Position numbers and translations under genes: made by a program. Of a stretch of DNA of 64,000 bases, positions 1 through 64,000 are shown in pieces (position 1 is the first letter of the stretch; each line of letters starts with the position of its first letter). The notes under the pieces were generated by a model. That model was given only the letters and a program-made list of their open reading frames with translations. It was not told the DNA's origin and ran no database searches. Source of the DNA: Rubrivivax sp. (GTDB taxonomy: Bacteria > Pseudomonadota > Gammaproteobacteria > Burkholderiales > Burkholderiaceae_C); NCBI GenBank assembly GCA_022842305.1, contig JALHPY010000001.1, positions 62,001 to 126,000 on the forward strand. The letters are read 5' to 3'.

Positions 1-123
1 GACCATCTGCTGGAGCGAGCCGCCTGGCTGGGCGCCGGCATCACGGCCGTGGGCTTGATCGGCGGCATCGCCTGGTGGCGCCAGCGCCGTCGGGAAGCCA
101 GCACGCCGCAGGGAGGCGTGTGA
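1..123 (+). CDS. C-terminal end of a membrane-anchored periplasmic protein (partial)
   Basis: Only the last 40 codons are in the window. They encode one hydrophobic segment followed by a basic tail ending in TGA at 121-123. The same layout (hydrophobic helix, arginine-rich tail, overlap with an adaptor gene) ends the complete gene at 11935-12495, which sits in the same place before a czcB-like gene. I infer this is its paralogue: a secreted protein anchored by a C-terminal helix and belonging to an HME-RND operon. The stop overlaps the next start (TGATG), so the two genes are probably translationally coupled. The start lies outside the window. Confidence 0.65.
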   Translation, partial: DHLLERAAWLGAGITAVGLIGGIAWWRQRRREASTPQGGV

Positions 124-1295
124 TGACGCCACACCGCCTGACACAACGCAACCCGCAAACTGCGGTGGCCATAGTGGCTTTGGCGGCCTGTCTGCACTGG
201 CTGTCGACGGCGCATGCCGCCCCCGGCGCGCATGGCCCCAATGGTGAGCACCTCGACGCGCCCGGCGTCGCGGTCAACGCGTCCGGCCTGGCTCGCCTGC
301 CCGACGGCAGCGTCAACGTGCCGAAGCTTGCCCAGCGGCGCATGGCCATCCGCACGGTGCTGGCACCCGAGTCCGATGCCGCGGCCACGGTCGAAATGCC
401 CGGCAGGGTGATCATGGATCCCAACGCCAGCGGCCGCGTGCAGGCCGTGCACGGTGGACGCGTCGAGCCCGGGCCCAAGGGCCTGCCCGTCGCCGGTCAG
501 TCTGTGAAGCGAGGTGACCTGCTGGCCTACGTGCGCCACCACGCCGAGCCCTATGCCCTGGGCGCGCAGCAGGCTCAGATGGCCGAACTGCGTGCGCAGC
601 GTCAACTGGCCGAACAGCGCGTGCAGCGGCTCGAGGGCCTGGAAGGCACGGTGCCGCGCAAGGAGATCGAGGCGGCCCGTTCCGAGGCGATAAGCCTGGC
701 CGAGCGCGAGCGCAGCATCGGCGGCAGCTTGGTGGCCCGCGAAACCCTGACCGCTCCGGTCAGCGGCGTGATCGCGCGTGCCGACCTCGTCGTGGGCCAG
801 GTCGTGGAGTCGCGCGACGTGCTGTTCGAGGTGGTGGACCCGGCGCGCATGCTGGTAGAGGCCACGACGGCCGACGTCACCGTGGCCGCCCGCGTGGCCG
901 GCGCGTCGCTGCAAGGGGTGCCCGAGGTGACGCTGCGCTTGCTGGGCACGTCACGCTCGCTGCGCGAAGGCGTGCTGCCGCTGACCTTCGCCGTGAGTGC
1001 GGTGAAGAAGGGCGCCTCCCTGTCGGCGGCTTTGCCATTGGCCATTGGCCAGCCGGTCACCGTGGTGGCGCAATCAAGAGAACGCATCAAGGGCGTGGTG
1101 CTGCCGGCGCAAGCGGTGGTGCGCAACCCGTCCAACGAGCCCATCGTGTGGATCAAGTCGGGCGCCGAGCGCTTCATACCGCAGCCGGTGCAGGTCCGGC
1201 CGCTGGATGCGAGCACGGTGGTGGTGACGCAGGGCTTGAGCGCCGACAACCGCGTCGTCGTGCAGGGCGCGCCGCTGATCTCGCAGATCCGCTGA
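123..1295 (+). CDS. HlyD/CzcB-family periplasmic adaptor of an HME-RND metal efflux pump (operon A)
   Basis: This is a 390-aa membrane fusion protein that would join the inner-membrane permease at 1311 to an outer-membrane channel. An N-terminal signal segment ends near an AHA-A site around residue 35. It is followed by a barrel-sandwich (lipoyl-like) half, a short alpha hairpin containing TVPRKEIEAA, the second half (APVSGVI), and beta-barrel and membrane-proximal domains. It is clearly paralogous to the adaptor at 12492-13610, with many blocks shared. ATG 123 is preferred over an upstream in-frame GTG at 75 because it overlaps the preceding stop and starts just before the hydrophobic leader. 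The substrate is probably a divalent cation, by analogy with CzcB; no His-rich metal loop is visible. Confidence 0.88.
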   Translation: MTPHRLTQRNPQTAVAIVALAACLHWLSTAHAAPGAHGPNGEHLDAPGVAVNASGLARLPDGSVNVPKLAQRRMAIRTVLAPESDAAATVEMPGRVIMDPNASGRVQAVHGGRVEPGPKGLPVAGQSVKRGDLLAYVRHHAEPYALGAQQAQMAELRAQRQLAEQRVQRLEGLEGTVPRKEIEAARSEAISLAERERSIGGSLVARETLTAPVSGVIARADLVVGQVVESRDVLFEVVDPARMLVEATTADVTVAARVAGASLQGVPEVTLRLLGTSRSLREGVLPLTFAVSAVKKGASLSAALPLAIGQPVTVVAQSRERIKGVVLPAQAVVRNPSNEPIVWIKSGAERFIPQPVQVRPLDASTVVVTQGLSADNRVVVQGAPLISQIR

Positions 1296-1310
1296 ACGGG
1301 AGACCTCTTC

Positions 1311-4300
1311 ATGTTCAACTGGATCGTTCGTCACAGCCTGCACAACCGCCCGCTCGTGCTGGCGGTGGCGGCGCTGTTGATGGTCTACGGTGCAATGACG
1401 GCCTGGCGCACGCCGGTCGATGTCTTCCCCGACCTCAACAAGCCGCTGATCACCGTGCTGACCGAGGCCGGCGGCATGGCGCCGGAAGAGGTGGAGCAAC
1501 TCGTCACGTTTCCGCTGGAGACCGCGCTCAACGGCATGCCGGGCGTGACCCGCGTGCGCTCGACATCGGGCGTGGGTCTGTCGCTGGTCTATGCCGAGTT
1601 CGACTGGGGCACCGACATCTACCGCAACCGCCAACTGGTGGCGGAGCGGCTTGCGCTGGTGCGCGAGCAGATGCCCGGCGACATCACGCCAGTGATGGGC
1701 CCGGTTTCGTCCATCATGGGCGAGGTCATGCTGGTGGCGCTGCCCTTGATTCCAGCTGGCGTGCCGGGTGATGGCAAGTCCGAGATCGCCACACCCATGC
1801 AGGCCCGCGAATACGCCGACTTCGTGCTTCGCCCGCGGCTGCTGTCCATCCCCGGCGTGTCGCAGGTCATTCCCATCGGCGGTGAAGTGCGCACCCTGCG
1901 CGTGGCGCCCGACACCGCGCGCATGGCGCAGTTCGGTGTCTCGCTGACCCAGGTCGAGCAGGCCTTGAAGGGCTACGCCGGCAATGCGGGCGGCGGCTTC
2001 ATCGACCTGAACAGCCGCGAGTACCTGATCCGCCACCTGGGCCGCAGCAACCGCGCCGAAGACCTTGCCGGCATCTCCGTGGCCTGGAAGGACGGCCGCC
2101 CCATCCTGCTGGAGCAGGTGGCCACCGTCTCCTTCGCCGCCGGCCTGAAGCGCGGAGATGCCGGCTACAACGGCCTGCCGGCTGTGGTTGTCAGCGTGCA
2201 GAAGCAGCCTGACGCCGACACGGTGAAGCTCACTGCGCAAATTGAGGCCGCGCTGTCCGAGCTGAAACAAGGCCTGCCCAAGGGACTGGCCGAGCCGCGT
2301 GTGCTGTTCCGCCAGGCCGACTTCATCAAGGCATCCATCGGCAACGTGGCCGAAGCGCTGCGCGACGGCGCCATCATGGTGACCATCGTGCTGTTCGCCT
2401 TCCTGCTGTCGGTGCGCACGACGGTCATCTCGCTGGTTGCCATCCCGTTGTCGCTGGCGGTCACGGCGCTTGTGTTCCAGTGGCTGGGACAGTCGATCAA
2501 CGTGATGACGCTGGGCGGCCTGGCCATCGCCATCGGTGAGCTCGTCGACGACGCGGTGGTCGACGTGGAGAACATCCTGCGGCGGCTGAAGCAGAACAAG
2601 TCGGCTGGCAACCCGCTGTCGGTACTGGAAGTCGTGCGGCGCGCCAGCGTCGAGGTGCGCTCGGGCATCGTCTACGCCACCGTCATCGTGGTGCTGGTAT
2701 TCGTGCCGCTGTTCGCGCTGCCGGGGATCGAAGGGCGGCTGTTCACGCCGCTGGGCATCGCATACATCGTCTCCATCGGCGCGTCGATGCTGGTCTCGAT
2801 GACGGTCACGCCGGCCATGTGCGTTTACATGCTGCCGACGATGAAGCGCCTGGACCATAGCGACAGTCCACTGGTCGCATGGCTCAAGCGCCTGGACACC
2901 CGGCTGCTGACCTGGTCCTTCGGCCGCGCGAAGCTGCTCATCGCGCTGGCTGTGCTGGCCGTGGCCGCCGCGGCAGCGACGGTGCCTCTGTTCCCGCGGG
3001 CCTTCCTGCCGGCATTCAACGAGGGCTCGCTGGTGCTGGGCCTGGTGATGCAGCCGGGCACGTCGCTGGTCGAGGCCAACCGCGTCGGCGCGGTCGCCGA
3101 GACGCTCATCCGCCAGGTGCCCGAAGTCACGCAGGTGGGCCGGCGAACCGGCCGCGCCGAGCTCGACGAACATGCCGAAGGCGTGCACTCGGCCGAGATC
3201 GACGTCGACCTGAAGCGCGCGGGTGACGGAAAAGCGCGCGACCGCGAAACCATCATGGCCGACATCCGCGACCGGTTGTCGACGCTGCCGGCACAGACCA
3301 GCATCGGCCAGCCCATCAGCCACCGGCTGGATCACCTGCTCTCGGGCGTGCGCGCGCAGATCGCCGTCAAGATCTTCGGCGACGACGCCGACACCCTGCG
3401 AGGCCTGGCCGAGCAGATGCGCAGCCAGCTCGCGGCCGTACCGGGGCTGGTCGATCTCACGGTCGAGAAGCAGGTGCTGATTCCACAGATCACCGTACGC
3501 CTGGACCACCGCAAGGCGGCGCAGGTGGGGCTGGCACCTGGCGAGGCCATCCGCGTGCTGCAGGCGCTCACGGACGGAGCGCATGGCGCGCAGATCGTCG
3601 ATGGCCCGCGCCGCTACGACATGGTATTGCGCCTGCCCGACCACCAGCGCAGCCCGCAAGACCTGGCGCGCACGCTCATCGACACGCCGGCCGGCCGCGT
3701 GCCGGTGTCCAGCATCGCCAGCGTGGAAGAAACCGACGGCCCCAACCAGATCGGCCGCGAGAACGGCCGCCGCCGCATCATCGTCTACGCCAACACCGAC
3801 GGCGGCGACATGGGGCGCATCGTCAAGGACATCCGCGCCATCATCGACCAGACACCCTTGCCCGCCGGCAACTTCGTCAGCCTGGAGGGGCAGTTCCAGG
3901 CCCAGGAACAAGCGACGCGCCTGATCGCGAGCCTGTCGGTGGTGTCGCTGGCGATGATGTTCCTGGTGCTGTACAGCCGCTACCAGTCGGTGGTGCTGGC
4001 CGGCATCATCATGGCCAATATCCCGCTGGCGCTGATCGGCTCCGTGGTGGCGATGTGGATAGCGGGCGTCAGCCTGTCGGTGGCCTCGATGGTGGGCTTC
4101 ATCACGTTGGCCGGCATCGCCACGCGCAACGGCATCCTCAAGATCAGCCACTACATCAACCTGTGCAAGTTCGAGGGCGAGAGCTTCTCGCAGGCGATGA
4201 TCGTGCGCGGGTCGCTGGAGCGGCTGACGCCGGTGCTGATGACGGCACTGGTGGCGGCCTTTGCGCTGACGCCGCTGCTGCTGGCCGCCGACGCCCCGGG

Positions 4301-4481
4301 CAAGGAGATCCTGCACCCGGTGGCGGTGGTGATCTTCGGCGGGCTGGTGAGCTCGACGCTGCTGGACACCTTGCTGACGCCCGTGCTGTTCTGGCTGTTC
4401 GGCGAGAAGGCCACGAAACGGTTGACCCGGCCTGAGCCCGATGCAGCGCCGAGTGCCGGCGTCACCCAGGAAGCCTATTGA
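1311..4481 (+). CDS. HME-family RND permease, CzcA-like (operon A)
   Basis: This 1,056-aa inner-membrane proton/metal antiporter has the usual RND plan: an N-terminal helix with the family signature [10 protein letters not shown], two large periplasmic loops and twelve membrane helices. The fourth helix carries [15 protein letters not shown] (around residues 405-420). This differs from the DFG...VDGAV...VEN form of classical CzcA and from the AIG...VDAAV...IEN form of CusA. In my memory of HME subgroups the DDA form is a separate divalent-cation group, possibly nickel-linked; the substrate is therefore left open. It begins 15 bases after the adaptor gene and is highly similar along its length to the permease at 13612-16731. 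No frameshift is visible. Confidence 0.9.
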
Positions 4482-4544
4482 GTCGAAGTCAGGCCTGGCG
4501 GCGCCGCCTGTTCCCGTGCGCCGCAATGTCGGAGGAGATTGAAG

Positions 4545-4919
4545 ATGACGAAATTGCTGTTGACCGTGGTGGTGCTGGGTCTGTCGGCTTTGTCCTTCAA
4601 TGTCGCGTTCGCGCATGGCGGCGGCGCGGCCAAGCACGGCGGCGTGGTGGCGACGTCCAGGGACCTGTCGTTCGAGTTGGTGGGTTCGCCCGATGGCGCC
4701 GTCATCTACGTCGAGGACCATGGCAAGCCCATGGCGCCCACCGGCCTGAAGGGCAAGCTGACGGTGCTGAACGGCGCCGAGAAGGCTGAAGCCGACCTGG
4801 TGGTGGCGGACGACAAGCTCGAAGCCAAGGGCCTCAAACTGGCCAAGGGAGCCAAGGTCGTCGCCGCGCTGGTGACCCCGGCCGCGAAGCCGATCACCGT
4901 TCGGTTCACCGTCAAGTAG
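4545..4919 (+). CDS. Small secreted periplasmic protein of HME-RND operon A
   Basis: A 124-aa protein with a clear signal peptide (cleavage likely at AFA-HGG) and a mature N-terminus rich in Gly and His (HGGGAAKHGG). The remainder is predicted beta-rich with repeated Lys/Glu/Ala. It is paralogous to the protein at 16781-17170: both share HGG near the N-terminus, a DHGKP motif and an LTVLNGAEK/LTLLSGAEK segment, and both follow the RND permease directly. A perfect GGAGGAG lies 7 bases before ATG 4545 and sets the start. A periplasmic metal-binding or chaperone role is inferred only from the location and the His-rich terminus. Confidence 0.8.
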   Translation: MTKLLLTVVVLGLSALSFNVAFAHGGGAAKHGGVVATSRDLSFELVGSPDGAVIYVEDHGKPMAPTGLKGKLTVLNGAEKAEADLVVADDKLEAKGLKLAKGAKVVAALVTPAAKPITVRFTVK

Positions 4920-5550
4920 GCGGCCTTGTCTGCCCAGGCACGGCCCGCCTTCCCGGCCCTGAGAGGAGGGCTGCTGGACATGGCGGGCTTCGGCGCCGTA
5001 ATCGACCTTGTGGCAATGGGCCTGGGGTCTGCAGCACATCAGCGGTACCAGCGCTTCGCTGATGCTGACGCTTGAGTGTTGGCGCGTGTCGCCGATTTCA
5101 CCATGTGCCGGCATTCTGGTAAGCCGCCGAATCAAGAGGCAAGTTGCTTATCAAGCAATAGTTTCGGGCGTTCATGCCGGGTCACCGAATCGTCGGCGCT
5201 TGGCTCGACTTGGCGTCAGAGCCAACAATCACTGAACTGCGCCGCACTTTCGGCAGAGTGGACGCCAACCCAGGTCGGAGAGTTGCAGGCGGACCGTCTC
5301 GATGGCATCCGCAGTGCGTTCCTGCAAACCCGCCGGGCGCATCTGGAGCACACCGCCGTTGATGGTGTTGGACGAGCCAAACCGCAGAACGGCGGCAACG
5401 CCCGCAGCCCCTTTCACGACCCCTACCGCCCTCGGTGCAATGGCCAGGCCGGAATCTTGGGGCACCTCCGCTTCGGGGCAGTAAGCGCGCTGCCAATGCC
5501 TGTTGCAAGGCCAGAACCTGCCTGCCCTGTTCAAGCTTGCCATGCAATGC
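4920..5550. other. Intergenic region without a recognised gene
   Basis: About 630 bases lie between operon A and the 3' end of the minus-strand merR-type gene. A minus-strand reading frame over roughly 5229-5645 stays open, but it overlaps the regulator gene, has no ribosome binding site and matches nothing I recognise. It may be decayed coding DNA. No convincing terminator hairpin was found. Confidence 0.4.
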
Positions 5551-5991
5551 TCAGTGAGCACCCCGTACGTGGCGTTTAGTAGCCGCCAACGGCTTGCCCC
5601 CCGCATGATCGATGCCTTGAAGAATGCCGCAGTCGGCCGCCGCATGCGGCACGGGACAGGCAGCCCTCAATGCGCGCAGTTCTTTCTCCAGGGCGCGCAG
5701 GGCGCGGATGCGCTCGGCCACATGGCCGATGTGCTCGTCGAGCAAGGCGTTCACCTCGCCGCAGTCGGCCAGCGGCTGGTCCTTGAAGCGCAGCAGCACC
5801 CGCACTTCGTCGAGCGTCATGTCCAGACTGCGGCACTGGCGGATGAACGCAAGCCGGTCAGCGTGCTGCGGCGTGTAGATGCGGTAGTTGCCTTCCGTAC
5901 GGGGAGCAGCCGGCAGCAGGCCCTCATGTTCGTAGAAGCGAATCGTCTCGATGGGCGTTCCGCTGGCCTGGGCCAGTTCACCGATGCGCAC
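5551..5991 (-). CDS. cadR: MerR-family Cd(II)/Pb(II)-responsive regulator (CadR/PbrR type)
   Basis: A 146-aa MerR-family activator. The winged helix occupies residues 1-40 (RIGELAQASG, then ETIRFYEHEGLL), followed by the long dimerisation helix and a C-terminal metal loop. Cysteines fall at 77 (before the long helix), 112 and 121. This CX8C spacing in the loop is the pattern I know from PbrR-type Pb/Cd sensors. The start is GTG at 5991 (complement), with an AGGGGA-like ribosome binding site just upstream; an upstream ATG is out of frame. It is divergent from the P-type ATPase gene and shares a 78-base intergenic region holding a MerR-type promoter. It should bend that promoter and activate the ATPase gene when metal binds. 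Confidence 0.9.
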   Translation of the reverse strand: MRIGELAQASGTPIETIRFYEHEGLLPAAPRTEGNYRIYTPQHADRLAFIRQCRSLDMTLDEVRVLLRFKDQPLADCGEVNALLDEHIGHVAERIRALRALEKELRALRAACPVPHAAADCGILQGIDHAGGKPLAATKRHVRGAH

Positions 5992-6032
5992 GTGCGGTTC
6001 CCCTTCATGGAAGCAATGGATTGCGAAGCGCC

Positions 6033-6063
6033 TTGACTCTATACCCACTTCAGGGTTTGCAAT
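6033..6063 (+). promoter_or_regulatory. MerR-type promoter/operator for the P-type ATPase gene
   Basis: TTGACT at 6033-6038 (-35) and TGCAAT at 6058-6063 (-10) are separated by 19 bases, the over-long spacer typical of MerR-regulated promoters. The spacer holds an imperfect dyad, ACTCTATA ... TCAGGGTT, close to the CadR/PbrR operator form. The transcription start expected from this -10 falls at about 6070, the A of the ATPase ATG. Confidence 0.8.
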
Positions 6064-6069
6064 GGCGGC

Positions 6070-8328
6070 ATGGCTCACGATCATCCCCACGACACTCGGC
6101 CGCGTCCGGCCAGCACTTCTGCCACGCCCCGTTGCGGCGCCTGCTGCGGCACCTCGGACCAAGCGCCCGCCACTGCGCCCGCGCAGCCTGCAGGCGGCCA
6201 GCGCTTCCGGGTCCCGGCGATGGACTGCGCAAGCGAGGAATCCGAGATTCGCCGCGCTGTAGAGGGCATCCCCGGCGTGCTGGGCTTGCGCTTCCAGCTG
6301 GGCGAGCGCAGCCTGCGCATCGACGGCGAGCCGAAGGCGGCCCTGGCGGCAGTGGCAGCGATCCGAGATGCCGGGTTCGAGGTTCAAGCCTGGCCCGACG
6401 CCCCCGCGTCTGCGGAGCCCGGTGACGCAGCGGGTCACGCGCACGATGCAGAGGCCAGTTCCGGCCTGCCCCGCCTTCTGGCGGCACTCGCCCTGGCTAC
6501 GGTCGCCGAGGCCCTGTCCTTCCTGGTGCCGGATGCGCCTTGGTCCAAGTGGGCAGGCCTGGCCATCGCGGCTGCGGCCATCGCGCTGGCCGGCTTCGGT
6601 ACCTTCCGCAAGGGCCTGGCGGCCCTTCGGCACGGCCGGCTGAACATCAATGCGCTGATGACCGTGGCGGTCACCGGTGCCTTCGTCATCGGTCAGTGGC
6701 CTGAAGCGGCGATGGTCATGGCGCTGTACGCCATTGCTGAGTTGATCGAGGCGCGTGCCGTCGACCGGGCGCGCAACGCGATCGGTGGCTTGATGGCGCT
6801 CGCACCCGACACGGCTGACCTGCGCCGGCCTGATGGCACCTGGCAATCGGTGCCTGTCGGCGACGTGCCAATCGGCGCCACGGTGCGCGTCAAACCCGGC
6901 GAGCGCGTGGCCATGGACGCGGTCGTAACCGATGGCAGCACCAGCGTGAACCAGGCGCCCGTGACCGGCGAGAGCCTGCCGGTGGACAAGGGGCCTGGCG
7001 ACGCCGTCTTCGCCGGCACCATCAACCAGACCGGCACCGTCGAGTGCCGCGTCACCGCCGCAGCCTCGCAGTCGACGCTGGCCCGCATCATCCACGCCGT
7101 CGAGCAGGCCCAGGGCAGCCGCGCGCCCACGCAACGCTTCGTCGACCGCTTCGCGGCGGTCTACACACCGGCGGTGTTCGTGCTGGCACTCGTCGTGGCC
7201 ATCGCCGGCCCCTGGCTGTTCGGCTGGACGGCCCTGGCCGCGGTCTACAAGGCCCTGGTGCTGCTGGTCATCGCCTGCCCCTGCGCACTGGTGATCTCGA
7301 CGCCCGTCACCGTCGTCAGCGGCTTGGCGGCGGCGGCCAAGCGCGGCATCCTGATCAAGGGCGGCGTCCACCTGGAGCAGGCGCGGCTGCTCAAGGCCGT
7401 CGCGCTCGACAAGACCGGCACCATCACCGAAGGCAATCCGCGCCTCGTCGAATGGGAGATGCTGAACACCAGCCTGCCCAGGCCGCAGGCAGAACACATC
7501 GCTGCTGCGCTGGCGGCGCAGTCCGACCACCCAGTGTCGCGCGCCATAGCCGCAGGGCTTACCCCGACCAGTGTCGAAGCCCGCAACTGCGCTGCGCTGT
7601 CCGGGCGCGGCATCGAGGCCGACATAGCCGGCCAGCGCTACGTGCTGGGCAACCACCGTCTGATCGAAGAGCGTGGCCAGTGCTCCGCGGCGATCGAAGC
7701 CGTGCTTCAAAGGCATGAAGCGGCAGGCCGCACGGTGAGCCTGCTGGCCACCGCGTCCGGGGTGCTGGCGCTCTTTGCGGTGGCCGACACCATCAAGGCG
7801 TCGTCGGCGGCCGCCATCGGCGAGTTGAAGGCCATGGGCATCACCCCGGTGATGCTGACGGGCGACAACCAGGCCACCGCCGACGCGATAGGGCGCGAGG
7901 CCGGTTTGACGGACATCCGCGGCAACCTGCTGCCCGAAGACAAGCTCGCCGCGATCCAGGCGATGCAGAAGCAGTACGGACCGACGGCGATGGCCGGCGA
8001 CGGCATCAACGACGCACCAGCGTTGGCCCAGGCCGACATCGGCGTGGCCATGGGCGCGGCTGGCACCGACATCGCGATGGAAGCTGCCGATGTCGTGGTG
8101 ATGAACGACGACCTGCGGCGCATCGCCGAGACGGTGCGCCTGTCGCAACGCACGCACGCGGTGCTGTGGCAGAACATCGCGCTCGCGCTGGGCATCAAGG
8201 CCGTGTTCCTGGTGCTGGCGCTGTTCGACAACGCCAGCATGTGGATGGCCGTTTTCGCCGACATGGGTGCCAGTCTGCTGGTGGTCTTCAACGGCCTGCG
8301 GCTGCTGCGCACCGCCGAGCGAAGCTGA
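6070..8328 (+). CDS. cadA: P1B-type heavy-metal ATPase (Cd/Pb/Zn exporter, CadA/ZntA type)
   Basis: A 752-aa ATP-driven exporter of Zn/Cd/Pb from the cytoplasm. The N-terminus has a His-rich start (HDHPHD), a CGACC cluster and one heavy-metal-associated domain whose loop is MDCASEE (about residue 51) rather than CXXC, a form common in beta-proteobacterial CadA. The core has the transmembrane CPC motif at residues 403-405, the phosphorylation site DKTGT at 447, an SDHPVS nucleotide-binding segment and GDGINDAP near 643. Length is normal and no frameshift is seen. It is divergently transcribed from the CadR/PbrR-type gene. The ATG lies only 7 bases after the predicted -10 element, so the transcript would be nearly leaderless. 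Confidence 0.94.
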   Translation: MAHDHPHDTRPRPASTSATPRCGACCGTSDQAPATAPAQPAGGQRFRVPAMDCASEESEIRRAVEGIPGVLGLRFQLGERSLRIDGEPKAALAAVAAIRDAGFEVQAWPDAPASAEPGDAAGHAHDAEASSGLPRLLAALALATVAEALSFLVPDAPWSKWAGLAIAAAAIALAGFGTFRKGLAALRHGRLNINALMTVAVTGAFVIGQWPEAAMVMALYAIAELIEARAVDRARNAIGGLMALAPDTADLRRPDGTWQSVPVGDVPIGATVRVKPGERVAMDAVVTDGSTSVNQAPVTGESLPVDKGPGDAVFAGTINQTGTVECRVTAAASQSTLARIIHAVEQAQGSRAPTQRFVDRFAAVYTPAVFVLALVVAIAGPWLFGWTALAAVYKALVLLVIACPCALVISTPVTVVSGLAAAAKRGILIKGGVHLEQARLLKAVALDKTGTITEGNPRLVEWEMLNTSLPRPQAEHIAAALAAQSDHPVSRAIAAGLTPTSVEARNCAALSGRGIEADIAGQRYVLGNHRLIEERGQCSAAIEAVLQRHEAAGRTVSLLATASGVLALFAVADTIKASSAAAIGELKAMGITPVMLTGDNQATADAIGREAGLTDIRGNLLPEDKLAAIQAMQKQYGPTAMAGDGINDAPALAQADIGVAMGAAGTDIAMEAADVVVMNDDLRRIAETVRLSQRTHAVLWQNIALALGIKAVFLVLALFDNASMWMAVFADMGASLLVVFNGLRLLRTAERS

Positions 8329-8335
8329 GACGGTC

Positions 8336-9046
8336 ATGGATGCTCAACCCCGCCTGCTGCAGCCTACGAGGCTGCTCGACTTCACGCATCCCGCCATCGA
8401 AGAACTGATGGCGAATCGCGGTTGGCGGCAGCTGCCGACATATGAATGCATCGGCGCCGTCTACGACTTCGTACGCAACGAGATCGCCTTCGGCTACAAC
8501 GCCGGCGACGAGTTGCCGGGATCAAGCGTGCTGGCCGACGGCATCGGTCAGTGCAACACCAAGAGCACGCTGTTGATGGCCTTGTTGCGGGCGGCGGGCA
8601 TTGCTTGCCGCTTCCACGGCTTCACCATCGACAAGCCGCTGCAGAAGGGTGCGATTACCGGGCTGGCCTACGCGCTTGCCCCGCAGCGCATCATCCACAG
8701 CTGGGTCGAAGTGGCCTTCGAGGGCTGGTGGGTGAACCTGGAAGGCTTCATCCTGGATGCACCCTACCTGGCCAGCCTGCAGCGACGGTTCCCGCGCCGA
8801 CAGTGGTTCTGCGGTTACGGCGCGGCCACGCCCGACCTGTCTGCGCCCGCGGTCGATTGGCGCGGCCAGGACACGTACATCCAGAAAGACGGGATCGCCG
8901 ACGACTTCGGCGTCTTCGACAGCCCGGACGAGTTCTATTCCCGCCATGGGTCGAACCTCTCAGGGCTCAAGCGCTGGCTGTACAAGCAGGTCATCCGGCA
9001 TCGGATGAACGCTCAAGTGGCGCGCATCCGCGCCGAAGAGTGGTGA
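8336..9046 (+). CDS. Transglutaminase-like protein
   Basis: A 236-aa protein of the transglutaminase/protease-like fold. The catalytic Cys is in IGQCNTKS with the following helix LLMALLRAAGI, the His is in HSWVEV, and the third acidic position falls in NLEGF, where Glu replaces the usual Asp. There is no signal peptide, so it is probably cytoplasmic. It begins 7 bases after the ATPase stop and is almost certainly co-transcribed with it. The reaction is unknown; proteins of this fold can be peptidases, amidases or inactive binders. A role in metal tolerance is suggested only by the shared transcript. Confidence 0.75.
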   Translation: MDAQPRLLQPTRLLDFTHPAIEELMANRGWRQLPTYECIGAVYDFVRNEIAFGYNAGDELPGSSVLADGIGQCNTKSTLLMALLRAAGIACRFHGFTIDKPLQKGAITGLAYALAPQRIIHSWVEVAFEGWWVNLEGFILDAPYLASLQRRFPRRQWFCGYGAATPDLSAPAVDWRGQDTYIQKDGIADDFGVFDSPDEFYSRHGSNLSGLKRWLYKQVIRHRMNAQVARIRAEEW

Positions 9047-9129
9047 CATAGTCTGGTACGAAGCCGTTCAGCACACCCAGCATCGGGGTCGGCAAGAGCG
9101 CCAGACTCAACGAAATCCAGGAACTATTC

Positions 9130-9930
9130 ATGTGGGCGAGACTGATTGCTGCTTCGTTTGCTCTTGCCGTGTTGCCGCAGGGTCATGCCGCAGAGGCCAA
9201 GAAGATTCAGGACAACTCCTTCTTGCTGGAGGAGGCCTATAACCAGGAGGCCGGTGTCGTTCAGCACATTCAGGCCTTCACGTACATGAAGCAGTCGAAG
9301 GACTGGTTCTACACATTCACGCAAGAGTGGCCATTCCCGGACGAGACGCACCAACTCTCGTACACGCTACCCTTCCTGCGGCTGAACGATATTTCAAGCG
9401 CCGGCGGCGTCGGCGACATCGCGCTCAACTACCGCTACCAGGCCATCTTGAAGGACCGGGTAGCCTTTTCGCCCCGGTTGTCGCTGGTCCTGCCCAGCGG
9501 CGACTACAAGACCGGGCGAGGGGCGGGCGCACTCGGGCTGCAGGTGAACCTGCCCTTGAGCCTGGAGGTGTCGGACCGATTCGTGACCCATTGGAATCTC
9601 GGTGCGACCTACACCCCGAACAGCCGGTCCATCAATGGGACCAAGGCCAACACGAGCGGAACCAACTACGGCGCCAGCGTCATCTACCTGGCATCCGAAG
9701 GTTTCAACCTGATGCTTGAAGCTGCCGGGTCCGCTGCCCAGACAGTCCAACCCGACGGCACCAGGACGAAGGTCCGCAGCTTCTTCATCAATCCCGGAGT
9801 ACGTTTCGCCTACGACTTCAGTTCCGGGCTGCAGATAGTCTCCGGGCTTTCGGTGCCGATCGGTGTCGGGTCGTCGTCGGGCCAATCCGGCGTGTTGCTC
9901 TACCTGTCGTTCGAGCATCCGTTCCGATGA
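9130..9930 (+). CDS. Outer-membrane beta-barrel protein, putative transporter
   Basis: A 266-aa secreted protein. The signal peptide (cleavage near GHA-AEA) is followed by alternating hydrophobic/polar strands rich in aromatic residues, ending in Phe-Arg after an aromatic-flanked last strand, as expected for a beta-barrel. A block SLVLPSGDYKTGRG resembles uncharacterised outer-membrane transporter-like proteins often seen beside aromatic or metal genes. It lies 83 bases after the transglutaminase-like gene on the same strand. It could be an exit or uptake porin associated with the resistance genes, but nothing in the sequence identifies the substrate. Confidence 0.6.
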   Translation: MWARLIAASFALAVLPQGHAAEAKKIQDNSFLLEEAYNQEAGVVQHIQAFTYMKQSKDWFYTFTQEWPFPDETHQLSYTLPFLRLNDISSAGGVGDIALNYRYQAILKDRVAFSPRLSLVLPSGDYKTGRGAGALGLQVNLPLSLEVSDRFVTHWNLGATYTPNSRSINGTKANTSGTNYGASVIYLASEGFNLMLEAAGSAAQTVQPDGTRTKVRSFFINPGVRFAYDFSSGLQIVSGLSVPIGVGSSSGQSGVLLYLSFEHPFR

Positions 9931-10041
9931 GCCTGGCGGGCGAAGCGCAGCTCGAGCACAACTACCGCGCCGCAGTGACGAAGGTCGCGGCGGTCAGCTC
10001 CGCACACCCGCCTCCGACCCTGTAGCTGCTAGACTCTCTTG

Positions 10042-10404
10042 ATGCGTCGTTTGCTCGCGATCTTCCTGCTCGCCTTGCTGCCGTTCCAGTTCAGCTGGTC
10101 AGCGGCAGCGGTGTATTGCGGGCACGAAACCGGCGAAGCGGCTCAGCATTTCGGGCACCACGAGCACCAGCACGCGGGTATTGCCCACGGCGACGAAGGC
10201 GGTGCTCCGACGGACCAGACTTCGCCGGCTGGGTTTGACTTCGACTGCAGCCACTGCCACGGCTCGTTTGCCAACATGCCCGCGCCGTTGGACAGCCTGT
10301 CTCCGCAGACCCTGGTCGCGCACCCGGCAATGCCGGTTGCAGGCTCCATGCGCACGCTTGCGCAGAGCCCACCCGAACGCCCTCAGTGGGCGCCCCTCGC
10401 CTGA
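10042..10404 (+). CDS. czcI: CzcI-like periplasmic protein
   Basis: A 120-aa secreted protein. It begins with the short leader MRRLLAIFLLALLPFQFSWS typical of CzcI, followed by a His-rich stretch (residues 35-55, with HFGHHEHQHAG) and a CSHCHG motif. CzcI in Cupriavidus is encoded just upstream of czcC and is thought to modulate the czc response; the same order is seen here. ATG 10042 is chosen over an adjacent TTG because it starts the conserved leader. A second, shorter family member is at 23251-23613. A hairpin overlaps its stop codon and may separate or attenuate expression of the downstream pump genes. Confidence 0.78.
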   Translation: MRRLLAIFLLALLPFQFSWSAAAVYCGHETGEAAQHFGHHEHQHAGIAHGDEGGAPTDQTSPAGFDFDCSHCHGSFANMPAPLDSLSPQTLVAHPAMPVAGSMRTLAQSPPERPQWAPLA

Positions 10405-10430
10405 TCGGCGAGGCGGGTCTCCTCTTTTCC
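10395..10430 (+). terminator. Possible Rho-independent terminator or attenuator at the end of the czcI-like gene
   Basis: CCTCGCC (10395-10401) and GGCGAGG (10407-10413) form a perfect 7-bp stem with a 5-base loop that contains the TGA stop of the czcI-like gene. A T-rich tract (TCTCCTCTTTTCC) follows. Its position between czcI and czcC would allow reduced read-through into the pump genes. Confidence 0.55.
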
Positions 10431-10559
10431 TGAAGCCCGTTCGCGCCTGAGTGCGCGCCGCATGACGTTCCCGTCAGCAGCGCCGTTCGAGGGCCGACGC
10501 GACCGCTTGGTCGCCCCTTGCCGATCTCCCGTGGGTTGTTTTCAACACTGGAGCATCGG

Positions 10560-11885
10560 ATGCACCGAAGAAGAATCCTGGCAACTGGGCGGTGGCAACA
10601 AGCCGCCCGCGCCACCCTGGCGACCGTACTCAAGACGGCACTCACCGCAACGCTGGCTGGCAGTGTGCTTGGCACCCAGGCCCAGACATCTGCGGCATTA
10701 TTGGCCGCGGACAGGTCGACGTTGCGACTCGCTTTCGAATCCGCCTGGTCGCGCCAGCCCGAGGCGCAGGCCCTCGCGGCCTGGCAGGACGCCGCACGCG
10801 CCCAACAGCAGGCGGCCCGGGCCTGGACGCCCGAACCGGTGGCACTGGAACTGGCCACCAAGACGGATCGGCTGAACCGCAATCAAGGCACGCGTGAAGA
10901 CGCGGTGGGCGTGGCCATCCCGTTGTGGCTACCCGGTGAACGGGGGCGCAGCCAGGCCCTTGCCGATGCCGAAGGCCGCGCCGTGGAAAGTCGCACCACC
11001 GCCGCCCAGCTGAGTGTGGCGGCTTCCGTGCGCGACGCCTGGTGGGCATGGCAGCGCTCCCGCGCGGAGCTGGATGCCGCGCAGGGGCAGCTCGACAACG
11101 TCCGCCGCATCGCGGCCGACGTCGGCAAACGCCTGAAGGCCGGCGACTTGGCGCGTGCCGACCAACACCAGTCCGACGGCGCCGTGGCCGCGGCCGAAGC
11201 GGCGCTTGCGCAGGCCGAGGCATCGCACACGGCCGCCCAGCAACAGCTGCTCTCACTCACGGCCCTGCCCGGGGCTGCCCTGGTCGGTGACACGGCGCGC
11301 CCGGACGCTGAACCCGAACCGCCTGCCACGGCGACGCCCCCGGCCGAGACAGACACGCACGCGGAACTGCTCGCATTGAAGGACCGCAGTGCCGTCGCTG
11401 AGGGTTCGGCCGCCCTTGCGGCCACGCGGACTAGGGCCAGCCCGGAGCTGACGATTGCGACCACGCGCGACCGGGGAGCGTTCGGGGAGTCCTACCAGCG
11501 GACTTTCACACTGGGAGTGCGCATCCCATTCGGCGCAGGGCCTCGGCACGATGCCCGCGTAGCCTCGGCGCGCGCCGAAGCGGCCCAATTGCAGGCGCAG
11601 ATGGCACTGGCCCGCGCCCGCTTGGCGGGTGAACGCGAGGCCGCCCGCGCACGAACCGACGCGGCGCGTACGCAAGTCGCCGCCGCCGATCGTCGCGCGC
11701 AGCTGGCGCGTGAGTCGCGCGGCTTCTTCGACAAATCGTTCCGGCTCGGCGAGACCGACCTGCCCACCCGCTTGCGCATCGAGGCCGAGGCCACCGACGC
11801 CGAGCGGCAGGCCGCACGCGCCCGCATCGAACTTGCCGCAGCGATCTCCGCGTGGCGGCAGGCCCTGGGCCTGCTGCCGCAATGA
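10560..11885 (+). CDS. CzcC-like outer-membrane efflux channel subunit (TolC family, operon B)
   Basis: A 441-aa outer-membrane factor that would complete the tripartite pump with the adaptor at 12492 and permease at 13612. After a basic leader and hydrophobic segment (cleavage near TQA-QTS) the sequence is dominated by long Ala/Arg/Glu coiled-coil helices in two repeats, as in TolC/CzcC. GVAIPLWLPGERGR and LGVRIPFGAGPRHDA are the paired strand segments found in CzcC. ATG 10560 precedes the leader directly. An in-frame extension further upstream lacks family similarity. Operon A may have its own channel outside the window, or this one could serve both pumps. Confidence 0.87.
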   Translation: MHRRRILATGRWQQAARATLATVLKTALTATLAGSVLGTQAQTSAALLAADRSTLRLAFESAWSRQPEAQALAAWQDAARAQQQAARAWTPEPVALELATKTDRLNRNQGTREDAVGVAIPLWLPGERGRSQALADAEGRAVESRTTAAQLSVAASVRDAWWAWQRSRAELDAAQGQLDNVRRIAADVGKRLKAGDLARADQHQSDGAVAAAEAALAQAEASHTAAQQQLLSLTALPGAALVGDTARPDAEPEPPATATPPAETDTHAELLALKDRSAVAEGSAALAATRTRASPELTIATTRDRGAFGESYQRTFTLGVRIPFGAGPRHDARVASARAEAAQLQAQMALARARLAGEREAARARTDAARTQVAAADRRAQLARESRGFFDKSFRLGETDLPTRLRIEAEATDAERQAARARIELAAAISAWRQALGLLPQ

Positions 11886-11934
11886 GTCCGCGCCAACCCC
11901 ACACGCTCAGCGAACCTGTTCAGGAATCCCACCC

Positions 11935-12495
11935 ATGAAGTCATTTCACTCCCTGGCCACCCTCGGCCTGGCCGCAGCCCTGTTGGGCGCCTGCATGCCG
12001 GTCCTTGCGGGCGACGGCCACGACCACGGTGACGCGGCACCGGCGGCCACCGGCTCGGCGCTGCCCCGCTTTGCAGCCGTCTCCGAGACCTTCGAGCTGG
12101 TCGGCGTGCTCGACGGCAAGCAGGTCACCTTGTACCTGGACCGCTTTGCCGACAACACCCCCGTGCGCGGCGCGCAGATCGAACTCGAGATCGCCGGTGC
12201 CAAGTTCAAGGCGGAGGAACACGGCGAAGACACCTACCAGGTGACGCTCAAGGATGCCCCCAAGCCTGGCGTGCTGCCGATTACCGCCACCGTGACCGCC
12301 GGCAGTGAGATCGATCTCCTGGCCGGCGAACTCGACCTGCACGAAGAAGCCCACGCCGAGGAGCCGGCCCATGCAAGTTCGTGGAAGAAGCTGGCCGGCT
12401 GGGCAGCGGGAGGCCTGGCGGCACTGGCCGTGCTCGTGTTCGGTGGGCGGCGCCTGATCTCGGCCCGCCAGGTTCGCGCTGGAGGCGCAGCATGA
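11935..12495 (+). CDS. Membrane-anchored periplasmic protein of HME-RND operon B
   Basis: A 186-aa protein with a signal peptide (ending near VLA-GDG), a His-containing mature N-terminus (DGHDHGDA), a beta-rich domain with a TFELVGVLDGKQVTLYLDRF segment, and a single C-terminal membrane helix (about residues 150-172) with a basic tail. The stop overlaps the start of the adaptor gene (ATGA). The fragment at 1-123 appears to be its paralogue in operon A. The DGHDHGDA stretch recurs at the N-terminus of the mature adaptor, suggesting a shared metal-binding feature. Exact function unknown; it may deliver or sense periplasmic metal for the pump. Confidence 0.78.
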   Translation: MKSFHSLATLGLAAALLGACMPVLAGDGHDHGDAAPAATGSALPRFAAVSETFELVGVLDGKQVTLYLDRFADNTPVRGAQIELEIAGAKFKAEEHGEDTYQVTLKDAPKPGVLPITATVTAGSEIDLLAGELDLHEEAHAEEPAHASSWKKLAGWAAGGLAALAVLVFGGRRLISARQVRAGGAA

Positions 12496-13610
12496 AGCGC
12501 GCTGCCATGCGTCGGCTCGCAGGGTTCGGTTTGATTCTGACGTTGGCGGTCTGGGTGCCCGCGCACGCCGGTGACGGCCACGACCACGGCGACGCGCCCG
12601 CCGCGCCCAGCGCGAACGGCCCGCAGCGCCAGCCCGATGGCAGCGTGTTCCTGCCCAAGCCGGCACAACGCCAGCTCGACGTGCGCACGGTAGTGACCGA
12701 CGAAGCCGAACTGCCGCGCTCGGTCGAGCTGAACGGCAGGGTGCTGATCGACCCCAACGCGGGCGGCAAGGTACAGCCGCTGAACGCCGGCCGCATCGAG
12801 CCCGGACCGCGCGGGCTGCCCAACCCGGGGCAGGCGGTGCGCAAGGGTGAAGTGCTGGCCTATGTCGTTACGACGACGGCGCCCATCGAGCGCTCCAACC
12901 AGGCGGCGCAACTGGCTGAACTGCGTGCGGCCAAGTTGCTTGCCGACAAGCGCGTCGCGCGGCTGAAGGAACTGGCCGACACCGTGCCGCGCAAGGAGAT
13001 CGAGGCGGCCGAGAGTGAGGCGGCAAGCCTGGCCGAACGCAGTTCAGCCGTGGGCGGTGGCCTGGCGACGCGGGAAGCGCTGGTGGCCCCGGTGTCGGGC
13101 GTGATCGCGTCGGCCCACGTGGTTGCCGGGCAGGTGGTCGATGCCCGCGAACTGTTGTTCGAGATCATCGACCCGGGTCGCTTGCGCGTCGAGGCGCTGA
13201 CCTTCGAACCCGCGCTGGCGGCCAACGTCGGCAGCGCCTCATTGGCGGTGGGTGACCAGCGTGTGCCGCTGGCGTTCGTCGGCGCCGCGCGCAGCCTGCG
13301 CGAACAGGCCCTGCCGCTGAACTTCCGTGCCCAGGGTGCGGCGCTGAACGGCCTGGCCGTTGGCCAGCCGGTGCGCGTGTTCGTGCAGACCCGGCAGAAG
13401 GTCAAGGGCATCGCGGTCCCCGTCGCAGCGCTGATGAAGAACCCGGCGAACCAGACCGTCGTCTGGGTCAAGACCGCTCCGGAACGCTTCGAGCCCCGCG
13501 CCATCACGACCGAGGCACTGGACGGCTTGAACGTCGCTGTGACATCAGGTCTGAAGGTCGGTGAACGCATCGCCACCCAAGGTGCCACCCTGATCAACCA
13601 GGTGCGCTGA
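12492..13610 (+). CDS. HlyD/CzcB-family periplasmic adaptor (operon B)
   Basis: A 372-aa membrane fusion protein with a signal peptide (cleavage near AHA-GDG), a short His motif (DGHDHGD), the lipoyl-like halves and a hairpin containing DTVPRKEIEAAESEA, then APVSGVI and the beta-barrel region. Length and block order match the adaptor at 123-1295, and both end in a segment of the form GA-x-LI-x-Q-x-R. The ATG overlaps the previous stop by four bases, and only one base separates its stop from the permease ATG, so translation of the three genes is tightly linked. Substrate is expected to be a divalent heavy metal. Confidence 0.9.
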   Translation: MKRAAMRRLAGFGLILTLAVWVPAHAGDGHDHGDAPAAPSANGPQRQPDGSVFLPKPAQRQLDVRTVVTDEAELPRSVELNGRVLIDPNAGGKVQPLNAGRIEPGPRGLPNPGQAVRKGEVLAYVVTTTAPIERSNQAAQLAELRAAKLLADKRVARLKELADTVPRKEIEAAESEAASLAERSSAVGGGLATREALVAPVSGVIASAHVVAGQVVDARELLFEIIDPGRLRVEALTFEPALAANVGSASLAVGDQRVPLAFVGAARSLREQALPLNFRAQGAALNGLAVGQPVRVFVQTRQKVKGIAVPVAALMKNPANQTVVWVKTAPERFEPRAITTEALDGLNVAVTSGLKVGERIATQGATLINQVR

Positions 13611-13611
13611 C

Positions 13612-16731
<3,120 letters not shown>

Positions 16732-16780
16732 CGATTCACCCCGTTTCCCGTTTGAACCCACCCACCCCGAAAGGACACCC

Positions 16781-17170
16781 ATGAAGACGCAAGCCCTTCT
16801 CGCCTCCATCGCCCTGGCCCTGGCCGGCTCGGCCTTCGCCGCTGGCGACAAGCATGACCATGCCCACGAGCACAAGCCGCTGCACGGCGGCATGGTCGTC
16901 GAAGTCAAGGACATCGACTACGAACTGGTCGCCAAGCCGACGATGATCCAGCTGCACCTGCGCGACCACGGCAAGCCGGCCGACGTGTCAAAGGCCAGCG
17001 CCAAACTGACGCTGCTCAGCGGTGCCGAGAAGCAGGAGGTTGAACTCAAGCCGGCCGGCGACAAGCTCGAAGCCTCGGGCAGCTTCAAGGTGGGCCCGGG
17101 CACCAAGGTCGTGGCCTTGGTGACCATTGCCGGCAAGCCCGCAGGTACGGTGCGCTTTGCGCTGAAGTAA
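16781..17170 (+). CDS. Small secreted His-rich periplasmic protein of HME-RND operon B
   Basis: A 129-aa protein with a signal peptide (cleavage near AFA-AGD) and a mature N-terminus rich in His (KHDHAHEHKPLHGG), a likely metal ligand cluster. The rest resembles the protein at 4545-4919, including the DHGKP motif and LTLLSGAEK. A CGAAAGGAC-type ribosome binding site precedes ATG 16781. It follows the permease by 49 bases and precedes a lipoprotein gene by 16 bases. Probably a periplasmic metal-binding accessory of the pump. Confidence 0.82.
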   Translation: MKTQALLASIALALAGSAFAAGDKHDHAHEHKPLHGGMVVEVKDIDYELVAKPTMIQLHLRDHGKPADVSKASAKLTLLSGAEKQEVELKPAGDKLEASGSFKVGPGTKVVALVTIAGKPAGTVRFALK

Positions 17171-17186
17171 ACCGAGGTCGATCAGC

Positions 17187-17750
17187 ATGAAGAACGCCAG
17201 ACTTCCCCAACGAAGAACCCTGCTGATCGGCCTGGCCGCCATGGCCCTTGTGCCGCTGGCCGGCTGCATGACCAAGCCCATCCATCCGGTCAATGCGGAC
17301 GGCAGCTACTGCCACCGCAAGGGCAGGAGTTATATGCCAAAGCTGACCTGTACTCCCGAAGCTGTCCCCACCGCCGCGGCCGAAGCAGAGGCCAAGCGGT
17401 TCGAAGGTACGCCGGGTGCCCTGACGGTGTATGTGCTGCGACGAAGCTGGGGCGATGCATCGGTCGTGGTCCCCGTCACCGTGGACGGTGCCGCGGGGGC
17501 CGCGACGATTCCGGAGTCGCTGGTTCGTCTGCGCCTGGCCCCAGGCAAGCACAGCCTGTCGGCGCAGTGGGACGGTCGCGACGCAGACATCGCCATCGAC
17601 GGCCAAGCCGGGGAGGTCCGGCTGGTCGAGCTGAAGGGCTCAGGCTGGGTCTGGGGCAACACCTTCAGCTGGAAGGCCGTTCCGCTGGAAGATGCCAAAG
17701 AGCGCGCGCTGGCATCCAAGCTGGTGGCCGATGTCCATCGGCTTCGTTGA
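17187..17750 (+). CDS. Putative lipoprotein, end of operon B
   Basis: A 187-aa protein with a positively charged N-terminus, a hydrophobic helix and a lipobox LAGC (Cys about residue 31), so it is likely a lipid-anchored envelope protein. The mature part contains a segment LRLAPGKHSLSAQWDG typical of small beta-sandwich lipoproteins related to DUF2846, though I am not certain of the family. It begins 16 bases after the small periplasmic protein and is probably part of the same transcript. The function is unknown. Confidence 0.65.
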   Translation: MKNARLPQRRTLLIGLAAMALVPLAGCMTKPIHPVNADGSYCHRKGRSYMPKLTCTPEAVPTAAAEAEAKRFEGTPGALTVYVLRRSWGDASVVVPVTVDGAAGAATIPESLVRLRLAPGKHSLSAQWDGRDADIAIDGQAGEVRLVELKGSGWVWGNTFSWKAVPLEDAKERALASKLVADVHRLR

Positions 17751-17817
17751 GCAAGATGGGTCTGGGTTCGTGGCACGCGCGTCCAACAGGGCGCTGAGTG
17801 ACGAATCGCGCACGACC

Positions 17818-17956
17818 TTGATGCCTCCGCCAAGCCGCGCGATCGTCCCTGGGCGTTTCAGCCGAACGTGAACTGACCGAGGCGCTGGTCGAGTTCCACG
17901 CCACACGAACCAAACTTGAACTTGCGACCGGCTGGTCGCTGGAAGGACATGCACGA
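17818..17956 (+). pseudogene. Possible remnant of an outer-membrane efflux protein C-terminus
   Basis: A frame open from about 17822 to the TGA at 17954-17956 encodes RELTEALVEFHATRTKLELA, which resembles the final helix of TolC/CusC-type channels, but it lacks a start and is preceded by a stop. The 190 bases after it (to 18145) contain a frame with a hydrophobic segment that could be the beginning of a decayed adaptor gene. This is suggestive only. Confidence 0.3.
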
Positions 17957-18145
17957 TGAGCACGCTCCACGACAACGAAAGGCCGTTGTGGCGCCTGAGC
18001 GCACAGGCTTTGCACTGGTCGTCGGACTGGGCCTGTCGGCCCGCGGGAAAGACGACGGGGCCGCGGCTGCCGGCGAACGGCGGCGGCGCCGACGGTTGCC
18101 AGCCGAGGGCCGAGTTTGCCTCCGAACCCGGCACGCGGACATGAC

Positions 18146-18394
18146 ATGCCCAGACGACTACCCGACACGAACTTGGCCCAGACGATCGTCTGGATCTGGC
18201 TGGGCTTTGTCCTTGCCGGCGCCGTCGGCTGGTTTGCCTATCGGTACTGGCGCATGCGCCACCCACTCCCTTTCCCCGAGCCAAAACGGAGCTACAGCAA
18301 GGGCCTGGAGCAGCGCCTCTCCAAGAATCAAGGCGCCGCAAACCGCAAGCGGCCAGGGGGCCCCGTCAAGAGCCATCCACACCGCAGCCGATGA
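18146..18394 (+). CDS. Small single-pass membrane protein of unknown function
   Basis: An 82-aa protein with one strong hydrophobic helix (IVWIWLGFVLAGAVGWFAY, about residues 14-32) and a basic, proline-rich C-terminal tail. ATG 18146 is chosen because it begins the compact reading frame; no strong ribosome binding site is seen. It is convergent with the DUF4148 gene downstream. I recognise no family. Confidence 0.45.
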   Translation: MPRRLPDTNLAQTIVWIWLGFVLAGAVGWFAYRYWRMRHPLPFPEPKRSYSKGLEQRLSKNQGAANRKRPGGPVKSHPHRSR

Positions 18395-18405
18395 AGGCCG
18401 ATGCC

Positions 18406-18744
18406 TCAGCCGCCGGTCGTCGAATCCATGCGCGCCCGGCGCTGTTCTGGCGACTCGTTGCGCATCTCTTCGATGACCTGTTGGCGCGTCTTGGCGGGGC
18501 CGGCATTCTCAAGCGGCAGGGGCGCGCCGCGCTCCATCAGTGCCAGCGTCCCGTCCCTTCGTGCGGCCTCGAATTCCGCCAGCACATCGGCACGCGACTT
18601 GGTGCTCTTGAAGTGATCGGGGTGGTAGGTGTACCCCGCTTCCCCGCCCGCGGCGTGATAAATCGACGTGGCCTGCGACAGCCCCGGCAGCACGAGAGTG
18701 GAGATGACGGCGACGCTGGCGATGGCGAACTTGTTGAAGCGCAT
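18406..18744 (-). CDS. DUF4148-family secreted protein
   Basis: A 112-aa protein with a signal peptide (cleavage near SQA-TSI). The mature part has GYTYHPDHFKSTKSRADVLAE and a later TRQQVIEEMRNESPEQRRA block, the pattern of DUF4148 proteins that are abundant in Burkholderiales. The family is periplasmic with unknown function and often lies beside two-component systems for metals, as here, where a divergent response regulator gene starts 162 bases away. The start is taken at the Met before RFNKF; a second Met four codons upstream is possible. Confidence 0.8.
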   Translation of the reverse strand: MRFNKFAIASVAVISTLVLPGLSQATSIYHAAGGEAGYTYHPDHFKSTKSRADVLAEFEAARRDGTLALMERGAPLPLENAGPAKTRQQVIEEMRNESPEQRRARMDSTTGG

Positions 18745-18905
18745 AGGTATGTCCATTCCTTGGCTAGTAGATGTCCGCAAGCACCTTGCCGCGGAATGCC
18801 TGATGGCATGACATCCAATTTAGGTATCGCGCACCAACAGAAGCGGGTCACACTGATGACAGTTCCGACAGGTTGGTTCCACCATCAAACAGGGGCGCCC
18901 TCCCT

Positions 18906-19592
18906 GTGAAGCTGCTCGTAGTCGAGGACGAGATCAAGCTGGCCCAGTACCTGCGCAAGGGACTGACGGAGGAAGGCTTCGTTGTCGACCTCGCCCACAA
19001 CGGTGTCGACGGACTTCACCTCGCCATGGAGTCCGACTACGAGCTGATCGTGCTCGACGGCATGCTGCCCGGCATCGATGGCTTGGCCCTGCTCGCCGCG
19101 CTACGGAAGAGCAAGCAGACGCCGGTGCTGATGCTGACCGCCCGTGTGCGCGTCGAGGATCGGGTGCGTGGTCTGCAGAGCGGCGCCGACGACTACCTCG
19201 TCAAGCCTTTCGCCTTCTCCGAGCTGCTGGCGCGCATCCAGGTGCTGCTGCGCCGCGCACGCCCGGGCGGCGCAGCGGACAGCGCGACCGTGCTCGGGCT
19301 GGCCGACCTGGAAATCGACCTGGTCCGTCGCAAGGCGGTTCGGGCCGGACGCAGGCTGGAACTCACCGCGCAGGAATTCGGACTGCTCGCTTTGTTTGTG
19401 CGCCGGCAGGGAGAAGTGCTATCGCGCACGGAGATCGCCGAGCAGGTGTGGGACATGAACTTCGACAGCGCGACGAACGTCATCGACGTTGCCATCCGCC
19501 GCCTGCGCAACAAGCTCGATGCACCTTTCGAGCGCACCCTGCTGCATACCGTACGCGGCATGGGCTACGTGTTGGAGTTGCGCGACCAATGA
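18906..19592 (+). CDS. OmpR-family response regulator (CusR/CopR/CzcR type)
   Basis: A 228-aa response regulator. The receiver domain has the acidic pocket VVEDE near the N-terminus, the phospho-acceptor Asp51 in VLDGMLPG and Lys in [14 protein letters not shown]. The C-terminal winged helix contains [22 protein letters not shown], typical of regulators controlling metal efflux genes. GTG 18906 gives the conserved family N-terminus (KLLVVEDE). Its ATGA overlap with the kinase gene makes them a coupled pair. Position between two HME-RND loci suggests it responds to Cu, Ag, Zn, Cd or Co and controls neighbouring operons; no binding site could be assigned. Confidence 0.9.
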
Positions 19593-21052
19593 GCCGCAGC
19601 CGCATCGGGTCGCTCGGCCGCCGGCTGTCGTACTGGCTGGCCCTGCAGAGTCTGGCCGGTCTGGTCGTTGTCTGCGCGGCGGTCTATGGCGCCACGCACG
19701 TGGGTTTTCAGACCCGCCAGTCGGAAGAGCTGGTGCAAAAGCAGGTGCGGTTGCGCCATCTGCTTGCGGAGGCGTCACGCGACGGCGACGTAGCCACGCT
19801 GAAACACAGGCTCGACGACTTCTTTATCGGCCACCCAGACATGGCGCTTGCGCTGATTCGCGTCGATGGATCGGAGTTCTATCGGCGGCTCTCACCGCCC
19901 CCGACGGGCGACGTGCGCGTCGCGCGATTCGCACTCCCCGCGCCGTCCCCGGAGCAAGGGTCGCTCGATGCAGTCCTTGCGTTAGACATCCGGGAGGACG
20001 CCGCGCTGCTGCGACGCATCGGATTCACGCTCGCGGTGGCCGCGCTCGCCGGCACGCTGCTCGTGTCGGGTGGCGGCTTCCTGCTCGTGCGCCTAGGCCT
20101 GCGACCTCTGCGCGACCTGGTGAACCAAACCCGTCAACTGGCAGCCGACACGCTGCATCGTCGGTTGGACGGCTCTGCCCAGCCGGAGGAACTCGAACCG
20201 CTGATCGCGCAATTCAACGAGTTACTCGGCCGGCTGGAGCTGGCCTACTCACAACTGGAGGGCTTCAACGCCGACGTGGCCCACGAGCTGTGCACGCCTC
20301 TGGCGACGCTGATCGGCAGCACCGAGCTGGCATTGCGCAAGGCCCGTGACGCCGGCGAGCTGCGCGAGGTGCTCGGCTCGAATCTTGAGGAACTGCAGCG
20401 CGTCGCCAGCATCGTCCACGACATGCTGTTCCTGTCGCAAGCTGATCGCGGCGCCGCCGCGCGACGCGTTCCTACACCAAGTCTGGCCGTGTTGGCGCGA
20501 CAGGTTTGCGACTACCATGAAGCGGCACTCGTGGATGCCGGCCTGACCCTGGACATCGACGGCGATGCCAAGGGCAGTTTCGACACCCCGCTGCTGCAAC
20601 GTGCTCTGTCCAACCTGGTCGGCAATGCCACGCGCTATGCGCAGCGCGGGTCGACCGTGCGTGTCGAGATAGGCCGTGCCACGCCCGGCGAGGTGGAGTT
20701 GCGGGTGGTGAATTGCGGCGCCACCATCGAGCCGAGCCATCTTCCCCTTCTGTTCGACCGCTTTTACCGTGGCGACCCTTCACGCAGCGACGCTGATCGC
20801 AACCACGGGCTCGGGCTGTCCATCGTTGCGGCCATTGCCCGCATGCACGGAGGGCGGCCGATGGCGTCATCGTCAGGCGGGATTTCGGCCATCGGCCTGA
20901 GCCTGAAGGACGGGGTGGCCGAGCCCAGCCCTTCGGCGCTCACCGGTTCCCCGGAGGCTATGCTTCTCTGTCCCGGACAGAGGGCGCCTTCACCCGATCG
21001 GGAAAGCGCATGCGACGATGCGCGTTTGGATCGCGGCTGGAGAGGCCCATGA
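19589..21052 (+). CDS. Heavy-metal sensor histidine kinase with an unusual H-box
   Basis: A 487-aa membrane kinase with two membrane helices (about residues 15-35 and 145-170) around a periplasmic sensor domain, a HAMP linker, a dimerisation domain and an ATPase domain with N-box LVGNATRY and G-box [17 protein letters not shown]. The phospho-acceptor is His232 in AHELCTPL; Cys replaces the Arg/Lys normally found in HE-x-R-TPL. After the final catalytic strand ([10 protein letters not shown]) about 40 extra residues of low complexity follow, beyond the usual end of the family, so the native stop may have been lost. It overlaps the regulator gene by four bases. Confidence 0.85.
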
Positions 21053-21503
21053 GCTTGCAGCAAATTCAGGATACGGTGCCCCCGGCCCAACAAGCCGCTG
21101 AGCGTGATGGCCGGCCTCTCCCGTAAAGTTCAGACCCACTCCCGCCGGTACGGCCGTATTGCCGGCCGAGGACCGCTCGACGCTCTCGCGCCGAACGGTC
21201 TGTTTCATACCCGTCATTGCGGCGAGGATCAAGTCCCTCTCTGCGATTCGCCGTTACCGCTTCGCTCGCGTCCATCGCACGATCTCCGTCGACCCCATCG
21301 TGCCGGATTTGCGCGCGATATCGCGACAGCCGCGAAGCGCCACCATCGTCGGACGCTGCGCATGCCGGAGCGCGCCGCCAGCACGTTCCTCACCCTGGAC
21401 TAAGACGACGATGGCGTCATGCGTTCACTTGGGCGTCATGATCCAACTCCGGTGGTGCCCCCGCCAACATCCGGGTGCGGATCACCCGTGAACCGCTCTT
21501 TGC
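21053..21503. other. Intergenic region without a recognised gene
   Basis: The 450 bases after the kinase stop have no reading frame with a ribosome binding site or recognisable motif on either strand. It may include decayed coding sequence displaced together with the DsbA-like fragment that follows. Confidence 0.35.
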
Positions 21504-21900
21504 TCAAGGCGCGCCGGCCTTCCTGAGTTCCTGTTCGACGAGCACCTTCAACTGCGCCTCGCCGAAATCACGCAGTGGTGTGCCGTTGACGAAGAACCCG
21601 GGGGTCCGATCCACCCTCAAGGCCTGCATGTCCGCGATGTCCTGCCGCAGCAACTGGTCGATGGCCGGCCCATTGGCATCCGCATGGGCCTTCGCCATGT
21701 CCAGGCCGATGTCCGCAATGAGGTCCCAGATCATCTTGGGCTGCGGGCGGTTATGCGTGGCCCACTGGGACCGCGTGGCCAAGGTCCGCTCGAGCGCCTC
21801 CCAATACTTGCCCTGCTGTCGCGCCGCCTCGAGGATCCTCACCGCCGTGTCGGACCCTTGATGCAGCGGGGCATGACGCATTACTAGCCTGATCTGACCT
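21504..21900 (-). pseudogene. Truncated DsbA-family thiol:disulfide protein (3' part only)
   Basis: The last 130 or so codons encode the second half of a DsbA-like thioredoxin fold, with IRLVMRHAPLHQGSD, RQQGKYWEALERTLATRSQW, then the cis-Pro region RTPGFFVNGTPLRDFG. The blocks match the intact protein at 23725-24453 one by one. Upstream of about 21900 (minus-strand sense) the frame runs into unrelated sequence, so the signal peptide and the CXXC half are missing. It is on the opposite strand from the intact copy. Confidence 0.8.
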
Positions 21901-22704
21901 GGCCGAAGCTCGCGTTGACCCTGCGCTTGACTGCCCGAACTGGAAGAGGCCAAGCGACGCAAGGGCGTGCACCACCGATGCCCAGGCCAGCGTCGCGAAG
22001 ATTGGCCCACGGCGGATATCGGCCTGCCTTGAACGTAAAGAACGCCAGCGACTGCGCCAGCCAGATGTGGGTGGGAGTGGACGTCACCACCGGCGGCAGC
22101 GGCATGGCACCGCTCACGTCCACCTGTTGCCGGGGACATCTGGACGGTGCGCCTGCGGCGCACCGGCCTCGACCTATCGAGGGCACTACATAGAAATCAA
22201 GGACTTACAAGACCGCGTTCTTGCCGCCGAATAGCAGCGGCTCGACCGCGGTTGACAACCCGTGCGTCTCGGAGCGGCGCCGCCCGCCCGGGAGCGCGCA
22301 CGTTCTCGGCCAGTTGCAGCTATGACACCGTACTGCCGTCGGCGCGTCGACACTTGGACTCACGCTGGTTATGTGCCCAAGCGTAGGCAGCATCACCCGC
22401 GAAAAGCAAAGGGCTATGCGGCGATCCGTGCTTCTAGGCATGTCGCGATTCGCAGGCCCGAATCACCCCGCCAAATCAACCCTTTACGCAACCTCGACGT
22501 GCCAGAACCGGATCCATGTGCCCCGGAACCGTCAAAGTCTGGTGTGAGTCCCCGCTGCCGCACGCGGTTCGACGAGAGTAGACATGACGAGACTGTCATG
22601 TTCCCGTTCAGCGGCTGTTGGAATGCCGCTTCTACAGTCCACTTCGATACCCGCGCGGCCTGCCCACCGCTGCCGCTGACACCCCCCCATCGAAAGGACT
22701 GAAC
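21901..22704. other. Intergenic region, probably degenerate
   Basis: About 800 bases between the DsbA remnant and the czcE-like gene. Several short frames are open, but none has a plausible start, codon pattern and recognisable product. No tRNA or repeat array was seen. The promoter of the czcE-like gene should lie in the last 100 bases; no clear -10/-35 pair was found. Confidence 0.35.
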
Positions 22705-23049
22705 ATGCAATCAACCCCCCGACTCCGCACCGCCGCTCTCGCTGCCTTGAGCGTGCTCCCCTTCGCAGGCTTTGCCGCCAGCGGCAACGTGTTCATGAAC
22801 GGCCAGTCGATCTACGGGCAGCCCGCTGCACAGGGTGCACCCGTGCGCGTCGTGGACCTAGCCTCCACCGACCGGCTCAACGTCGCCTACGGCGAGAGCG
22901 TGACCTTCCGCAGCGGCGCACAACAGTTCTCGTGGACCTTTGACGGGCTCGACCGGAGATCCGTCGACGTCAGCCAGCTTGCGTCTGCAGGCTTTGCCGG
23001 CAAGCCTTTCGTCGTGTACGTCGGCCGCAATCCGTCGAACCGCCGCTGA
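22705..23049 (+). CDS. czcE: CzcE-like secreted heavy-metal resistance protein
   Basis: A 114-aa secreted protein with signal peptide (cleavage near GFA-ASG). The mature core, LNVAYGESVTFRSG followed by FSWTFDGLD and a VDVSQLA helix, matches my memory of CzcE, a periplasmic Cu(II)-binding protein of Cupriavidus needed for full cation resistance. The domain here is of single length. CGAAAGGAC provides a ribosome binding site before ATG 22705. It opens a plus-strand group with a CzcI-like protein, a DsbA-like protein and a DsbD-like protein. Confidence 0.75.
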   Translation: MQSTPRLRTAALAALSVLPFAGFAASGNVFMNGQSIYGQPAAQGAPVRVVDLASTDRLNVAYGESVTFRSGAQQFSWTFDGLDRRSVDVSQLASAGFAGKPFVVYVGRNPSNRR

Positions 23050-23250
23050 TGCACTCGGTGCGCGGCGCTCAGAGCAGTTCGTGAACCAGGCTCGCCATGG
23101 TGGGCTTGCCTCGCGGGACTGCTCGCGTACCGCGCTTCTCTCGCTGATGCAGAGCACCAGGCCGACCCGCGGCCATTGCTGCGTCCGCGCGGCCCTCGCC
23201 TTGATCCAGGGCAAGGCGGCACGCGATGCCTGGCCTAGACTGCCGCTGCC

Positions 23251-23613
23251 ATGCGTCGTCTGGTGTTCATCTGCCTGCTGTTGATCCTGCTGCCGGTCCA
23301 AGCGGCCTGGTCGACCGTGGCGCGCCTGGATCTGCATGACGTCCCCTGCACAGTCTGTTCTCATCTGGTGCAGCGCGTTGCCGTCGACGTCGCATCATCG
23401 GCGCCGGGCCTCGATGCCGATGCTGGTGCAAGCGGCAGTTGCTGCGACGCAAACTGCCCCGGCTGCTCAGGCCACGGCATGCCGGCGTTGATCTGCCTGC
23501 CCTGGGCGCCAGGAATCCACGCGGGTGGCGGCGTTGTCGCGCGAGATGCGGCCCTGCCGCCCGATCACCTGCCTGACCGCCTGCTGCGGCCACCGCTGGC
23601 GCACGCCGCCTGA
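23251..23613 (+). CDS. CzcI-like Cys-rich periplasmic protein
   Basis: A 120-aa protein starting MRRLVFICLLLILLPVQAAWS, the same leader type as the CzcI-like protein at 10042-10404. The mature part has cysteines in PCTVC, SCCDANCPGC and ICLPW, the central group being dense enough for a metal or disulfide site. The C-terminus contains proline-rich PDHLPDRLLRPP. The role is inferred from the leader and the neighbourhood. It precedes the DsbA-like gene by 111 bases and could be a substrate for it. Confidence 0.62.
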   Translation: MRRLVFICLLLILLPVQAAWSTVARLDLHDVPCTVCSHLVQRVAVDVASSAPGLDADAGASGSCCDANCPGCSGHGMPALICLPWAPGIHAGGGVVARDAALPPDHLPDRLLRPPLAHAA

Positions 23614-23724
23614 AGCTTGATCGCACCAGGGCCTGTGCGCTGCGCAGCCCGGGTGTTCACTCCCCTTCGCATCACCCGCTGCATCGGCAGCGCCGCGTCC
23701 CGCGGCGCGCCGCAGGAGTTCCCC

Positions 23725-24453
23725 ATGAGCCGCAAGTCCCTTCGAAATCAGCCCCGTGCGCAGACTGCCGCGACGCCCTCGCCGACCGTGTCGGCAGCCA
23801 CCACCCAGGCGGGGTCGGTCAGCCGACGCGGCCTGTTCGCCGCCGCCGGCGCGGTCGCGCTGCTGGCTGCCGGCGGCGGCACCTACCTTGCACTGCGCCG
23901 CAGCCCCGCCACGGCCACGAGCCGTCCCGGCCTGTCCAGCGAGCAAGCTCCCACGCTGGGCGTCGCCACCGCCAAAGTCCACATCGTTGAGTTTCTGGAT
24001 CCCGCCTGCGAAACCTGCGCGGTCTTTTTCCCTCTGGTCAAGCGCATCCTGGCGGACGACAAGGACCGCATCCGCTTGTCTGTGCGCCACTTGGCCTTCC
24101 ACCGAGGCAGCGACGAAATCGTGCGCTTGCTTGAGGCCAGCCGGCGGCAGGACCGGTACTGGCAGACGCTGGAGACCTTGCTGGCCTCGCAGGGCCAATG
24201 GGCGGCGAACCACACGGCCCGGTTGGATCTGGCGCTGCAGGCCCTCGCCTCGGTCGGACTGGACCTGGCACGACTGCAGGCCGACATGCGTGCCCCCGAG
24301 GTCAACCAACGCATGGCGCAGGACCGTCGGGACGGTGAAGCGCTGCAGGTGAGCAAGACGCCCGAATACTTCGTCAACGGACGCCAGATGGCCAGCTTTG
24401 GCCGCCAGCAGTTGCAGGCCCTGATTCGCGAGGAGCTTCAGCGTGCCTATTGA
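23725..24453 (+). CDS. DsbA-family thiol:disulfide protein
   Basis: A 242-aa protein with a twin-arginine-like segment (SRRGLFAAAGAVALLAAGGG) serving as export signal or anchor, then a thioredoxin fold with active site C95-E-T-C98 (DPACETCAVF), the inserted helical domain (GSDEIVRLLEASRRQDRYW) and the cis-Pro loop KTPEYFVNG. AGGAG lies 6 bases before ATG 23725. The gene overlaps the next one by 11 bases and is surely co-translated with it. In the periplasm it would oxidise or reduce thiols, possibly of the Cys-rich neighbour. Two decayed relatives are nearby (21504-21900 and 26258-26458). Confidence 0.85.
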   Translation: MSRKSLRNQPRAQTAATPSPTVSAATTQAGSVSRRGLFAAAGAVALLAAGGGTYLALRRSPATATSRPGLSSEQAPTLGVATAKVHIVEFLDPACETCAVFFPLVKRILADDKDRIRLSVRHLAFHRGSDEIVRLLEASRRQDRYWQTLETLLASQGQWAANHTARLDLALQALASVGLDLARLQADMRAPEVNQRMAQDRRDGEALQVSKTPEYFVNGRQMASFGRQQLQALIREELQRAY

Positions 24454-25792
24454 TGAGCTGCCGGGCGCGCGTTCCCGCGGGGCCGCCCGAGGCGAGCGAG
24501 CACTTGCGATGAACCCGAAGCGGAGCCCTTCCCAGAGTACGTCCCGCAAACGAGCCATCCACGTGCCCTGGATGCTGGTGGCCCTGTGGCTGCTGTGCCT
24601 TTGCGGTGTGCCGATCGTCGCATCTGCGGCACAGGCCGCCTCCACCGCCGTGCACGCGCCTGAGACCGCCACTTCGGCCCCCACGGCCGCTGTGCAGACT
24701 GCGGTCGAAGTCTTCGTGCGCGAAGGCTGTCCGCACTGTGCGAAGGCCGAGACGTTTCTTGCGGGGCTGGCCCGTGAACGGCCGGACCTGCGCATCGTCA
24801 TCCGCGACGTGGTCAAGGAGCCCGCAGCGATGGCGCGCCTGCAGGATATCGCCCGCGAGTTGAACACCGGTGCCGCACGCGTGCCCGCCTTCTTTGCCGG
24901 CGGGCAGCTCATTTTCGGTTTCTCGGAGGAGGCTTCGACCGACAAGCTCGTGCGCGCCGCACTGCTGGGGCAAAGGCCACCGACGGGAACCGGCGCGCCC
25001 GAAGGATCGAGTTGCGCCGCGCAGGTCGACTCCACCTGCAAGGCCGAGGTGCCCCCTGAGCCGGCATTCGAGGTGTCGATGTTCGGCCGCACCGTGACGC
25101 TGAACGATGTCGGACTGCCCGCCTTCACCATCGCAATGGGCCTGCTCGATGGGCTGAACCCTTGCTCGATGTGGGTGCTCATCCTGATGATCTCGCTGCT
25201 GGCCACGCTGAATGACCGCCGGCGCATGCTGGCCATCGCCGGCACCTTCGTGCTGGTGGAAGGCGTGGCCTATTTCGTCTTCATGGCGGCTTGGCTGAAC
25301 CTGTTCCTGTTGATCGGCATGTCGCGTGCATCGCAACTGGTCATCGCGGCCATTGCCATCATTGCCGGCCTGATCAACATGAAGGACTTCGTGGCGCCGG
25401 GACGCGGCCCGTCGCTGTCCATCTCCGACAAGTCCAAACCCGGCATCTACGCCCGCATGCGCGACATTCTGCGCGCCAAGAGCCTGCCGGCGGCCATCGT
25501 CGGGGTCATCGTGCTCGCCTTGCTGGTGCAGGTGGTGGAGTTCCTCTGCACTTCGGGCTTCCCGGCGCTTTTCACGCGCATCCTCACATTGCGTCATCTC
25601 GACTCGGCGGAATACTACGGCTACTTGCTGCTCTACAACCTGGCCTACATGTTCGACGACATCGTCGTGCTGGCCATCGGCGTCACGACGCTGTCGCACC
25701 GTCGGCTGCAGGACAAGGAAGGGCGCTGGCTGAAGCTGATCAGCGGTGTGGTCATGGTGGGTCTAGGCGTATACCTCATCGTCGGCGGTTGA
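24443..25792 (+). CDS. Glutaredoxin-like domain fused to a DsbD/CcdA-like membrane protein
   Basis: A 449-aa protein. An N-terminal hydrophobic segment is followed by a glutaredoxin-like domain with C96-P-H-C99 ([14 protein letters not shown]) and a RVPAFF cis-Pro loop. A loop with two more cysteines then leads to a six-to-seven-helix membrane domain with [13 protein letters not shown] and [13 protein letters not shown]. The paired intramembrane cysteines are those expected of CcdA/DsbD-type electron carriers. It would pass reducing power from the cytoplasm to periplasmic thiols. GTG 24443 is chosen because AGGAG lies 7 bases upstream and it couples with the DsbA-like gene; a later ATG at 24509 is possible. 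Confidence 0.82.
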
Positions 25793-26257
25793 TCCGGGGC
25801 GTGGGCAGAGGCTTGCTGCGCTGCTGCACGCATTGGCGCACAACCTCGGACCCATATTCGTGCGGGCCCCGCAACAGCGCGGCTTGCCGACGAGCGCGAT
25901 GCGCGCGAGTCTGCCAGGAGCTTGAAGAACCGAAAGCTCCCACCCTGTTTCTTGCCAAGGCCCTGGCCGACATCGTCGGCCGCAACTTGCCATACCTGTG
26001 GATGAAGCAAGGCAGGGCCGCTTGGCTGCCCGTTCCCGCGGCATCAAGCCGAAGGCGTGGGGGTGGCCGGCGTGGCGCTTGCGCTAGCCGCCATGGGCCT
26101 CGTCATGTTTCAGCCGCGTTGATCGTCGGTTCGACTGCCGCAGCGCGTAACTCCTTCCTGGGTCTGCGGCCTGCCGACCCAGGGAGTGCGTCGTCGTCGC
26201 TGCCGGTTCAGCGGCGCACGTGACTCGCGACTCGCGCGAGTTGTCAGTACCGACCTC
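25793..26257. other. Degenerate region without an intact gene
   Basis: No intact gene is visible. Around 26043-26123 one plus-strand frame encodes a short hydrophobic stretch ending in a stop, which may be the remnant of a membrane protein tail. Neighbouring frames lack starts. Confidence 0.35.
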
Positions 26258-26458
26258 ACCTTCGAAGTCGCGAAGCCGGACGGCCTGGACATCGAGCGGG
26301 CCACGGCGGACTGGGCCCGACCTGAGACTCAGGCGCTGCCGGGCCAGGATGTCGAGGAGCTGACCGCGCTGCGGCTCACCAGTACGCCCAGCTTCCGTGT
26401 CAAGGGCCCCAGGCGGCCCAGCATCGGACCGGCCCGTACGAGCTTGCGGTCCCTGTGA
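26258..26458 (+). pseudogene. Decayed C-terminal fragment of a DsbA-family protein
   Basis: The frame encodes GLDIERATADWARPETQALP followed by ALRLTSTPSFRVKG. This aligns with GLDLARLQADMRAPEVNQ and ALQVSKTPEYFVNG in the intact protein at 23725-24453. The active-site half and signal are absent. Together with 21504-21900 this makes two truncated relatives on opposite strands flanking the intact gene group. Confidence 0.6.
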
Positions 26459-26524
26459 CTGAGAAGGTTGCGAAGGTCAAGCGAAAGGCCGAAGGCTGCA
26501 TCCGCAGCCCGCGGCCGATCGTGC

Positions 26525-29500
26525 TCACGCCGCAGGAGGCACTTGGCTGGGCAGCGCGCCTGAACCGGGCGCGCCGGAGACTGCATCGCCACGAGCAGCG
26601 GGCCGTCTGCCCCGCATCAGCCGAAAGAGCGCCGGTACCACGAACATCGACAGCAGCGGCGCCGTTACCATGCCGCCGACCATCGGCGCGGCGATGCGCT
26701 GCATCACCTCGGAGCCGGTGCCGCCGCCGAACATGATGGGCACCAGGCCGGCGATGATGACGGCCACCGTCATGGCCTTGGGCCGCACGCGCAGCACGGC
26801 ACCTTCGCGGATCGCGTCGAGCAGATCGTAGTCGCCGCCCTGCCCGCGCGCGAGCCGCGCCTCCCAGGCCTGCTTCAGGTACAGCAGCATGATCACGCCG
26901 AACTCGGCCGCCACGCCGGCCAGCGCGATGAAGCCGATGGCACCGGCCACGCTCAGGTTGTAGCCCAGCAGGTACAGCAGCCAGAAGCCGCCGATCAGCG
27001 CGCAGGGCAGCGTCGCCAGGATCAGCAGCGCCTCGTCGAAGCGCCGGAAGGTCAGGTACAGCAGCACGAAGATGATGCCCAGCGTGAAGGGCACGACGAC
27101 TTTCAGCTTGGCCGTCGCGCGCTCCAGGAACTCGAACTGCCCCGACCAAGACACCGAGTAGCCCGGTGCCAGCTTCACCTGCTCCGCGACCGCGCGCTGC
27201 ATGTCCACAACGGCCGACTTCAAGTCGCGCCCGCGGATGTCGACGTAGACGAAGCCGGCCAGGCGCGCGTTCTCGCTGCGAAGCATCGGCGGGCCGTCGG
27301 TGATGCGCAGTTCGGCAACGTCGGACAGCACGATGCGCGCACCGCGCGGCGTGAGGATCGGCAGTTTGCGCAGCTTCTCCAGTGAGTCGCGCGTCTCCCG
27401 CGGATACCGGACGTTGATCGGGAAGCGCTGCAGGCCCTCTACCGTCTCGCCGACGTTGTCGCCGCCGACCGCAGCGCTGATCACCGACTGCACGTCGGCG
27501 ATGTTCATGCCGTAGCGCGCCGCTGCATCCCTGTTGAGGTTCACGTCGACATAGCGCCCGCCGGTCAGGCGCTCGGCCAGCGCGCTGCTGACGCCGGGCA
27601 CGCCCTTCACCGCCTTCTCGATCTCGCCGGCGATACGGTCGATCTCGGCCAGGTCGGTGCCGGCCACCTTCACGCCGACCGGGCTCTTGATGCCGGTGGC
27701 CAGCATGTCGATGCGGTTGCGGATCGGCGGCACCCAGATGTTCGACAGGCCCGGCACCTTGACGATGCGGTCCAGCTCCTCGACCAGCCTGTCGCTGGTC
27801 ATGCCGCTGCGCCACTCGCTCTTCGGCTTGAACTGGATGGTGGTCTCGAACATCTCCATCGGCGCCGGGTCGGTGGCGGTCTCGGCGCGGCCGGCCTTGC
27901 CGTAGACAGATTGCACTTCCGGTAGCGTCTTGATCAGCCGGTCGGTCTGTTGCAGCAGCTCCGCCGCCTTGCCGGCCGACAGGCCGGGCAGCGCGGTGGG
28001 CATGTAGAGCAGGTCGCCTTCGTCCAGCGGCGGCATGAACTCGCCGCCAACCTTCAGGATTGGCCAGGCGGTGCTGGCGAGCAGCAGCAGCGCCACGGCG
28101 ATCGTCGTCTTCGGCCAGGCCAGCACACCGTCGAGCAGCGGCCGATAGGCGGCGATCAGAGCGCGGTTCAGCGGGTTGCGCCGCTCATCCGGGATACGCC
28201 CGCGGATCAAGTAGCCCATCAGCACCGGCACCAGCGTCACCGCCAGCCCGGCCGAGGCCGCCATCGCATAGGTCTTGGTGTAGGCCAGCGGCGAGAACAG
28301 CCGCCCCTCCTGCGCCTCCAGCGTGAACACCGGGATGAAGCTCAGCGTGATGATCAGCAGCGAGAAGAACAGCGCCGGGCCGACCTCGACCGCGGCATCG
28401 CCCACCACGCGCCACTGCGCCTCGCCCTTCAGGGTCTCGCCAGGATGCTCGTGCCGCCAGGCCTCGATGTGCTTGTGCGCGTTCTCGATCATCACCACCG
28501 CCGCATCGACCATCGCGCCGATGGCGATGGCGATGCCGCCCAGCGACATCACGTTGGCGTTGACGCCCTGGTAGTGCATGACGATGAAGCTGGCCAGGAT
28601 GCCCAGCGGCAGCGTGACGATGGCCACAAAAGCCGAACGCAGGTGGAACAGGAACACCCCGCACACGAGCGCGACGACGATGAACTCCTCGATCAGCTTG
28701 TGGCTCAGGTTTTCGACGGCACGCTCGATCAGGCTGGAGCGGTCGTAGGTCGGCACGATCTCGACGCCCTTCGGCAGGCTGGCCTGCAGCGAGGCGATCT
28801 TGGCCTTCAACGCACGAATGGTCTCCAGCGCGTTCTTGCCCGTGCGCATCACGATCACGCCACCGGTGGCCTCACCCTCGCCGTCGAGCTCGCCGATGCC
28901 GCGCCGCATCTCCGGGCCCACCTGCACGCGCGCCACGTCGCCCAGGCGGACGCTGATGCCGGCATCGGTGCTGTTCAGCGGGATCTTGCGGAAGTCGTCC
29001 AGCGTCGCCAGCAGGCCCGAAGCGCGCACCACGTACTCGGCCTCGCCCAGTTCCAGCACCGAGCCGCCGGCCTCCTGGTTGGCGTTGCGGATCGCCTCGA
29101 TCACCTGACCGTGCGGGATCGCGTAGGCCGCGAGCTTGTCCGGATCGAGCAGGACCTGGTACTGGCGCACCATGCCGCCGACCGAGGCGACCTCGGCCAC
29201 GTTCGGCACCGTCTTCAGCTCGTACTTCAGGAACCAGTCCTGCAGCGCGCGCAGCTGGCCCGCATCCATCGTGCCGCTGCGGTCGATCAGCGCGTACTGG
29301 TAGATCCAGCCGACGCCGGTCGCGTCCGGTCCGAGCGCCGGTTTCGCGGCGGCGGGCAGCCGCGACTGCACCTGGTTCAGGTACTCCAGCACCCGCGAGC
29401 GCGCCCAGTACGGGTCGGTGCCGTCCTCGAACAGCACGTAGACGAAGCTGTCGCCGAAGAACGAGTAGCCGCGGACGACCTTGGCGCCCGGCACCGACAG

Positions 29501-29719
29501 CATCGTCGTCGTCAGCGGGTAGGTGACCTGGTTCTCGACGATGCGAGGCGCCTGCCCGGGGTAGGGCGTGCGGATGATCACCTGCACGTCCGACAGGTCG
29601 GGCAGCGCGTCCAGCGGCGTGCGCTGCACGGCCCACAGGCCCCAGGCGGCGACGATCACCGTGGCCAGCAGCACCAGGAAGCGATTGACGATGGACCAGC
29701 GGATCAGCGCGGCGATCAT
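26525..29719 (-). CDS. cusA: Cu(I)/Ag(I) RND efflux permease (CusA/SilA type)
   Basis: A 1,064-aa HME-RND permease. The fourth helix carries [15 protein letters not shown], the form found in CusA. The three periplasmic methionines that bind Cu(I)/Ag(I) in E. coli CusA are all present at the same numbers: M573 in YMPTAL, M623 in MEMFETT, M672 in [22 protein letters not shown] is a further CusA hallmark. The start overlaps the adaptor stop (ATGA). It would move monovalent copper or silver from periplasm or cytoplasm into the CusC-like channel. No defect is seen. Confidence 0.95.
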
Positions 29720-31353
29720 CGCGAGGCTCCCGGAGCGGCGGCAGCCGGCGTGGCGGGCGAAGACGGCGGCAGCAGCGTCAGCGTGGTCAAGGTCGGCCCG
29801 TCGGTCGGATCGACGTAGAACTCGAAGTCGACGCGGTCACGCACCGCCAGCCCGCGGGGTCGCCTGTTCTGAGGCGGCAGCTTGAACTCCATCGTCATCG
29901 CACCCATGCCGATGCTCGGGATGGGGCCATGGCTCAGCGTGACGCTCTCGCTGTTCAGCGACTCGATCAGGCCCTGGGCGCTGTGGCGCTGGGCAGTACC
30001 GGCTGCTGTCGGCGCCGGTTGCTTGTTCAGCCGCGCCTCGACGCCCTTCAGGCTGGCTTCGGAGTCGATGAGGAACTGCGACGACACCACGACGCGCTGC
30101 CCAGCCTTCAGGCCGCGCCGGATTTCGGTCTTGCCGCCGGTTTCCAGGCCGGTCTCCACATCCACCGGGGCAAAGCGCCCACCTTCTTCGGCCACCATCA
30201 CCACCGCGCGCCGGCCGGTCTGGATCACCGCCTCGGTCGGCACCAGAAGCACCTTCTCCGCGCGGGTGTCCATGAACTGCATCGTGACGAACAGGCCCGG
30301 CACCAGCTGACCGTGGGGATTGGCGAGCTGCACGCGCGCCTTCAGCGTGCGCGTGGTCGCGTTCACCTCGGGAAGCAGAGCCTGCACCGTGCCGCGGAAC
30401 ACGGCGCCCGGGACACCGGGGCTGCGCGCCTCGACCTGGCTGCCGGGGCGCACCTGCGCGGCCTGGCTCTCGGGCAGCTCGGCGTTGGCCCAGACACTGG
30501 CCAGTCCGTTGATGCGCGCGAGCATCATCCCGGGTACCACCGTCATGCCCTCGCGGGCGATCAGCTCCGCGACCACCCCGCTCGACGGCGCGACGACAGT
30601 GACGCGCGGCTGCACGACCCCTGCCGCATCGACGCGCGCGACCTGGGCCTCGCTCATGCCGGCCAGCAGCAGGCGCTGACGTGCGGCGGCGATCAGCGCC
30701 GCATCGCCCGCGGCGAAGCGCCTGACGGCCAGGTACTCCTCCTGCGCCGCGACCCACTCGGGCACGTAGAGCTCGGCGAAGGGCTGGCCCGCGCGCACGC
30801 GGTCGAGCGTGGCGCGCACGTGCAGCTTCTCGATGTAGCCCGTAGCCCGCGCCTGCACCACCGACTGGTCGCGCTCGTTCCAGGCGATGCTGCCCACCGC
30901 GCCTACCATGGGCCGCAGCACACCCTCGACGACCTCGGCCGTGCGCACGCCGAGGTTCTGCTGGATGCGCGGGCTCACGGTGACGGTGCCCTGGTCGTCG
31001 CCACCGGCACCGCCATAGACAGGCACCAGCATCATGTCCATGAAGGGCGACTTGGCCGGCGCGTCGAAGCGCTTCCCCGGCACCATGGGGTCGTGGTAGT
31101 AGAGGACAGGCTTGCCCGTGGCCGGATCGACATCGCCTGCCTTCAGCCCTTGCTTGATGTGGCGTCGCGTCGCGGCTTCGCCCGCGGCGATGCTGCTGGT
31201 CGGGTCCTCGGCCACGGCCGAGCCGGTCGCGGGGGCTGCCACGCCGCCCGACTGCCCCATGCCGCGGTGCATGCCGACCTGGTAGAGCGCATAGCCGCCC
31301 GCCGCCAGCGCAGCAACGGCGCCGATGGCGATCAGCGTGTGTCGCGTGTTCAT
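29716..31353 (-). CDS. cusB: CusB/SilB-type adaptor with heavy-metal-binding and CusF-like domains
   Basis: A 545-aa membrane fusion protein with an N-terminal anchor, a heavy-metal-binding motif region ([12 protein letters not shown] ... [10 protein letters not shown], residues 84-113), the usual adaptor domains, and at about 453-525 a CusF-like copper chaperone fold. In this last domain the ligand positions are His475, Met486 and Met488, while the Trp that stacks on the metal in CusF is Met483 here. The fusion thus carries both the adaptor and the chaperone that E. coli encodes separately. Start and stop overlap neighbouring genes by four bases (ATGA). Confidence 0.92.
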
Positions 31354-32654
31354 TGCAATGCCTCCGGCTTGCCTTGAGCGCCGTCGTGCGACGGCAGCAG
31401 GTAGTTGAGCTGGGCCCAGATGCGGGCGCGGTCCAGCTCGATGCGCAGGCGTTCCATGCGCACCTCGAGTTCGCCGCGGCGAGCATCGAGGACGGCAGTC
31501 AGTGGACCGGACCCCGCGCGATACGACGCCAGCGCGGCCTCGCTGCGCTGTGTCGCCAGCGGCAACAAGGAGGCGTCGTAGCGCCCCAGCCGCTCCTCGT
31601 GGCTGCGCCACTCCTGCAGCATGGCGCGCACCTCGGCTTCATGGGCGCGCTGCAGCTCCTCGCGCCGGGCACGGGCCTCGTCGACGCCGGCCAGCCGTGC
31701 GGCCAGCTCGCGGTCCTGCCGGTTCTTCTGGTCCCACTGCAATGGCACCGACAGGTTGATCGACACCATATTCGAGTAGGCCGGCCCACGCTGGCTGTAC
31801 TGCAGCTCGACGCTCCAGTCCGACGACTTTGCGGCGCGCGCCGCGTCAGCCTCGCTGTCGGCAATCGCCGCCTGCTGCGCGGCGGCCGCAACCTGCGGGT
31901 GCCGGGCCAGGTGGTCCACCAGCGCACCTTCGGCCCACGCTGGCAGGGTGAGCGTGGGCCGTGGCGCCAGCGAGTCCCGCGCGCCATCACCGATCCAGCG
32001 ACCGAGCTGCGTGCTCGCCACCGCCACCCGGCGCTCGACCTGCGCCAGCCCGTCGCGCAGCTGCTCGACCGAACCCCGGGCCGCGAAGACCTCCGCCTGC
32101 GAGCCCTTGCCGCTTCGGTACAGCGTCTTCGCAGCTTCGACCTGCAGCTCGGCCTGGGTGATCTGGGACTTCAGCAGTTCCTGCATCGACTCCTGGTACG
32201 AGCGTTCGAGCCAGGCCAGCGCCGTGTCTCGCCGCAGGTCTGCGACCGTGGCCTGGCGGGCCGCCTGGGCCAGCTCGATCTCGCGCTCGGCCCGGCGCAC
32301 GCGGGCACTGCGCTTGTCGGCCCGGGTCAGCTCCTGCAGGACCCCGACAGAGCGCATGGTCATGAAGTCGCGCGTGATGCTGTAGCGGTCGCGACCGTCG
32401 ATCGGCAGGTTGTTCAGGCCGAGCTTGAGCACCGGGTCGGGCAGCTGCCCCGCTGCCGAGGCCATCTCGCGTGCAGCCCGAGCCTGCGCGTCGGCGGCTA
32501 TCACGAGCTGCGAGCGGCCGGCGGCCTCGGCCACGGCTCGTTCGAGAGAAAGCGGAGACTGCGCCAGCGCAGCCTGGGTGCCGAGGGCCACGCACAGCGC
32601 GATCGACGGCACCAATCGGAGGCCATTGCGCCTCCGGGGCAAGTAGCAAATCAT
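31350..32654 (-). CDS. Outer-membrane efflux channel of the Cu/Ag pump (CusC/TolC family)
   Basis: A 434-aa outer-membrane factor with a signal peptide (cleavage near ALA-QSP), long Ala/Arg/Glu-rich coiled coils and two beta-strand pairs (YSNMVSINLSVPLQWDQKNRQ being the second). The extracted sequence resembles the TolC-family proteins that accompany CusA/CusB in beta-proteobacteria more than E. coli CusC; no lipobox Cys is present. The ATG at 32654 has CAGGAG just upstream. It is the first pump gene and overlaps the adaptor start by four bases. Confidence 0.87.
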   Translation of the reverse strand: MICYLPRRRNGLRLVPSIALCVALGTQAALAQSPLSLERAVAEAAGRSQLVIAADAQARAAREMASAAGQLPDPVLKLGLNNLPIDGRDRYSITRDFMTMRSVGVLQELTRADKRSARVRRAEREIELAQAARQATVADLRRDTALAWLERSYQESMQELLKSQITQAELQVEAAKTLYRSGKGSQAEVFAARGSVEQLRDGLAQVERRVAVASTQLGRWIGDGARDSLAPRPTLTLPAWAEGALVDHLARHPQVAAAAQQAAIADSEADAARAAKSSDWSVELQYSQRGPAYSNMVSINLSVPLQWDQKNRQDRELAARLAGVDEARARREELQRAHEAEVRAMLQEWRSHEERLGRYDASLLPLATQRSEAALASYRAGSGPLTAVLDARRGELEVRMERLRIELDRARIWAQLNYLLPSHDGAQGKPEALQ

Positions 32655-32723
32655 GGGAACTCCTGAAGTCCGGAACCGGGCCGCGGCAGCGCCGCGACCG
32701 TTCAAGCAGGCGACTTCAGGAGG

Positions 32724-33146
32724 TCAGATGCGAAAGCAGCAGTGCGCGATGCTGAGCGCGAGCGGCGGAGGTCGGTCTCGCAGGCGCTCGTCTTCGGCCC
32801 ATGAGCTCAGGACCGTATCCAGCCCCTGGTCGAGCGAGACCTCGAACACCGCAGGCAGTGCTCTCACCGGCACGAAGGCCGGGGAGACATGGTCGACCAC
32901 CTGCGTGGTCGTGCCGAACTGGCAATGCTGCATGCACAGCGTCGGCTGCTCGGGATCGAGCAGCACGCCGGCCGCCATCATTTCGGCACAGGGCATGCCG
33001 GTCATCGCCATCGTGTCGGCCGGGCCCCGTTTGGCCCGCTCGCCCATGGCCGGGCAGGCATAGGCGGCCATAGCGATCTGCGAGAACAGCAAGGCCATCG
33101 ACACGAGGCCGATGAGGCGGGCACGAAGGCGCTGGCTGAGTCTCAC
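32724..33146 (-). CDS. Small secreted Cys/Met-rich protein at the head of the cus-like operon
   Basis: A protein of about 140 aa with a leader (VSMALLFSQIAMAAYA), then a Met/Cys/His-rich segment: ACPAMGERA, MAMTGMPCAEMMAA, LCMQHCQFG, and HCC near the C-terminus. Such soft ligands suit Cu(I) or Ag(I). The gene ends 69 bases before the outer-membrane channel gene, on the same strand. It resembles small copper-responsive proteins found upstream of cus/sil genes, but I cannot name a family. GTG at 33146 is a tentative start; in-frame starts further upstream exist. Confidence 0.65.
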   Translation of the reverse strand: MRLSQRLRARLIGLVSMALLFSQIAMAAYACPAMGERAKRGPADTMAMTGMPCAEMMAAGVLLDPEQPTLCMQHCQFGTTTQVVDHVSPAFVPVRALPAVFEVSLDQGLDTVLSSWAEDERLRDRPPPLALSIAHCCFRI

Positions 33147-33245
33147 TGGGCAAACGATAGCGCAAATGGCCGAGCCGGGGCTCCCATGGAGGTGCACAAC
33201 CGGCACCGCCGCGGCCGAGTTGCCGGTACGTCGTTGAAGGGGGCT

Positions 33246-33788
33246 TCAGAACAGCCTGCCGACATTGAATAGCGTCAGCTGCCCGAGCACAGCGAAGATG
33301 CCGGAGGCGACGGCGTGGATTAGCGTCATCGATACCTTCCTGGCGATCTTGTCGCCGAGGAAGACCGCAGGCACGTTGGCCCGCATACCGCCGATCGTCG
33401 TGCCGGCAATCACGGCGACCAGATCCGTGCAGGGGCTGCAAGCGCCACCGTGGTGATCTGCGTCTTGTCGCCCATCTCGGCGAGAAGGAACGCGACGACG
33501 GTGGTGCCAAAGACGCCGAAGCGCTGCGTGCCACCGGCCTCTTCGTCGTCGATCCCGTCGTGGAGGAGCATCCAGGCCGCCATCGCATTGAAGGACAGGC
33601 CCATGACCCAACGGAGTACATGCGGGCCGAGGGCGTTGGCCACCCAGTCGCCGACCAGGCGGACAAACGCGCGGTTGACCAGGGTGGCGACCAGGATGCC
33701 GAGGCTGATGGGGACGGCACCGGAACTTGGCAGCCAGCAGCTGCGTCTTGTCGCCCATTTCACCGAGGGCGACCACGCCGGTCGAGGC
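33246..33788 (-). pseudogene. Frameshifted GDT1/TMEM165 (UPF0016)-family cation transporter
   Basis: Both signature motifs of this membrane family are present: GEMGDKTQLLAA in the first half and AEMGDKTQITTVALAA in the second, but they fall in different reading frames. The C-terminal part (AGTTIGGMRANVPAVFLGDK onward) is back in the first frame. At least two frameshifts, near 33720 and 33425, are needed to rebuild the protein. The first few residues before STGVVALGE are also missing, replaced by foreign sequence (see 33786-33890). Intact members transport Mn or Ca. The gene here is unlikely to be functional. Confidence 0.82.
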
Positions 33789-33890
33789 CTGCGGCACTCG
33801 TCGATCTCGACGACCTCGATGTACCTGCACTCCGACGATGCCCGGCGCGCCAAGCAGATCACGGGAGCGTTCGGGGTGCGGTATTCGTAG
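33786..33890 (+). pseudogene. C-terminal fragment of a tyrosine recombinase/integrase
   Basis: The frame ending in TAG at 33888-33890 encodes HSSISTTSMYLHSDDARR, the typical end of the catalytic domain with the active-site Tyr and following His. Everything upstream of about 33786 belongs to the antisense GDT1-type pseudogene, so only the last 35 codons remain. The junction of the two fragments is exactly where the transporter loses its N-terminus, indicating a past recombination or deletion event. Confidence 0.72.
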
Positions 33891-34198
33891 GGCCGGCGGA
33901 GCCGAAAGCGCACCGATCTGCACGAGAAGTTCGACAACCTCGTCAAGAACTAAACTTATCCACAGCCGACCCTCTCAAAGTCGGCTTCCACCCCTGCCTC
34001 AAAATTCGGTCGGCGCGGTGGCTCAGATTTGGATCGGCGCCGACAAGACCTACGCCCCGACGACGGAAGGCTGTCGGGGGCTCCACGACAAGTCTCTGGC
34101 GCTCGTGCTCGGTTGGTTCGCGGAAACGGCCGGCAAAGTGCTGCTGGATGCTGGAAGCTGAGTTCGGATGTGTGCTGCCTGGTGGGAGACCCGGCTGG
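33891..34198. other. Short intergenic region, no intact gene
   Basis: Contains a 6-bp inverted repeat GCCGAC/GTCGGC (33965-33985) with a 9-base loop and a plus-strand frame without an obvious start that ends near 34161. I recognise no product. Confidence 0.35.
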
Positions 34199-34621
34199 TC
34201 AAGCTACGACAAACGGGTTGAGCAGGTTCACTCCCGTGCCAGCGAAGTCGGAGGTGTTCCTGGTCACGACAGTCAGTCCGTTGACCAGAGCGATTGCAGC
34301 AATTTGCTTGTCCAGTTCGTGCTCGGGATGCGGTACGCGCAGTCGCCCCCAAACCTGAGCGGCATGGCCGTCGAAGGCAAGGATGTTGCTCTCGTAGTGG
34401 TCAAGCACCTCGTCCAGCCAGGCGTCGAGCAAGGCAGCCTGTTGGAGGTCACCTCGGTGTCGGATCAATTCCACCCCGCGGCGAAGCTCACCCACGGAAA
34501 TCGCGGACAGGTAGAGCAACTCACCCTTGGCAGCGCTGTCACGCAAGAAGCCGGTGACCCCGGGGTTCGCCTTGTCCTTCTTGCGCGCCTCGCTGACGAC
34601 GTTGGTGTCAATCAAATACAC
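34199..34621 (-). CDS. vapC: PIN-domain ribonuclease toxin (VapC/FitB family)
   Basis: A 140-aa PIN-domain protein. The acidic residues expected for the metal centre are visible: Asp in LIDTNVVSE, Glu in SVGELRRG, Asp in DKQIAAIAL and Asp in TRNTSDF. The overall form (LIDTNVVSE start, FVVA end) is closest to the FitB branch. Its 5' end overlaps the antitoxin gene by 14 bases, the usual toxin-after-antitoxin order. In active systems the toxin cleaves RNA and is held inactive by its partner, and the complex represses its own promoter. Confidence 0.88.
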   Translation of the reverse strand: MYLIDTNVVSEARKKDKANPGVTGFLRDSAAKGELLYLSAISVGELRRGVELIRHRGDLQQAALLDAWLDEVLDHYESNILAFDGHAAQVWGRLRVPHPEHELDKQIAAIALVNGLTVVTRNTSDFAGTGVNLLNPFVVA

Positions 34622-34844
34622 GCGGGGCCTCGGTGGCGGGGTTCACCCGCTCGAAGTCGGCGTCGATGCCGACGTTCGGCATGGACGCCACGACTTCTGC
34701 AAAAGTGCGCCTGCGCGGGCGCACCAGGGCTTGGGCAAGGATGGCGCGGTGTTCTGCCTCGGCACTGTGGCCGTGCTCACCGGCACGCTCCTTGAGTGCC
34801 CTGACGACGGCTTCGTCGACGCCTCGAACGAGCAGATTGGCCAT
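34608..34844 (-). CDS. FitA/VapB-type antitoxin
   Basis: A 78-aa protein with a ribbon-helix-helix N-terminus (MANLLVRGVDEAVVRALKER) and a short C-terminal part that would wrap the toxin. The HGHSAEAEHRAIL segment is typical of FitA-like antitoxins. The gene precedes and overlaps the PIN toxin gene. Confidence 0.85.
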   Translation of the reverse strand: MANLLVRGVDEAVVRALKERAGEHGHSAEAEHRAILAQALVRPRRRTFAEVVASMPNVGIDADFERVNPATEAPRVFD

Positions 34845-35480
34845 TTGCCGCTCCTGGAACTTGGGTGCTATCAATGATAGCGCGACTCCAGGCGAGGTGC
34901 ATCCTTCTTGCTGTCGCCGGCCTTGCCTGCGGTCAGTCACACGGGCATGGTCAGCCCAGGGCGTCGAGCCTATGGGGTCTAAAGGTCCGCCGCTCCGTTG
35001 CCACACCGCGCCATGCTCGTTGTGGCTGGGATCAGAGATGGCCTCCAGAAACTCGGCGTAGCTCCCGACGCCGCCAACGTCCTCTGGCGGACATGCGTTT
35101 TCACCCGCGATTCACAACGACCAGGTGTTGAATGAGGGGCCGGGCAGCAGCGCGAGGTGTCGCCAAGTGACGAGGCCCACGCAAAAGTAATCTTGGGTCT
35201 GGGGGTAGTGTCGAAGGCGCCCTACCCCGCCCAGAACCGGCAATGTACCTTGATAATCCTTATTGTCACGGTAGCCATTCTTTGCCTCCAGAGCTGCGCC
35301 TACTGAAGCTCAATCACCCGACGGCGCGAGGCTGGAGAGTGCGTGATCGACCGCTGGGGCTGTGACGGCCGATCAGTGAGCCCCGCAGTCCAACTGTTGG
35401 CGCCGACCGCAACGTGCGCCTCAGCACCGACGAACCGGTGAGCCACGGATACTGGAACTGTCGGAGGTTGCGGCGGCAGG
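34845..35480. other. Intergenic region of about 635 bases
   Basis: No intact gene is recognised. The first 60 bases should hold the promoter of the toxin-antitoxin operon (transcribed leftwards). The remainder has short open frames without ribosome binding sites. No tRNA or terminal repeats were detected. Confidence 0.35.
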
Positions 35481-35750
35481 CTACTCGCCGTACGCGGCGA
35501 TTACCAACACGCGGTCGGCTTCACCTTGTTCGATGGCAGCGCGCGGTGTGCGGCCGTTGAGGGCGCCGGTATGTGACTCAAGGAAGCTGAGCAGCTTCCA
35601 CCCGTTCGTGGTGTCGAGGGCGGATGACAGCTTCAGCAAGGTGCGCCAGATGTCGGCCTGGAACTGCCAGCGCGGCACCACGAAGTCCTGGTGGTCGGTG
35701 GCGCTGGCAAGGCCTAAGCGTGCTACGGCGCGCCCGCCTGGGTTGATCAA
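35481..35750 (-). CDS. Antitoxin Xre/MbcA/ParS-like toxin-binding domain protein
   Basis: An 89-aa protein whose second half (GWKLLSFLESHTGALNGRTP, then AAIEQGEADRVLVIAA) matches the C-terminal domain shared by Xre/MbcA/ParS antitoxins. In such antitoxins an N-terminal HTH domain precedes this part; here only about 30 residues with VVPRWQFQ stand before it, so no DNA-binding domain is seen. No RES-type toxin gene follows downstream. The start overlaps the stop of the upstream gene (ATGA), so the two genes form an operon. Function as an antitoxin is unproven. Confidence 0.6.
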   Translation of the reverse strand: MINPGGRAVARLGLASATDHQDFVVPRWQFQADIWRTLLKLSSALDTTNGWKLLSFLESHTGALNGRTPRAAIEQGEADRVLVIAAYGE

Positions 35751-36400
35751 GCCGCACTCAGCGAGTCCACCGCGAGGCCGGGCGGGCTTGTCTGTCTCTC
35801 TGCTTCTGGGTCGTGCACAGCCCGGTCGCCCGCCAACTCAAGCACTTCCCGGCTTAGTTGATCGAACATGCCCACGATGGATTTGCTTTGCTTGCAGGCC
35901 TCGGCGTAGTCGTCCTGGACTCGACGAAGCACATCAATGGCCTCATCAAATCGTTGGGCGTGGGCCAAGCAATCTGCCAGGACTTCTGCCACCTTTACAC
36001 GGTCCGCAGCGCAAGCTACGCGATGCGTGAACATGATGTCGTGTGATTCCTGGAACTTGGGGACGGCTTCCGCATGCGTGTGCAGGAACCATGTGTGGCA
36101 TCCCTGCGCGGCCAAGTTCATTGCCAGCGCCCAATGCGCCTGCGGAAAGTGCTCCCGGATGTACGGCTCGCTGTTGCGAAGCACCTTCAGGTCGGCTTCA
36201 CTGAAACATTCCGCGCCACCCGCCACACACAGCCATGAGCGTGCCAAATGGGTGTTCGGATGTTCCGGCCCAAGCGCCACTTCCAGTCTAGCCACATGGA
36301 TTTGCAAGGCCCGAATACGGGGCAAGTCCCCGTAATTTTCGAGCCACGGGCCCTTGAAGCGATGAGAGACAAGCGGTGTACTGAGAGGCACGGTCGACAT
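35747..36400 (-). CDS. Protein of unknown function, helical, co-encoded with the ParS-like protein
   Basis: A 217-aa soluble protein with no signal peptide. Predicted helices carry scattered Ala/Leu/His and a segment RFDEAIDVLRRVQDDYAEA that looks like one TPR-type helical pair; HPNTHLARSW and EAVPKFQESHD also fit helical repeats. Seven cysteines are dispersed. It shares a four-base overlap with the downstream ParS-like gene. I recognise no family. It could be the partner of that protein. Confidence 0.6.
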   Translation of the reverse strand: MSTVPLSTPLVSHRFKGPWLENYGDLPRIRALQIHVARLEVALGPEHPNTHLARSWLCVAGGAECFSEADLKVLRNSEPYIREHFPQAHWALAMNLAAQGCHTWFLHTHAEAVPKFQESHDIMFTHRVACAADRVKVAEVLADCLAHAQRFDEAIDVLRRVQDDYAEACKQSKSIVGMFDQLSREVLELAGDRAVHDPEAERQTSPPGLAVDSLSAA

Positions 36401-37333
36401 GGCGATCCCCTTTCTTTTGGCGCATAGCGCCGTTTCGTGCCCGCCCGGATTGGGAAGGCATCGTTCAAAAGACGTAGGGAACCGCTGATGAGCTACGTGC
36501 GCATCGCCGCAGAATTGTCGAGACCAGCTGCTAACAGCTGGGGGGCCGCGGCGACAAAGAGATATTTGGTAGACAGTCCCACCTGATGTGCGGGTCCGTC
36601 AAAGCCCGCCCATTAAACATATCCCACACTCCCGAATCTGTCCACCTTTCCCAAAGTGCTTGGTTGCGGGGCTCGAGACCTCAGCTGGCTGGGCTGGCGC
36701 GAACGGCGCGCGTCGAGGCAGTGGTCTGCCAAAGCAACGCGAAATGCGTGTCACTTCGAAATGGGCGACATCTGCCATCGCGAGCGGCGCCATGTCTCGC
36801 AGAGTCCTCGTGGGAAATCGTGTAATGGATGTTCGCTACGCAGCATTCGAGTGTCGAACCGCCAGAGGCGGAGCCTGGTAGCTTGCGGCCGGTACAGGGT
36901 TGATAGGATTTTGATAGGAATGTAGTGCAGACTCGGTTGCACTGACTGAGGCATCAGCAAACCCGTCAAGTTCGATGAGTACCAACAGTTCCAGGTTCAA
37001 ACCATGGCAGCCCAGGGCCCAGGCTGCAAAGTACCTGGTCGACTTGCACCCAACTTATGGCATTGACGGCCTGTGGAACGGTTCCACTTTCCGTCGGCGC
37101 GCCGTGCACAAACTCAGCGCAAATTGCGATGTACTCGTGACCAAACTCACAGTGAAGCCAATCATCGGTGCACGTTTACTTGGCGTTTGAGTGCCGACTG
37201 GACATTCCTACTGTTGACACCTGCCGCGCAACCAACTTTCTGACTGAAGTCAACGAGGCATTTGCCGATGGACTGATGGACCGGTGGACTGATGGTCCGC
37301 GCACCCGAGCAACACCGACACAGAGGAATGATG
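36401..37333. promoter_or_regulatory. Long leader region with short repeats before the parB-like gene
   Basis: Over 900 bases without a recognised gene, less GC-rich than the surroundings. It contains a 9-base direct repeat TTGATAGGA at 36900-36908 and 36911-36919 (one helical turn apart), a perfect inverted repeat AGTGCA/TGCACT at 36924-36943, and an 11-base direct repeat TGGACTGATGG at 37269-37279 and 37285-37295, the latter just before the parB-like start. These could be operators or partition sites. Confidence 0.45.
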
Positions 37334-38425
37334 ATGAAGGCAACGAAAGAAAACCCGGCCCAGCCAGGCCCGTTCGAAGACGCGCCCGTCGCTCCGGTGG
37401 AAACGGGCGGCGTCGGCGGTGGTGCCGTCAATGAACGCGCGGTCCAGCCAGTCCCGAGGGCTCGGTCACAGACGAGCAGCGATTTCGTTCGAAGCTTGCT
37501 TACTGTGAGGCCGGAGTCGGTCCCGACCGCGCGACCAGACGCCAGTGGCCAGTCGTCCGGGCAAGTGGTTGCGGCTGCGGCGAAGGTGGAACCGACACCT
37601 CTTGCAGAGCGCATTGCAGCAGATTGCATAAAGCCGAGCAGATTTCTGACCCGGGAGAAGACCTACTGGGAGAGTAAAGAATTTGAGGCGTTCAAGGAGG
37701 ACATCCGGAGTTCCGACGGGAACATTCAACCTATCAAGGTGAGGCCCGTTGCCGAAGAAGGCAAGATCAAGTACGAAGTGGCCTTCGGCCATCGCCGACA
37801 TCGTGCCTGCCTGAACTTGAGGCTGCCCGTGCTCGCGGTAGTGGAAGAAATGGATGATCTGAAGCTCTTCACGCAGGCAGTGAGAGAGAACACCAGACAC
37901 AAGGATTGCAGCGCATACGCGCGCGGCGTCCAGTTCAGGCTCGCCATCGACACTGCGGTGATCAATGAAGATCAGAACTGGAACGAACTGTTCGGCGTTG
38001 AAAAATCCATGGTCTACAAGCTCTTAAAGTTAGCACGACTTCCGATTGAAATTGTTCAATCGTTTGCCTGCCCCTCGCAACTGCAGACAAGGTGGGGCCC
38101 GGGTCTGACCAAGGTGGTGAAGGACGACTGGGAGGGAGTGCTGAAGAGAGTCGCCGAGGTGGCTCAATGGCCGGCGCCGAGAAATCCCAGGCTCGTGCTG
38201 GAGTATCTGCTGAACAAGCCGCAGTCGACTTCGGACGCAATGACGAGAGAGGTTCCCATTAAGAGAGAGGATCTGACTGTGGCGACATTGAGGATTCCTC
38301 ATGCCGCCACGGGCGGAGGGATCGAGGTTGAGTTTGCCGCCGGTGCAGTCGAAGAAGCGGTCTTGCTGGCCACCTTGCGGAAGATGCTGAAGATCGAAGG
38401 CGTGGACGGCGGATCCGTCATGTAG
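37334..38425 (+). CDS. parB: ParB-like partition/nuclease-domain protein without a neighbouring parA
   Basis: A protein of about 363 aa. After a low-complexity N-terminus (about residues 1-80) the ParB-type domain is seen: IQPIKVRPV, then YEVAFGHRRHRACLNL (the GHRR box) and FTQAVRENTRHKDCSAYARG. A central HTH-like part follows (FGVEKSMVYKLLKLARLP). ParB proteins bind parS sites and act in plasmid or chromosome segregation; no ParA gene is adjacent. Three successive ATG codons (37328, 37331, 37334) are possible; the last has the best spacing from AGAGGA. Downstream an IS element follows. Confidence 0.8.
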   Translation: MKATKENPAQPGPFEDAPVAPVETGGVGGGAVNERAVQPVPRARSQTSSDFVRSLLTVRPESVPTARPDASGQSSGQVVAAAAKVEPTPLAERIAADCIKPSRFLTREKTYWESKEFEAFKEDIRSSDGNIQPIKVRPVAEEGKIKYEVAFGHRRHRACLNLRLPVLAVVEEMDDLKLFTQAVRENTRHKDCSAYARGVQFRLAIDTAVINEDQNWNELFGVEKSMVYKLLKLARLPIEIVQSFACPSQLQTRWGPGLTKVVKDDWEGVLKRVAEVAQWPAPRNPRLVLEYLLNKPQSTSDAMTREVPIKREDLTVATLRIPHAATGGGIEVEFAAGAVEEAVLLATLRKMLKIEGVDGGSVM

Positions 38426-38952
38426 GTGCCGAAAGGGCCGGTGTTTGCTGCTCAATTGCGCGCAGTTGGAACCTTCAGCGCGTGCTGACCAGGGCCACTT
38501 TCGCGATTCGTAACCTCCGCCTCAGTCGTGCCCAACGTGCACCACGCGACCCACATCGCCACCATGGCATGCGTGAGGGCAAGCTTTCCCACATGGCCGG
38601 GGAGCCAGCGCCGCGCGGTGCGTGTGTGCGTGATTTCGGGTTGCCCAAGCAAGGCTCGGTCTGGAAGTTCTTGCCCCACAGATGCCTGGTGACCAAATAC
38701 GGGCCGAGGCCCGCCTCTTCCGTCAGCCGCCAAATCCCTGGGATCAGTTTCTCGATGCAGACCAAGGCGCAAGCCCTCCTGGGTCAGTGCATGGGCTCGA
38801 AGGAATGCGCTCGCCGAGGCATTGCGCTCGGCCAAGAACAGTGCGATCTGTCGATTGGCCCCCGCTGTGTTGACCAGCGCTGGACCCATTTTGAGAAGGC
38901 TAAACCTAAGTGAGGGGCGTGACGTACCGGGTTGTCTCGTTCACTTGGCCTT
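38426..38952. other. Region of unclear content upstream of the IS4 element
   Basis: Both strands have frames of about 145 codons here (plus 38482-38913, minus 38452-38889), but neither has a convincing ribosome binding site or known motif, and the two exclude each other. It was contiguous with 40361-40560 before the IS insertion. Confidence 0.3.
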
Positions 38953-38962
38953 GGGTTCACGC
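38953..38962 (+). repeat. Target-site duplication, left copy
   Basis: GGGTTCACGC, identical to 40351-40360, directly abutting the left inverted repeat of the IS4-family element. Confidence 0.85.
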
Positions 38963-40350
38963 CACTCTTGTCCAAGATAACTTTGAGGAGTTGGGCCAAC
39001 TCGTGATGTAGGGTGAGCGTGTATCGCCAAACACCCGCCACCCATCCCGAGAGGCCCAACGTGAAGACATCATGCAGCATGTTCAGTCAGCTCCTCAAGC
39101 TGTTCCCGCGGTCTGAGTTCGAAAGGCTTGTGAAGGACACGGGCGCGGAGTACGCGGCCAAGGGTTTCACGAGCTGGAGCCAGATGGTGGCGATGCTGTT
39201 CTGTCAGCTCGGTCGTGCCCACTCGCTGCGCGAGATCGAAGGCGGGCTCAAGAGCTGTGAAGGCAAGCTCGCGCACCTGGGCATCGAGGCCCCGGCGCGG
39301 TCCTCGTTGTCCTATGCCAACGCCCACCGGCCCTGGGAGCTGTTCGAGGCGGTCTTCCACGGCCTGTACGAGAAGGTCTCGGCCGCGGTCGGCGGCGGGC
39401 CGCGCAAGTTCCGCTTCAAGAACAAGCTCGTGAGCATCGACTCCACCGTCATCGACCTGAGCATGTCGATGTACGACTGGGCGAAGTACCAGCGCACCAA
39501 GGGTGCGGTCAAGCTGCACCTGGTGCTGGACCACGACGGTTACTTGCCAAGCTTCGGCGTGGTCACCGACGGTACGGTGGCCGACGTGCGCGTGGCGCAG
39601 TCGCTGCACTTCGACAGCGGCACCATCGTGGTGGACGACCGGGGCTACAACGACTACGCGCTGTTCTCGCGCTGGTGCGGTCAAGGCGTGTTCTTCGTCA
39701 CCCGTATGAAGATTGACGCCCGATACGAGGTGCTGGAGCAGCGGCCGATCTTCAAGCCCGAGGGCAACGTGGTGGCTGACCAGCGCATCCGGTTGAGCAG
39801 CGAACAGGCGCGGCGCGACTGCCCGCACGAGTTGCGGCGTATCGAGTTCATCCACCCCCAGACCGGGCAGATCTTGGTCTTCCTGACCAACCTGCACAAG
39901 CTCAGCGCTGCCACCATCGCGGCGATCTACCGGGACCGCTGGCAGGTGGAGTTGTTCTTCAAGGCGCTCAAGCAGAACCTGAAGATCAAGACCTTCGTGG
40001 GCACCAGCGCAAACGCCGTCAAGACGCAGATCTGGACAGCACTGATCTGCATGCTGCTGCTGCGCTACCTGATGCTGCGCTCGCGCTTCGGCTGGAGCCT
40101 GTCGAACCTGGTGGCGATGCTGCGCATGAACCTGTTTACCCACAAGGACTTGCATGCGTGGCTGCAAGAACCCGTCGCAAGCCCGCCAGACCCGGCACTG
40201 GATCCGCAGGCGACGATCGCCTTCACCTGATCCTGGACAGCACCGGGCGAAAAACAGGGGGGCAGCAACTTCGGATCGGGCGATTGGCAACGCTAAACCC
40301 GCGTCAGACAACGGGCGCGCTGGCGGGACTCGCCGGTCTTGGACAGCAGT
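38963..40350 (+). mobile_element. IS4-family insertion sequence with 10-bp target duplication
   Basis: The element is 1,388 bp. Its ends are imperfect inverted repeats, CACTCTTGTCCAAG on the left (38963-38976) and, read on the complement, CACTGCTGTCCAAG on the right (40350-40337). GGGTTCACGC flanks it directly on both sides (38953-38962 and 40351-40360), a perfect 10-bp target duplication in the size range of the IS4 family. Perfect duplication indicates a fairly recent insertion. Confidence 0.9.
39061..40230 (+). CDS. IS4-family DDE transposase
   Basis: A 389-aa transposase. Catalytic residues are visible as Asp in SIDSTVIDLS, Asp in VVDDRGYNDY and Glu in the Y-2-R-3-E-6-K signature (YRDRWQVELFFKALK) that defines IS4. 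The N-terminal domain (FSQLLKLFPRSEF, then QLGRAHSLREIEGGL) matches the ISPepr1-like branch. GTG 39061 is chosen because GAGAGG lies 6 bases upstream and the family N-terminus starts right there. No frameshift; the element may still be mobile. Confidence 0.92.
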   Translation: MKTSCSMFSQLLKLFPRSEFERLVKDTGAEYAAKGFTSWSQMVAMLFCQLGRAHSLREIEGGLKSCEGKLAHLGIEAPARSSLSYANAHRPWELFEAVFHGLYEKVSAAVGGGPRKFRFKNKLVSIDSTVIDLSMSMYDWAKYQRTKGAVKLHLVLDHDGYLPSFGVVTDGTVADVRVAQSLHFDSGTIVVDDRGYNDYALFSRWCGQGVFFVTRMKIDARYEVLEQRPIFKPEGNVVADQRIRLSSEQARRDCPHELRRIEFIHPQTGQILVFLTNLHKLSAATIAAIYRDRWQVELFFKALKQNLKIKTFVGTSANAVKTQIWTALICMLLLRYLMLRSRFGWSLSNLVAMLRMNLFTHKDLHAWLQEPVASPPDPALDPQATIAFT

Positions 40351-40360
40351 GGGTTCACGC
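40351..40360 (+). repeat. Target-site duplication, right copy
   Basis: GGGTTCACGC, identical to 38953-38962, directly abutting the right inverted repeat of the IS4-family element. Confidence 0.85.
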
Positions 40361-40565
40361 GATGTGCCCAGGTCCTTGGATCTGGACGATACTGCCGGCC
40401 ACCTGCTGGAGCTTTGCTGGCTGTTCGAAAGTGATCGAAACAGAGCCCATCAATGGATTCGGACTACGGGTCTGCTGCAGGCATGCGTCGCCCCGGGGCG
40501 GGCGAAGTGTCGTCTCCAATGATCCAATGCGACGGCGCATTCGCCGTCGCTGGACACAGATCGAG

Positions 40566-41681
40566 TTAAGCGCCACCCGAGTACAGCGACGGCGGCTTTC
40601 CGATGAGGGCGGGCGGCTGGAAAGCTGCGGCCGTATTGGCCGTGGCCTCCGTCGAGGCGTCCACCATCCCGGTCTCGAAGCTGGGGTGGATGGCTTCTTG
40701 GGGTGCGCTTGTATGCGACTCATCCGCAATGCACAACCACGTCTCCGGTGTCGCGCAATCAATGCTATCGCCTTGATGGGTTACCTGCACTTGAAACGGT
40801 TCGTCCTCAGTTCGTGCGGGCGGAATTGCGGCAGCAGGTGGCTCAGCGTTCTCCGTGACATCGAACTCCAGCTTGATGAGCGTGTTCGTTCGCCGCGGCT
40901 TGGCGCGTCCTTCATCAAGTATGTGCACATTTATCCAGAGCCGCAGTTGGGTTTTGAGGTCACAAAGTGCCGCGCCAATTAGTGGCAGGTCGCTTCGAGC
41001 CAGCAGTATTGGCTTTCGGGCGAATGATTGGCCGTCGAGCAAGCTGCGACCAGAGATTCCGAGGGTGGTCTGCTTCGCGCCAACCGTCACGGAGCAAAAC
41101 TCAGCCAGGACTTCGTGCACTACATCCGAAGTGCCGCGTGAGGGGCTGCGTTGGAGCCGCTTTTGGATTCGAAGCGAAGCGTGGCCAGGCACGAGCAGGT
41201 CCAGCGGGACCGGAATCCGCATGCCGAGGAAGGTGGCTTGGCGAAGGTCTTCGTGGCGGAGCGGCTCTCGCTCGGCCTCTGCTTCGGGACTTGTCGTCGG
41301 CGCGTCAATCGTCGTCTGCGCTGCCTCTGAATTAGCCGAACCGATGAGACGGCAGAATTGCAGTGCAACATCACGGCATTGCGCGACGGTAGTCGGGCTT
41401 GCATCAGGACCTAATGCAAGTACGGCCTCGCCGTAGTGGAACTGCCCGCTGCTGGGGGACGTTTGTATGAATCGCTGGAACTTCTCGCCATCGATGCGCA
41501 GAAAGTCCGCCAGGGTGGCTTGCGCCGAGGCAATCAGCTCGGTCACGCGCGCCGGGAGGATGTGTTCGTCACTAATACGTACACCCCGGTCGGCTGCATT
41601 GCCGGCGCTTGGATGCACGGTGAGTGTCGGCTGGGCGCCGCGAATCGTGAGGATTTCGTGGCTGATGGCAAAGGTAGACAT
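40566..41681 (-). CDS. 371-aa protein of unknown function beside the large recombinase
   Basis: A 371-aa soluble protein with no signal peptide. The first third includes RVTELIASAQATLADFLRID; the middle (about 120-260) is beta-rich with LGMRIPVPLDLLVPGHASLR and LCDLKTQLRLWINVHIL; the C-terminal 100 residues are low-complexity, rich in Ala/Thr/Pro/Glu. I recognise no family. It is on the same strand as the large recombinase gene, 240 bases after its stop, and the IS4 insertion lies just downstream. It may be an accessory factor of the same mobile unit. Confidence 0.6.
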   Translation of the reverse strand: MSTFAISHEILTIRGAQPTLTVHPSAGNAADRGVRISDEHILPARVTELIASAQATLADFLRIDGEKFQRFIQTSPSSGQFHYGEAVLALGPDASPTTVAQCRDVALQFCRLIGSANSEAAQTTIDAPTTSPEAEAEREPLRHEDLRQATFLGMRIPVPLDLLVPGHASLRIQKRLQRSPSRGTSDVVHEVLAEFCSVTVGAKQTTLGISGRSLLDGQSFARKPILLARSDLPLIGAALCDLKTQLRLWINVHILDEGRAKPRRTNTLIKLEFDVTENAEPPAAAIPPARTEDEPFQVQVTHQGDSIDCATPETWLCIADESHTSAPQEAIHPSFETGMVDASTEATANTAAAFQPPALIGKPPSLYSGGA

Positions 41682-41921
41682 GGCTGCTCCGAGTGGTTAG
41701 TCATGTGAATCTCTGCCGAATGAGTCGGAGTTGATCCAGGCCCCTAGAATGGACCCAGCTTGTGGCAACCTTTGTCACCACGCTTGCCGCATGAATATCA
41801 CTAGAGCAATGCTTAGGAGCGCAATCTCTGGCGCGCCTTTTACCTGCCACCTCTATAATCCGCAGCTCTACCTGCACTGTCAATACGGAGGCGGTAGTTT
41901 GATCGTGAACTAATTCACGTG

Positions 41922-44900
41922 TCACGCTCCGTTGGGATTGCGGGCTTGACTGAATGCGTCTAGGCAAACGAGCGCAGCCGCAAATTCGATGGAGTCGCAT
42001 GCGTTGTCGCGGGCGTTCACGTCGCCTATCCGTAGCACGAGGCGCGCGTCGATACTCAGTCCCGCCTGCTCAAGGCTGACGGCGGGTAGCCGCGAGGAGG
42101 GCTCGACTTCCTTGCATAGTGGACGCTGTCTGATGGAAGGGAGCGCTGGCTCTATCGTGGTCCCAGTTGCCGGAAGCCAACCCGCGTGTACGGCCATCGC
42201 CTGCACCCGCTGCATCGCCGCTCCTGACGGTGGCTTGAGGGGCGCCAGCATCTTCAGCCGGGATTCCGTGTGAATGAACTGCCTTGCCGCGATGGCGATC
42301 AAGGAAAAGTGTTCTTGCCGCCACATGCTGAACTCGCGGCGCGGACCTATGACGCCCTCCCAGTCACTGTGAGGAATGGAGGCCGTTTGCTGCAACTCAT
42401 CCAATGACGCGTCGGACAGCGAAGCCAGCCCTGCTCGAAGGCGGCTATGGGCATTGACATGCAGCAGGCGCAGAAGTCCGTGCCTGCCTAGTCGGCTTGA
42501 CTTCTGTTCCCGGGCCAGCTTGAGCAAGCGCTCCTTTTCCGCATAGGCCAGTCTCTCGTAGACAGCTTCCGCGGAAGCATGCAGCCTCCTCACGAGGTCT
42601 ATATCCAGCAGGGTGTATTCGGCGGCCTCTGACTGCGTCCGTCCGCGCGACATATAGATCAGTGCCCTCAGAGCGTCTGCAGGAGATGCAGGGCGCGTCG
42701 CTCTCGTGCGGACTTGGGTCAATTCGACCGGCGCAAGCATCCTGTCTAGTGCAACAACCTTCACCTTGTCGGCGGTCAGACCTAGGCAATTGGTGCTTGG
42801 TGCCGGAGCGGCCAGGTCGATGGCCACATCGCTCAAAATGTGTAGGTAGCTTCTGAACGTGGTCGCCGGGTGGGCGTGACCCATGATGCTCGCCACAGCC
42901 CAGCTCCCGCGCCGCGTGCCCTTGGGAGACTTGGTGCCGAGCAGGACCTCTGGTATGCGGCTGTCGCTGGCGGCAGCGCTCAATCCGGGAAACTGCCTTC
43001 CGGGCGACTCCACGGCGATCCAGACCCGTGTCGCAAATCCCTTCCTCAGCTTGTGCATCGTGGACGTAGCTTGTCCCGTCAATGACTGGAGCTGCTCGTT
43101 CACCCGTGTCCTTGCTCTGATGCCATCGATGGGCCTTGACGGGTCGTTCCTGCTGGCGAAGGCCGGGGGGTCTTCCGTGCCGACGGCCTCACAGTCATGG
43201 AAGGCAGCCAGATGCGCCAAGGCCCGCAACTCGATGGGCTGCAACTCGAACAATAATGGCACGACCCTGCGCGCGGCATGGGTCTTCAGCTTGCGGAGGC
43301 GATTGCCTTGCACCACGACCCGTATCGGCTGCGCGGTCAGGAAGAGGTCCGAACGCCGCAGCCCTGTGGCCTCGCCGCCGCGCAGGCCGAACCGGAAAGC
43401 CAGCAATGCGATGCACTGCAATTGCCACCCTTCGGCCTCATCATCGCCGTCCTGGGCCAGCCGATGCAGCAGTTCAATGTAGGTTGCCTCGTCGACAAGG
43501 CCCGCCGAGCCCAGTTGGACGCGGTCGCCGACCGCCAGCACGGACCAGTCGATTTCCGGCAGGCCGGCGGCCATCTGGGCGAACCTATGAAAATTCCGCA
43601 GGCCGTCGTAGGTGTCTTTCAGGTTTTCCACGGTCGAGCCGTCGATCACCGCCGCATAGAACTCCTCGACCTCCAGGGCCTCCATGGCCGCGAGGTCGAC
43701 GGCATAGCCAATGGACTGGAAGCGGGGGGACAGTGCCGTGAAGTAGCGCAGAACGCTGGAGGTCGCCAGTTTGCGCGACCGGCCAGGGCGCAGCAGAAGG
43801 TCAATGGCCCACAGGCACAGGAGTTGGATGGCCGATGAGATCTGCTGTGCCTTGGAGTGAATTTCCCTGGCCAACTTATCCGCGGCATTTGTCCTGTGCT
43901 TTGAGCCGTCCGCGGCGGCGAGTTGTCTGAGGCTGCGCCTGAGCTCTTTGATCAACTCGAATGCCGCGGCGGCGCGGGTGCTGGCACCTAGGATTAGGTC
44001 CTCCGCTTGCTGCTCGGCATCTGATGCAGGTGCGCTGAAGTGCGTGGCAGAAGTCAGCTCGAAATCCAGGGGTGTGTCTTCTGGCAGCTCTGGTGCATGT
44101 GAGGCCTGCGCCGAACCGCCTGGCGTCTCCTCGCCCATCGCGGTGTCGCTGGACAGCTGTGCGCTTACCCATCGCCCGCACCGCAACCTGACCCAGTCGC
44201 CCCAGCCAAGCGATGCGCCGCAAACCCTGCCTGACAGGTAGGCCGCGACAGCGCCGGGCAGTTCTATGGCATTGGCCTGGCCGACGACCAGAAGCACGCT
44301 GGCGAGCAGCTCATCGGCTGTCGACAGGTCTTCCTCCGCAAACTGGTCGGCGCAGGCTGTAACGAGGTCGCCTGCCTTGTCATGGCTGGCGGCCCACGCA
44401 GACTCTCGACGTATGGCTCCGCGGATGCGATGCTGAAGCAACCATGCGCTACGCATCGAGATCGCAAAGCGCTGGATGGGCGCCGCGGGCTTGGCGAAAA
44501 GGTCGTCCGAAGGACTCCACTCTATATAGAAGGCGTCCAGAAGCCTGACGATGCGCCAGGAGTGATCGTCGACGATCACGCTCCTGAGCAGATCGTGGTG
44601 TGTGATTCTGCTGAACAGGGCCAAGTCGTAGACGGCCAAGCACTGGGCCTTCAGGACGGAGATGCGGGATCGCTCTCCTTCGCGTTCGAACATGGTCTCG
44701 AGCGCCTGGCACAGCAGGGCCCTGGTTTCGAGAGACTTCGGGGCCAGTGGCGTGAAGGGGGTGGGCTCGATCGGCCGGAGGTCGTAGCGCATGCCAATGC
44801 GGGCCCGCCTGCCGTTCTCTGTCCATGCGGTGCCAGCCAGTTGGAGCAGGCGTTCGTAGCGCAGTGCTCCGGTTGACGACGGCATGCCCTGGCCATCGGC

Positions 44901-47594
44901 GATCAGCCGGTGGCTCAGCTCCGCGATCTGGTCCTCGGTCAACTGGCATATCAGGGCGGCCATTTCGCCGTCGGGCGTGACCGCCGCCTGCGAGGCGTCG
45001 TCCAAGGCAGTGCCCTCAAGCTTGTTGGCTTGCGTCAGCTCTTGGACGAAGGCCCGGATGATCTGATCCGCCTGGTGTCGCTGATGTGCGAGCCTGTCTT
45101 CCTTGGTGCGACGCCGGTTTGGTCGGGCGGTCGAGGTCCAGCTGACTTTGAGGTCGTCCACGTCGGCTAGGTGGCTGCTCCAGAGCGGCGGCGCGCGGAA
45201 GCCAAGGAGGTCAAATACCATGGTGATCGCCGGACGTATCGACTCCGAATCCTGGCGCCACACGCGCATCGAGAAGTCTCCGTGCGTCAGGGTTGCGCCG
45301 TCGCTGTGCCCCAGGATGCTGTCCACGATCTCCAGATCGGCTCGCGCAAGGCTGTGCAGCTTCGTTCGGAGCCGATGGCGGAAGAAGTTGAGAGGGAGCT
45401 TGGACTCGATGCGATGCGGATCGCCCGGCAGTCCCCGATGCCTGTTCTCCAATGCTGCGAAGCGGAGGCCCGCCTGGCTGGGTTCAAGTATGAACAGGAG
45501 GCTAGGCAACTCGACGTGTTCGGCGCGGGCCCTGCCGTGTGGCTCGGAGCCCAGTTCCGAGAGCAGCCGCGGCAGGTGCGAATCTACATATAGAGACTTG
45601 AAGGCCCTGCACAGCTGGGTGGGGAGTGGAACCAGGCGTCCTGTTTCCGCGATGGGCGATGCCTTGTCGTCGATGAAAACTTCGCTGTGTTCCCAGTCGA
45701 AGTCGTGCACGGAGCGCCAGAGGCCGCTGACCGGCCGGGCTCCGGTGGCGGCGCGCAGCGCCGAGTCCCAGTAGAGTGCTACCGCATTGTGAAATTGAAT
45801 GGGATCGTTGGCGCGTCGATGCCTCTCAATCAATTCGCGGGCATGGTGGAAGCCGGCGCAGGCGAGGTCGTCGTCTACTGCTTCCAGCAGACTTCCCGCT
45901 GCATTGATTGGCAGACGCGGGTCGTCCTGCGTGGATGCAACCAAGCGCGGGTGGAACGGCGCAATCGCATCGCTGTGGTAGGCGGTGTAGACGGTTGAAG
46001 ATGGCAGCACCGACGCCCGATTTGAAGCGAGCAGTCGGGCGAGAACGTGATCGTGAGTCTTCTCGAAGGCGGTCTGGCCCAGCGAGCGGGCGAGCATCGA
46101 TGACTGCAGCCGGGCCGTGCCTCTGCCTTGCTTCACCCAAGCGCGGAACGCGCCTCGGATCGATGACTGGCGGTCCGGCCAGATCTGGCCGAGCAGCAGA
46201 ACGCTCGGCGCATTCGATTGGGCGGCGCGGAGTGCACCCAGTGCGTCGACAGGGATGGCGAAGCTCAGCGATGTGGCCGCAGCCGTGACAAGGTTCTTGG
46301 TGTCTGCCTGCGGGCGCCAGTGACCAGGGCGCCGCGGAGGCGCCCGGACCAGTAGTCCGCGGGCCAGATCGATGCGCCACTCTGAATCTGCGTCTTCAAC
46401 CGAGCCGCTAGGGATGAGTGCAACCTCTTCGAGGGACATGCCCGCCGACAGGGCAACGCTGACCAGAGCCGCGAGCGTGCGCTCCTTGCTGCTCGTTGGG
46501 TGTTCCAAGGTGGCGTGAACCAACTTGTCCAGGTCCTCCCGCTCCGGCGGCGACAGCAAACTCCAGTCCCAAGGCAGGAATCGTGCGGCAGCGCCAATCC
46601 GAAAGCGGATGGACTGGATGTGCCGGTCCTGTTCCTCTGCCGTCTGTTCTGGATCTACCTCGTAAACCGCGAGTTCTTCGTCGTCCTGGTCCCCGGTCCT
46701 CGACAAGGCAAGGGGTGCAGGTCGCGGCACAGGCTGTTCTGGGTCCTCTGCTGCAAGGGCATCGACGGCCTTCTGGTGCTCTAGATACTCACTCCAGGGA
46801 ATCTCTTCGCGACCGAACACGTCGGAGCCAGGCCAAGAGCCGCTGAAGGGATCGTTCTCGAAATTGGCTAGGCGCCGGACCCTGGTAAGGAAAATCTTGT
46901 GTGTCGGCTGGAGCTCGGACGTCTGGCCGCCAAGAGCATCCTCTGGCCTCTTGAGGCGTTGGTTGATTTCCTCCCAACAGTCGGTCGATGCCCCCAACTT
47001 GAGCACCAGGCCATGCCAAGCGCTGGTGTCTTCCTCCAGCGCGGCCTGAGCCAGGCTCTTGCAAATGCGGGCCAAGATCAGGTCCGGCACGGGCTTGAGT
47101 AGGAACAGGCGCAGGCCGTGGAGAAGGGCCCAGGCACGCAATCGTCGGTGGGGCGCATTGGCGGCGCCAAAGGGATATGGACGCTGCATCATGAAGAAAA
47201 GGGCGTCGTGCCGGACCGACAGCACCCCTTCCTCCACGTCCGCCGAATACTCCTTGTCGCTGCTGGCGTCGACGGCGATTCGGGCCGGCATCTTGGCGTC
47301 AAAGAAGGAGGGGCGCCGCTCCCAGGCGGCTGCTAGCGCAGCCATTCCGTACGTCTGGGTTCCGTTCAGGTCCCATCGCTTGAGGATGGGCGCCACGCCT
47401 TCCAGGGCATCTAGAGTGCACCGATACAGTGCGCGCTGTGTGGCCGTGCGAACCTGCAGGGCTCGGGTGAGCAGCGACAGCGGAACCGCCACGCCCGCAG
47501 CCGCTGACCAGTCGATGATGGCCTGATAGATATCCGGCCCAATGGTCAGGCGGGCGCCGCTGGTCGGCGGGAAAGTGGGGACCTCTTGGCGCAA
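41922..47594 (-). CDS. Very large protein with two tyrosine-recombinase-like domains
   Basis: A 1,890-aa single open frame. Around residues 610-780 a first recombinase-like domain has ALRAATGARPVSGLW (Arg I), HRLRTKLHS (H-x-x-R) and ILGHSDGATLTHGDFSMRVW, where Phe stands at the expected Tyr. Around 1390-1590 a second domain has FRFGLRGGEATGLRRSDL (Arg I), KTHAARRVVPL (the Lys strand), HKLRKGFATRV (H-x-x-R) and MGHAHPATTFRSYLH with a proper Tyr. Long helical stretches lie before, between and after. Ordinary integrases are 300-450 aa. It probably acts in the integration or excision of a mobile element. No start other than ATG at 47594 gives a longer protein. Confidence 0.8.
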   Translation of the reverse strand: MRQEVPTFPPTSGARLTIGPDIYQAIIDWSAAAGVAVPLSLLTRALQVRTATQRALYRCTLDALEGVAPILKRWDLNGTQTYGMAALAAAWERRPSFFDAKMPARIAVDASSDKEYSADVEEGVLSVRHDALFFMMQRPYPFGAANAPHRRLRAWALLHGLRLFLLKPVPDLILARICKSLAQAALEEDTSAWHGLVLKLGASTDCWEEINQRLKRPEDALGGQTSELQPTHKIFLTRVRRLANFENDPFSGSWPGSDVFGREEIPWSEYLEHQKAVDALAAEDPEQPVPRPAPLALSRTGDQDDEELAVYEVDPEQTAEEQDRHIQSIRFRIGAAARFLPWDWSLLSPPEREDLDKLVHATLEHPTSSKERTLAALVSVALSAGMSLEEVALIPSGSVEDADSEWRIDLARGLLVRAPPRRPGHWRPQADTKNLVTAAATSLSFAIPVDALGALRAAQSNAPSVLLLGQIWPDRQSSIRGAFRAWVKQGRGTARLQSSMLARSLGQTAFEKTHDHVLARLLASNRASVLPSSTVYTAYHSDAIAPFHPRLVASTQDDPRLPINAAGSLLEAVDDDLACAGFHHARELIERHRRANDPIQFHNAVALYWDSALRAATGARPVSGLWRSVHDFDWEHSEVFIDDKASPIAETGRLVPLPTQLCRAFKSLYVDSHLPRLLSELGSEPHGRARAEHVELPSLLFILEPSQAGLRFAALENRHRGLPGDPHRIESKLPLNFFRHRLRTKLHSLARADLEIVDSILGHSDGATLTHGDFSMRVWRQDSESIRPAITMVFDLLGFRAPPLWSSHLADVDDLKVSWTSTARPNRRRTKEDRLAHQRHQADQIIRAFVQELTQANKLEGTALDDASQAAVTPDGEMAALICQLTEDQIAELSHRLIADGQGMPSSTGALRYERLLQLAGTAWTENGRRARIGMRYDLRPIEPTPFTPLAPKSLETRALLCQALETMFEREGERSRISVLKAQCLAVYDLALFSRITHHDLLRSVIVDDHSWRIVRLLDAFYIEWSPSDDLFAKPAAPIQRFAISMRSAWLLQHRIRGAIRRESAWAASHDKAGDLVTACADQFAEEDLSTADELLASVLLVVGQANAIELPGAVAAYLSGRVCGASLGWGDWVRLRCGRWVSAQLSSDTAMGEETPGGSAQASHAPELPEDTPLDFELTSATHFSAPASDAEQQAEDLILGASTRAAAAFELIKELRRSLRQLAAADGSKHRTNAADKLAREIHSKAQQISSAIQLLCLWAIDLLLRPGRSRKLATSSVLRYFTALSPRFQSIGYAVDLAAMEALEVEEFYAAVIDGSTVENLKDTYDGLRNFHRFAQMAAGLPEIDWSVLAVGDRVQLGSAGLVDEATYIELLHRLAQDGDDEAEGWQLQCIALLAFRFGLRGGEATGLRRSDLFLTAQPIRVVVQGNRLRKLKTHAARRVVPLLFELQPIELRALAHLAAFHDCEAVGTEDPPAFASRNDPSRPIDGIRARTRVNEQLQSLTGQATSTMHKLRKGFATRVWIAVESPGRQFPGLSAAASDSRIPEVLLGTKSPKGTRRGSWAVASIMGHAHPATTFRSYLHILSDVAIDLAAPAPSTNCLGLTADKVKVVALDRMLAPVELTQVRTRATRPASPADALRALIYMSRGRTQSEAAEYTLLDIDLVRRLHASAEAVYERLAYAEKERLLKLAREQKSSRLGRHGLLRLLHVNAHSRLRAGLASLSDASLDELQQTASIPHSDWEGVIGPRREFSMWRQEHFSLIAIAARQFIHTESRLKMLAPLKPPSGAAMQRVQAMAVHAGWLPATGTTIEPALPSIRQRPLCKEVEPSSRLPAVSLEQAGLSIDARLVLRIGDVNARDNACDSIEFAAALVCLDAFSQARNPNGA

Positions 47595-47615
47595 GCAATC
47601 GGCCTCAATCGGTGT

Positions 47616-47870
47616 CTATCGTGGACCGACTCTACCTGAGAAGGGTGCGCCAAGTGCTTGAAAACTGGCTAAAAGTCCGTTTGCCACCAAGTTCGTACGA
47701 TTAAAAACCATCAAACGTGGTGCTCTCATAACCCAGTCTTTAAGGTACTCAAGGTCGCGTTTGAGCGTGGCCGGCGACACCTCCAACTCGTCCAGCAACG
47801 CCTGAAAACTCACGTGTCCGCGGTTGCGGATGAGCATCTCGATCTTGTAGACGCGGGCAGTCTTGGTCAT
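47616..47870 (-). CDS. Short DeoR/WYL-type HTH protein, probably truncated
   Basis: An 84-aa reading frame starting MTKTARVYKIEMLIRNRGHV, then FQALLDELEVSPATLKRDLEYLK. This is the winged-helix N-terminus of WYL-domain regulators. The segment APRLMVFNR fits the short strand that follows the helix, but after it the WYL domain, which normally adds over 200 residues, is missing and the frame stops within 85 codons. It ends 21 bases before the large recombinase gene. Either insertion of the recombinase unit cut a WYL gene, or a stand-alone HTH regulates the recombinase. Confidence 0.55.
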   Translation of the reverse strand: MTKTARVYKIEMLIRNRGHVSFQALLDELEVSPATLKRDLEYLKDWVMRAPRLMVFNRTNLVANGLLASFQALGAPFSGRVGPR

Positions 47871-48138
47871 CGAGCGTCGAGACTTCTGCTCGCTCGCTGT
47901 TGGTGCGTTACCTACTGTAGCTGCAGCTTCGGGACCTACCGCCTCAATTCCGGGGATCGCGTCCACCAATTCCAGGGGTCTCATGGCAGGACATTGACCT
48001 GTCGCAAGCTCAAATACTGAGCCACTCTGCGACAGCCGGGAAGCATGATCCGAGCGTACCTGGCTCACTATTTGAGCTGGTCGCCTGCCATCCTGAGCTG
48101 CCCGGCCAATGCCGCCCACGCCCAAGGAGATGCTCGCC

Positions 48139-49290
48139 ATGCTGTCCGACCACGCTTGCCGGCCTTCCACGTCCCCGTCCCAGCCCGGCTTCGAGATTGG
48201 CTGGGACTACGCCCACTACCGGCTGGTGCCGCCGCCGGAACACCTGCTGGCCGGCAACCCGGTGCGCGACGGCTGGGAGGCTGGCCAGGCGGTCTTCGGC
48301 CTGCGCACCCTGCGGCCCACACCCCAGGTGAAGAAGTGGCTGCAGCTCAGGCTGGGCGCCTGGATGCGCGGCAAGCACTTCGACCTGTTGCAGGTGACGC
48401 CCAACTTCCTGCGCCGCATCGAATTGGCCGCCTGCCCGATCACGGGGGAGGCTCTCACCCAGGGCACGGGCCTGCCCAGCGACGCCTCGGTCGACCGCGT
48501 CAACAACCAGGCCGGCTACGCGGTTGGCAACCTGGCGGTGATGAGCGTGCGGGCAAACCAGGCCAAGTCGCTGTACGGCTGGCGCGACTGCGCGGAGTTC
48601 GCGCGCCAGATCGAGGTAGGCGGGTTGGGCCAGATCGATGGACTGTCGGCCGCCTGCTGGGCGCGCCTTGCAGCACTGGCCAGCCTGTGCACGCCGCTGA
48701 TCCACGCCGAGGCCGCCTGCCTGCCGCTGCTGGTGCTGCCGCCGCCGCGGCTGCGCGTCATCAATCCCGCGCAGGCGCTGCAGGTGGTGCTGACGCTGCG
48801 CTACACCCGCCCGGGGCGGATGCCGCAGGCCGACCGGCTGGAGGCGCTGTTCCCCAGGCCCGCCCGCACTGCCCTGCGCAGCCTGATGACGTCGCTGCTG
48901 GCCCGGCGCATCGCCGCCGGTCCCGGCGCGGACGCCGCCGCTCTGGGCCGGGCGATGCAGAACGCCTGGGCCAGCCCGCAGATCCTCAGGCACTGGCAGA
49001 AGCTGGCGATGAGCCTTGGGGAGGCCGCCTGCGAACGCATCGTCGAGCAGGCCGCCACCAGCGGGCTGGCCGACCCGTCCTTGCGCTGCCTGCCGCTGGA
49101 AGCGGCCACCGACGGCTGGGCGTTGCAGTCCGAGGGGCGGGTGACGGAGGAGGTTGTTATGAACGCCGACTCCACCGACGAAGTGTCAAACGGCTGGAGC
49201 CCACCGGCCGTCCCGATCGACGCTACTACGCCGGCCCGGCGCATGGCAGGCCAAAGGCTGCAACAAGGTCTGGCGCGGCTGGCACACTGA
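48139..49290 (+). CDS. HNH-like fold protein of unknown function
   Basis: A protein of about 383 aa. The segment ACPITGEAL followed by SVDRVNNQAGYAVGNLAVMS and RANQAKS recalls HNH/McrA-type nucleases with a CPxTG knuckle and an (S/V)DRxxN motif; the second Cys pair of a full zinc site is not obvious. The rest is helical with many Ala/Leu and arginines. ATG 48139 is chosen because AAGGAG lies 9 bases upstream, although ATG 48109 and 48130 are in frame. No signal peptide. It opens a group with a 59-aa gene and a PD-(D/E)XK-like gene. Confidence 0.6.
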   Translation: MLSDHACRPSTSPSQPGFEIGWDYAHYRLVPPPEHLLAGNPVRDGWEAGQAVFGLRTLRPTPQVKKWLQLRLGAWMRGKHFDLLQVTPNFLRRIELAACPITGEALTQGTGLPSDASVDRVNNQAGYAVGNLAVMSVRANQAKSLYGWRDCAEFARQIEVGGLGQIDGLSAACWARLAALASLCTPLIHAEAACLPLLVLPPPRLRVINPAQALQVVLTLRYTRPGRMPQADRLEALFPRPARTALRSLMTSLLARRIAAGPGADAAALGRAMQNAWASPQILRHWQKLAMSLGEAACERIVEQAATSGLADPSLRCLPLEAATDGWALQSEGRVTEEVVMNADSTDEVSNGWSPPAVPIDATTPARRMAGQRLQQGLARLAH

Positions 49291-49336
49291 TCGGCGAAGT
49301 GCGCAGGCCGCCGCCGGTCGCCTTGAGGCTCCGCCA

Positions 49337-49516
49337 ATGGTTTCGTTGCAACGGCAGCCGTCTCTGGCCGCGGAGTTGCCGCTGCTGGTGCCAGGCTATG
49401 ACCAGACGCCGGCCGCTGCTCGGGCCATGCTCGCCGGGCTGCGCTTGAGCGGCGAAGTGCTGAACGAAGCGATCGTGGCGGCCATCGGGCAATTGGCCAA
49501 GCCTGCCGAAACCTGA
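49337..49516 (+). CDS. 59-aa protein of unknown function
   Basis: A short frame from ATG 49337 to TGA 49514-49516 that reads MVSLQRQPSLAAELPLLVPG and continues with Ala-rich helices (ARAMLAGLRLSG, NEAIVAAIGQLA). The codon pattern is like its neighbours. It lies 46 bases after the HNH-like gene and 24 bases before the next one, on the same strand. I recognise no family. Confidence 0.45.
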   Translation: MVSLQRQPSLAAELPLLVPGYDQTPAAARAMLAGLRLSGEVLNEAIVAAIGQLAKPAET

Positions 49517-49540
49517 ATCTCAACCAGACGTTCCACCCCC

Positions 49541-50260
49541 ATGTCCCGCGAAGATCGAATACTTGCGGCCCTCGCGACCGGCCGCCGACTGTGTGACGAC
49601 TGCCTGTCCGAAGTGGCCGATGTTAGGCCGCGGCAATCGGTCTACCAGGCTTGCAGCGCCCTGCGCGACCAGGGCGTGCTGACGCGACTCACCGAAGGCT
49701 GCGAGGCCTGCAACCGGATGAAGATCACTAACGCCCGCCTGCTGAGGCCGGTCGGTCAACTTCCGAGGGTTGGCCTTGCGGAAGCCAGCCAGTCAGACCC
49801 GAAGAAGCCCGGACCCGTCCAGACCCTGGTGATCGAGCGACCCTGGTACTGGGAGGGCCATGTCCAGGCCAAGATCGTCGAGTTCCTCAAGGCCCATGGC
49901 GCCGCGGTTCAGTCGCAGGCGGATACCGCAGCACGTGAGCAAGGCAAGGACATCGTGGCTGTGGACCGGGACGGATGCGTCCTGTGGGTCTCTGTCAAGG
50001 GGTTCCCGGAGAGCAGCCCCAACACGCAAGCCAGGCACTGGTTTGCCGGCGCACTGCTCGATATGGCGCTCTACCGGGCAGAGAGCGACAAGCCGCGCCT
50101 CGCCCTCGGGTTCCCGGCGGGCTTCTCGACCTACGAGAACCTCGTCAGGCGAACCAAGGCGACGCTCGGGTTCCTCGGGTGCCATCTCTTCTGGGTTGCG
50201 CAGAGCGGCGAGGTCACACGCGAAAGTCTGTCTGGAACGATCCCAAAATGGGCGGACTGA
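49541..50260 (+). CDS. Zinc-ribbon/winged-helix protein with a PD-(D/E)XK-like domain
   Basis: A 239-aa protein. The N-terminal 60 residues have CDDC (18-21) and CEAC (54-57) bracketing a winged-helix-like segment (SVYQACSALRDQGVLTRL), suggesting a zinc-stabilised DNA-binding domain. The C-terminal part fits a restriction-endonuclease-like fold: a helix with Glu105 (YWEGHVQAKIVEFLKAHG), Asp137 in GKDIVAV and Lys153 in WVSVKGFP. The middle acidic residue of the D-x-K pair is Ser, so activity is uncertain. It may be a nuclease tied to DNA repair or defence. Confidence 0.6.
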   Translation: MSREDRILAALATGRRLCDDCLSEVADVRPRQSVYQACSALRDQGVLTRLTEGCEACNRMKITNARLLRPVGQLPRVGLAEASQSDPKKPGPVQTLVIERPWYWEGHVQAKIVEFLKAHGAAVQSQADTAAREQGKDIVAVDRDGCVLWVSVKGFPESSPNTQARHWFAGALLDMALYRAESDKPRLALGFPAGFSTYENLVRRTKATLGFLGCHLFWVAQSGEVTRESLSGTIPKWAD

Positions 50261-50536
50261 AGCCTCTGTCCATGCCGAGTCGACATGGAGGTCCCCTGCC
50301 GGGCGTGCCTGACCCAGTAGCCTCCGCCGCTTCTAGGAACCATGACGCCCATCAACAGGTTCAACCACCGAGAAGACGTCGGACCCAAGTGGCTGCCTCT
50401 CTCCTACCTGCTTGCGTGGCTTCGGCCGCAGTTGGAACGCGGTTCGGCAAGGCATGCGATTTGCGCCGGTCGCTCGAGGCGTCCGATTTGCCGGCTTACG
50501 CTCGCCACAAGGCGGCCATAGGCTGGAGGTCATCGA
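50261..50536 (+). other. Intergenic region with possible decayed short coding frames
   Basis: From ATG 50342 a frame reads MTPINRFNHREDVGPKWLPL, which looks protein-like, but it stops at about 50520. A different frame ending in a TGA at 50538-50540 reads GLRSPQGGHRLEVIE and overlaps the GTG of the phosphatase-like gene. A frameshift between them is possible. I recognise neither. Confidence 0.3.
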
Positions 50537-51178
50537 GTGACATCGCATGAAAGACCCAGCAAAGCAGCACTGATGAGCAACCATGGAACGTTGTCCTGGA
50601 CCGGCGGGCGGCCGGTGCGCACGAGCACCAGCCACCCGCTGCGCATCGATGCCCTGCCGGCGGGGACAGCAGGCGGGCAGATCGGCATCACCTTCTGCCC
50701 CGGCAAGAAGGGGCCCAGTGCATCCGGCTACGACTGGGACCGTGACATTGACCAGGACCTGGATGTGGTGGTGGCCTGGAAGCCTGCGGCCGTGGTGGCG
50801 CTGATCGAGGACTTCGAGTTCGCGATGCTGGGCGTGCCCGACCTGGGCGAACGCGTGCAGGCCAGGGGCATCGAGTGGCACCACCTGCCCATCGTCGACG
50901 TGCAGCCGCCGGACGACCGCTTCGAGGCAGGCTGGATCTCCAGCGGCCCGAGGCTGCTGCAATTGCTGAAGGAAGGGCGGCGCCTGCTCGTGCACTGCCG
51001 CGGCGGGCTCGGACGCGCTGGCACGGTCGGCGCCAGAATGCTGGTGGAACTGGGCATGGAGCCAGCCGCGGCCGTGCGCGCCGTGCGGCAGGCTCGGCCC
51101 GGGGCCATCGAGACGCGGCAGCAGGAGCGCCATGTGCTCGGCCTGTCACCCGGCAAGCAAGCTTTAGGACCGTATTGA
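50537..51178 (+). CDS. Dual-specificity-type (CX5R) protein phosphatase-like protein
   Basis: A 213-aa protein with the CX5R catalytic loop at Cys154-Arg160 (VHCRGGLGRAGTVGARML) and an upstream general-acid candidate Asp in VDVQPPDD, as in cyclin-dependent kinase inhibitor 3/KAP-like phosphatases. The residue after the Arg is Ala, not the usual Ser/Thr. GTG 50537 has a perfect GGAGGT six bases upstream. Its stop overlaps the next ATG. It may remove phosphate from a protein or a small phosphate ester; the link with the macro-like and DUF1810 genes suggests a shared pathway. Confidence 0.75.
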   Translation: MTSHERPSKAALMSNHGTLSWTGGRPVRTSTSHPLRIDALPAGTAGGQIGITFCPGKKGPSASGYDWDRDIDQDLDVVVAWKPAAVVALIEDFEFAMLGVPDLGERVQARGIEWHHLPIVDVQPPDDRFEAGWISSGPRLLQLLKEGRRLLVHCRGGLGRAGTVGARMLVELGMEPAAAVRAVRQARPGAIETRQQERHVLGLSPGKQALGPY

Positions 51179-52209
51179 TGGCGGCAGGGGACTGGTTCGA
51201 GAACCTCACGGGGTTCAAGGAAGACGGCTACGCGGCGACGCGTGAGCGGCTGGCGGTCGAGGGCGAAGAACTCGTCTCGCGCGTAAATGGCAGGCGCATC
51301 GCCATCGGGTGGCTGGAGGTCTGCAAGCTCGAGGACCTGCGCAGGCGCGTGCCCACGGATGAAGGGCAGGCCGGCCGCACCCGCGTCAGCTGCCTGGTAG
51401 GTGACGCCCGGGCCCTGCACTCCGAGCCCGAGTTCGCGGGCGCGCTGATCCAGGTGGCCTCGCAGTTCAATCTGCTGGAGATGGTGTCGCCGAACGTGAG
51501 CCCGGAGGATGGCGTCACCCGCTACCGCGACGACCCCACCCAGGGCCCGGCCTGCGCCATCGCCGCCGGCGGCGCGACGATCTACCGCAACTACTTCGCG
51601 CCGGTCGGCGATGAGCAAGGTCAGACAGCCCGGCGGCAGATCGATGCGCTGGCGCCGCTGGGCGAGGCGCTGGCAACGTTGCTGGGCCGTCGCGTCCGAT
51701 CGTTGTGGGAGATGCGCAATGGCTATGCGCTGGCAACCCCCGACGGCCTGTCGGCGATCGGCAGCCTGCTGCGCGAGGCCTCGCCCGAGTTGCTGGACAC
51801 ACTGAGAGGGCAATTGGCCATCGGCTTGCATACGCAGGTGGAAGTGACGGACCTGCCCGCCGGTGAGAAGCGCCGGGTGTCGCAGGCCTTCTGCTCGGCA
51901 CTGCCCGTTGCCTACACTCGCATCGCGCCACCCGCCTGGGAGCCGTTTGCACGACTCGTCCTGGAGGCAGCCTATGAGGCCACGCTGCTGGCGGCTGTCC
52001 AGCAGCACCGCCAAGGCGGATCGAAGACCGTGCTGCTCACGCGCGTGGGCGGCGGCGTCTTCGGCAACAGCCCCGGCTGGGTAGACGGTGCCATCGAGCT
52101 GGCGCTCGGGCGGGTCGCACACTGCGGGCTCGATGTGCGTCTGGTCAGTTTTGGCAGCGTGAACCCGGCCATGATGGCCATTGCAGAGCGCTGGTCCGCG
52201 GCAGCCTAG
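51178..52209 (+). CDS. Conserved protein with a macro-domain-like glycine loop
   Basis: A 343-aa soluble protein. I know this as a widespread uncharacterised family, recognisable from QFNLLEMVSPNVSPEDGV, a QGPACAIAAGGATIYRNYF block and a C-terminal LLTRVGGGVFGN loop. The GGGVFGN loop resembles the phosphate-binding loop of macro (ADP-ribose-binding) domains, so a role with ADP-ribose or a related nucleotide is possible but unproven. ATG 51178 overlaps the stop of the phosphatase-like gene. A DUF1810 gene follows 42 bases later. Confidence 0.7.
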   Translation: MAAGDWFENLTGFKEDGYAATRERLAVEGEELVSRVNGRRIAIGWLEVCKLEDLRRRVPTDEGQAGRTRVSCLVGDARALHSEPEFAGALIQVASQFNLLEMVSPNVSPEDGVTRYRDDPTQGPACAIAAGGATIYRNYFAPVGDEQGQTARRQIDALAPLGEALATLLGRRVRSLWEMRNGYALATPDGLSAIGSLLREASPELLDTLRGQLAIGLHTQVEVTDLPAGEKRRVSQAFCSALPVAYTRIAPPAWEPFARLVLEAAYEATLLAAVQQHRQGGSKTVLLTRVGGGVFGNSPGWVDGAIELALGRVAHCGLDVRLVSFGSVNPAMMAIAERWSAAA

Positions 52210-52251
52210 ACACGGGCGCGCGCCCATGCCGCTATGTGCCAGGAGTTGTCG

Positions 52252-52683
52252 ATGACTGCAGCGGAGCCGTTTGACCTCGACCGCTTCGTGGCAGCGCAGG
52301 CCCCTGTTTATGGCGATGCGGTGGCGGAACTCACTGCGGGCTGCAAGGCCTCACACTGGATGTGGTTCATCTTCCCGCAACTCAAGGGCCTCGGCGAAAG
52401 CGCCGTGGCCAGCCACTACGGCATCGGGTCGAAGGCCGAAGCACGCGCTTACTGGCTGCACCCGGTGCTGGGACCGCGGCTCAAGGCGTGTGCCCAACTG
52501 GTCCTGGCAGCGCGTGCCAGTGCCACGGCCAGTTCCATGTTTGGCTACCCGGACGACCTGAAGCTGTGCTCGTGCATGACGCTGTTCGCCGCAGTGGCGC
52601 CCGAGGAGCCGGTGTTCGGCCAAGTGCTCGAGCGGTTCTATGGGGGCGCGCCGGACACGAGCACCCTGGCCTTGCTCGCGTAG
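52252..52683 (+). CDS. DUF1810-family protein
   Basis: A 143-aa protein with FDLDRFVAAQ at the start, SHWMWFIFPQLKGLG in the middle and FGYPDDLKLCSCMTLF towards the end, the hallmarks of DUF1810. AGGAG lies 6 bases before ATG 52252. The family is small, cytoplasmic and uncharacterised. Its placement after a macro-like gene and a CX5R phosphatase on the same strand suggests one transcript. Confidence 0.85.
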   Translation: MTAAEPFDLDRFVAAQAPVYGDAVAELTAGCKASHWMWFIFPQLKGLGESAVASHYGIGSKAEARAYWLHPVLGPRLKACAQLVLAARASATASSMFGYPDDLKLCSCMTLFAAVAPEEPVFGQVLERFYGGAPDTSTLALLA

Positions 52684-52846
52684 CCGCTGCGGCCTGTCGA
52701 AACCGGGGCCTGCCAGTCCGCACTCGTCGCCCGGCGCTGCCGCTCGTTCCGCGATCCATGCGCTTCGTCGCAACCCGCTGGCCCCGCGGTGGGTGCCTCC
52801 CTACAGTGCACTCATCGCACATGCACGACACCACCGGGAGCCCACC

Positions 52847-53029
52847 ATGACCACCAGCACGACCCGCCGTTCCGCCGCCACCCTGACGCTGTCGGCCGTG
52901 TTCACGCTGGCCATCCTGGGCGGCATCCAGGGCCTGGCCTCGAAGCCGGTGGCCGATGCCATGCTGGCCAAGCAAGGTGGTCAGCCGCTGGTCGTTGGCA
53001 CCTCGGCGCAGGCCGGCGTCAAGAGCTGA
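52847..53029 (+). CDS. 60-aa hydrophobic small protein
   Basis: Sixty residues with a Ser/Thr/Arg-rich start, a hydrophobic helix (TLTLSAVFTLAILGGIQGLA) and a polar tail. It could be a secreted peptide or a one-helix membrane protein. GGGAG is 7 bases before ATG 52847. Small proteins of this type are common and poorly annotated in beta-proteobacteria. Confidence 0.5.
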   Translation: MTTSTTRRSAATLTLSAVFTLAILGGIQGLASKPVADAMLAKQGGQPLVVGTSAQAGVKS

Positions 53030-53203
53030 CGCCACCACGGGTCGAGGCCCTTGACCGGGCTTGCCAGCCCTCGGGCACCGCAAGGGGCGTCCCACACCGC
53101 GCTGCACATCGGCAGCGACTTCACTCAGTGGATGGATGCCCTCGCCTCGCAGGGGTGGCAGTCTTGCATCAACTCAGCAGGGAACTACCGCGAAGGATTC
53201 GAC

Positions 53204-53326
53204 ATGCCACGGACTTCTGCGCAAGCTCCATTCGATCTGCCTCCCGCGCTGCGCAGCCCTGTCACCCTCTATGCTGCTGCGGTTGTCGCAGCAAGCGTGG
53301 TCTTCTCCCTCACGCAGCTGATCTGA
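53204..53326 (+). CDS. 40-aa membrane peptide
   Basis: A short frame from ATG 53204 with AAGGA six bases upstream. The polar start MPRTSAQAPFDLPP is followed by a membrane helix (VTLYAAAVVAASVVFSL). It is on the same strand as the 60-aa small protein, 174 bases further on. No homologue is known to me. Confidence 0.45.
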   Translation: MPRTSAQAPFDLPPALRSPVTLYAAAVVAASVVFSLTQLI

Positions 53327-53527
53327 CTCATCAGCTACGTCGGGCCTGGAGACCGTCATCCAGGAGATGGCGCCAAACAGGCTTCGACGCTGCCTTGGCT
53401 GGAATCGCGGGACCCGGCAGGCGGGGTCGATCCGACTCCGCTTGCGCGTCCTGGGCGCGCGAAGGCGCAGGTCCGGTCAATGTGAACCGGTCAGCCCTGC
53501 GTCCCCCCCCACTGAAATCTGTCAGGC

Positions 53528-53923
53528 TCAAGCCGCAGGCTTTGCCAGCAGATCCTCGGGCTTCTTCCCGGAAGCCAGCGCTGCAGTGAACCAGCGGGGA
53601 CGCTTGCCGATGCCGCCCCAGGTGTTGCCCTGGTCGTCCTTGAACTTGACCACCTTTTCGGTGGACTTCGTTGAGCCCTTCTTGACAGCCCGCTTGCCCA
53701 CCTTCTTGGCGCCGGCAGCGGCCTTCTCCTTGAAGGGCAGCCCAGGCTTCTCGCCAAACCCGAGGTCTTCGGCGGTCAGGCCGTAATGCGCGATGGCCTC
53801 CTTGGCTTTCGCGATCACGTCGCCCACTTCCTTCTGGCGCAGCGCGGTGGCCTGCGCTTCAAGGGCCTTGATTTGCGCACTGATCGACGCGTACGACGTT
53901 CCGAATGCCTTTTGGGTTGCCAT
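53528..53923 (-). CDS. H-NS-family nucleoid-associated protein
   Basis: A 131-aa protein. The N-terminal helical oligomerisation part (ISAQIKALEAQATALRQKEV) is followed by a Lys/Ala-rich linker and the H-NS C-terminal motif FKDDQGNTWGGIGKRPRWFT, the usual DNA-binding loop in Burkholderiales H-NS homologues. It binds AT-rich DNA and silences foreign genes in related bacteria. It lies alone on the minus strand. Start ATG 53923 is well placed. Confidence 0.88.
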   Translation of the reverse strand: MATQKAFGTSYASISAQIKALEAQATALRQKEVGDVIAKAKEAIAHYGLTAEDLGFGEKPGLPFKEKAAAGAKKVGKRAVKKGSTKSTEKVVKFKDDQGNTWGGIGKRPRWFTAALASGKKPEDLLAKPAA

Positions 53924-54258
53924 TAGGTTGCCAGTCTGCAGTTTTATGAAGACCCGAGCATACTGCTGCGCTCATCAGCGATGCCGTTTATCGCTGACGC
54001 AGATGCCAGGAGTTACACGCAATCTGGATTTGGGCATTCTGCTGGGCTAATCACACCTTCATGCGTCATTGCGAGAGCGTTTGGTAAGTCAAACGGAAAG
54101 CCCGGTTCGCGACAGCAAAGCTCGGCCTGCAGGAACGCGGACGCCAGTCTTGTCAGATGCAGGTTGCAGCCGCATCAGCGCGCCCATCCAGGAGACGCCA
54201 TCTCGCGCAGGTGGCCCAACGGCCGCCGCAAGCTCACTCCCTGAGCCCCTTGCGGCTC
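53924..54258. other. Intergenic region upstream of the H-NS gene
   Basis: About 335 bases. The promoter of the H-NS-family gene should lie near 53924-54000 on the minus strand; the region around 53940-53990 is slightly richer in A/T. No further gene is recognised. Confidence 0.35.
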
Positions 54259-54516
54259 ATGCTTCCTTGGATGCATTCGTACTTCAGCCCTTGGCAGGAA
54301 TCGCACCCGTGCTGGCACTGCACGTACTTCGTGGCGATGGTGTATGGCGGCACTGCGGCCTGGTGCAGCCTGTCCGGTGGTCCACGGGTGAGGTCGGCGC
54401 CCGCCAACGGTTGCAGCGCCTGGCAGCGTGAAACAGGCGCCGATGACGAGTCCGGGCCTCCGCCGGTACGATGCCCGGATGGACCAAGCCAGCCGCATCG
54501 CCCAGCAGGCCGTTGA
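54259..54516 (+). CDS. Small Cys-rich protein of unknown function
   Basis: An 85-aa frame from ATG 54259. The centre reads ESHPCWHCTYFVAMVYGGTA, followed by a WCSL...GCSAWQRE segment; the CxxC and further cysteines suggest a small zinc- or cluster-binding fold. Similar short proteins occur in beta-proteobacteria as far as I recall. The last part overlaps the start of the next gene by 38 bases. A ribosome binding site is weak. Confidence 0.5.
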   Translation: MLPWMHSYFSPWQESHPCWHCTYFVAMVYGGTAAWCSLSGGPRVRSAPANGCSAWQRETGADDESGPPPVRCPDGPSQPHRPAGR

Positions 54517-54814
54517 TCTGCGCCGCACCCATGGGAAGGCGCCCGCGCTGGACGTGCTGGACCTTGTCTTTCAGGGTGTACCGCCAGGTGCGGCCAGCTT
54601 CCCGGATCCAGAGACGCCTGACGATCCTCTGGCCGGCCCGCGCTCCCCGTTCGGCCAGATCATCGCCGAGGCCTTCGACCGCGGGATGCTGCCCGAGGAC
54701 TGGATGACCATGACCGCGCCACGCGCCGACCCGCGGATGGTGGTTGCGCTGATGGGCATCTGGTGCACCTACGTGCTGCCGCGTTTTCGGGCCAGGTTCA
54801 GCGTCGGGCAGTAG
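54479..54814 (+). CDS. Protein of unknown function
   Basis: A 111-aa soluble protein beginning MDQASRIAQQAVDLRRTHG, with FPDPETPDDPLAGPRSPFGQ in the middle and MVVALMGIWCTYVLPRFRA near the end. An in-frame GTG at 54428 would add 17 residues that look non-coding and overlap the Cys-rich gene further; ATG 54479 is preferred. No family recognised. Its stop is three bases before the start of the HNH gene. Confidence 0.45.
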   Translation: MDQASRIAQQAVDLRRTHGKAPALDVLDLVFQGVPPGAASFPDPETPDDPLAGPRSPFGQIIAEAFDRGMLPEDWMTMTAPRADPRMVVALMGIWCTYVLPRFRARFSVGQ

Positions 54815-54817
54815 AGC

Positions 54818-55108
54818 GTGCCTTTCCCGCAGCGAGTGATCCTCGCCGTGGTGGCGGCAATCTTGTCCACCATGCCAGTGCAGGCCGGCGAGCGGTCGCG
54901 GCAGGTCCGCGCGGAGTTCCAGCGCCTCAACCCGTGTCCAAGCACCGGCCAGTCGCGCGGCCCATGCCCTGGCTGGCAGGTCGACCACAGGGATGCGCTC
55001 ATATGCGGCGGGCGGGACGAACTGAGCAATCTTCAATGGTTGACGGTCGAGGCCCACAAGGAGAAGACCAGGGTCGAAGTGAAGCTTTGCCGGCCGAGAT
55101 CCAGGTAG
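54818..55108 (+). CDS. Small secreted HNH endonuclease-like protein
   Basis: A 96-aa protein with a hydrophobic leader (VILAVVAAILSTMPVQA), then PCPSTGQSRGPCPGW, VDHRDALICGGRDEL and NLQWLTVEAHKEKTR. The VDH...N...H arrangement is a compact HNH motif, with cysteines in PCP...PCP. A secreted or periplasmic nuclease is suggested. GTG 54818 is the first start after the previous stop. Confidence 0.7.
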   Translation: MPFPQRVILAVVAAILSTMPVQAGERSRQVRAEFQRLNPCPSTGQSRGPCPGWQVDHRDALICGGRDELSNLQWLTVEAHKEKTRVEVKLCRPRSR

Positions 55109-55223
55109 GGCAGCCTCCACTCTGCAGACGCTGCAGGCCAGGATCTCGGCCAGCCCCGACGCACGTGCAGAGCGTCACGCAGCTTGACCACACGAAGCAC
55201 TCCCATAGGCCGAAACTGGCGGG

Positions 55224-55427
55224 ATGCAAGTCATTGACCTCTACCGCTGGCGCGTCACCGATCGGGTGAGCGGCCGCCGCTACGTGACCCGCTACCCGAT
55301 GAGCGAAGCCAACGCCAAGGACCTCGACCCGGCAGCCGAGCGCATCGAGAGCACGCATGAGTGCATGGAAGTGCATCGGGCGGTGCTGCCGCCCGGCGCG
55401 GAGCGCTTCCAGCCGACGCGACAGTAG
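55224..55427 (+). CDS. 67-aa conserved small protein
   Basis: A 67-aa frame reading MQVIDLYRWRVTDRVSGRRY with a TRYPMSEANAKDLDP segment. I recall similar short proteins in other Burkholderiales, always unannotated. It is cytoplasmic by appearance. Isolated on the plus strand. Confidence 0.55.
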   Translation: MQVIDLYRWRVTDRVSGRRYVTRYPMSEANAKDLDPAAERIESTHECMEVHRAVLPPGAERFQPTRQ

Positions 55428-56173
55428 GCGGCCCCCCGATTGCAGCGGCCAGGTCGGCTCCCCGATACCACGTCTGCTGCAATGCACTCCAGGCAGGGGC
55501 GAAGCTCACTGCCTGCCGCGGCCCGACGCCCCCCGACGGGCCACGCGACCACCAGGGTGTTGGCTCAACTCCGGCATGCGCCGCCAGTGCCGCATCTCTG
55601 GAGTGAACCCCGAGGTTGGTCAGGCGTGAGTCGGTTGGACTATGCAGGCTGGACCTTCAAATGGAGAAGGCCCGTGTCTTCACGATGTGCCTACCGCAGT
55701 CACCCGGCGCAGGTGTCAACGGTGCTCATGACACTGCCGACCTATGCCATGTCAAAGCCGAAAACCGCCGCCGCGTCCTCGCCGCCGGATAGGCGCGACT
55801 CCTGAGCACCGCTGACAGCCAACGACCCACGTCGCGCTTCGCTGCAGCCCTGGCGGTCGCGGCCCGAATATCGGCTCGACACCGCATCGAGTGTTCGAAA
55901 GCTATCGCCTCAGACGGCCGCTGTACTCCAAGGCCCGGTACTGATCGAGCTGCGGTCACTGACCGCCCACGAACGCCCAGCAATGGCAGTTCGGGGCGCT
56001 CTTTCTTGATAGTCTTGCTGGATGAGACGGCGCTGAGGGCATCCGCGCCCAACGCGCGTGCTGCGCAGCGCTCATGCCCATCCCGACAGCCGATCGCTGG
56101 CCGCGAGGGACCTGTACCTTTTCTGGTCAGTTAACGACACCGACACTCGCTAGAACTGCCAGAGGCCCACCGC
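55428..56173. other. Intergenic region of about 745 bases
   Basis: No gene recognised. The part at 55920-56010 (with an A-C-T-G-A-C-C-G-C motif followed by GAACG) resembles dispersed intergenic sequence of beta-proteobacteria, but no second copy was found in this window. Promoter of the pepF pseudogene should be near 56100-56170. Confidence 0.3.
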
Positions 56174-57975
56174 ATGCCATCGCTCCCGTCACGCTCCAAG
56201 GTCCCCGTCGAGACCACCTGGGACCTGCGTGACTTGTTCCCCGACGAAGCCACCTGGGAGGCCGAGTTCGCGGGCGTCGACGCAGCCCGTCAGGCGCTCG
56301 CCGCCTACGAAGGCCGGCTCGGCAGCGACGCGGCGACGCTGCTGGCCTGCCTGACGGACGTCGAGACCCTCGGCGCGAGGCTGATGCGCGTCAGCACCTT
56401 CGCCTACCTGCGCAACGCCGTGGACGCCACGCACCCGCCCCACCAGGCGGCAGTGGCCCGGGTCGCGGCGCTGCAGGCTCGGGTCGACGCGGCGACGAGC
56501 TTCGTTGATTCGGAGATCCTTGCGCTGCCGGACGGCGTGATGCAGCGCATGCGCGCGACGGAGCCGGGCCTGCCCGCGTTCGACGTGCTGCTCGACGACC
56601 TGCTTGCGCTGAGACCGCACCGGCTGTCGGCCGAGACCGAGCGTACGCTCGCCGCTCTGGGCGAGGTGCTGGACGCGCCGTACATGGTCTACGGCCGGTG
56701 CAAGTTCGGCGACATGCGTTTCGAGCCCTTCACCGACGCTGCCGGCACGGTGCACGCGAACTCATTCAACGCCTTCGAGTCGCGCTTCGAGATGCACAGC
56801 GATGCCAGCATACGCCGCGGTGCCTGGGCTTCATTCACCACCGGGCTGCGCGCCCACCACCACACCAGCGCCGCGACCTTCGCCACCGAGGTCAGCAAGA
56901 ACGTCGCGCTGGCGCGCTTGCGGGGCTACGCCAGCACCGAGGCCTTGCTGCTACAGCCCCACAAGGTCCCGCACACGCTGTACCGAGACATCCTCGACGT
57001 CATCCAGACCGAACTGCGCCTCGCATGCAGCGCTACGCGCGCCTGCGCCAGCGCGTACTGGCGCTCGGCCGGCTGATGTACTGCGACCTCAAGGCGCCAC
57101 TGGATCCCGAGTTCAACCCGCCGATGCCCTGGGACGAAAGCTGCCGGTTGGTGCTTGAGGCGCTGGAGCCGCTCGGGCCTGAGTACCTGGACTTCGTGCG
57201 GCGCGCGCTGACACAGCGCTGGGTCGACCGCGCCGACAACGTCGGCAAGTCCTCGGGCGCGTTTTGCGCGTCGCCCTACGGCGTGCACCCGTACATTCTG
57301 ATCACCTGGTCGGACACGATGCGCAACGTGTTCACGTTGGCACACGAGCTGGGCCACGGCGGGCACTTCGCGCTGGCGATGAAGCACCAGCGCTTCGCCA
57401 ACATGCGCCCGGCGATGCCCTTCATCGAGGCGCCGTCGATCATGAACGAGATGCTGCTGGCGCAGCACATCCTGGCCCGCAGCCAGGAGCGGCGGCTGCG
57501 GCGCTCCGTCATCATGCAAGTGCTGGGCACGTACCACCACAACTTCGTGACCCACCTGCTCGAGGCCGAACTGCAGCGGCGGGTCTTTGCACTGGCCGAG
57601 CAGGGCGACTCGATCACCGCGACGGTGCTCGACGACTGCCAGGGCCGCATCCTCGAGCGCTTCTGGGGCGACACGCTGGAGCTGGACGACGGCGCTCGCA
57701 TGACCTGGATGCGCCAGCCGCACTACTACATGGGCCTGTACCCTTACACCTACTCCGTGGGCCTAGTCGCGTCGACGGCGCTCGCGCTGCGCGTGCAGCA
57801 GGAAGGTCCATCTGCGCTGCAGCGCTGGCTGGAGGTGCTGAAGGCAGGCGGCACACGCATGCCGCTGGACCTGCTGCAATGGGCGGGCGTCGACATGACG
57901 TCGCCACAGCCCATCCGCGACGCTGTGGCCTATGTCGGCCGGCTGATCGACGAGCTCGAGGCCTCGTTCGACTAG
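56174..57975 (+). pseudogene. pepF: Oligoendopeptidase F (M3 peptidase), broken by one frameshift
   Basis: The first part (56174 to about 57020) begins with TTWDLRDLFPD-type sequence of M3B oligopeptidases and runs to DVIQTEL. The remainder continues in another frame from PRMQRYARLRQ... to the stop at 57975 and includes the zinc site LAHELGHGGH. At 57015-57020 the sequence CTG-CGC-CTC-GCA would become CTG-GCG-CCT-CGC-ATG-CAG if one G were added, restoring a complete 600-aa enzyme. This is either a real recent mutation or a sequencing error. Intact PepF cleaves short peptides in the cytoplasm. Confidence 0.87.
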
Positions 57976-58055
57976 CGCCTCCGTCTTGGATGTCCGTCGA
58001 CGCTGTCCTACTGGCAGAAGTTTGAACGCAAAGCCAAGGCTCGACCCTGACGAAC

Positions 58056-58394
58056 TCAGGTATCCGCTGGGAGATGTCGCCCAACCTTGGCTTGAAGCAG
58101 GGCCACGAGCTCTGGCTGCATGAAGGTGTAGTTGTCGGCGATGCCAAGGCACACCACGCGCTTGTTGTTCAACTGGCTGCGGAATCGCTCTGACAGCTTG
58201 CGCTGATGCTGCTTTTCCATCGCGAAGATGAGGTCGGCCCACTCGACCAATTCAGGCGTCAGCGGAGTTTCGGCGCCTCGGTTCGTGCCAGCCGAGGTGC
58301 ACTCGATGCCGGGCCAGTTCGCGAAGACCTGTTCGGCCGTCGGGCTGCGCAGCTTGTTCTGGCTGCAGATGAACAGCACGTGTACCTGGGCCAT
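58056..58394 (-). CDS. Low-molecular-weight phosphotyrosine phosphatase-like protein
   Basis: A 112-aa protein. The P-loop is at the N-terminus, FICSQNKLRSPTAEQVF, giving Cys-X5-Arg-Ser. WADLIFAMEKQHQRKL and VVCLGIADNY are further family blocks; the expected DPY-type acid loop is replaced by a short ADNYTF. This is shorter than the classical 150-aa enzymes and fits a known shortened subfamily. It lies on the minus strand convergent with the pepF pseudogene. Confidence 0.82.
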   Translation of the reverse strand: MAQVHVLFICSQNKLRSPTAEQVFANWPGIECTSAGTNRGAETPLTPELVEWADLIFAMEKQHQRKLSERFRSQLNNKRVVCLGIADNYTFMQPELVALLQAKVGRHLPADT

Positions 58395-58797
58395 AGGTTC
58401 ACTTTAGCGCCAGCACCGACTCCGACACAACAGCGACAGCAATGAAGCCTCCGACCCGCTGGCTGCTGCTGGATGCTTGAACGCGGCCACCCACCCGCTG
58501 ATGAACCGCATGCACAGGCCGCACCCGAAGCGGCCCGTGAACATGCAGGACGAACGCAGCGACGTCCCCTTGAACGGGCCGACGTCGACGCCTGGCTGTC
58601 GGCGCCTGTCGAGCAGGCTTCGGCCCTGGTTTGCTTGGCGCCCGTCGAACTGGTTGAGGGCGCCCCCGCAGTGGCTTGACGGTCCTCCGCAAGAGAACAG
58701 GTGGCGCCTGAGACCCAGGCGACTGTTGCCGTCGACGGCAGAAGGTTGGAGCAGTGGCCGGTCAACCGAAGAGCGCCCAGCAGTACGATACCTGCGC
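58395..58797. other. Intergenic region without a recognised gene
   Basis: About 400 bases between divergent genes. Several short frames, none with a recognisable product. Promoters of both flanking genes should lie here. Confidence 0.35.
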
Positions 58798-59070
58798 ATG
58801 AGCGAATTGGATCCGTTGCCCGAGATTCGACTGGGTTGCTACCGCCACTACAAGGGCGGCGAGTATGAAGTCATCGGCGTAGCTCGACACAGCGAGACGT
58901 TGGAGCCACTGGTTGTGTACCGGCCGCTTTACAACGAGACCGGGTGGTGGATTCGGCCGTACAGCATGTTCTTCGGCCTCGTTGAAGTCGACGGTCGGAA
59001 CCAACCGAGATTCGCGTTCCTCACGGAGTCGGTGGTCAAGCCAGGGCGAGTTCCGCACCAAGATCCGTAA
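58798..59070 (+). CDS. DUF1653-family protein
   Basis: A 90-aa protein with GCYRHYKGGEYEVIGVARHS, LEPLVVYRPLYN and WWIRPYSMFF, the diagnostic blocks of DUF1653, a small beta-barrel family of unknown function. ATG 58798 starts the conserved region with seven or eight residues ahead of it. Confidence 0.88.
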   Translation: MSELDPLPEIRLGCYRHYKGGEYEVIGVARHSETLEPLVVYRPLYNETGWWIRPYSMFFGLVEVDGRNQPRFAFLTESVVKPGRVPHQDP

Positions 59071-59813
59071 ACGAAAGGCAGGCGATTGGGCTTGGCCTGC
59101 TGCAGCCCCTGAAGCAGGCAGCCCGGGCGGAGCCCGCTTGAGACTGCGTGCAGACGGTCAGGATGCGCAGGCCAATGGCTGCGGGCGCCGATACCTGACT
59201 TTGGCCGGCTCGCCGGGCGGCGGACCGCTGTACCTCGGAACTTGCCCTTCGGCGGCTGGGCGGACGGGCAGGTCAACCATCTGGTGGCGATGCCCGGCCA
59301 ACGACTGCTCCCGCTGCCGGCGAACTGGGACTTCCGACCCATCAGCGACATCGATCTCTTTGAATTCGTCGCCTTAAAGCTGCCGGTAAGGCCAGAGCGA
59401 CAGGCCTGATGCAATGCCTCGCGCATCTACCGTGTCCCGTCTATGGGAGGCAGATGCGCTGGGGCACTTCCCTCTTCCTGAGTCATCCCCTGCAGGTCGA
59501 CCATACCGGCAGCCGACTCACTTCGATGCGAGGGCGAGGGTCGCGACACTTGAACTTCTCCAACCACATGTGGCATCGTTGTACATATCAGCCTAAATCC
59601 GGCAGTTCCCCACCCCTGATCGATTGCAGAGCCAGCACTGGCGCAGGTTTGGCCGGTGTTGGCACACTCACCCGATGGGTGAGGCAAGACGCAAGGCGCT
59701 GGCGGCGCGCCGAAGGGCTGGCGATGAGCCCGCCGAGCCGCAGGTCGTGGACACCCTGGGCGGGCACGGCAAGGCCGGCCTCGCCTGCCAGATCTCTGCC
59801 ACGCAGACTCCTA
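59071..59813. other. Region without a confirmed gene; one open frame ends at 59409
   Basis: A plus-strand frame ending in TGA at 59407-59409 reads NLPFGGWADGQVNHLVAMPG followed by LPANWDFRPISDIDLFEFVA and looks like genuine coding sequence, but no start codon with a ribosome binding site could be fixed upstream. It may be a truncated gene. The rest up to the IS630 element shows nothing recognisable. Confidence 0.35.
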
Positions 59814-60896
59814 GTGTCGCGAGTTAGACATTCGCAGACAAAACCGTTCAACGCTCGCGAGGATGTCATCGGCGGTCTTGGCCCAGATGAAGGGCTTGGG
59901 GTCGGCGTTGTTGACCTTGACGTAGTGCTTGATGGCGGCCTCCAGCTGCCGCGTCGAGCGATGCGTGCCGCGGCGAATGTAGCGCTCGGTCAGGGTGGCG
60001 AACCAGCGCTCGACTTGGTTCAGCCACGAGGCTGAGGTCGGCGTGAAGTGAACGTGGAAGCGCGGGTGGCGAGCGAACCAGGCCTTGATGGTCGGCGTCT
60101 TGTGGGTGCCGTAGTTGTCCATGACCAGGTGGATGTCCAGCATCGTTGGCACGTTGGCCTCGATGGTGCGCAGGAACTGCAGGAACTCGCTGCTGCGGTG
60201 CCGGCGGTGCGTCTCGCCGATGACCTGGCCGGTGGCGATGTCCAGCGCCGCGAACAGGGTTGTCGTGCCGTGGCGCTCGTAATCGTGCGTGCGCCGTGCC
60301 GGGATACCGGGCGCAAGCGGCAGTTGCGGCTGCGTGCGGTCCAGCGCCTGAATCTGGCTCTTCTCGTCCACGCACAGGACCATGGCCATGACCGGTGGTG
60401 CCATGTACAGGCCCACGATGTCGCGCACCTTGTCCACGAACATCGGGTCGGTGGACAGCTTGAAGGTCTCCTGGCGATGCGGCTGCAGGCCGAACGCCCG
60501 CCAGATGCGCGACACCGCCGTCTGCGACAGGCCAGACTCGCGCGCCATGGTGCGCGTGCTCCAGTGCGTGGCGCCGTCCGGCACGGATTCCAGCGTCTTG
60601 GCAATCACGGCGTCCACTTGCGCGTCGTCTATCGTCCGAGGGGCACCCGAGCGTGGCGCATCCAGCAGGCCATCCAGCCGAAGTTCCAAGAACCGTGCGC
60701 GCCACTTGCACACCGTCTGCGGAGTCACCCGCTGTCGCGACGCGACAACCTTGCTGTCCAAGCCCTCGGCACAGGCCAGCACGATGCGAGCACGCAGGGC
60801 CAGCGCCTGAGCCGTCTTGCGCCTGAGCGTCAGCGCAACTAACTCTTCGCGTTCAGGCTCGGAGAGCACCAGTTCGGCCTTCGGTCTTCCTCGCAT
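59811..60896 (-). CDS. IS630-family transposase
   Basis: A 361-aa transposase. The N-terminal part has two HTH segments ([20 protein letters not shown] and [20 protein letters not shown]). The DDE domain shows Asp in LCVDEKSQI, Asp in [10 protein letters not shown] and Glu in [17 protein letters not shown]. The frame is intact. Its stop codon TAG (59813-59811) lies outside the element: TA comes from the target duplication and G from host DNA. Confidence 0.93.
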
Positions 60897-60976
60897 CGCC
60901 GCCTCGTCGTGTGCACACGGTACACGAGAGAGCGGCTTTGCTCCAGATAGTTCAATGAACTTCTAACTCATGACAC
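59814..60976 (-). mobile_element. IS630-family insertion sequence
   Basis: The element is 1,163 bp. Ends are inverted repeats: GTGTCGCGAGTTAGA on the left (59814-59828) and, read on the complement, GTGTCATGAGTTAGA on the right (60976-60962). Both ends are flanked by TA (59812-59813 and 60977-60978), the target duplicated by IS630/Tc1-type elements. One transposase gene fills it. Confidence 0.88.
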
Positions 60977-61066
60977 TAGCCTCGCGCACCCCCCCGCCGA
61001 GGGGGCGACAGAATGCTAGTCCGGCTGCAGCATTAGCCCGCCGTTTGCTTCGTTGTGGAGACCTGC

Positions 61067-63103
61067 ATGAAATCCCCCTTGCTTCGCAGCGCATCGTCGC
61101 TGGCAGTGCTGACCCTCGTGGGCATGCTTGCCGGCTGCAGCTTGACGCCGCGCATTGTCGAACGCGACCCAAAGAGCGCCGATGAGGTCGGGACAATCGG
61201 TGTGGCTGTGGTGGCAGCCGCGCCGTTCGAGGTCTTTGCAGGCGAGCTACGGCCGGGCTTCGATATCGATGGCAAGAAGGCCCTTGAGATGGCCATGGCC
61301 ACCACGCGCCAGGTTGAGGACAGCAACCTGCAATCGATTCAGGCTGCGCTGAAGCTGGCTCCGGAGCAACTCTCCAGTGAGCGCAAGAGCAGCAGCAGCA
61401 CAGATGCCGCCGGCAAGGTTACTGAGACCGCCAGCCAAAGCACTACCGCGCAGGCCGGTGACGTCAGCAAGGTGACAGCAACCACCCCGGCCGACACCCT
61501 GCCCGCTGTGCTGGATTCGCGCGCTCCGCAGGCCACTGTCAACCCACTGCTAGCCCACTACCTGGCGACGGCGCTGCTGCAGGACATAAAGCTGCTCAAC
61601 CGCTACGTAAACAGCGCTCCGGCGCTGAAGGAGTACACACCGTTCATCGTCAGAACGCAGATCAACGTAAGACAGTTCGGCCGCAACACGCCCTACGACG
61701 CGCAAGTTGACCTGGTCTTCGAAGGCAAAGGTCAGAGCCACGAAGTCGTCGTCGTGCCGCTGCTCATGAGCGATTCGATGGACTTGTCGTCGGCGTCGGT
61801 GGCGCGTAGCCAGGCCAGGGCCTTCGCTGCCGGCCTCGCGGCGCTGAGGGGCAACTTCGGCCTGGGTCTGGATGTTGGAAGCCGCACGGCGCAGCTGCTG
61901 CGCTCGCTAGGTACTGAGGTGAATCCGGTGCTGTCGGTGGGGCAGCTAGGCACCCAGCGCAACGCGCTGAGCGTCCACATTGGTGCCAGCGAGAAGGGAG
62001 TCGATACCCACGAGCTGCTCAGTCGCGCGCACTACGTGACTGCGCTGGTGCTCGTGAAGTTGCCGGCCGCGTCGCCCGACGACCAGACGCGTGTCGGCAG
62101 CTTCTCGGTGAAGCCCTTGGTGACGTACCGGCACGCGCGCACGGGAATTGCCTTGCCGCCGGTCAGCCAGCAGGTCGGATCGGACCAGGGACTGGGCTTC
62201 GAGCTTGCCTACTGGGAACCGCCGGTGCTGCCCGACGTGCAGCTTGCACGCCTCGTGCTGAAAGGCTCGGGCACCGCCGGCACCGACGCGCCGTTCAGCG
62301 GCGAGGTGGAGCTGCGCGGAGGAGACAACCTCTTGGAAGGCATGTTTACGCGCGGCTGCCTGCGCGCAACGGACACCTTGGCCGGGGCGACACTCAACGT
62401 CGTTGGCCGGACCGCCGGCCCGGTGCGTGGGTACTTCTGCGCCGGCGCCGATGCACGGCTGGCCAGCCGGCTCGAAGTCAGCTCGCCTTACAGAACGCTA
62501 AAACTCGGGTTCGACGGTCTAGCGTTGGCGTCTCCCTCGTCCGGTGCGGGCCCCAAGGTAGATGGCGCGAACTTCGTGTGCTTCGACACCGCAGCAGAGT
62601 ACCGAACGCTGAAGGTGCCGCAGGGGCTTTGCATGGCGATCACGCCGGCTTTGGCCAAGACACCGAAGGCGCCGCCGAGGCTTGAGGCCACCGTCACCGT
62701 CGACGAGCCGCGTGTGCTGGCCGACAGGCAGGGACGCGCTCGCCTAGCGCTATCGGTGCGGGTGTCCGACGTAGACGAGAAGAGCCGGCCTGATCGAATC
62801 GAGATCACGCTGTCGGGCGCGGGCGTGCAGCGCGTCGAGCGGCTCGGCGGCGCGACGGACTGCGTGACACGTACTGCCGTGCTGGTGGTGAGAGGCGATT
62901 GCAGCTTTGCTTTGCACCTGCAGAACGCTACCCCGGCCAATGCTTTGACGCTCGTGACGAGCGCGCTGAAGCAGTTCAAGGGTGAGAAGGAAGAGACGTC
63001 CGTCTCGATCACGCCCTCGCGCACGACAGTCGAGGTGACGCCTGAGCTGCCGGGCCTCGCCGTGGTTCTGCCCGGAACACCGGGTCTGCCAGTAAAGCCG
63101 TAA
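61067..63103 (+). CDS. Large lipoprotein of unknown function
   Basis: A 678-aa protein with a lipobox LAGC (Cys about residue 25). A low-complexity Ser/Thr/Lys region follows around residues 105-145, then a long, largely beta-rich part with SRAHYVTALVLVKLP and a proline-rich end. It contains four further cysteines in two pairs (RGCLRATD and GYFCAGAD; NFVCFD and GLCMAI). TGGAG lies 6 bases before ATG 61067; an in-frame ATG 12 bases earlier is less likely. Probably an outer-membrane-associated protein. I recognise no domain. Confidence 0.65.
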   Translation: MKSPLLRSASSLAVLTLVGMLAGCSLTPRIVERDPKSADEVGTIGVAVVAAAPFEVFAGELRPGFDIDGKKALEMAMATTRQVEDSNLQSIQAALKLAPEQLSSERKSSSSTDAAGKVTETASQSTTAQAGDVSKVTATTPADTLPAVLDSRAPQATVNPLLAHYLATALLQDIKLLNRYVNSAPALKEYTPFIVRTQINVRQFGRNTPYDAQVDLVFEGKGQSHEVVVVPLLMSDSMDLSSASVARSQARAFAAGLAALRGNFGLGLDVGSRTAQLLRSLGTEVNPVLSVGQLGTQRNALSVHIGASEKGVDTHELLSRAHYVTALVLVKLPAASPDDQTRVGSFSVKPLVTYRHARTGIALPPVSQQVGSDQGLGFELAYWEPPVLPDVQLARLVLKGSGTAGTDAPFSGEVELRGGDNLLEGMFTRGCLRATDTLAGATLNVVGRTAGPVRGYFCAGADARLASRLEVSSPYRTLKLGFDGLALASPSSGAGPKVDGANFVCFDTAAEYRTLKVPQGLCMAITPALAKTPKAPPRLEATVTVDEPRVLADRQGRARLALSVRVSDVDEKSRPDRIEITLSGAGVQRVERLGGATDCVTRTAVLVVRGDCSFALHLQNATPANALTLVTSALKQFKGEKEETSVSITPSRTTVEVTPELPGLAVVLPGTPGLPVKP

Positions 63104-63253
63104 CGGCCCGCGAAAGCTGAGCACGCCCAGCATGGAACTAAATGGTGCCTGAGCGCATTGGACAGTCGCCAGCACTTTGGCACCGATTCCACCGCTGGTT
63201 GGGCTACCGGCGAATTGGCCGGACTTGTACGTGCTTGAGACTGTGCGTTTGCG

Positions 63254-63697
63254 ATGAAGGCGCACATCGGGGTGTATGCCGAGTCAGGGCTGGTGCACAC
63301 GGTCATCGGCACGGCGGCCATCATCAACGACGTGACGCAAGCAGGCGCGCTGCTGCACGGGCAGGAGACGTCGGCCTTCGGAGACACTGGCTACCGCGGC
63401 GCGGACAAGCGGCCCGAAGCCCAGCTGCCGACCTGGTTCATTGCCATGCAGCCGGGCAAGCGCCGGGCGCTGGACCTAATGAAGAAGTGGGCGCGACTGG
63501 TGGACCCGGCCGAGCAGTTGAAGGCCAGCGTGCGCGCCAAGGTCGAGCACCCGTTCCATGTGGTGAAGAACCTGTCTCATCACCGCAAAGTCCGCTACAA
63601 GGGCCTGGCCAAGAACCAAGGGCAGCTGTTCGAGCTGGCCAATCTGGTGATCGCCAAGCGAACGCTGATGGGCCTCAATGGCCGATGTTCGTCTTGA
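63254..63697 (+). pseudogene. C-terminal half of an IS5-family transposase
   Basis: The frame reads MKAHIGVYAESGLVHTVIGT, FGDTGYRGADKRP and VRAKVEHPFHVVKNLSHHRK with an ANLVIAKRTL end, matching the catalytic second half of IS5-type transposases. The N-terminal part and left end of the IS are absent upstream of 63254. No terminal repeats were found. It is an inactive remnant. Confidence 0.85.
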
Positions 63698-63887
63698 GTG
63701 GACACATCGGTCCGGAAAGGGCAAAAAGCGAACGCGCATCGCTGCCTATTCGATTGGATGTGGCCTGGTTCAGGCGACGGCCGCCTTTCGGACGCGAGTC
63801 GGCCGTTCAACTTGGCCATTGATCAGCGCGTCCATAGGGAAGGCCCGTGCCGGTCACAGACGGACTCAGCCCAACAGTATCCCACTA

Positions 63888-64000
63888 CTATCGTGAGGCT
63901 TTTTCGCCGCGCTGCTTGCGATCATTTATTTGGTTGGTGAGTTCTAATGTGGAGTGCACGTCAAGCTTGCTATAAATCTTTCTGACGTGATCCACCACGG
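63888..64000 (-). CDS. LuxR/NarL-type HTH regulator, C-terminal end (partial)
   Basis: The last 37 codons, stop TAG at 63890-63888, encode VDHVRKIYSKLDVHSTLELT followed by a short basic tail. This is the recognition helix and following helix of the LuxR-type HTH (TV-x-x-H-(V/L)-R-x-I-Y-x-K-L). The rest of the gene is outside the window, so receiver or sensor domains cannot be judged. Confidence 0.75.
   Translation of the reverse strand, partial: VVDHVRKIYSKLDVHSTLELTNQINDRKQRGEKASR

Follow-up and report, generated by a model that had tools for sequence, protein, structure and literature searches.

Recombinases with incomplete catalytic sets

As a rule, each protomer of a tyrosine recombinase has all of the catalytic residues, and XerC, XerD, XerA and XerH have one catalytic domain per chain. 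In Flp and the SSV1 integrase the catalytic tyrosine is delivered in trans, and a paper of 2013 counts only two tyrosine recombinases with such a donation (PMC3646895). Strand-biased circularizing integrative elements (SEs) have four core genes, IntA, Tfp, IntB and Srap, of which Tfp is described as having the recombinase fold without RHRY and is proposed to bind and align DNA; RITs, as outlined in the same source, have three recombinases of 315–410 aa, each with a catalytic Tyr (PMC10214605). In GInt a ginABCD operon stands at the 5' end of the island, and GinC is described there as being without the first Arg, beside complete recombinases (PMC5385486). Here we describe P0001, a fused recombinase encoded in a 64,000-nucleotide stretch of DNA from a Rubrivivax sp. 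(the window), and its relatives, a family that, judged from sequence, possibly has a new catalytic layout.

A fused protein with three recombinase-like regions

P0001 is encoded on the minus strand at 41922–47594, where the single uninterrupted frame of 1,890 codons claimed by an initial annotation, which had not given the strand, was confirmed. Since the start codon is TTG, the exact N-terminus is unsure; the frame is open to 47615. In a Pfam scan the sole family matched was Phage_integrase (PF00589; residues 1384–1523, E 3.6e-8, above the cut-off), and searched as a single sequence against the PDB the protein had no match at E 1. The N-terminal region (residues 1–324; 46623–47594, minus strand) has an unrecognised fold, and its slice profile ("An") returned, among the matches listed, a sole recombinase at E 2.7. 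It is followed on the same strand by D1 (residues 325–560; 45915–46622), D2 (residues 562–829; 45108–45911) and the B half (residues 830–1890; 41925–45107), which is a gene of its own in split relatives and contains the D3 core (residues 1384–1590; 42825–43445). Of the two recombinase domains of the initial annotation, D2 and D3 in our layout, the first is upheld as recombinase-like and the second as complete; a probable third, degenerate one at about residues 325–560 had been overlooked.

By sequence D3 is a complete enzyme domain, as had been proposed, with R1405, K1437, H1514, R1517, H1573 and Y1583 in place and PF00589 above its cut-off. In the B half G1403, R1405, E1408, K1437, R1443, R1517, G1572, H1573 and Y1583 are invariant in 19 of 19 sequences, and H1514, the His II of the HxxR box, is present in 17. 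Profile searches with each half separately, suggested at the same time, gave XerA and other recombinases for the B half (best E 6.7e-10) and the catalytic domain of XerD for the A half (1a0p, E 4.4e-6), the latter match reaching from the Arg box of D2 to three residues past the LGH His.

D2 is thereby matched in fold to a tyrosine recombinase, with a Tyr that is not conserved and a His II that is mostly Asn. In the A-half alignment R620 (Arg I; codon 45735–45737), K644 (the β-hairpin Lys; 45663–45665), R653, R739 (Arg II; 45378–45380) and H763 (His III; 45306–45308), all on the minus strand, are found in 19 of 19 sequences. Arg I and the LGH, here residues 761–763, had been recognised from the start, and the Lys had gone unlisted. 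The H-x-x-R assigned to this region did not hold, the aligned box being N736-x-x-R739-H740, with Asn for His in 17 of the 19. The homologue alignment upheld Phe at the D2 tyrosine position of P0001 (F774; 45273–45275, minus strand); within the family this column holds Y in six sequences and F in five and is otherwise varied. The adjacent S775 is kept in 18 of the 19.

D1 shows varied residues where Arg I, His II, Arg II and His III would stand, and taken alone the domain has one invariant column among the 19 sequences, Y536 (codon 45987–45989, minus strand). The top match of the D1 profile in the PDB was XerH (5jjv, E 0.026), and a XerC-like protein (4a8e) was matched too (E 0.18), while ribosomal protein L35 accounted for four of the seven sequences listed (E 0.04–0.3). 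The A-half profile aligns D1 to XerA over the catalytic domain (5hxy, E 0.11). In the alignments to 5jjv and 5hxy the Y536 column falls on the tyrosine of an IYTH motif, which in the 5jjv match has, by hand count, a chain number one above Y344, the published catalytic tyrosine of XerH (PMC5241119).

Fused and split relatives

By alignment P0001 is a member of an old, conserved protein family. Homologue searches found matches in 4 of 100 related genomes and in 11 of 399 genomes of the order, each figure including the source genome. Six more frames, full-length and collinear and 1,799–1,875 aa in size, came from a local search (G012, G290, G323, G183, G310 and G063); they have 18–24% identity to P0001. 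The Tyr-less recombinase-like domain fused to a complete one, as originally read, is thus a conserved arrangement, that of D2 and D3. In other bacteria A and B occur on plasmids and chromosomes as two adjacent, often overlapping genes, with A mostly about 740–900 aa and B about 950–1,120 aa in size, and on this comparison P0001 is a fusion of two genes that are adjacent elsewhere. The B protein of the Vibrio pair had matches in 193 plasmid records, 190 of them from Acinetobacter, and these were mostly of partial length among the 40 listed; the A-B pair was present in five of the plasmid records examined singly (Acinetobacter and others). Many of the 40 matches listed are annotated as plain site-specific integrase. 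The single apparent relative that scans of a viral contig collection gave (L102) was discarded as false, being by profile an ordinary-looking integrase of 356 aa.

Genomic setting

Upstream of P0001, 141 bp before the TTG, lie the first 45 codons of a regulator gene which we take to be of WYL type (47736–47870, minus strand), cut at 47735/47736. Long frames beginning with the same 45 codons exist in three relatives (L051, L052 and L054). The other part of the gene was found neither in the window nor in stretches of the contig (by blastn) nor in the assembly (by protein search), the last of which returned one longer paralogue only. An insertion is thus likely, and the cut gene is what the left element border proposed at 47735/47736 rests on. 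With this border the recombinase would stand at an element end, in a position that resembles that of the SE and GInt operons. Neither element termini nor a target-site duplication were found, and the borders of the G012 and G323 homologues gave no empty site. SEs are further defined by inverted terminal repeats, a 6-bp footprint and the lack of an empty site; here the right terminus was not found, and the only candidate border repeat, at 40948, was rejected. It lies inside a 371-aa ORF, and by a rough estimate chance alone would produce about 0.5 matches of this kind.

The 371-aa ORF (40566–41681, minus strand), downstream of P0001, is a possible partner or cargo; it had no Pfam, NCBIfam or PADLOC match and no relative among the neighbour ORFs compared. 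PADLOC models of anti-phage defence matched none of seven proteins at E 0.01. The GC content is 58.5–64% across 34–48 kb, compared with mostly 65–72% outside. Also in this part of the window are a ParB/RepB-type partition protein (TIGR00180, above the cut-off) and an IS4-family transposase at 37292–40230, and a pair of ORFs at 34199–35006 that by eye are PIN-domain- and antitoxin-like. On the other side of P0001, beside the cut regulator, an HNH-like gene (by eye, with no Pfam match) lies at 48109–49290, and both stretches are close together in relatives.

The flanking genes of the fused forms, a comparison that the initial annotation had also recommended, held no recurring helper apart from one matching pair: the two closest fused forms are flanked by the ORFs L032:9235-10347 and L033:6549-7358, which match each other and are on the strand opposite to the recombinase. 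Just upstream of A, a small ORF of 137–234 aa was observed in L006, L008, L009, L093, L094 and L095, and the relatedness of these ORFs is confined to two sets, the Vibrio and Aeromonas copies and those of two Acinetobacter plasmids. In G310 the fused recombinase has an AbiEi/AbiEii-like pair (by eye) immediately upstream, at L032:1515-3595. A conventional-looking integrase with a partner of 289–366 aa was seen within a few kb of the recombinase at L033:3419-5772, L034:12773-15126, L038:876-3246 and L009:10551-12601; a different integrase may mobilise the islands on which the large recombinase travels.

Complementary losses in D1 and D2

Across the A half, seven columns are invariant in the 19 diverged sequences, namely Y536, R620, K644, R739, H763, G567 and R653, and the first five remain invariant when the sequences are re-aligned in three other MAFFT modes. 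This conservation of catalytic columns, as aligned, exceeds chance. In terms of the predicted folds, D1 retains only the Tyr and D2 everything except the Tyr and His II, so that the two domains appear to have lost complementary halves of one active site.

The same distribution was seen when a profile of the family was searched against 369 genomes of the class. Matches in 15 genomes, including the source genome, provided 15 new loci in 14 other genomes; 14 of these loci came from the search as run and the last, L117, was found with the search filters off only. All 15 loci have Tyr at the 536 position and, in D2, the full R-K-R-H set with its second R at 739, while the D2 tyrosine position is occupied by T in three, by F, H, Y and V in two each, and by A, C, N and S in one each; at the S775 position 11 have Ser and the other four Asp or Thr. 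Since the family's own profile favours conserved columns, the survey is not fully independent, but the D2 tyrosine position that varies in the same 15 rows is a built-in contrast to them. The pattern of Tyr plus R-K-R-H is also fitted by L031 and by the A frame of Sphingobium (L007); L040 has kept R-K-R-H, with an alignment coverage that stops short of the Y536 position.

The frames themselves are not uniform. In L109 a stop lies between the D1 frame and the D2 frame, and in L114 (G627) and L031 (G310) D1 and D2 are in separate, overlapping frames. Because the frame boundary in the latter two falls between D1 and D2, and not between A and B, D1 may be a separate protein there, although the separate frames could be frameshifts. 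The picture of a pseudo-recombinase joined to an active one has to be modified: a Tyr-less D2 does stand beside a complete D3, but three folds are probably involved rather than two, and "pseudo" may be the wrong word for the D1-D2 pair because their losses are complementary.

A possible composite active site

Since D1 and D2 lack complementary halves, a donation of the D1 Tyr to D2 suggests itself, as in the trans cleavage of Flp. Y536 of D1 would enter the D2 pocket formed by R620, K644, R739 and H763, within the same chain or between chains, and the composite D1-D2 site would sit beside the self-sufficient site of D3. The two sides of a recombination site would then be cleaved by two unlike active sites, and with D3 in the same polypeptide the synapse would hold both kinds, which might lead to cleavage that is ordered or biased to one strand, a behaviour described for SEs. 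Delivery of the Tyr between chains would agree with a D1 in its own frame in L031 and L114, unless these frames are frameshifts. The folds matched by profile, the residue conservation and the collinear and split homologues were observed; the composite site, DNA cleavage by it, an asymmetric reaction and a mobile element are inferred. We give even odds to P0001 being the recombinase for a class of integrative element not described before, with the Tyr of D1 and the set of D2 making up one composite site next to a self-sufficient D3. More specifically, the site would be obligately split in a conserved mobile-element family, with only the Tyr in D1 and only Arg, Lys and His in D2, beside a complete D3 in one chain, and would be on only when domains or protomers meet; this reading we put forward tentatively, at a shade below even.

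If the split site exists, it would explain an ordered, one-sided strand cleavage, and a composite site would offer a clean test of half-of-the-sites activity and of strand order. Furthermore, in a family with the nucleophile fixed in one domain and the remainder of the set in another, trans cleavage would no longer be optional but inherent in the construction of the enzyme, and the "dead" recombinase partners of mobile elements would be recast as possible half-enzymes. If borne out by experiment, two degenerate domains that may work only together, beside a complete one, would amount to a novel design for an enzyme of this kind.

A different and rather unlikely possibility, still to be taken seriously, is that neither D1 nor D2 has any catalytic activity and that the two bind and align DNA, as proposed for Tfp, so that D3 does all of the chemistry, Y536 serves in packing and the R-K-R-H of D2 grips a phosphate. 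SE and GInt have recombinase-fold partners without a full catalytic set (PMC10214605; PMC5385486), and the absent Tyr of D2 and its His II, replaced by Asn in 17 of 19, would be in keeping with such a role. Structure prediction lent the joined site no weight either: two AlphaFold2 models, each built from three sequences, had low confidence (mean pLDDT 43.7 and 47.2), so that the composite site is without geometric support, and Foldseek with the second model gave no match under E 0.001; two unrelated chains ranked above the integron integrase 2a3v, which was third with E 0.8. Profile-profile comparison set Y536 of D1 on F774 of D2 (hand count) with a probability of 2%, and compared with the B half D1 reached 4% and D2 2.7%, all too weak to decide. 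However, a mere binder would not be expected to keep exactly R, K, R and H (19 of 19 and 15 of 15) while its neighbour keeps exactly the Tyr, and it is this pattern that speaks for the composite site.

In another reading D1 is not a recombinase fold, its matches would be due to chance and Y536 would be an unrelated conserved residue; the matches are indeed individually weak (E 0.002–0.2; the best is 0.026 in the PDB and 0.002 in a control set), with L35 taking four of the seven PDB places listed. The control set comprised 1,632 ORFs, each 150 aa or longer, from the loci analysed, after removal of 53 family ORFs; the D2 and B profiles marked 13 of its ORFs as recombinases, some of them from loci chosen for their recombinases. 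Against this set the best five matches of the D1 profile (E 0.002–0.052) were all tyrosine recombinases, with a gap before the next match at E 0.61, and the C-terminal helix was reached in four of the five alignments. The three of these alignments that were viewed put Y536 on the tyrosine of a Y-T-H or Y-T-K motif, in agreement with 5hxy and 5jjv. With a differently cut D1 profile, from a larger alignment, recombinases were five of the top six, the fifth place being taken by an unrelated ORF. The rank of the control matches, if not their weak E-values, suggests that D1 is a degenerate recombinase catalytic fold in which the Tyr was kept and the Arg and His residues were lost, and makes a chance resemblance improbable.

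Activity of D2 on its own through another nucleophile, such as S775, would draw on the Ser found in 18 of 19 sequences, yet the Asp or Thr at this position in four of the 15 new loci, where R-K-R-H and Y536 do not vary, renders it very improbable. Finally, misassembly of single-domain integrases, which the initial annotation had named as an objection and which has nothing but the unusual size of P0001 in its favour, is refuted: seven fused collinear frames occur in seven genomes, one of them (G323) a 5.4-Mb genome in one contig, and the fusion is no misassembly because the seven fused forms lie on one side of one branch of the B-half tree (99/99) and because other bacteria have A and B as distinct genes, which often overlap. 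In the A-half tree the fused group is broken by L029, a doubtful row with a stop 24 bases from the contig end and an unsure split status.

Comparison with known systems

XerC, XerD, XerA and XerH share with P0001 the fold and the residues of D2 and D3, but their chains are about 290–360 aa long in these matches. Membership in GMT and RIT was considered and rejected, and P0001 was also compared with the gene set of SEs. For the gamma-mobile-trio (GMT), the 26 sequences scanned matched 12 NCBIfam families, none of which bears a GMT name, and GmtY (NF040693) had four matches in the source genome, none of them at the P0001 locus. RIT was set aside on account of the single 1,890-aa protein and a D2 without Tyr. 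As to SEs, no homology to the intA-tfp-intB-srap set as a whole was established in the comparison with one SE: the family profiles did not recognise Tfp, IntB or Srap of SE-Pda04Ya311, where Tfp came no better than E 0.23, and the B-core profile matched IntA in short pieces (E 7e-4 in a set of four). With the A-half, D1 and D2 profiles, the Tfp encoded by pAQU1 scored no better than E 0.27 in a four-protein set.

In their arrangement, SEs are nevertheless like P0001 in that an incomplete recombinase-fold protein is encoded directly upstream of a complete one at one element end (PMC10214605), and the order Tfp-IntB was also seen in pAQU1, with the genes assigned by order. They differ in having four core genes, as opposed to one fused gene or two in the P0001 family, and in a Tfp described as lacking RHRY, whereas D2 has R-K-R-H and D1 the Tyr. 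GInt likewise pairs a recombinase-like protein with complete recombinases, and their operon lies at the island's 5' end (PMC5385486), but GinC is described as being without the first Arg, which sets it apart from a D2 that has the Arg and is without the Tyr. Flp and the SSV1 integrase resemble the composite site proposed here in that the Tyr comes from a subunit other than that with the pocket residues; in these enzymes each subunit has the whole set and the Tyr is swapped (PMC3646895), whereas in P0001 the Tyr and the rest are in two half-empty domains. A literature search, with most subscription journals outside its coverage, found no report of fused, tandem, pseudo or split tyrosine recombinases. 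The original statement that no described system has this architecture is too strong, because SE and GInt already have recombinase-fold proteins without the full catalytic set in Tfp and GinC; what stands of it is that the losses in the P0001 family are complementary between two neighbouring domains and are strictly kept in the rows seen.
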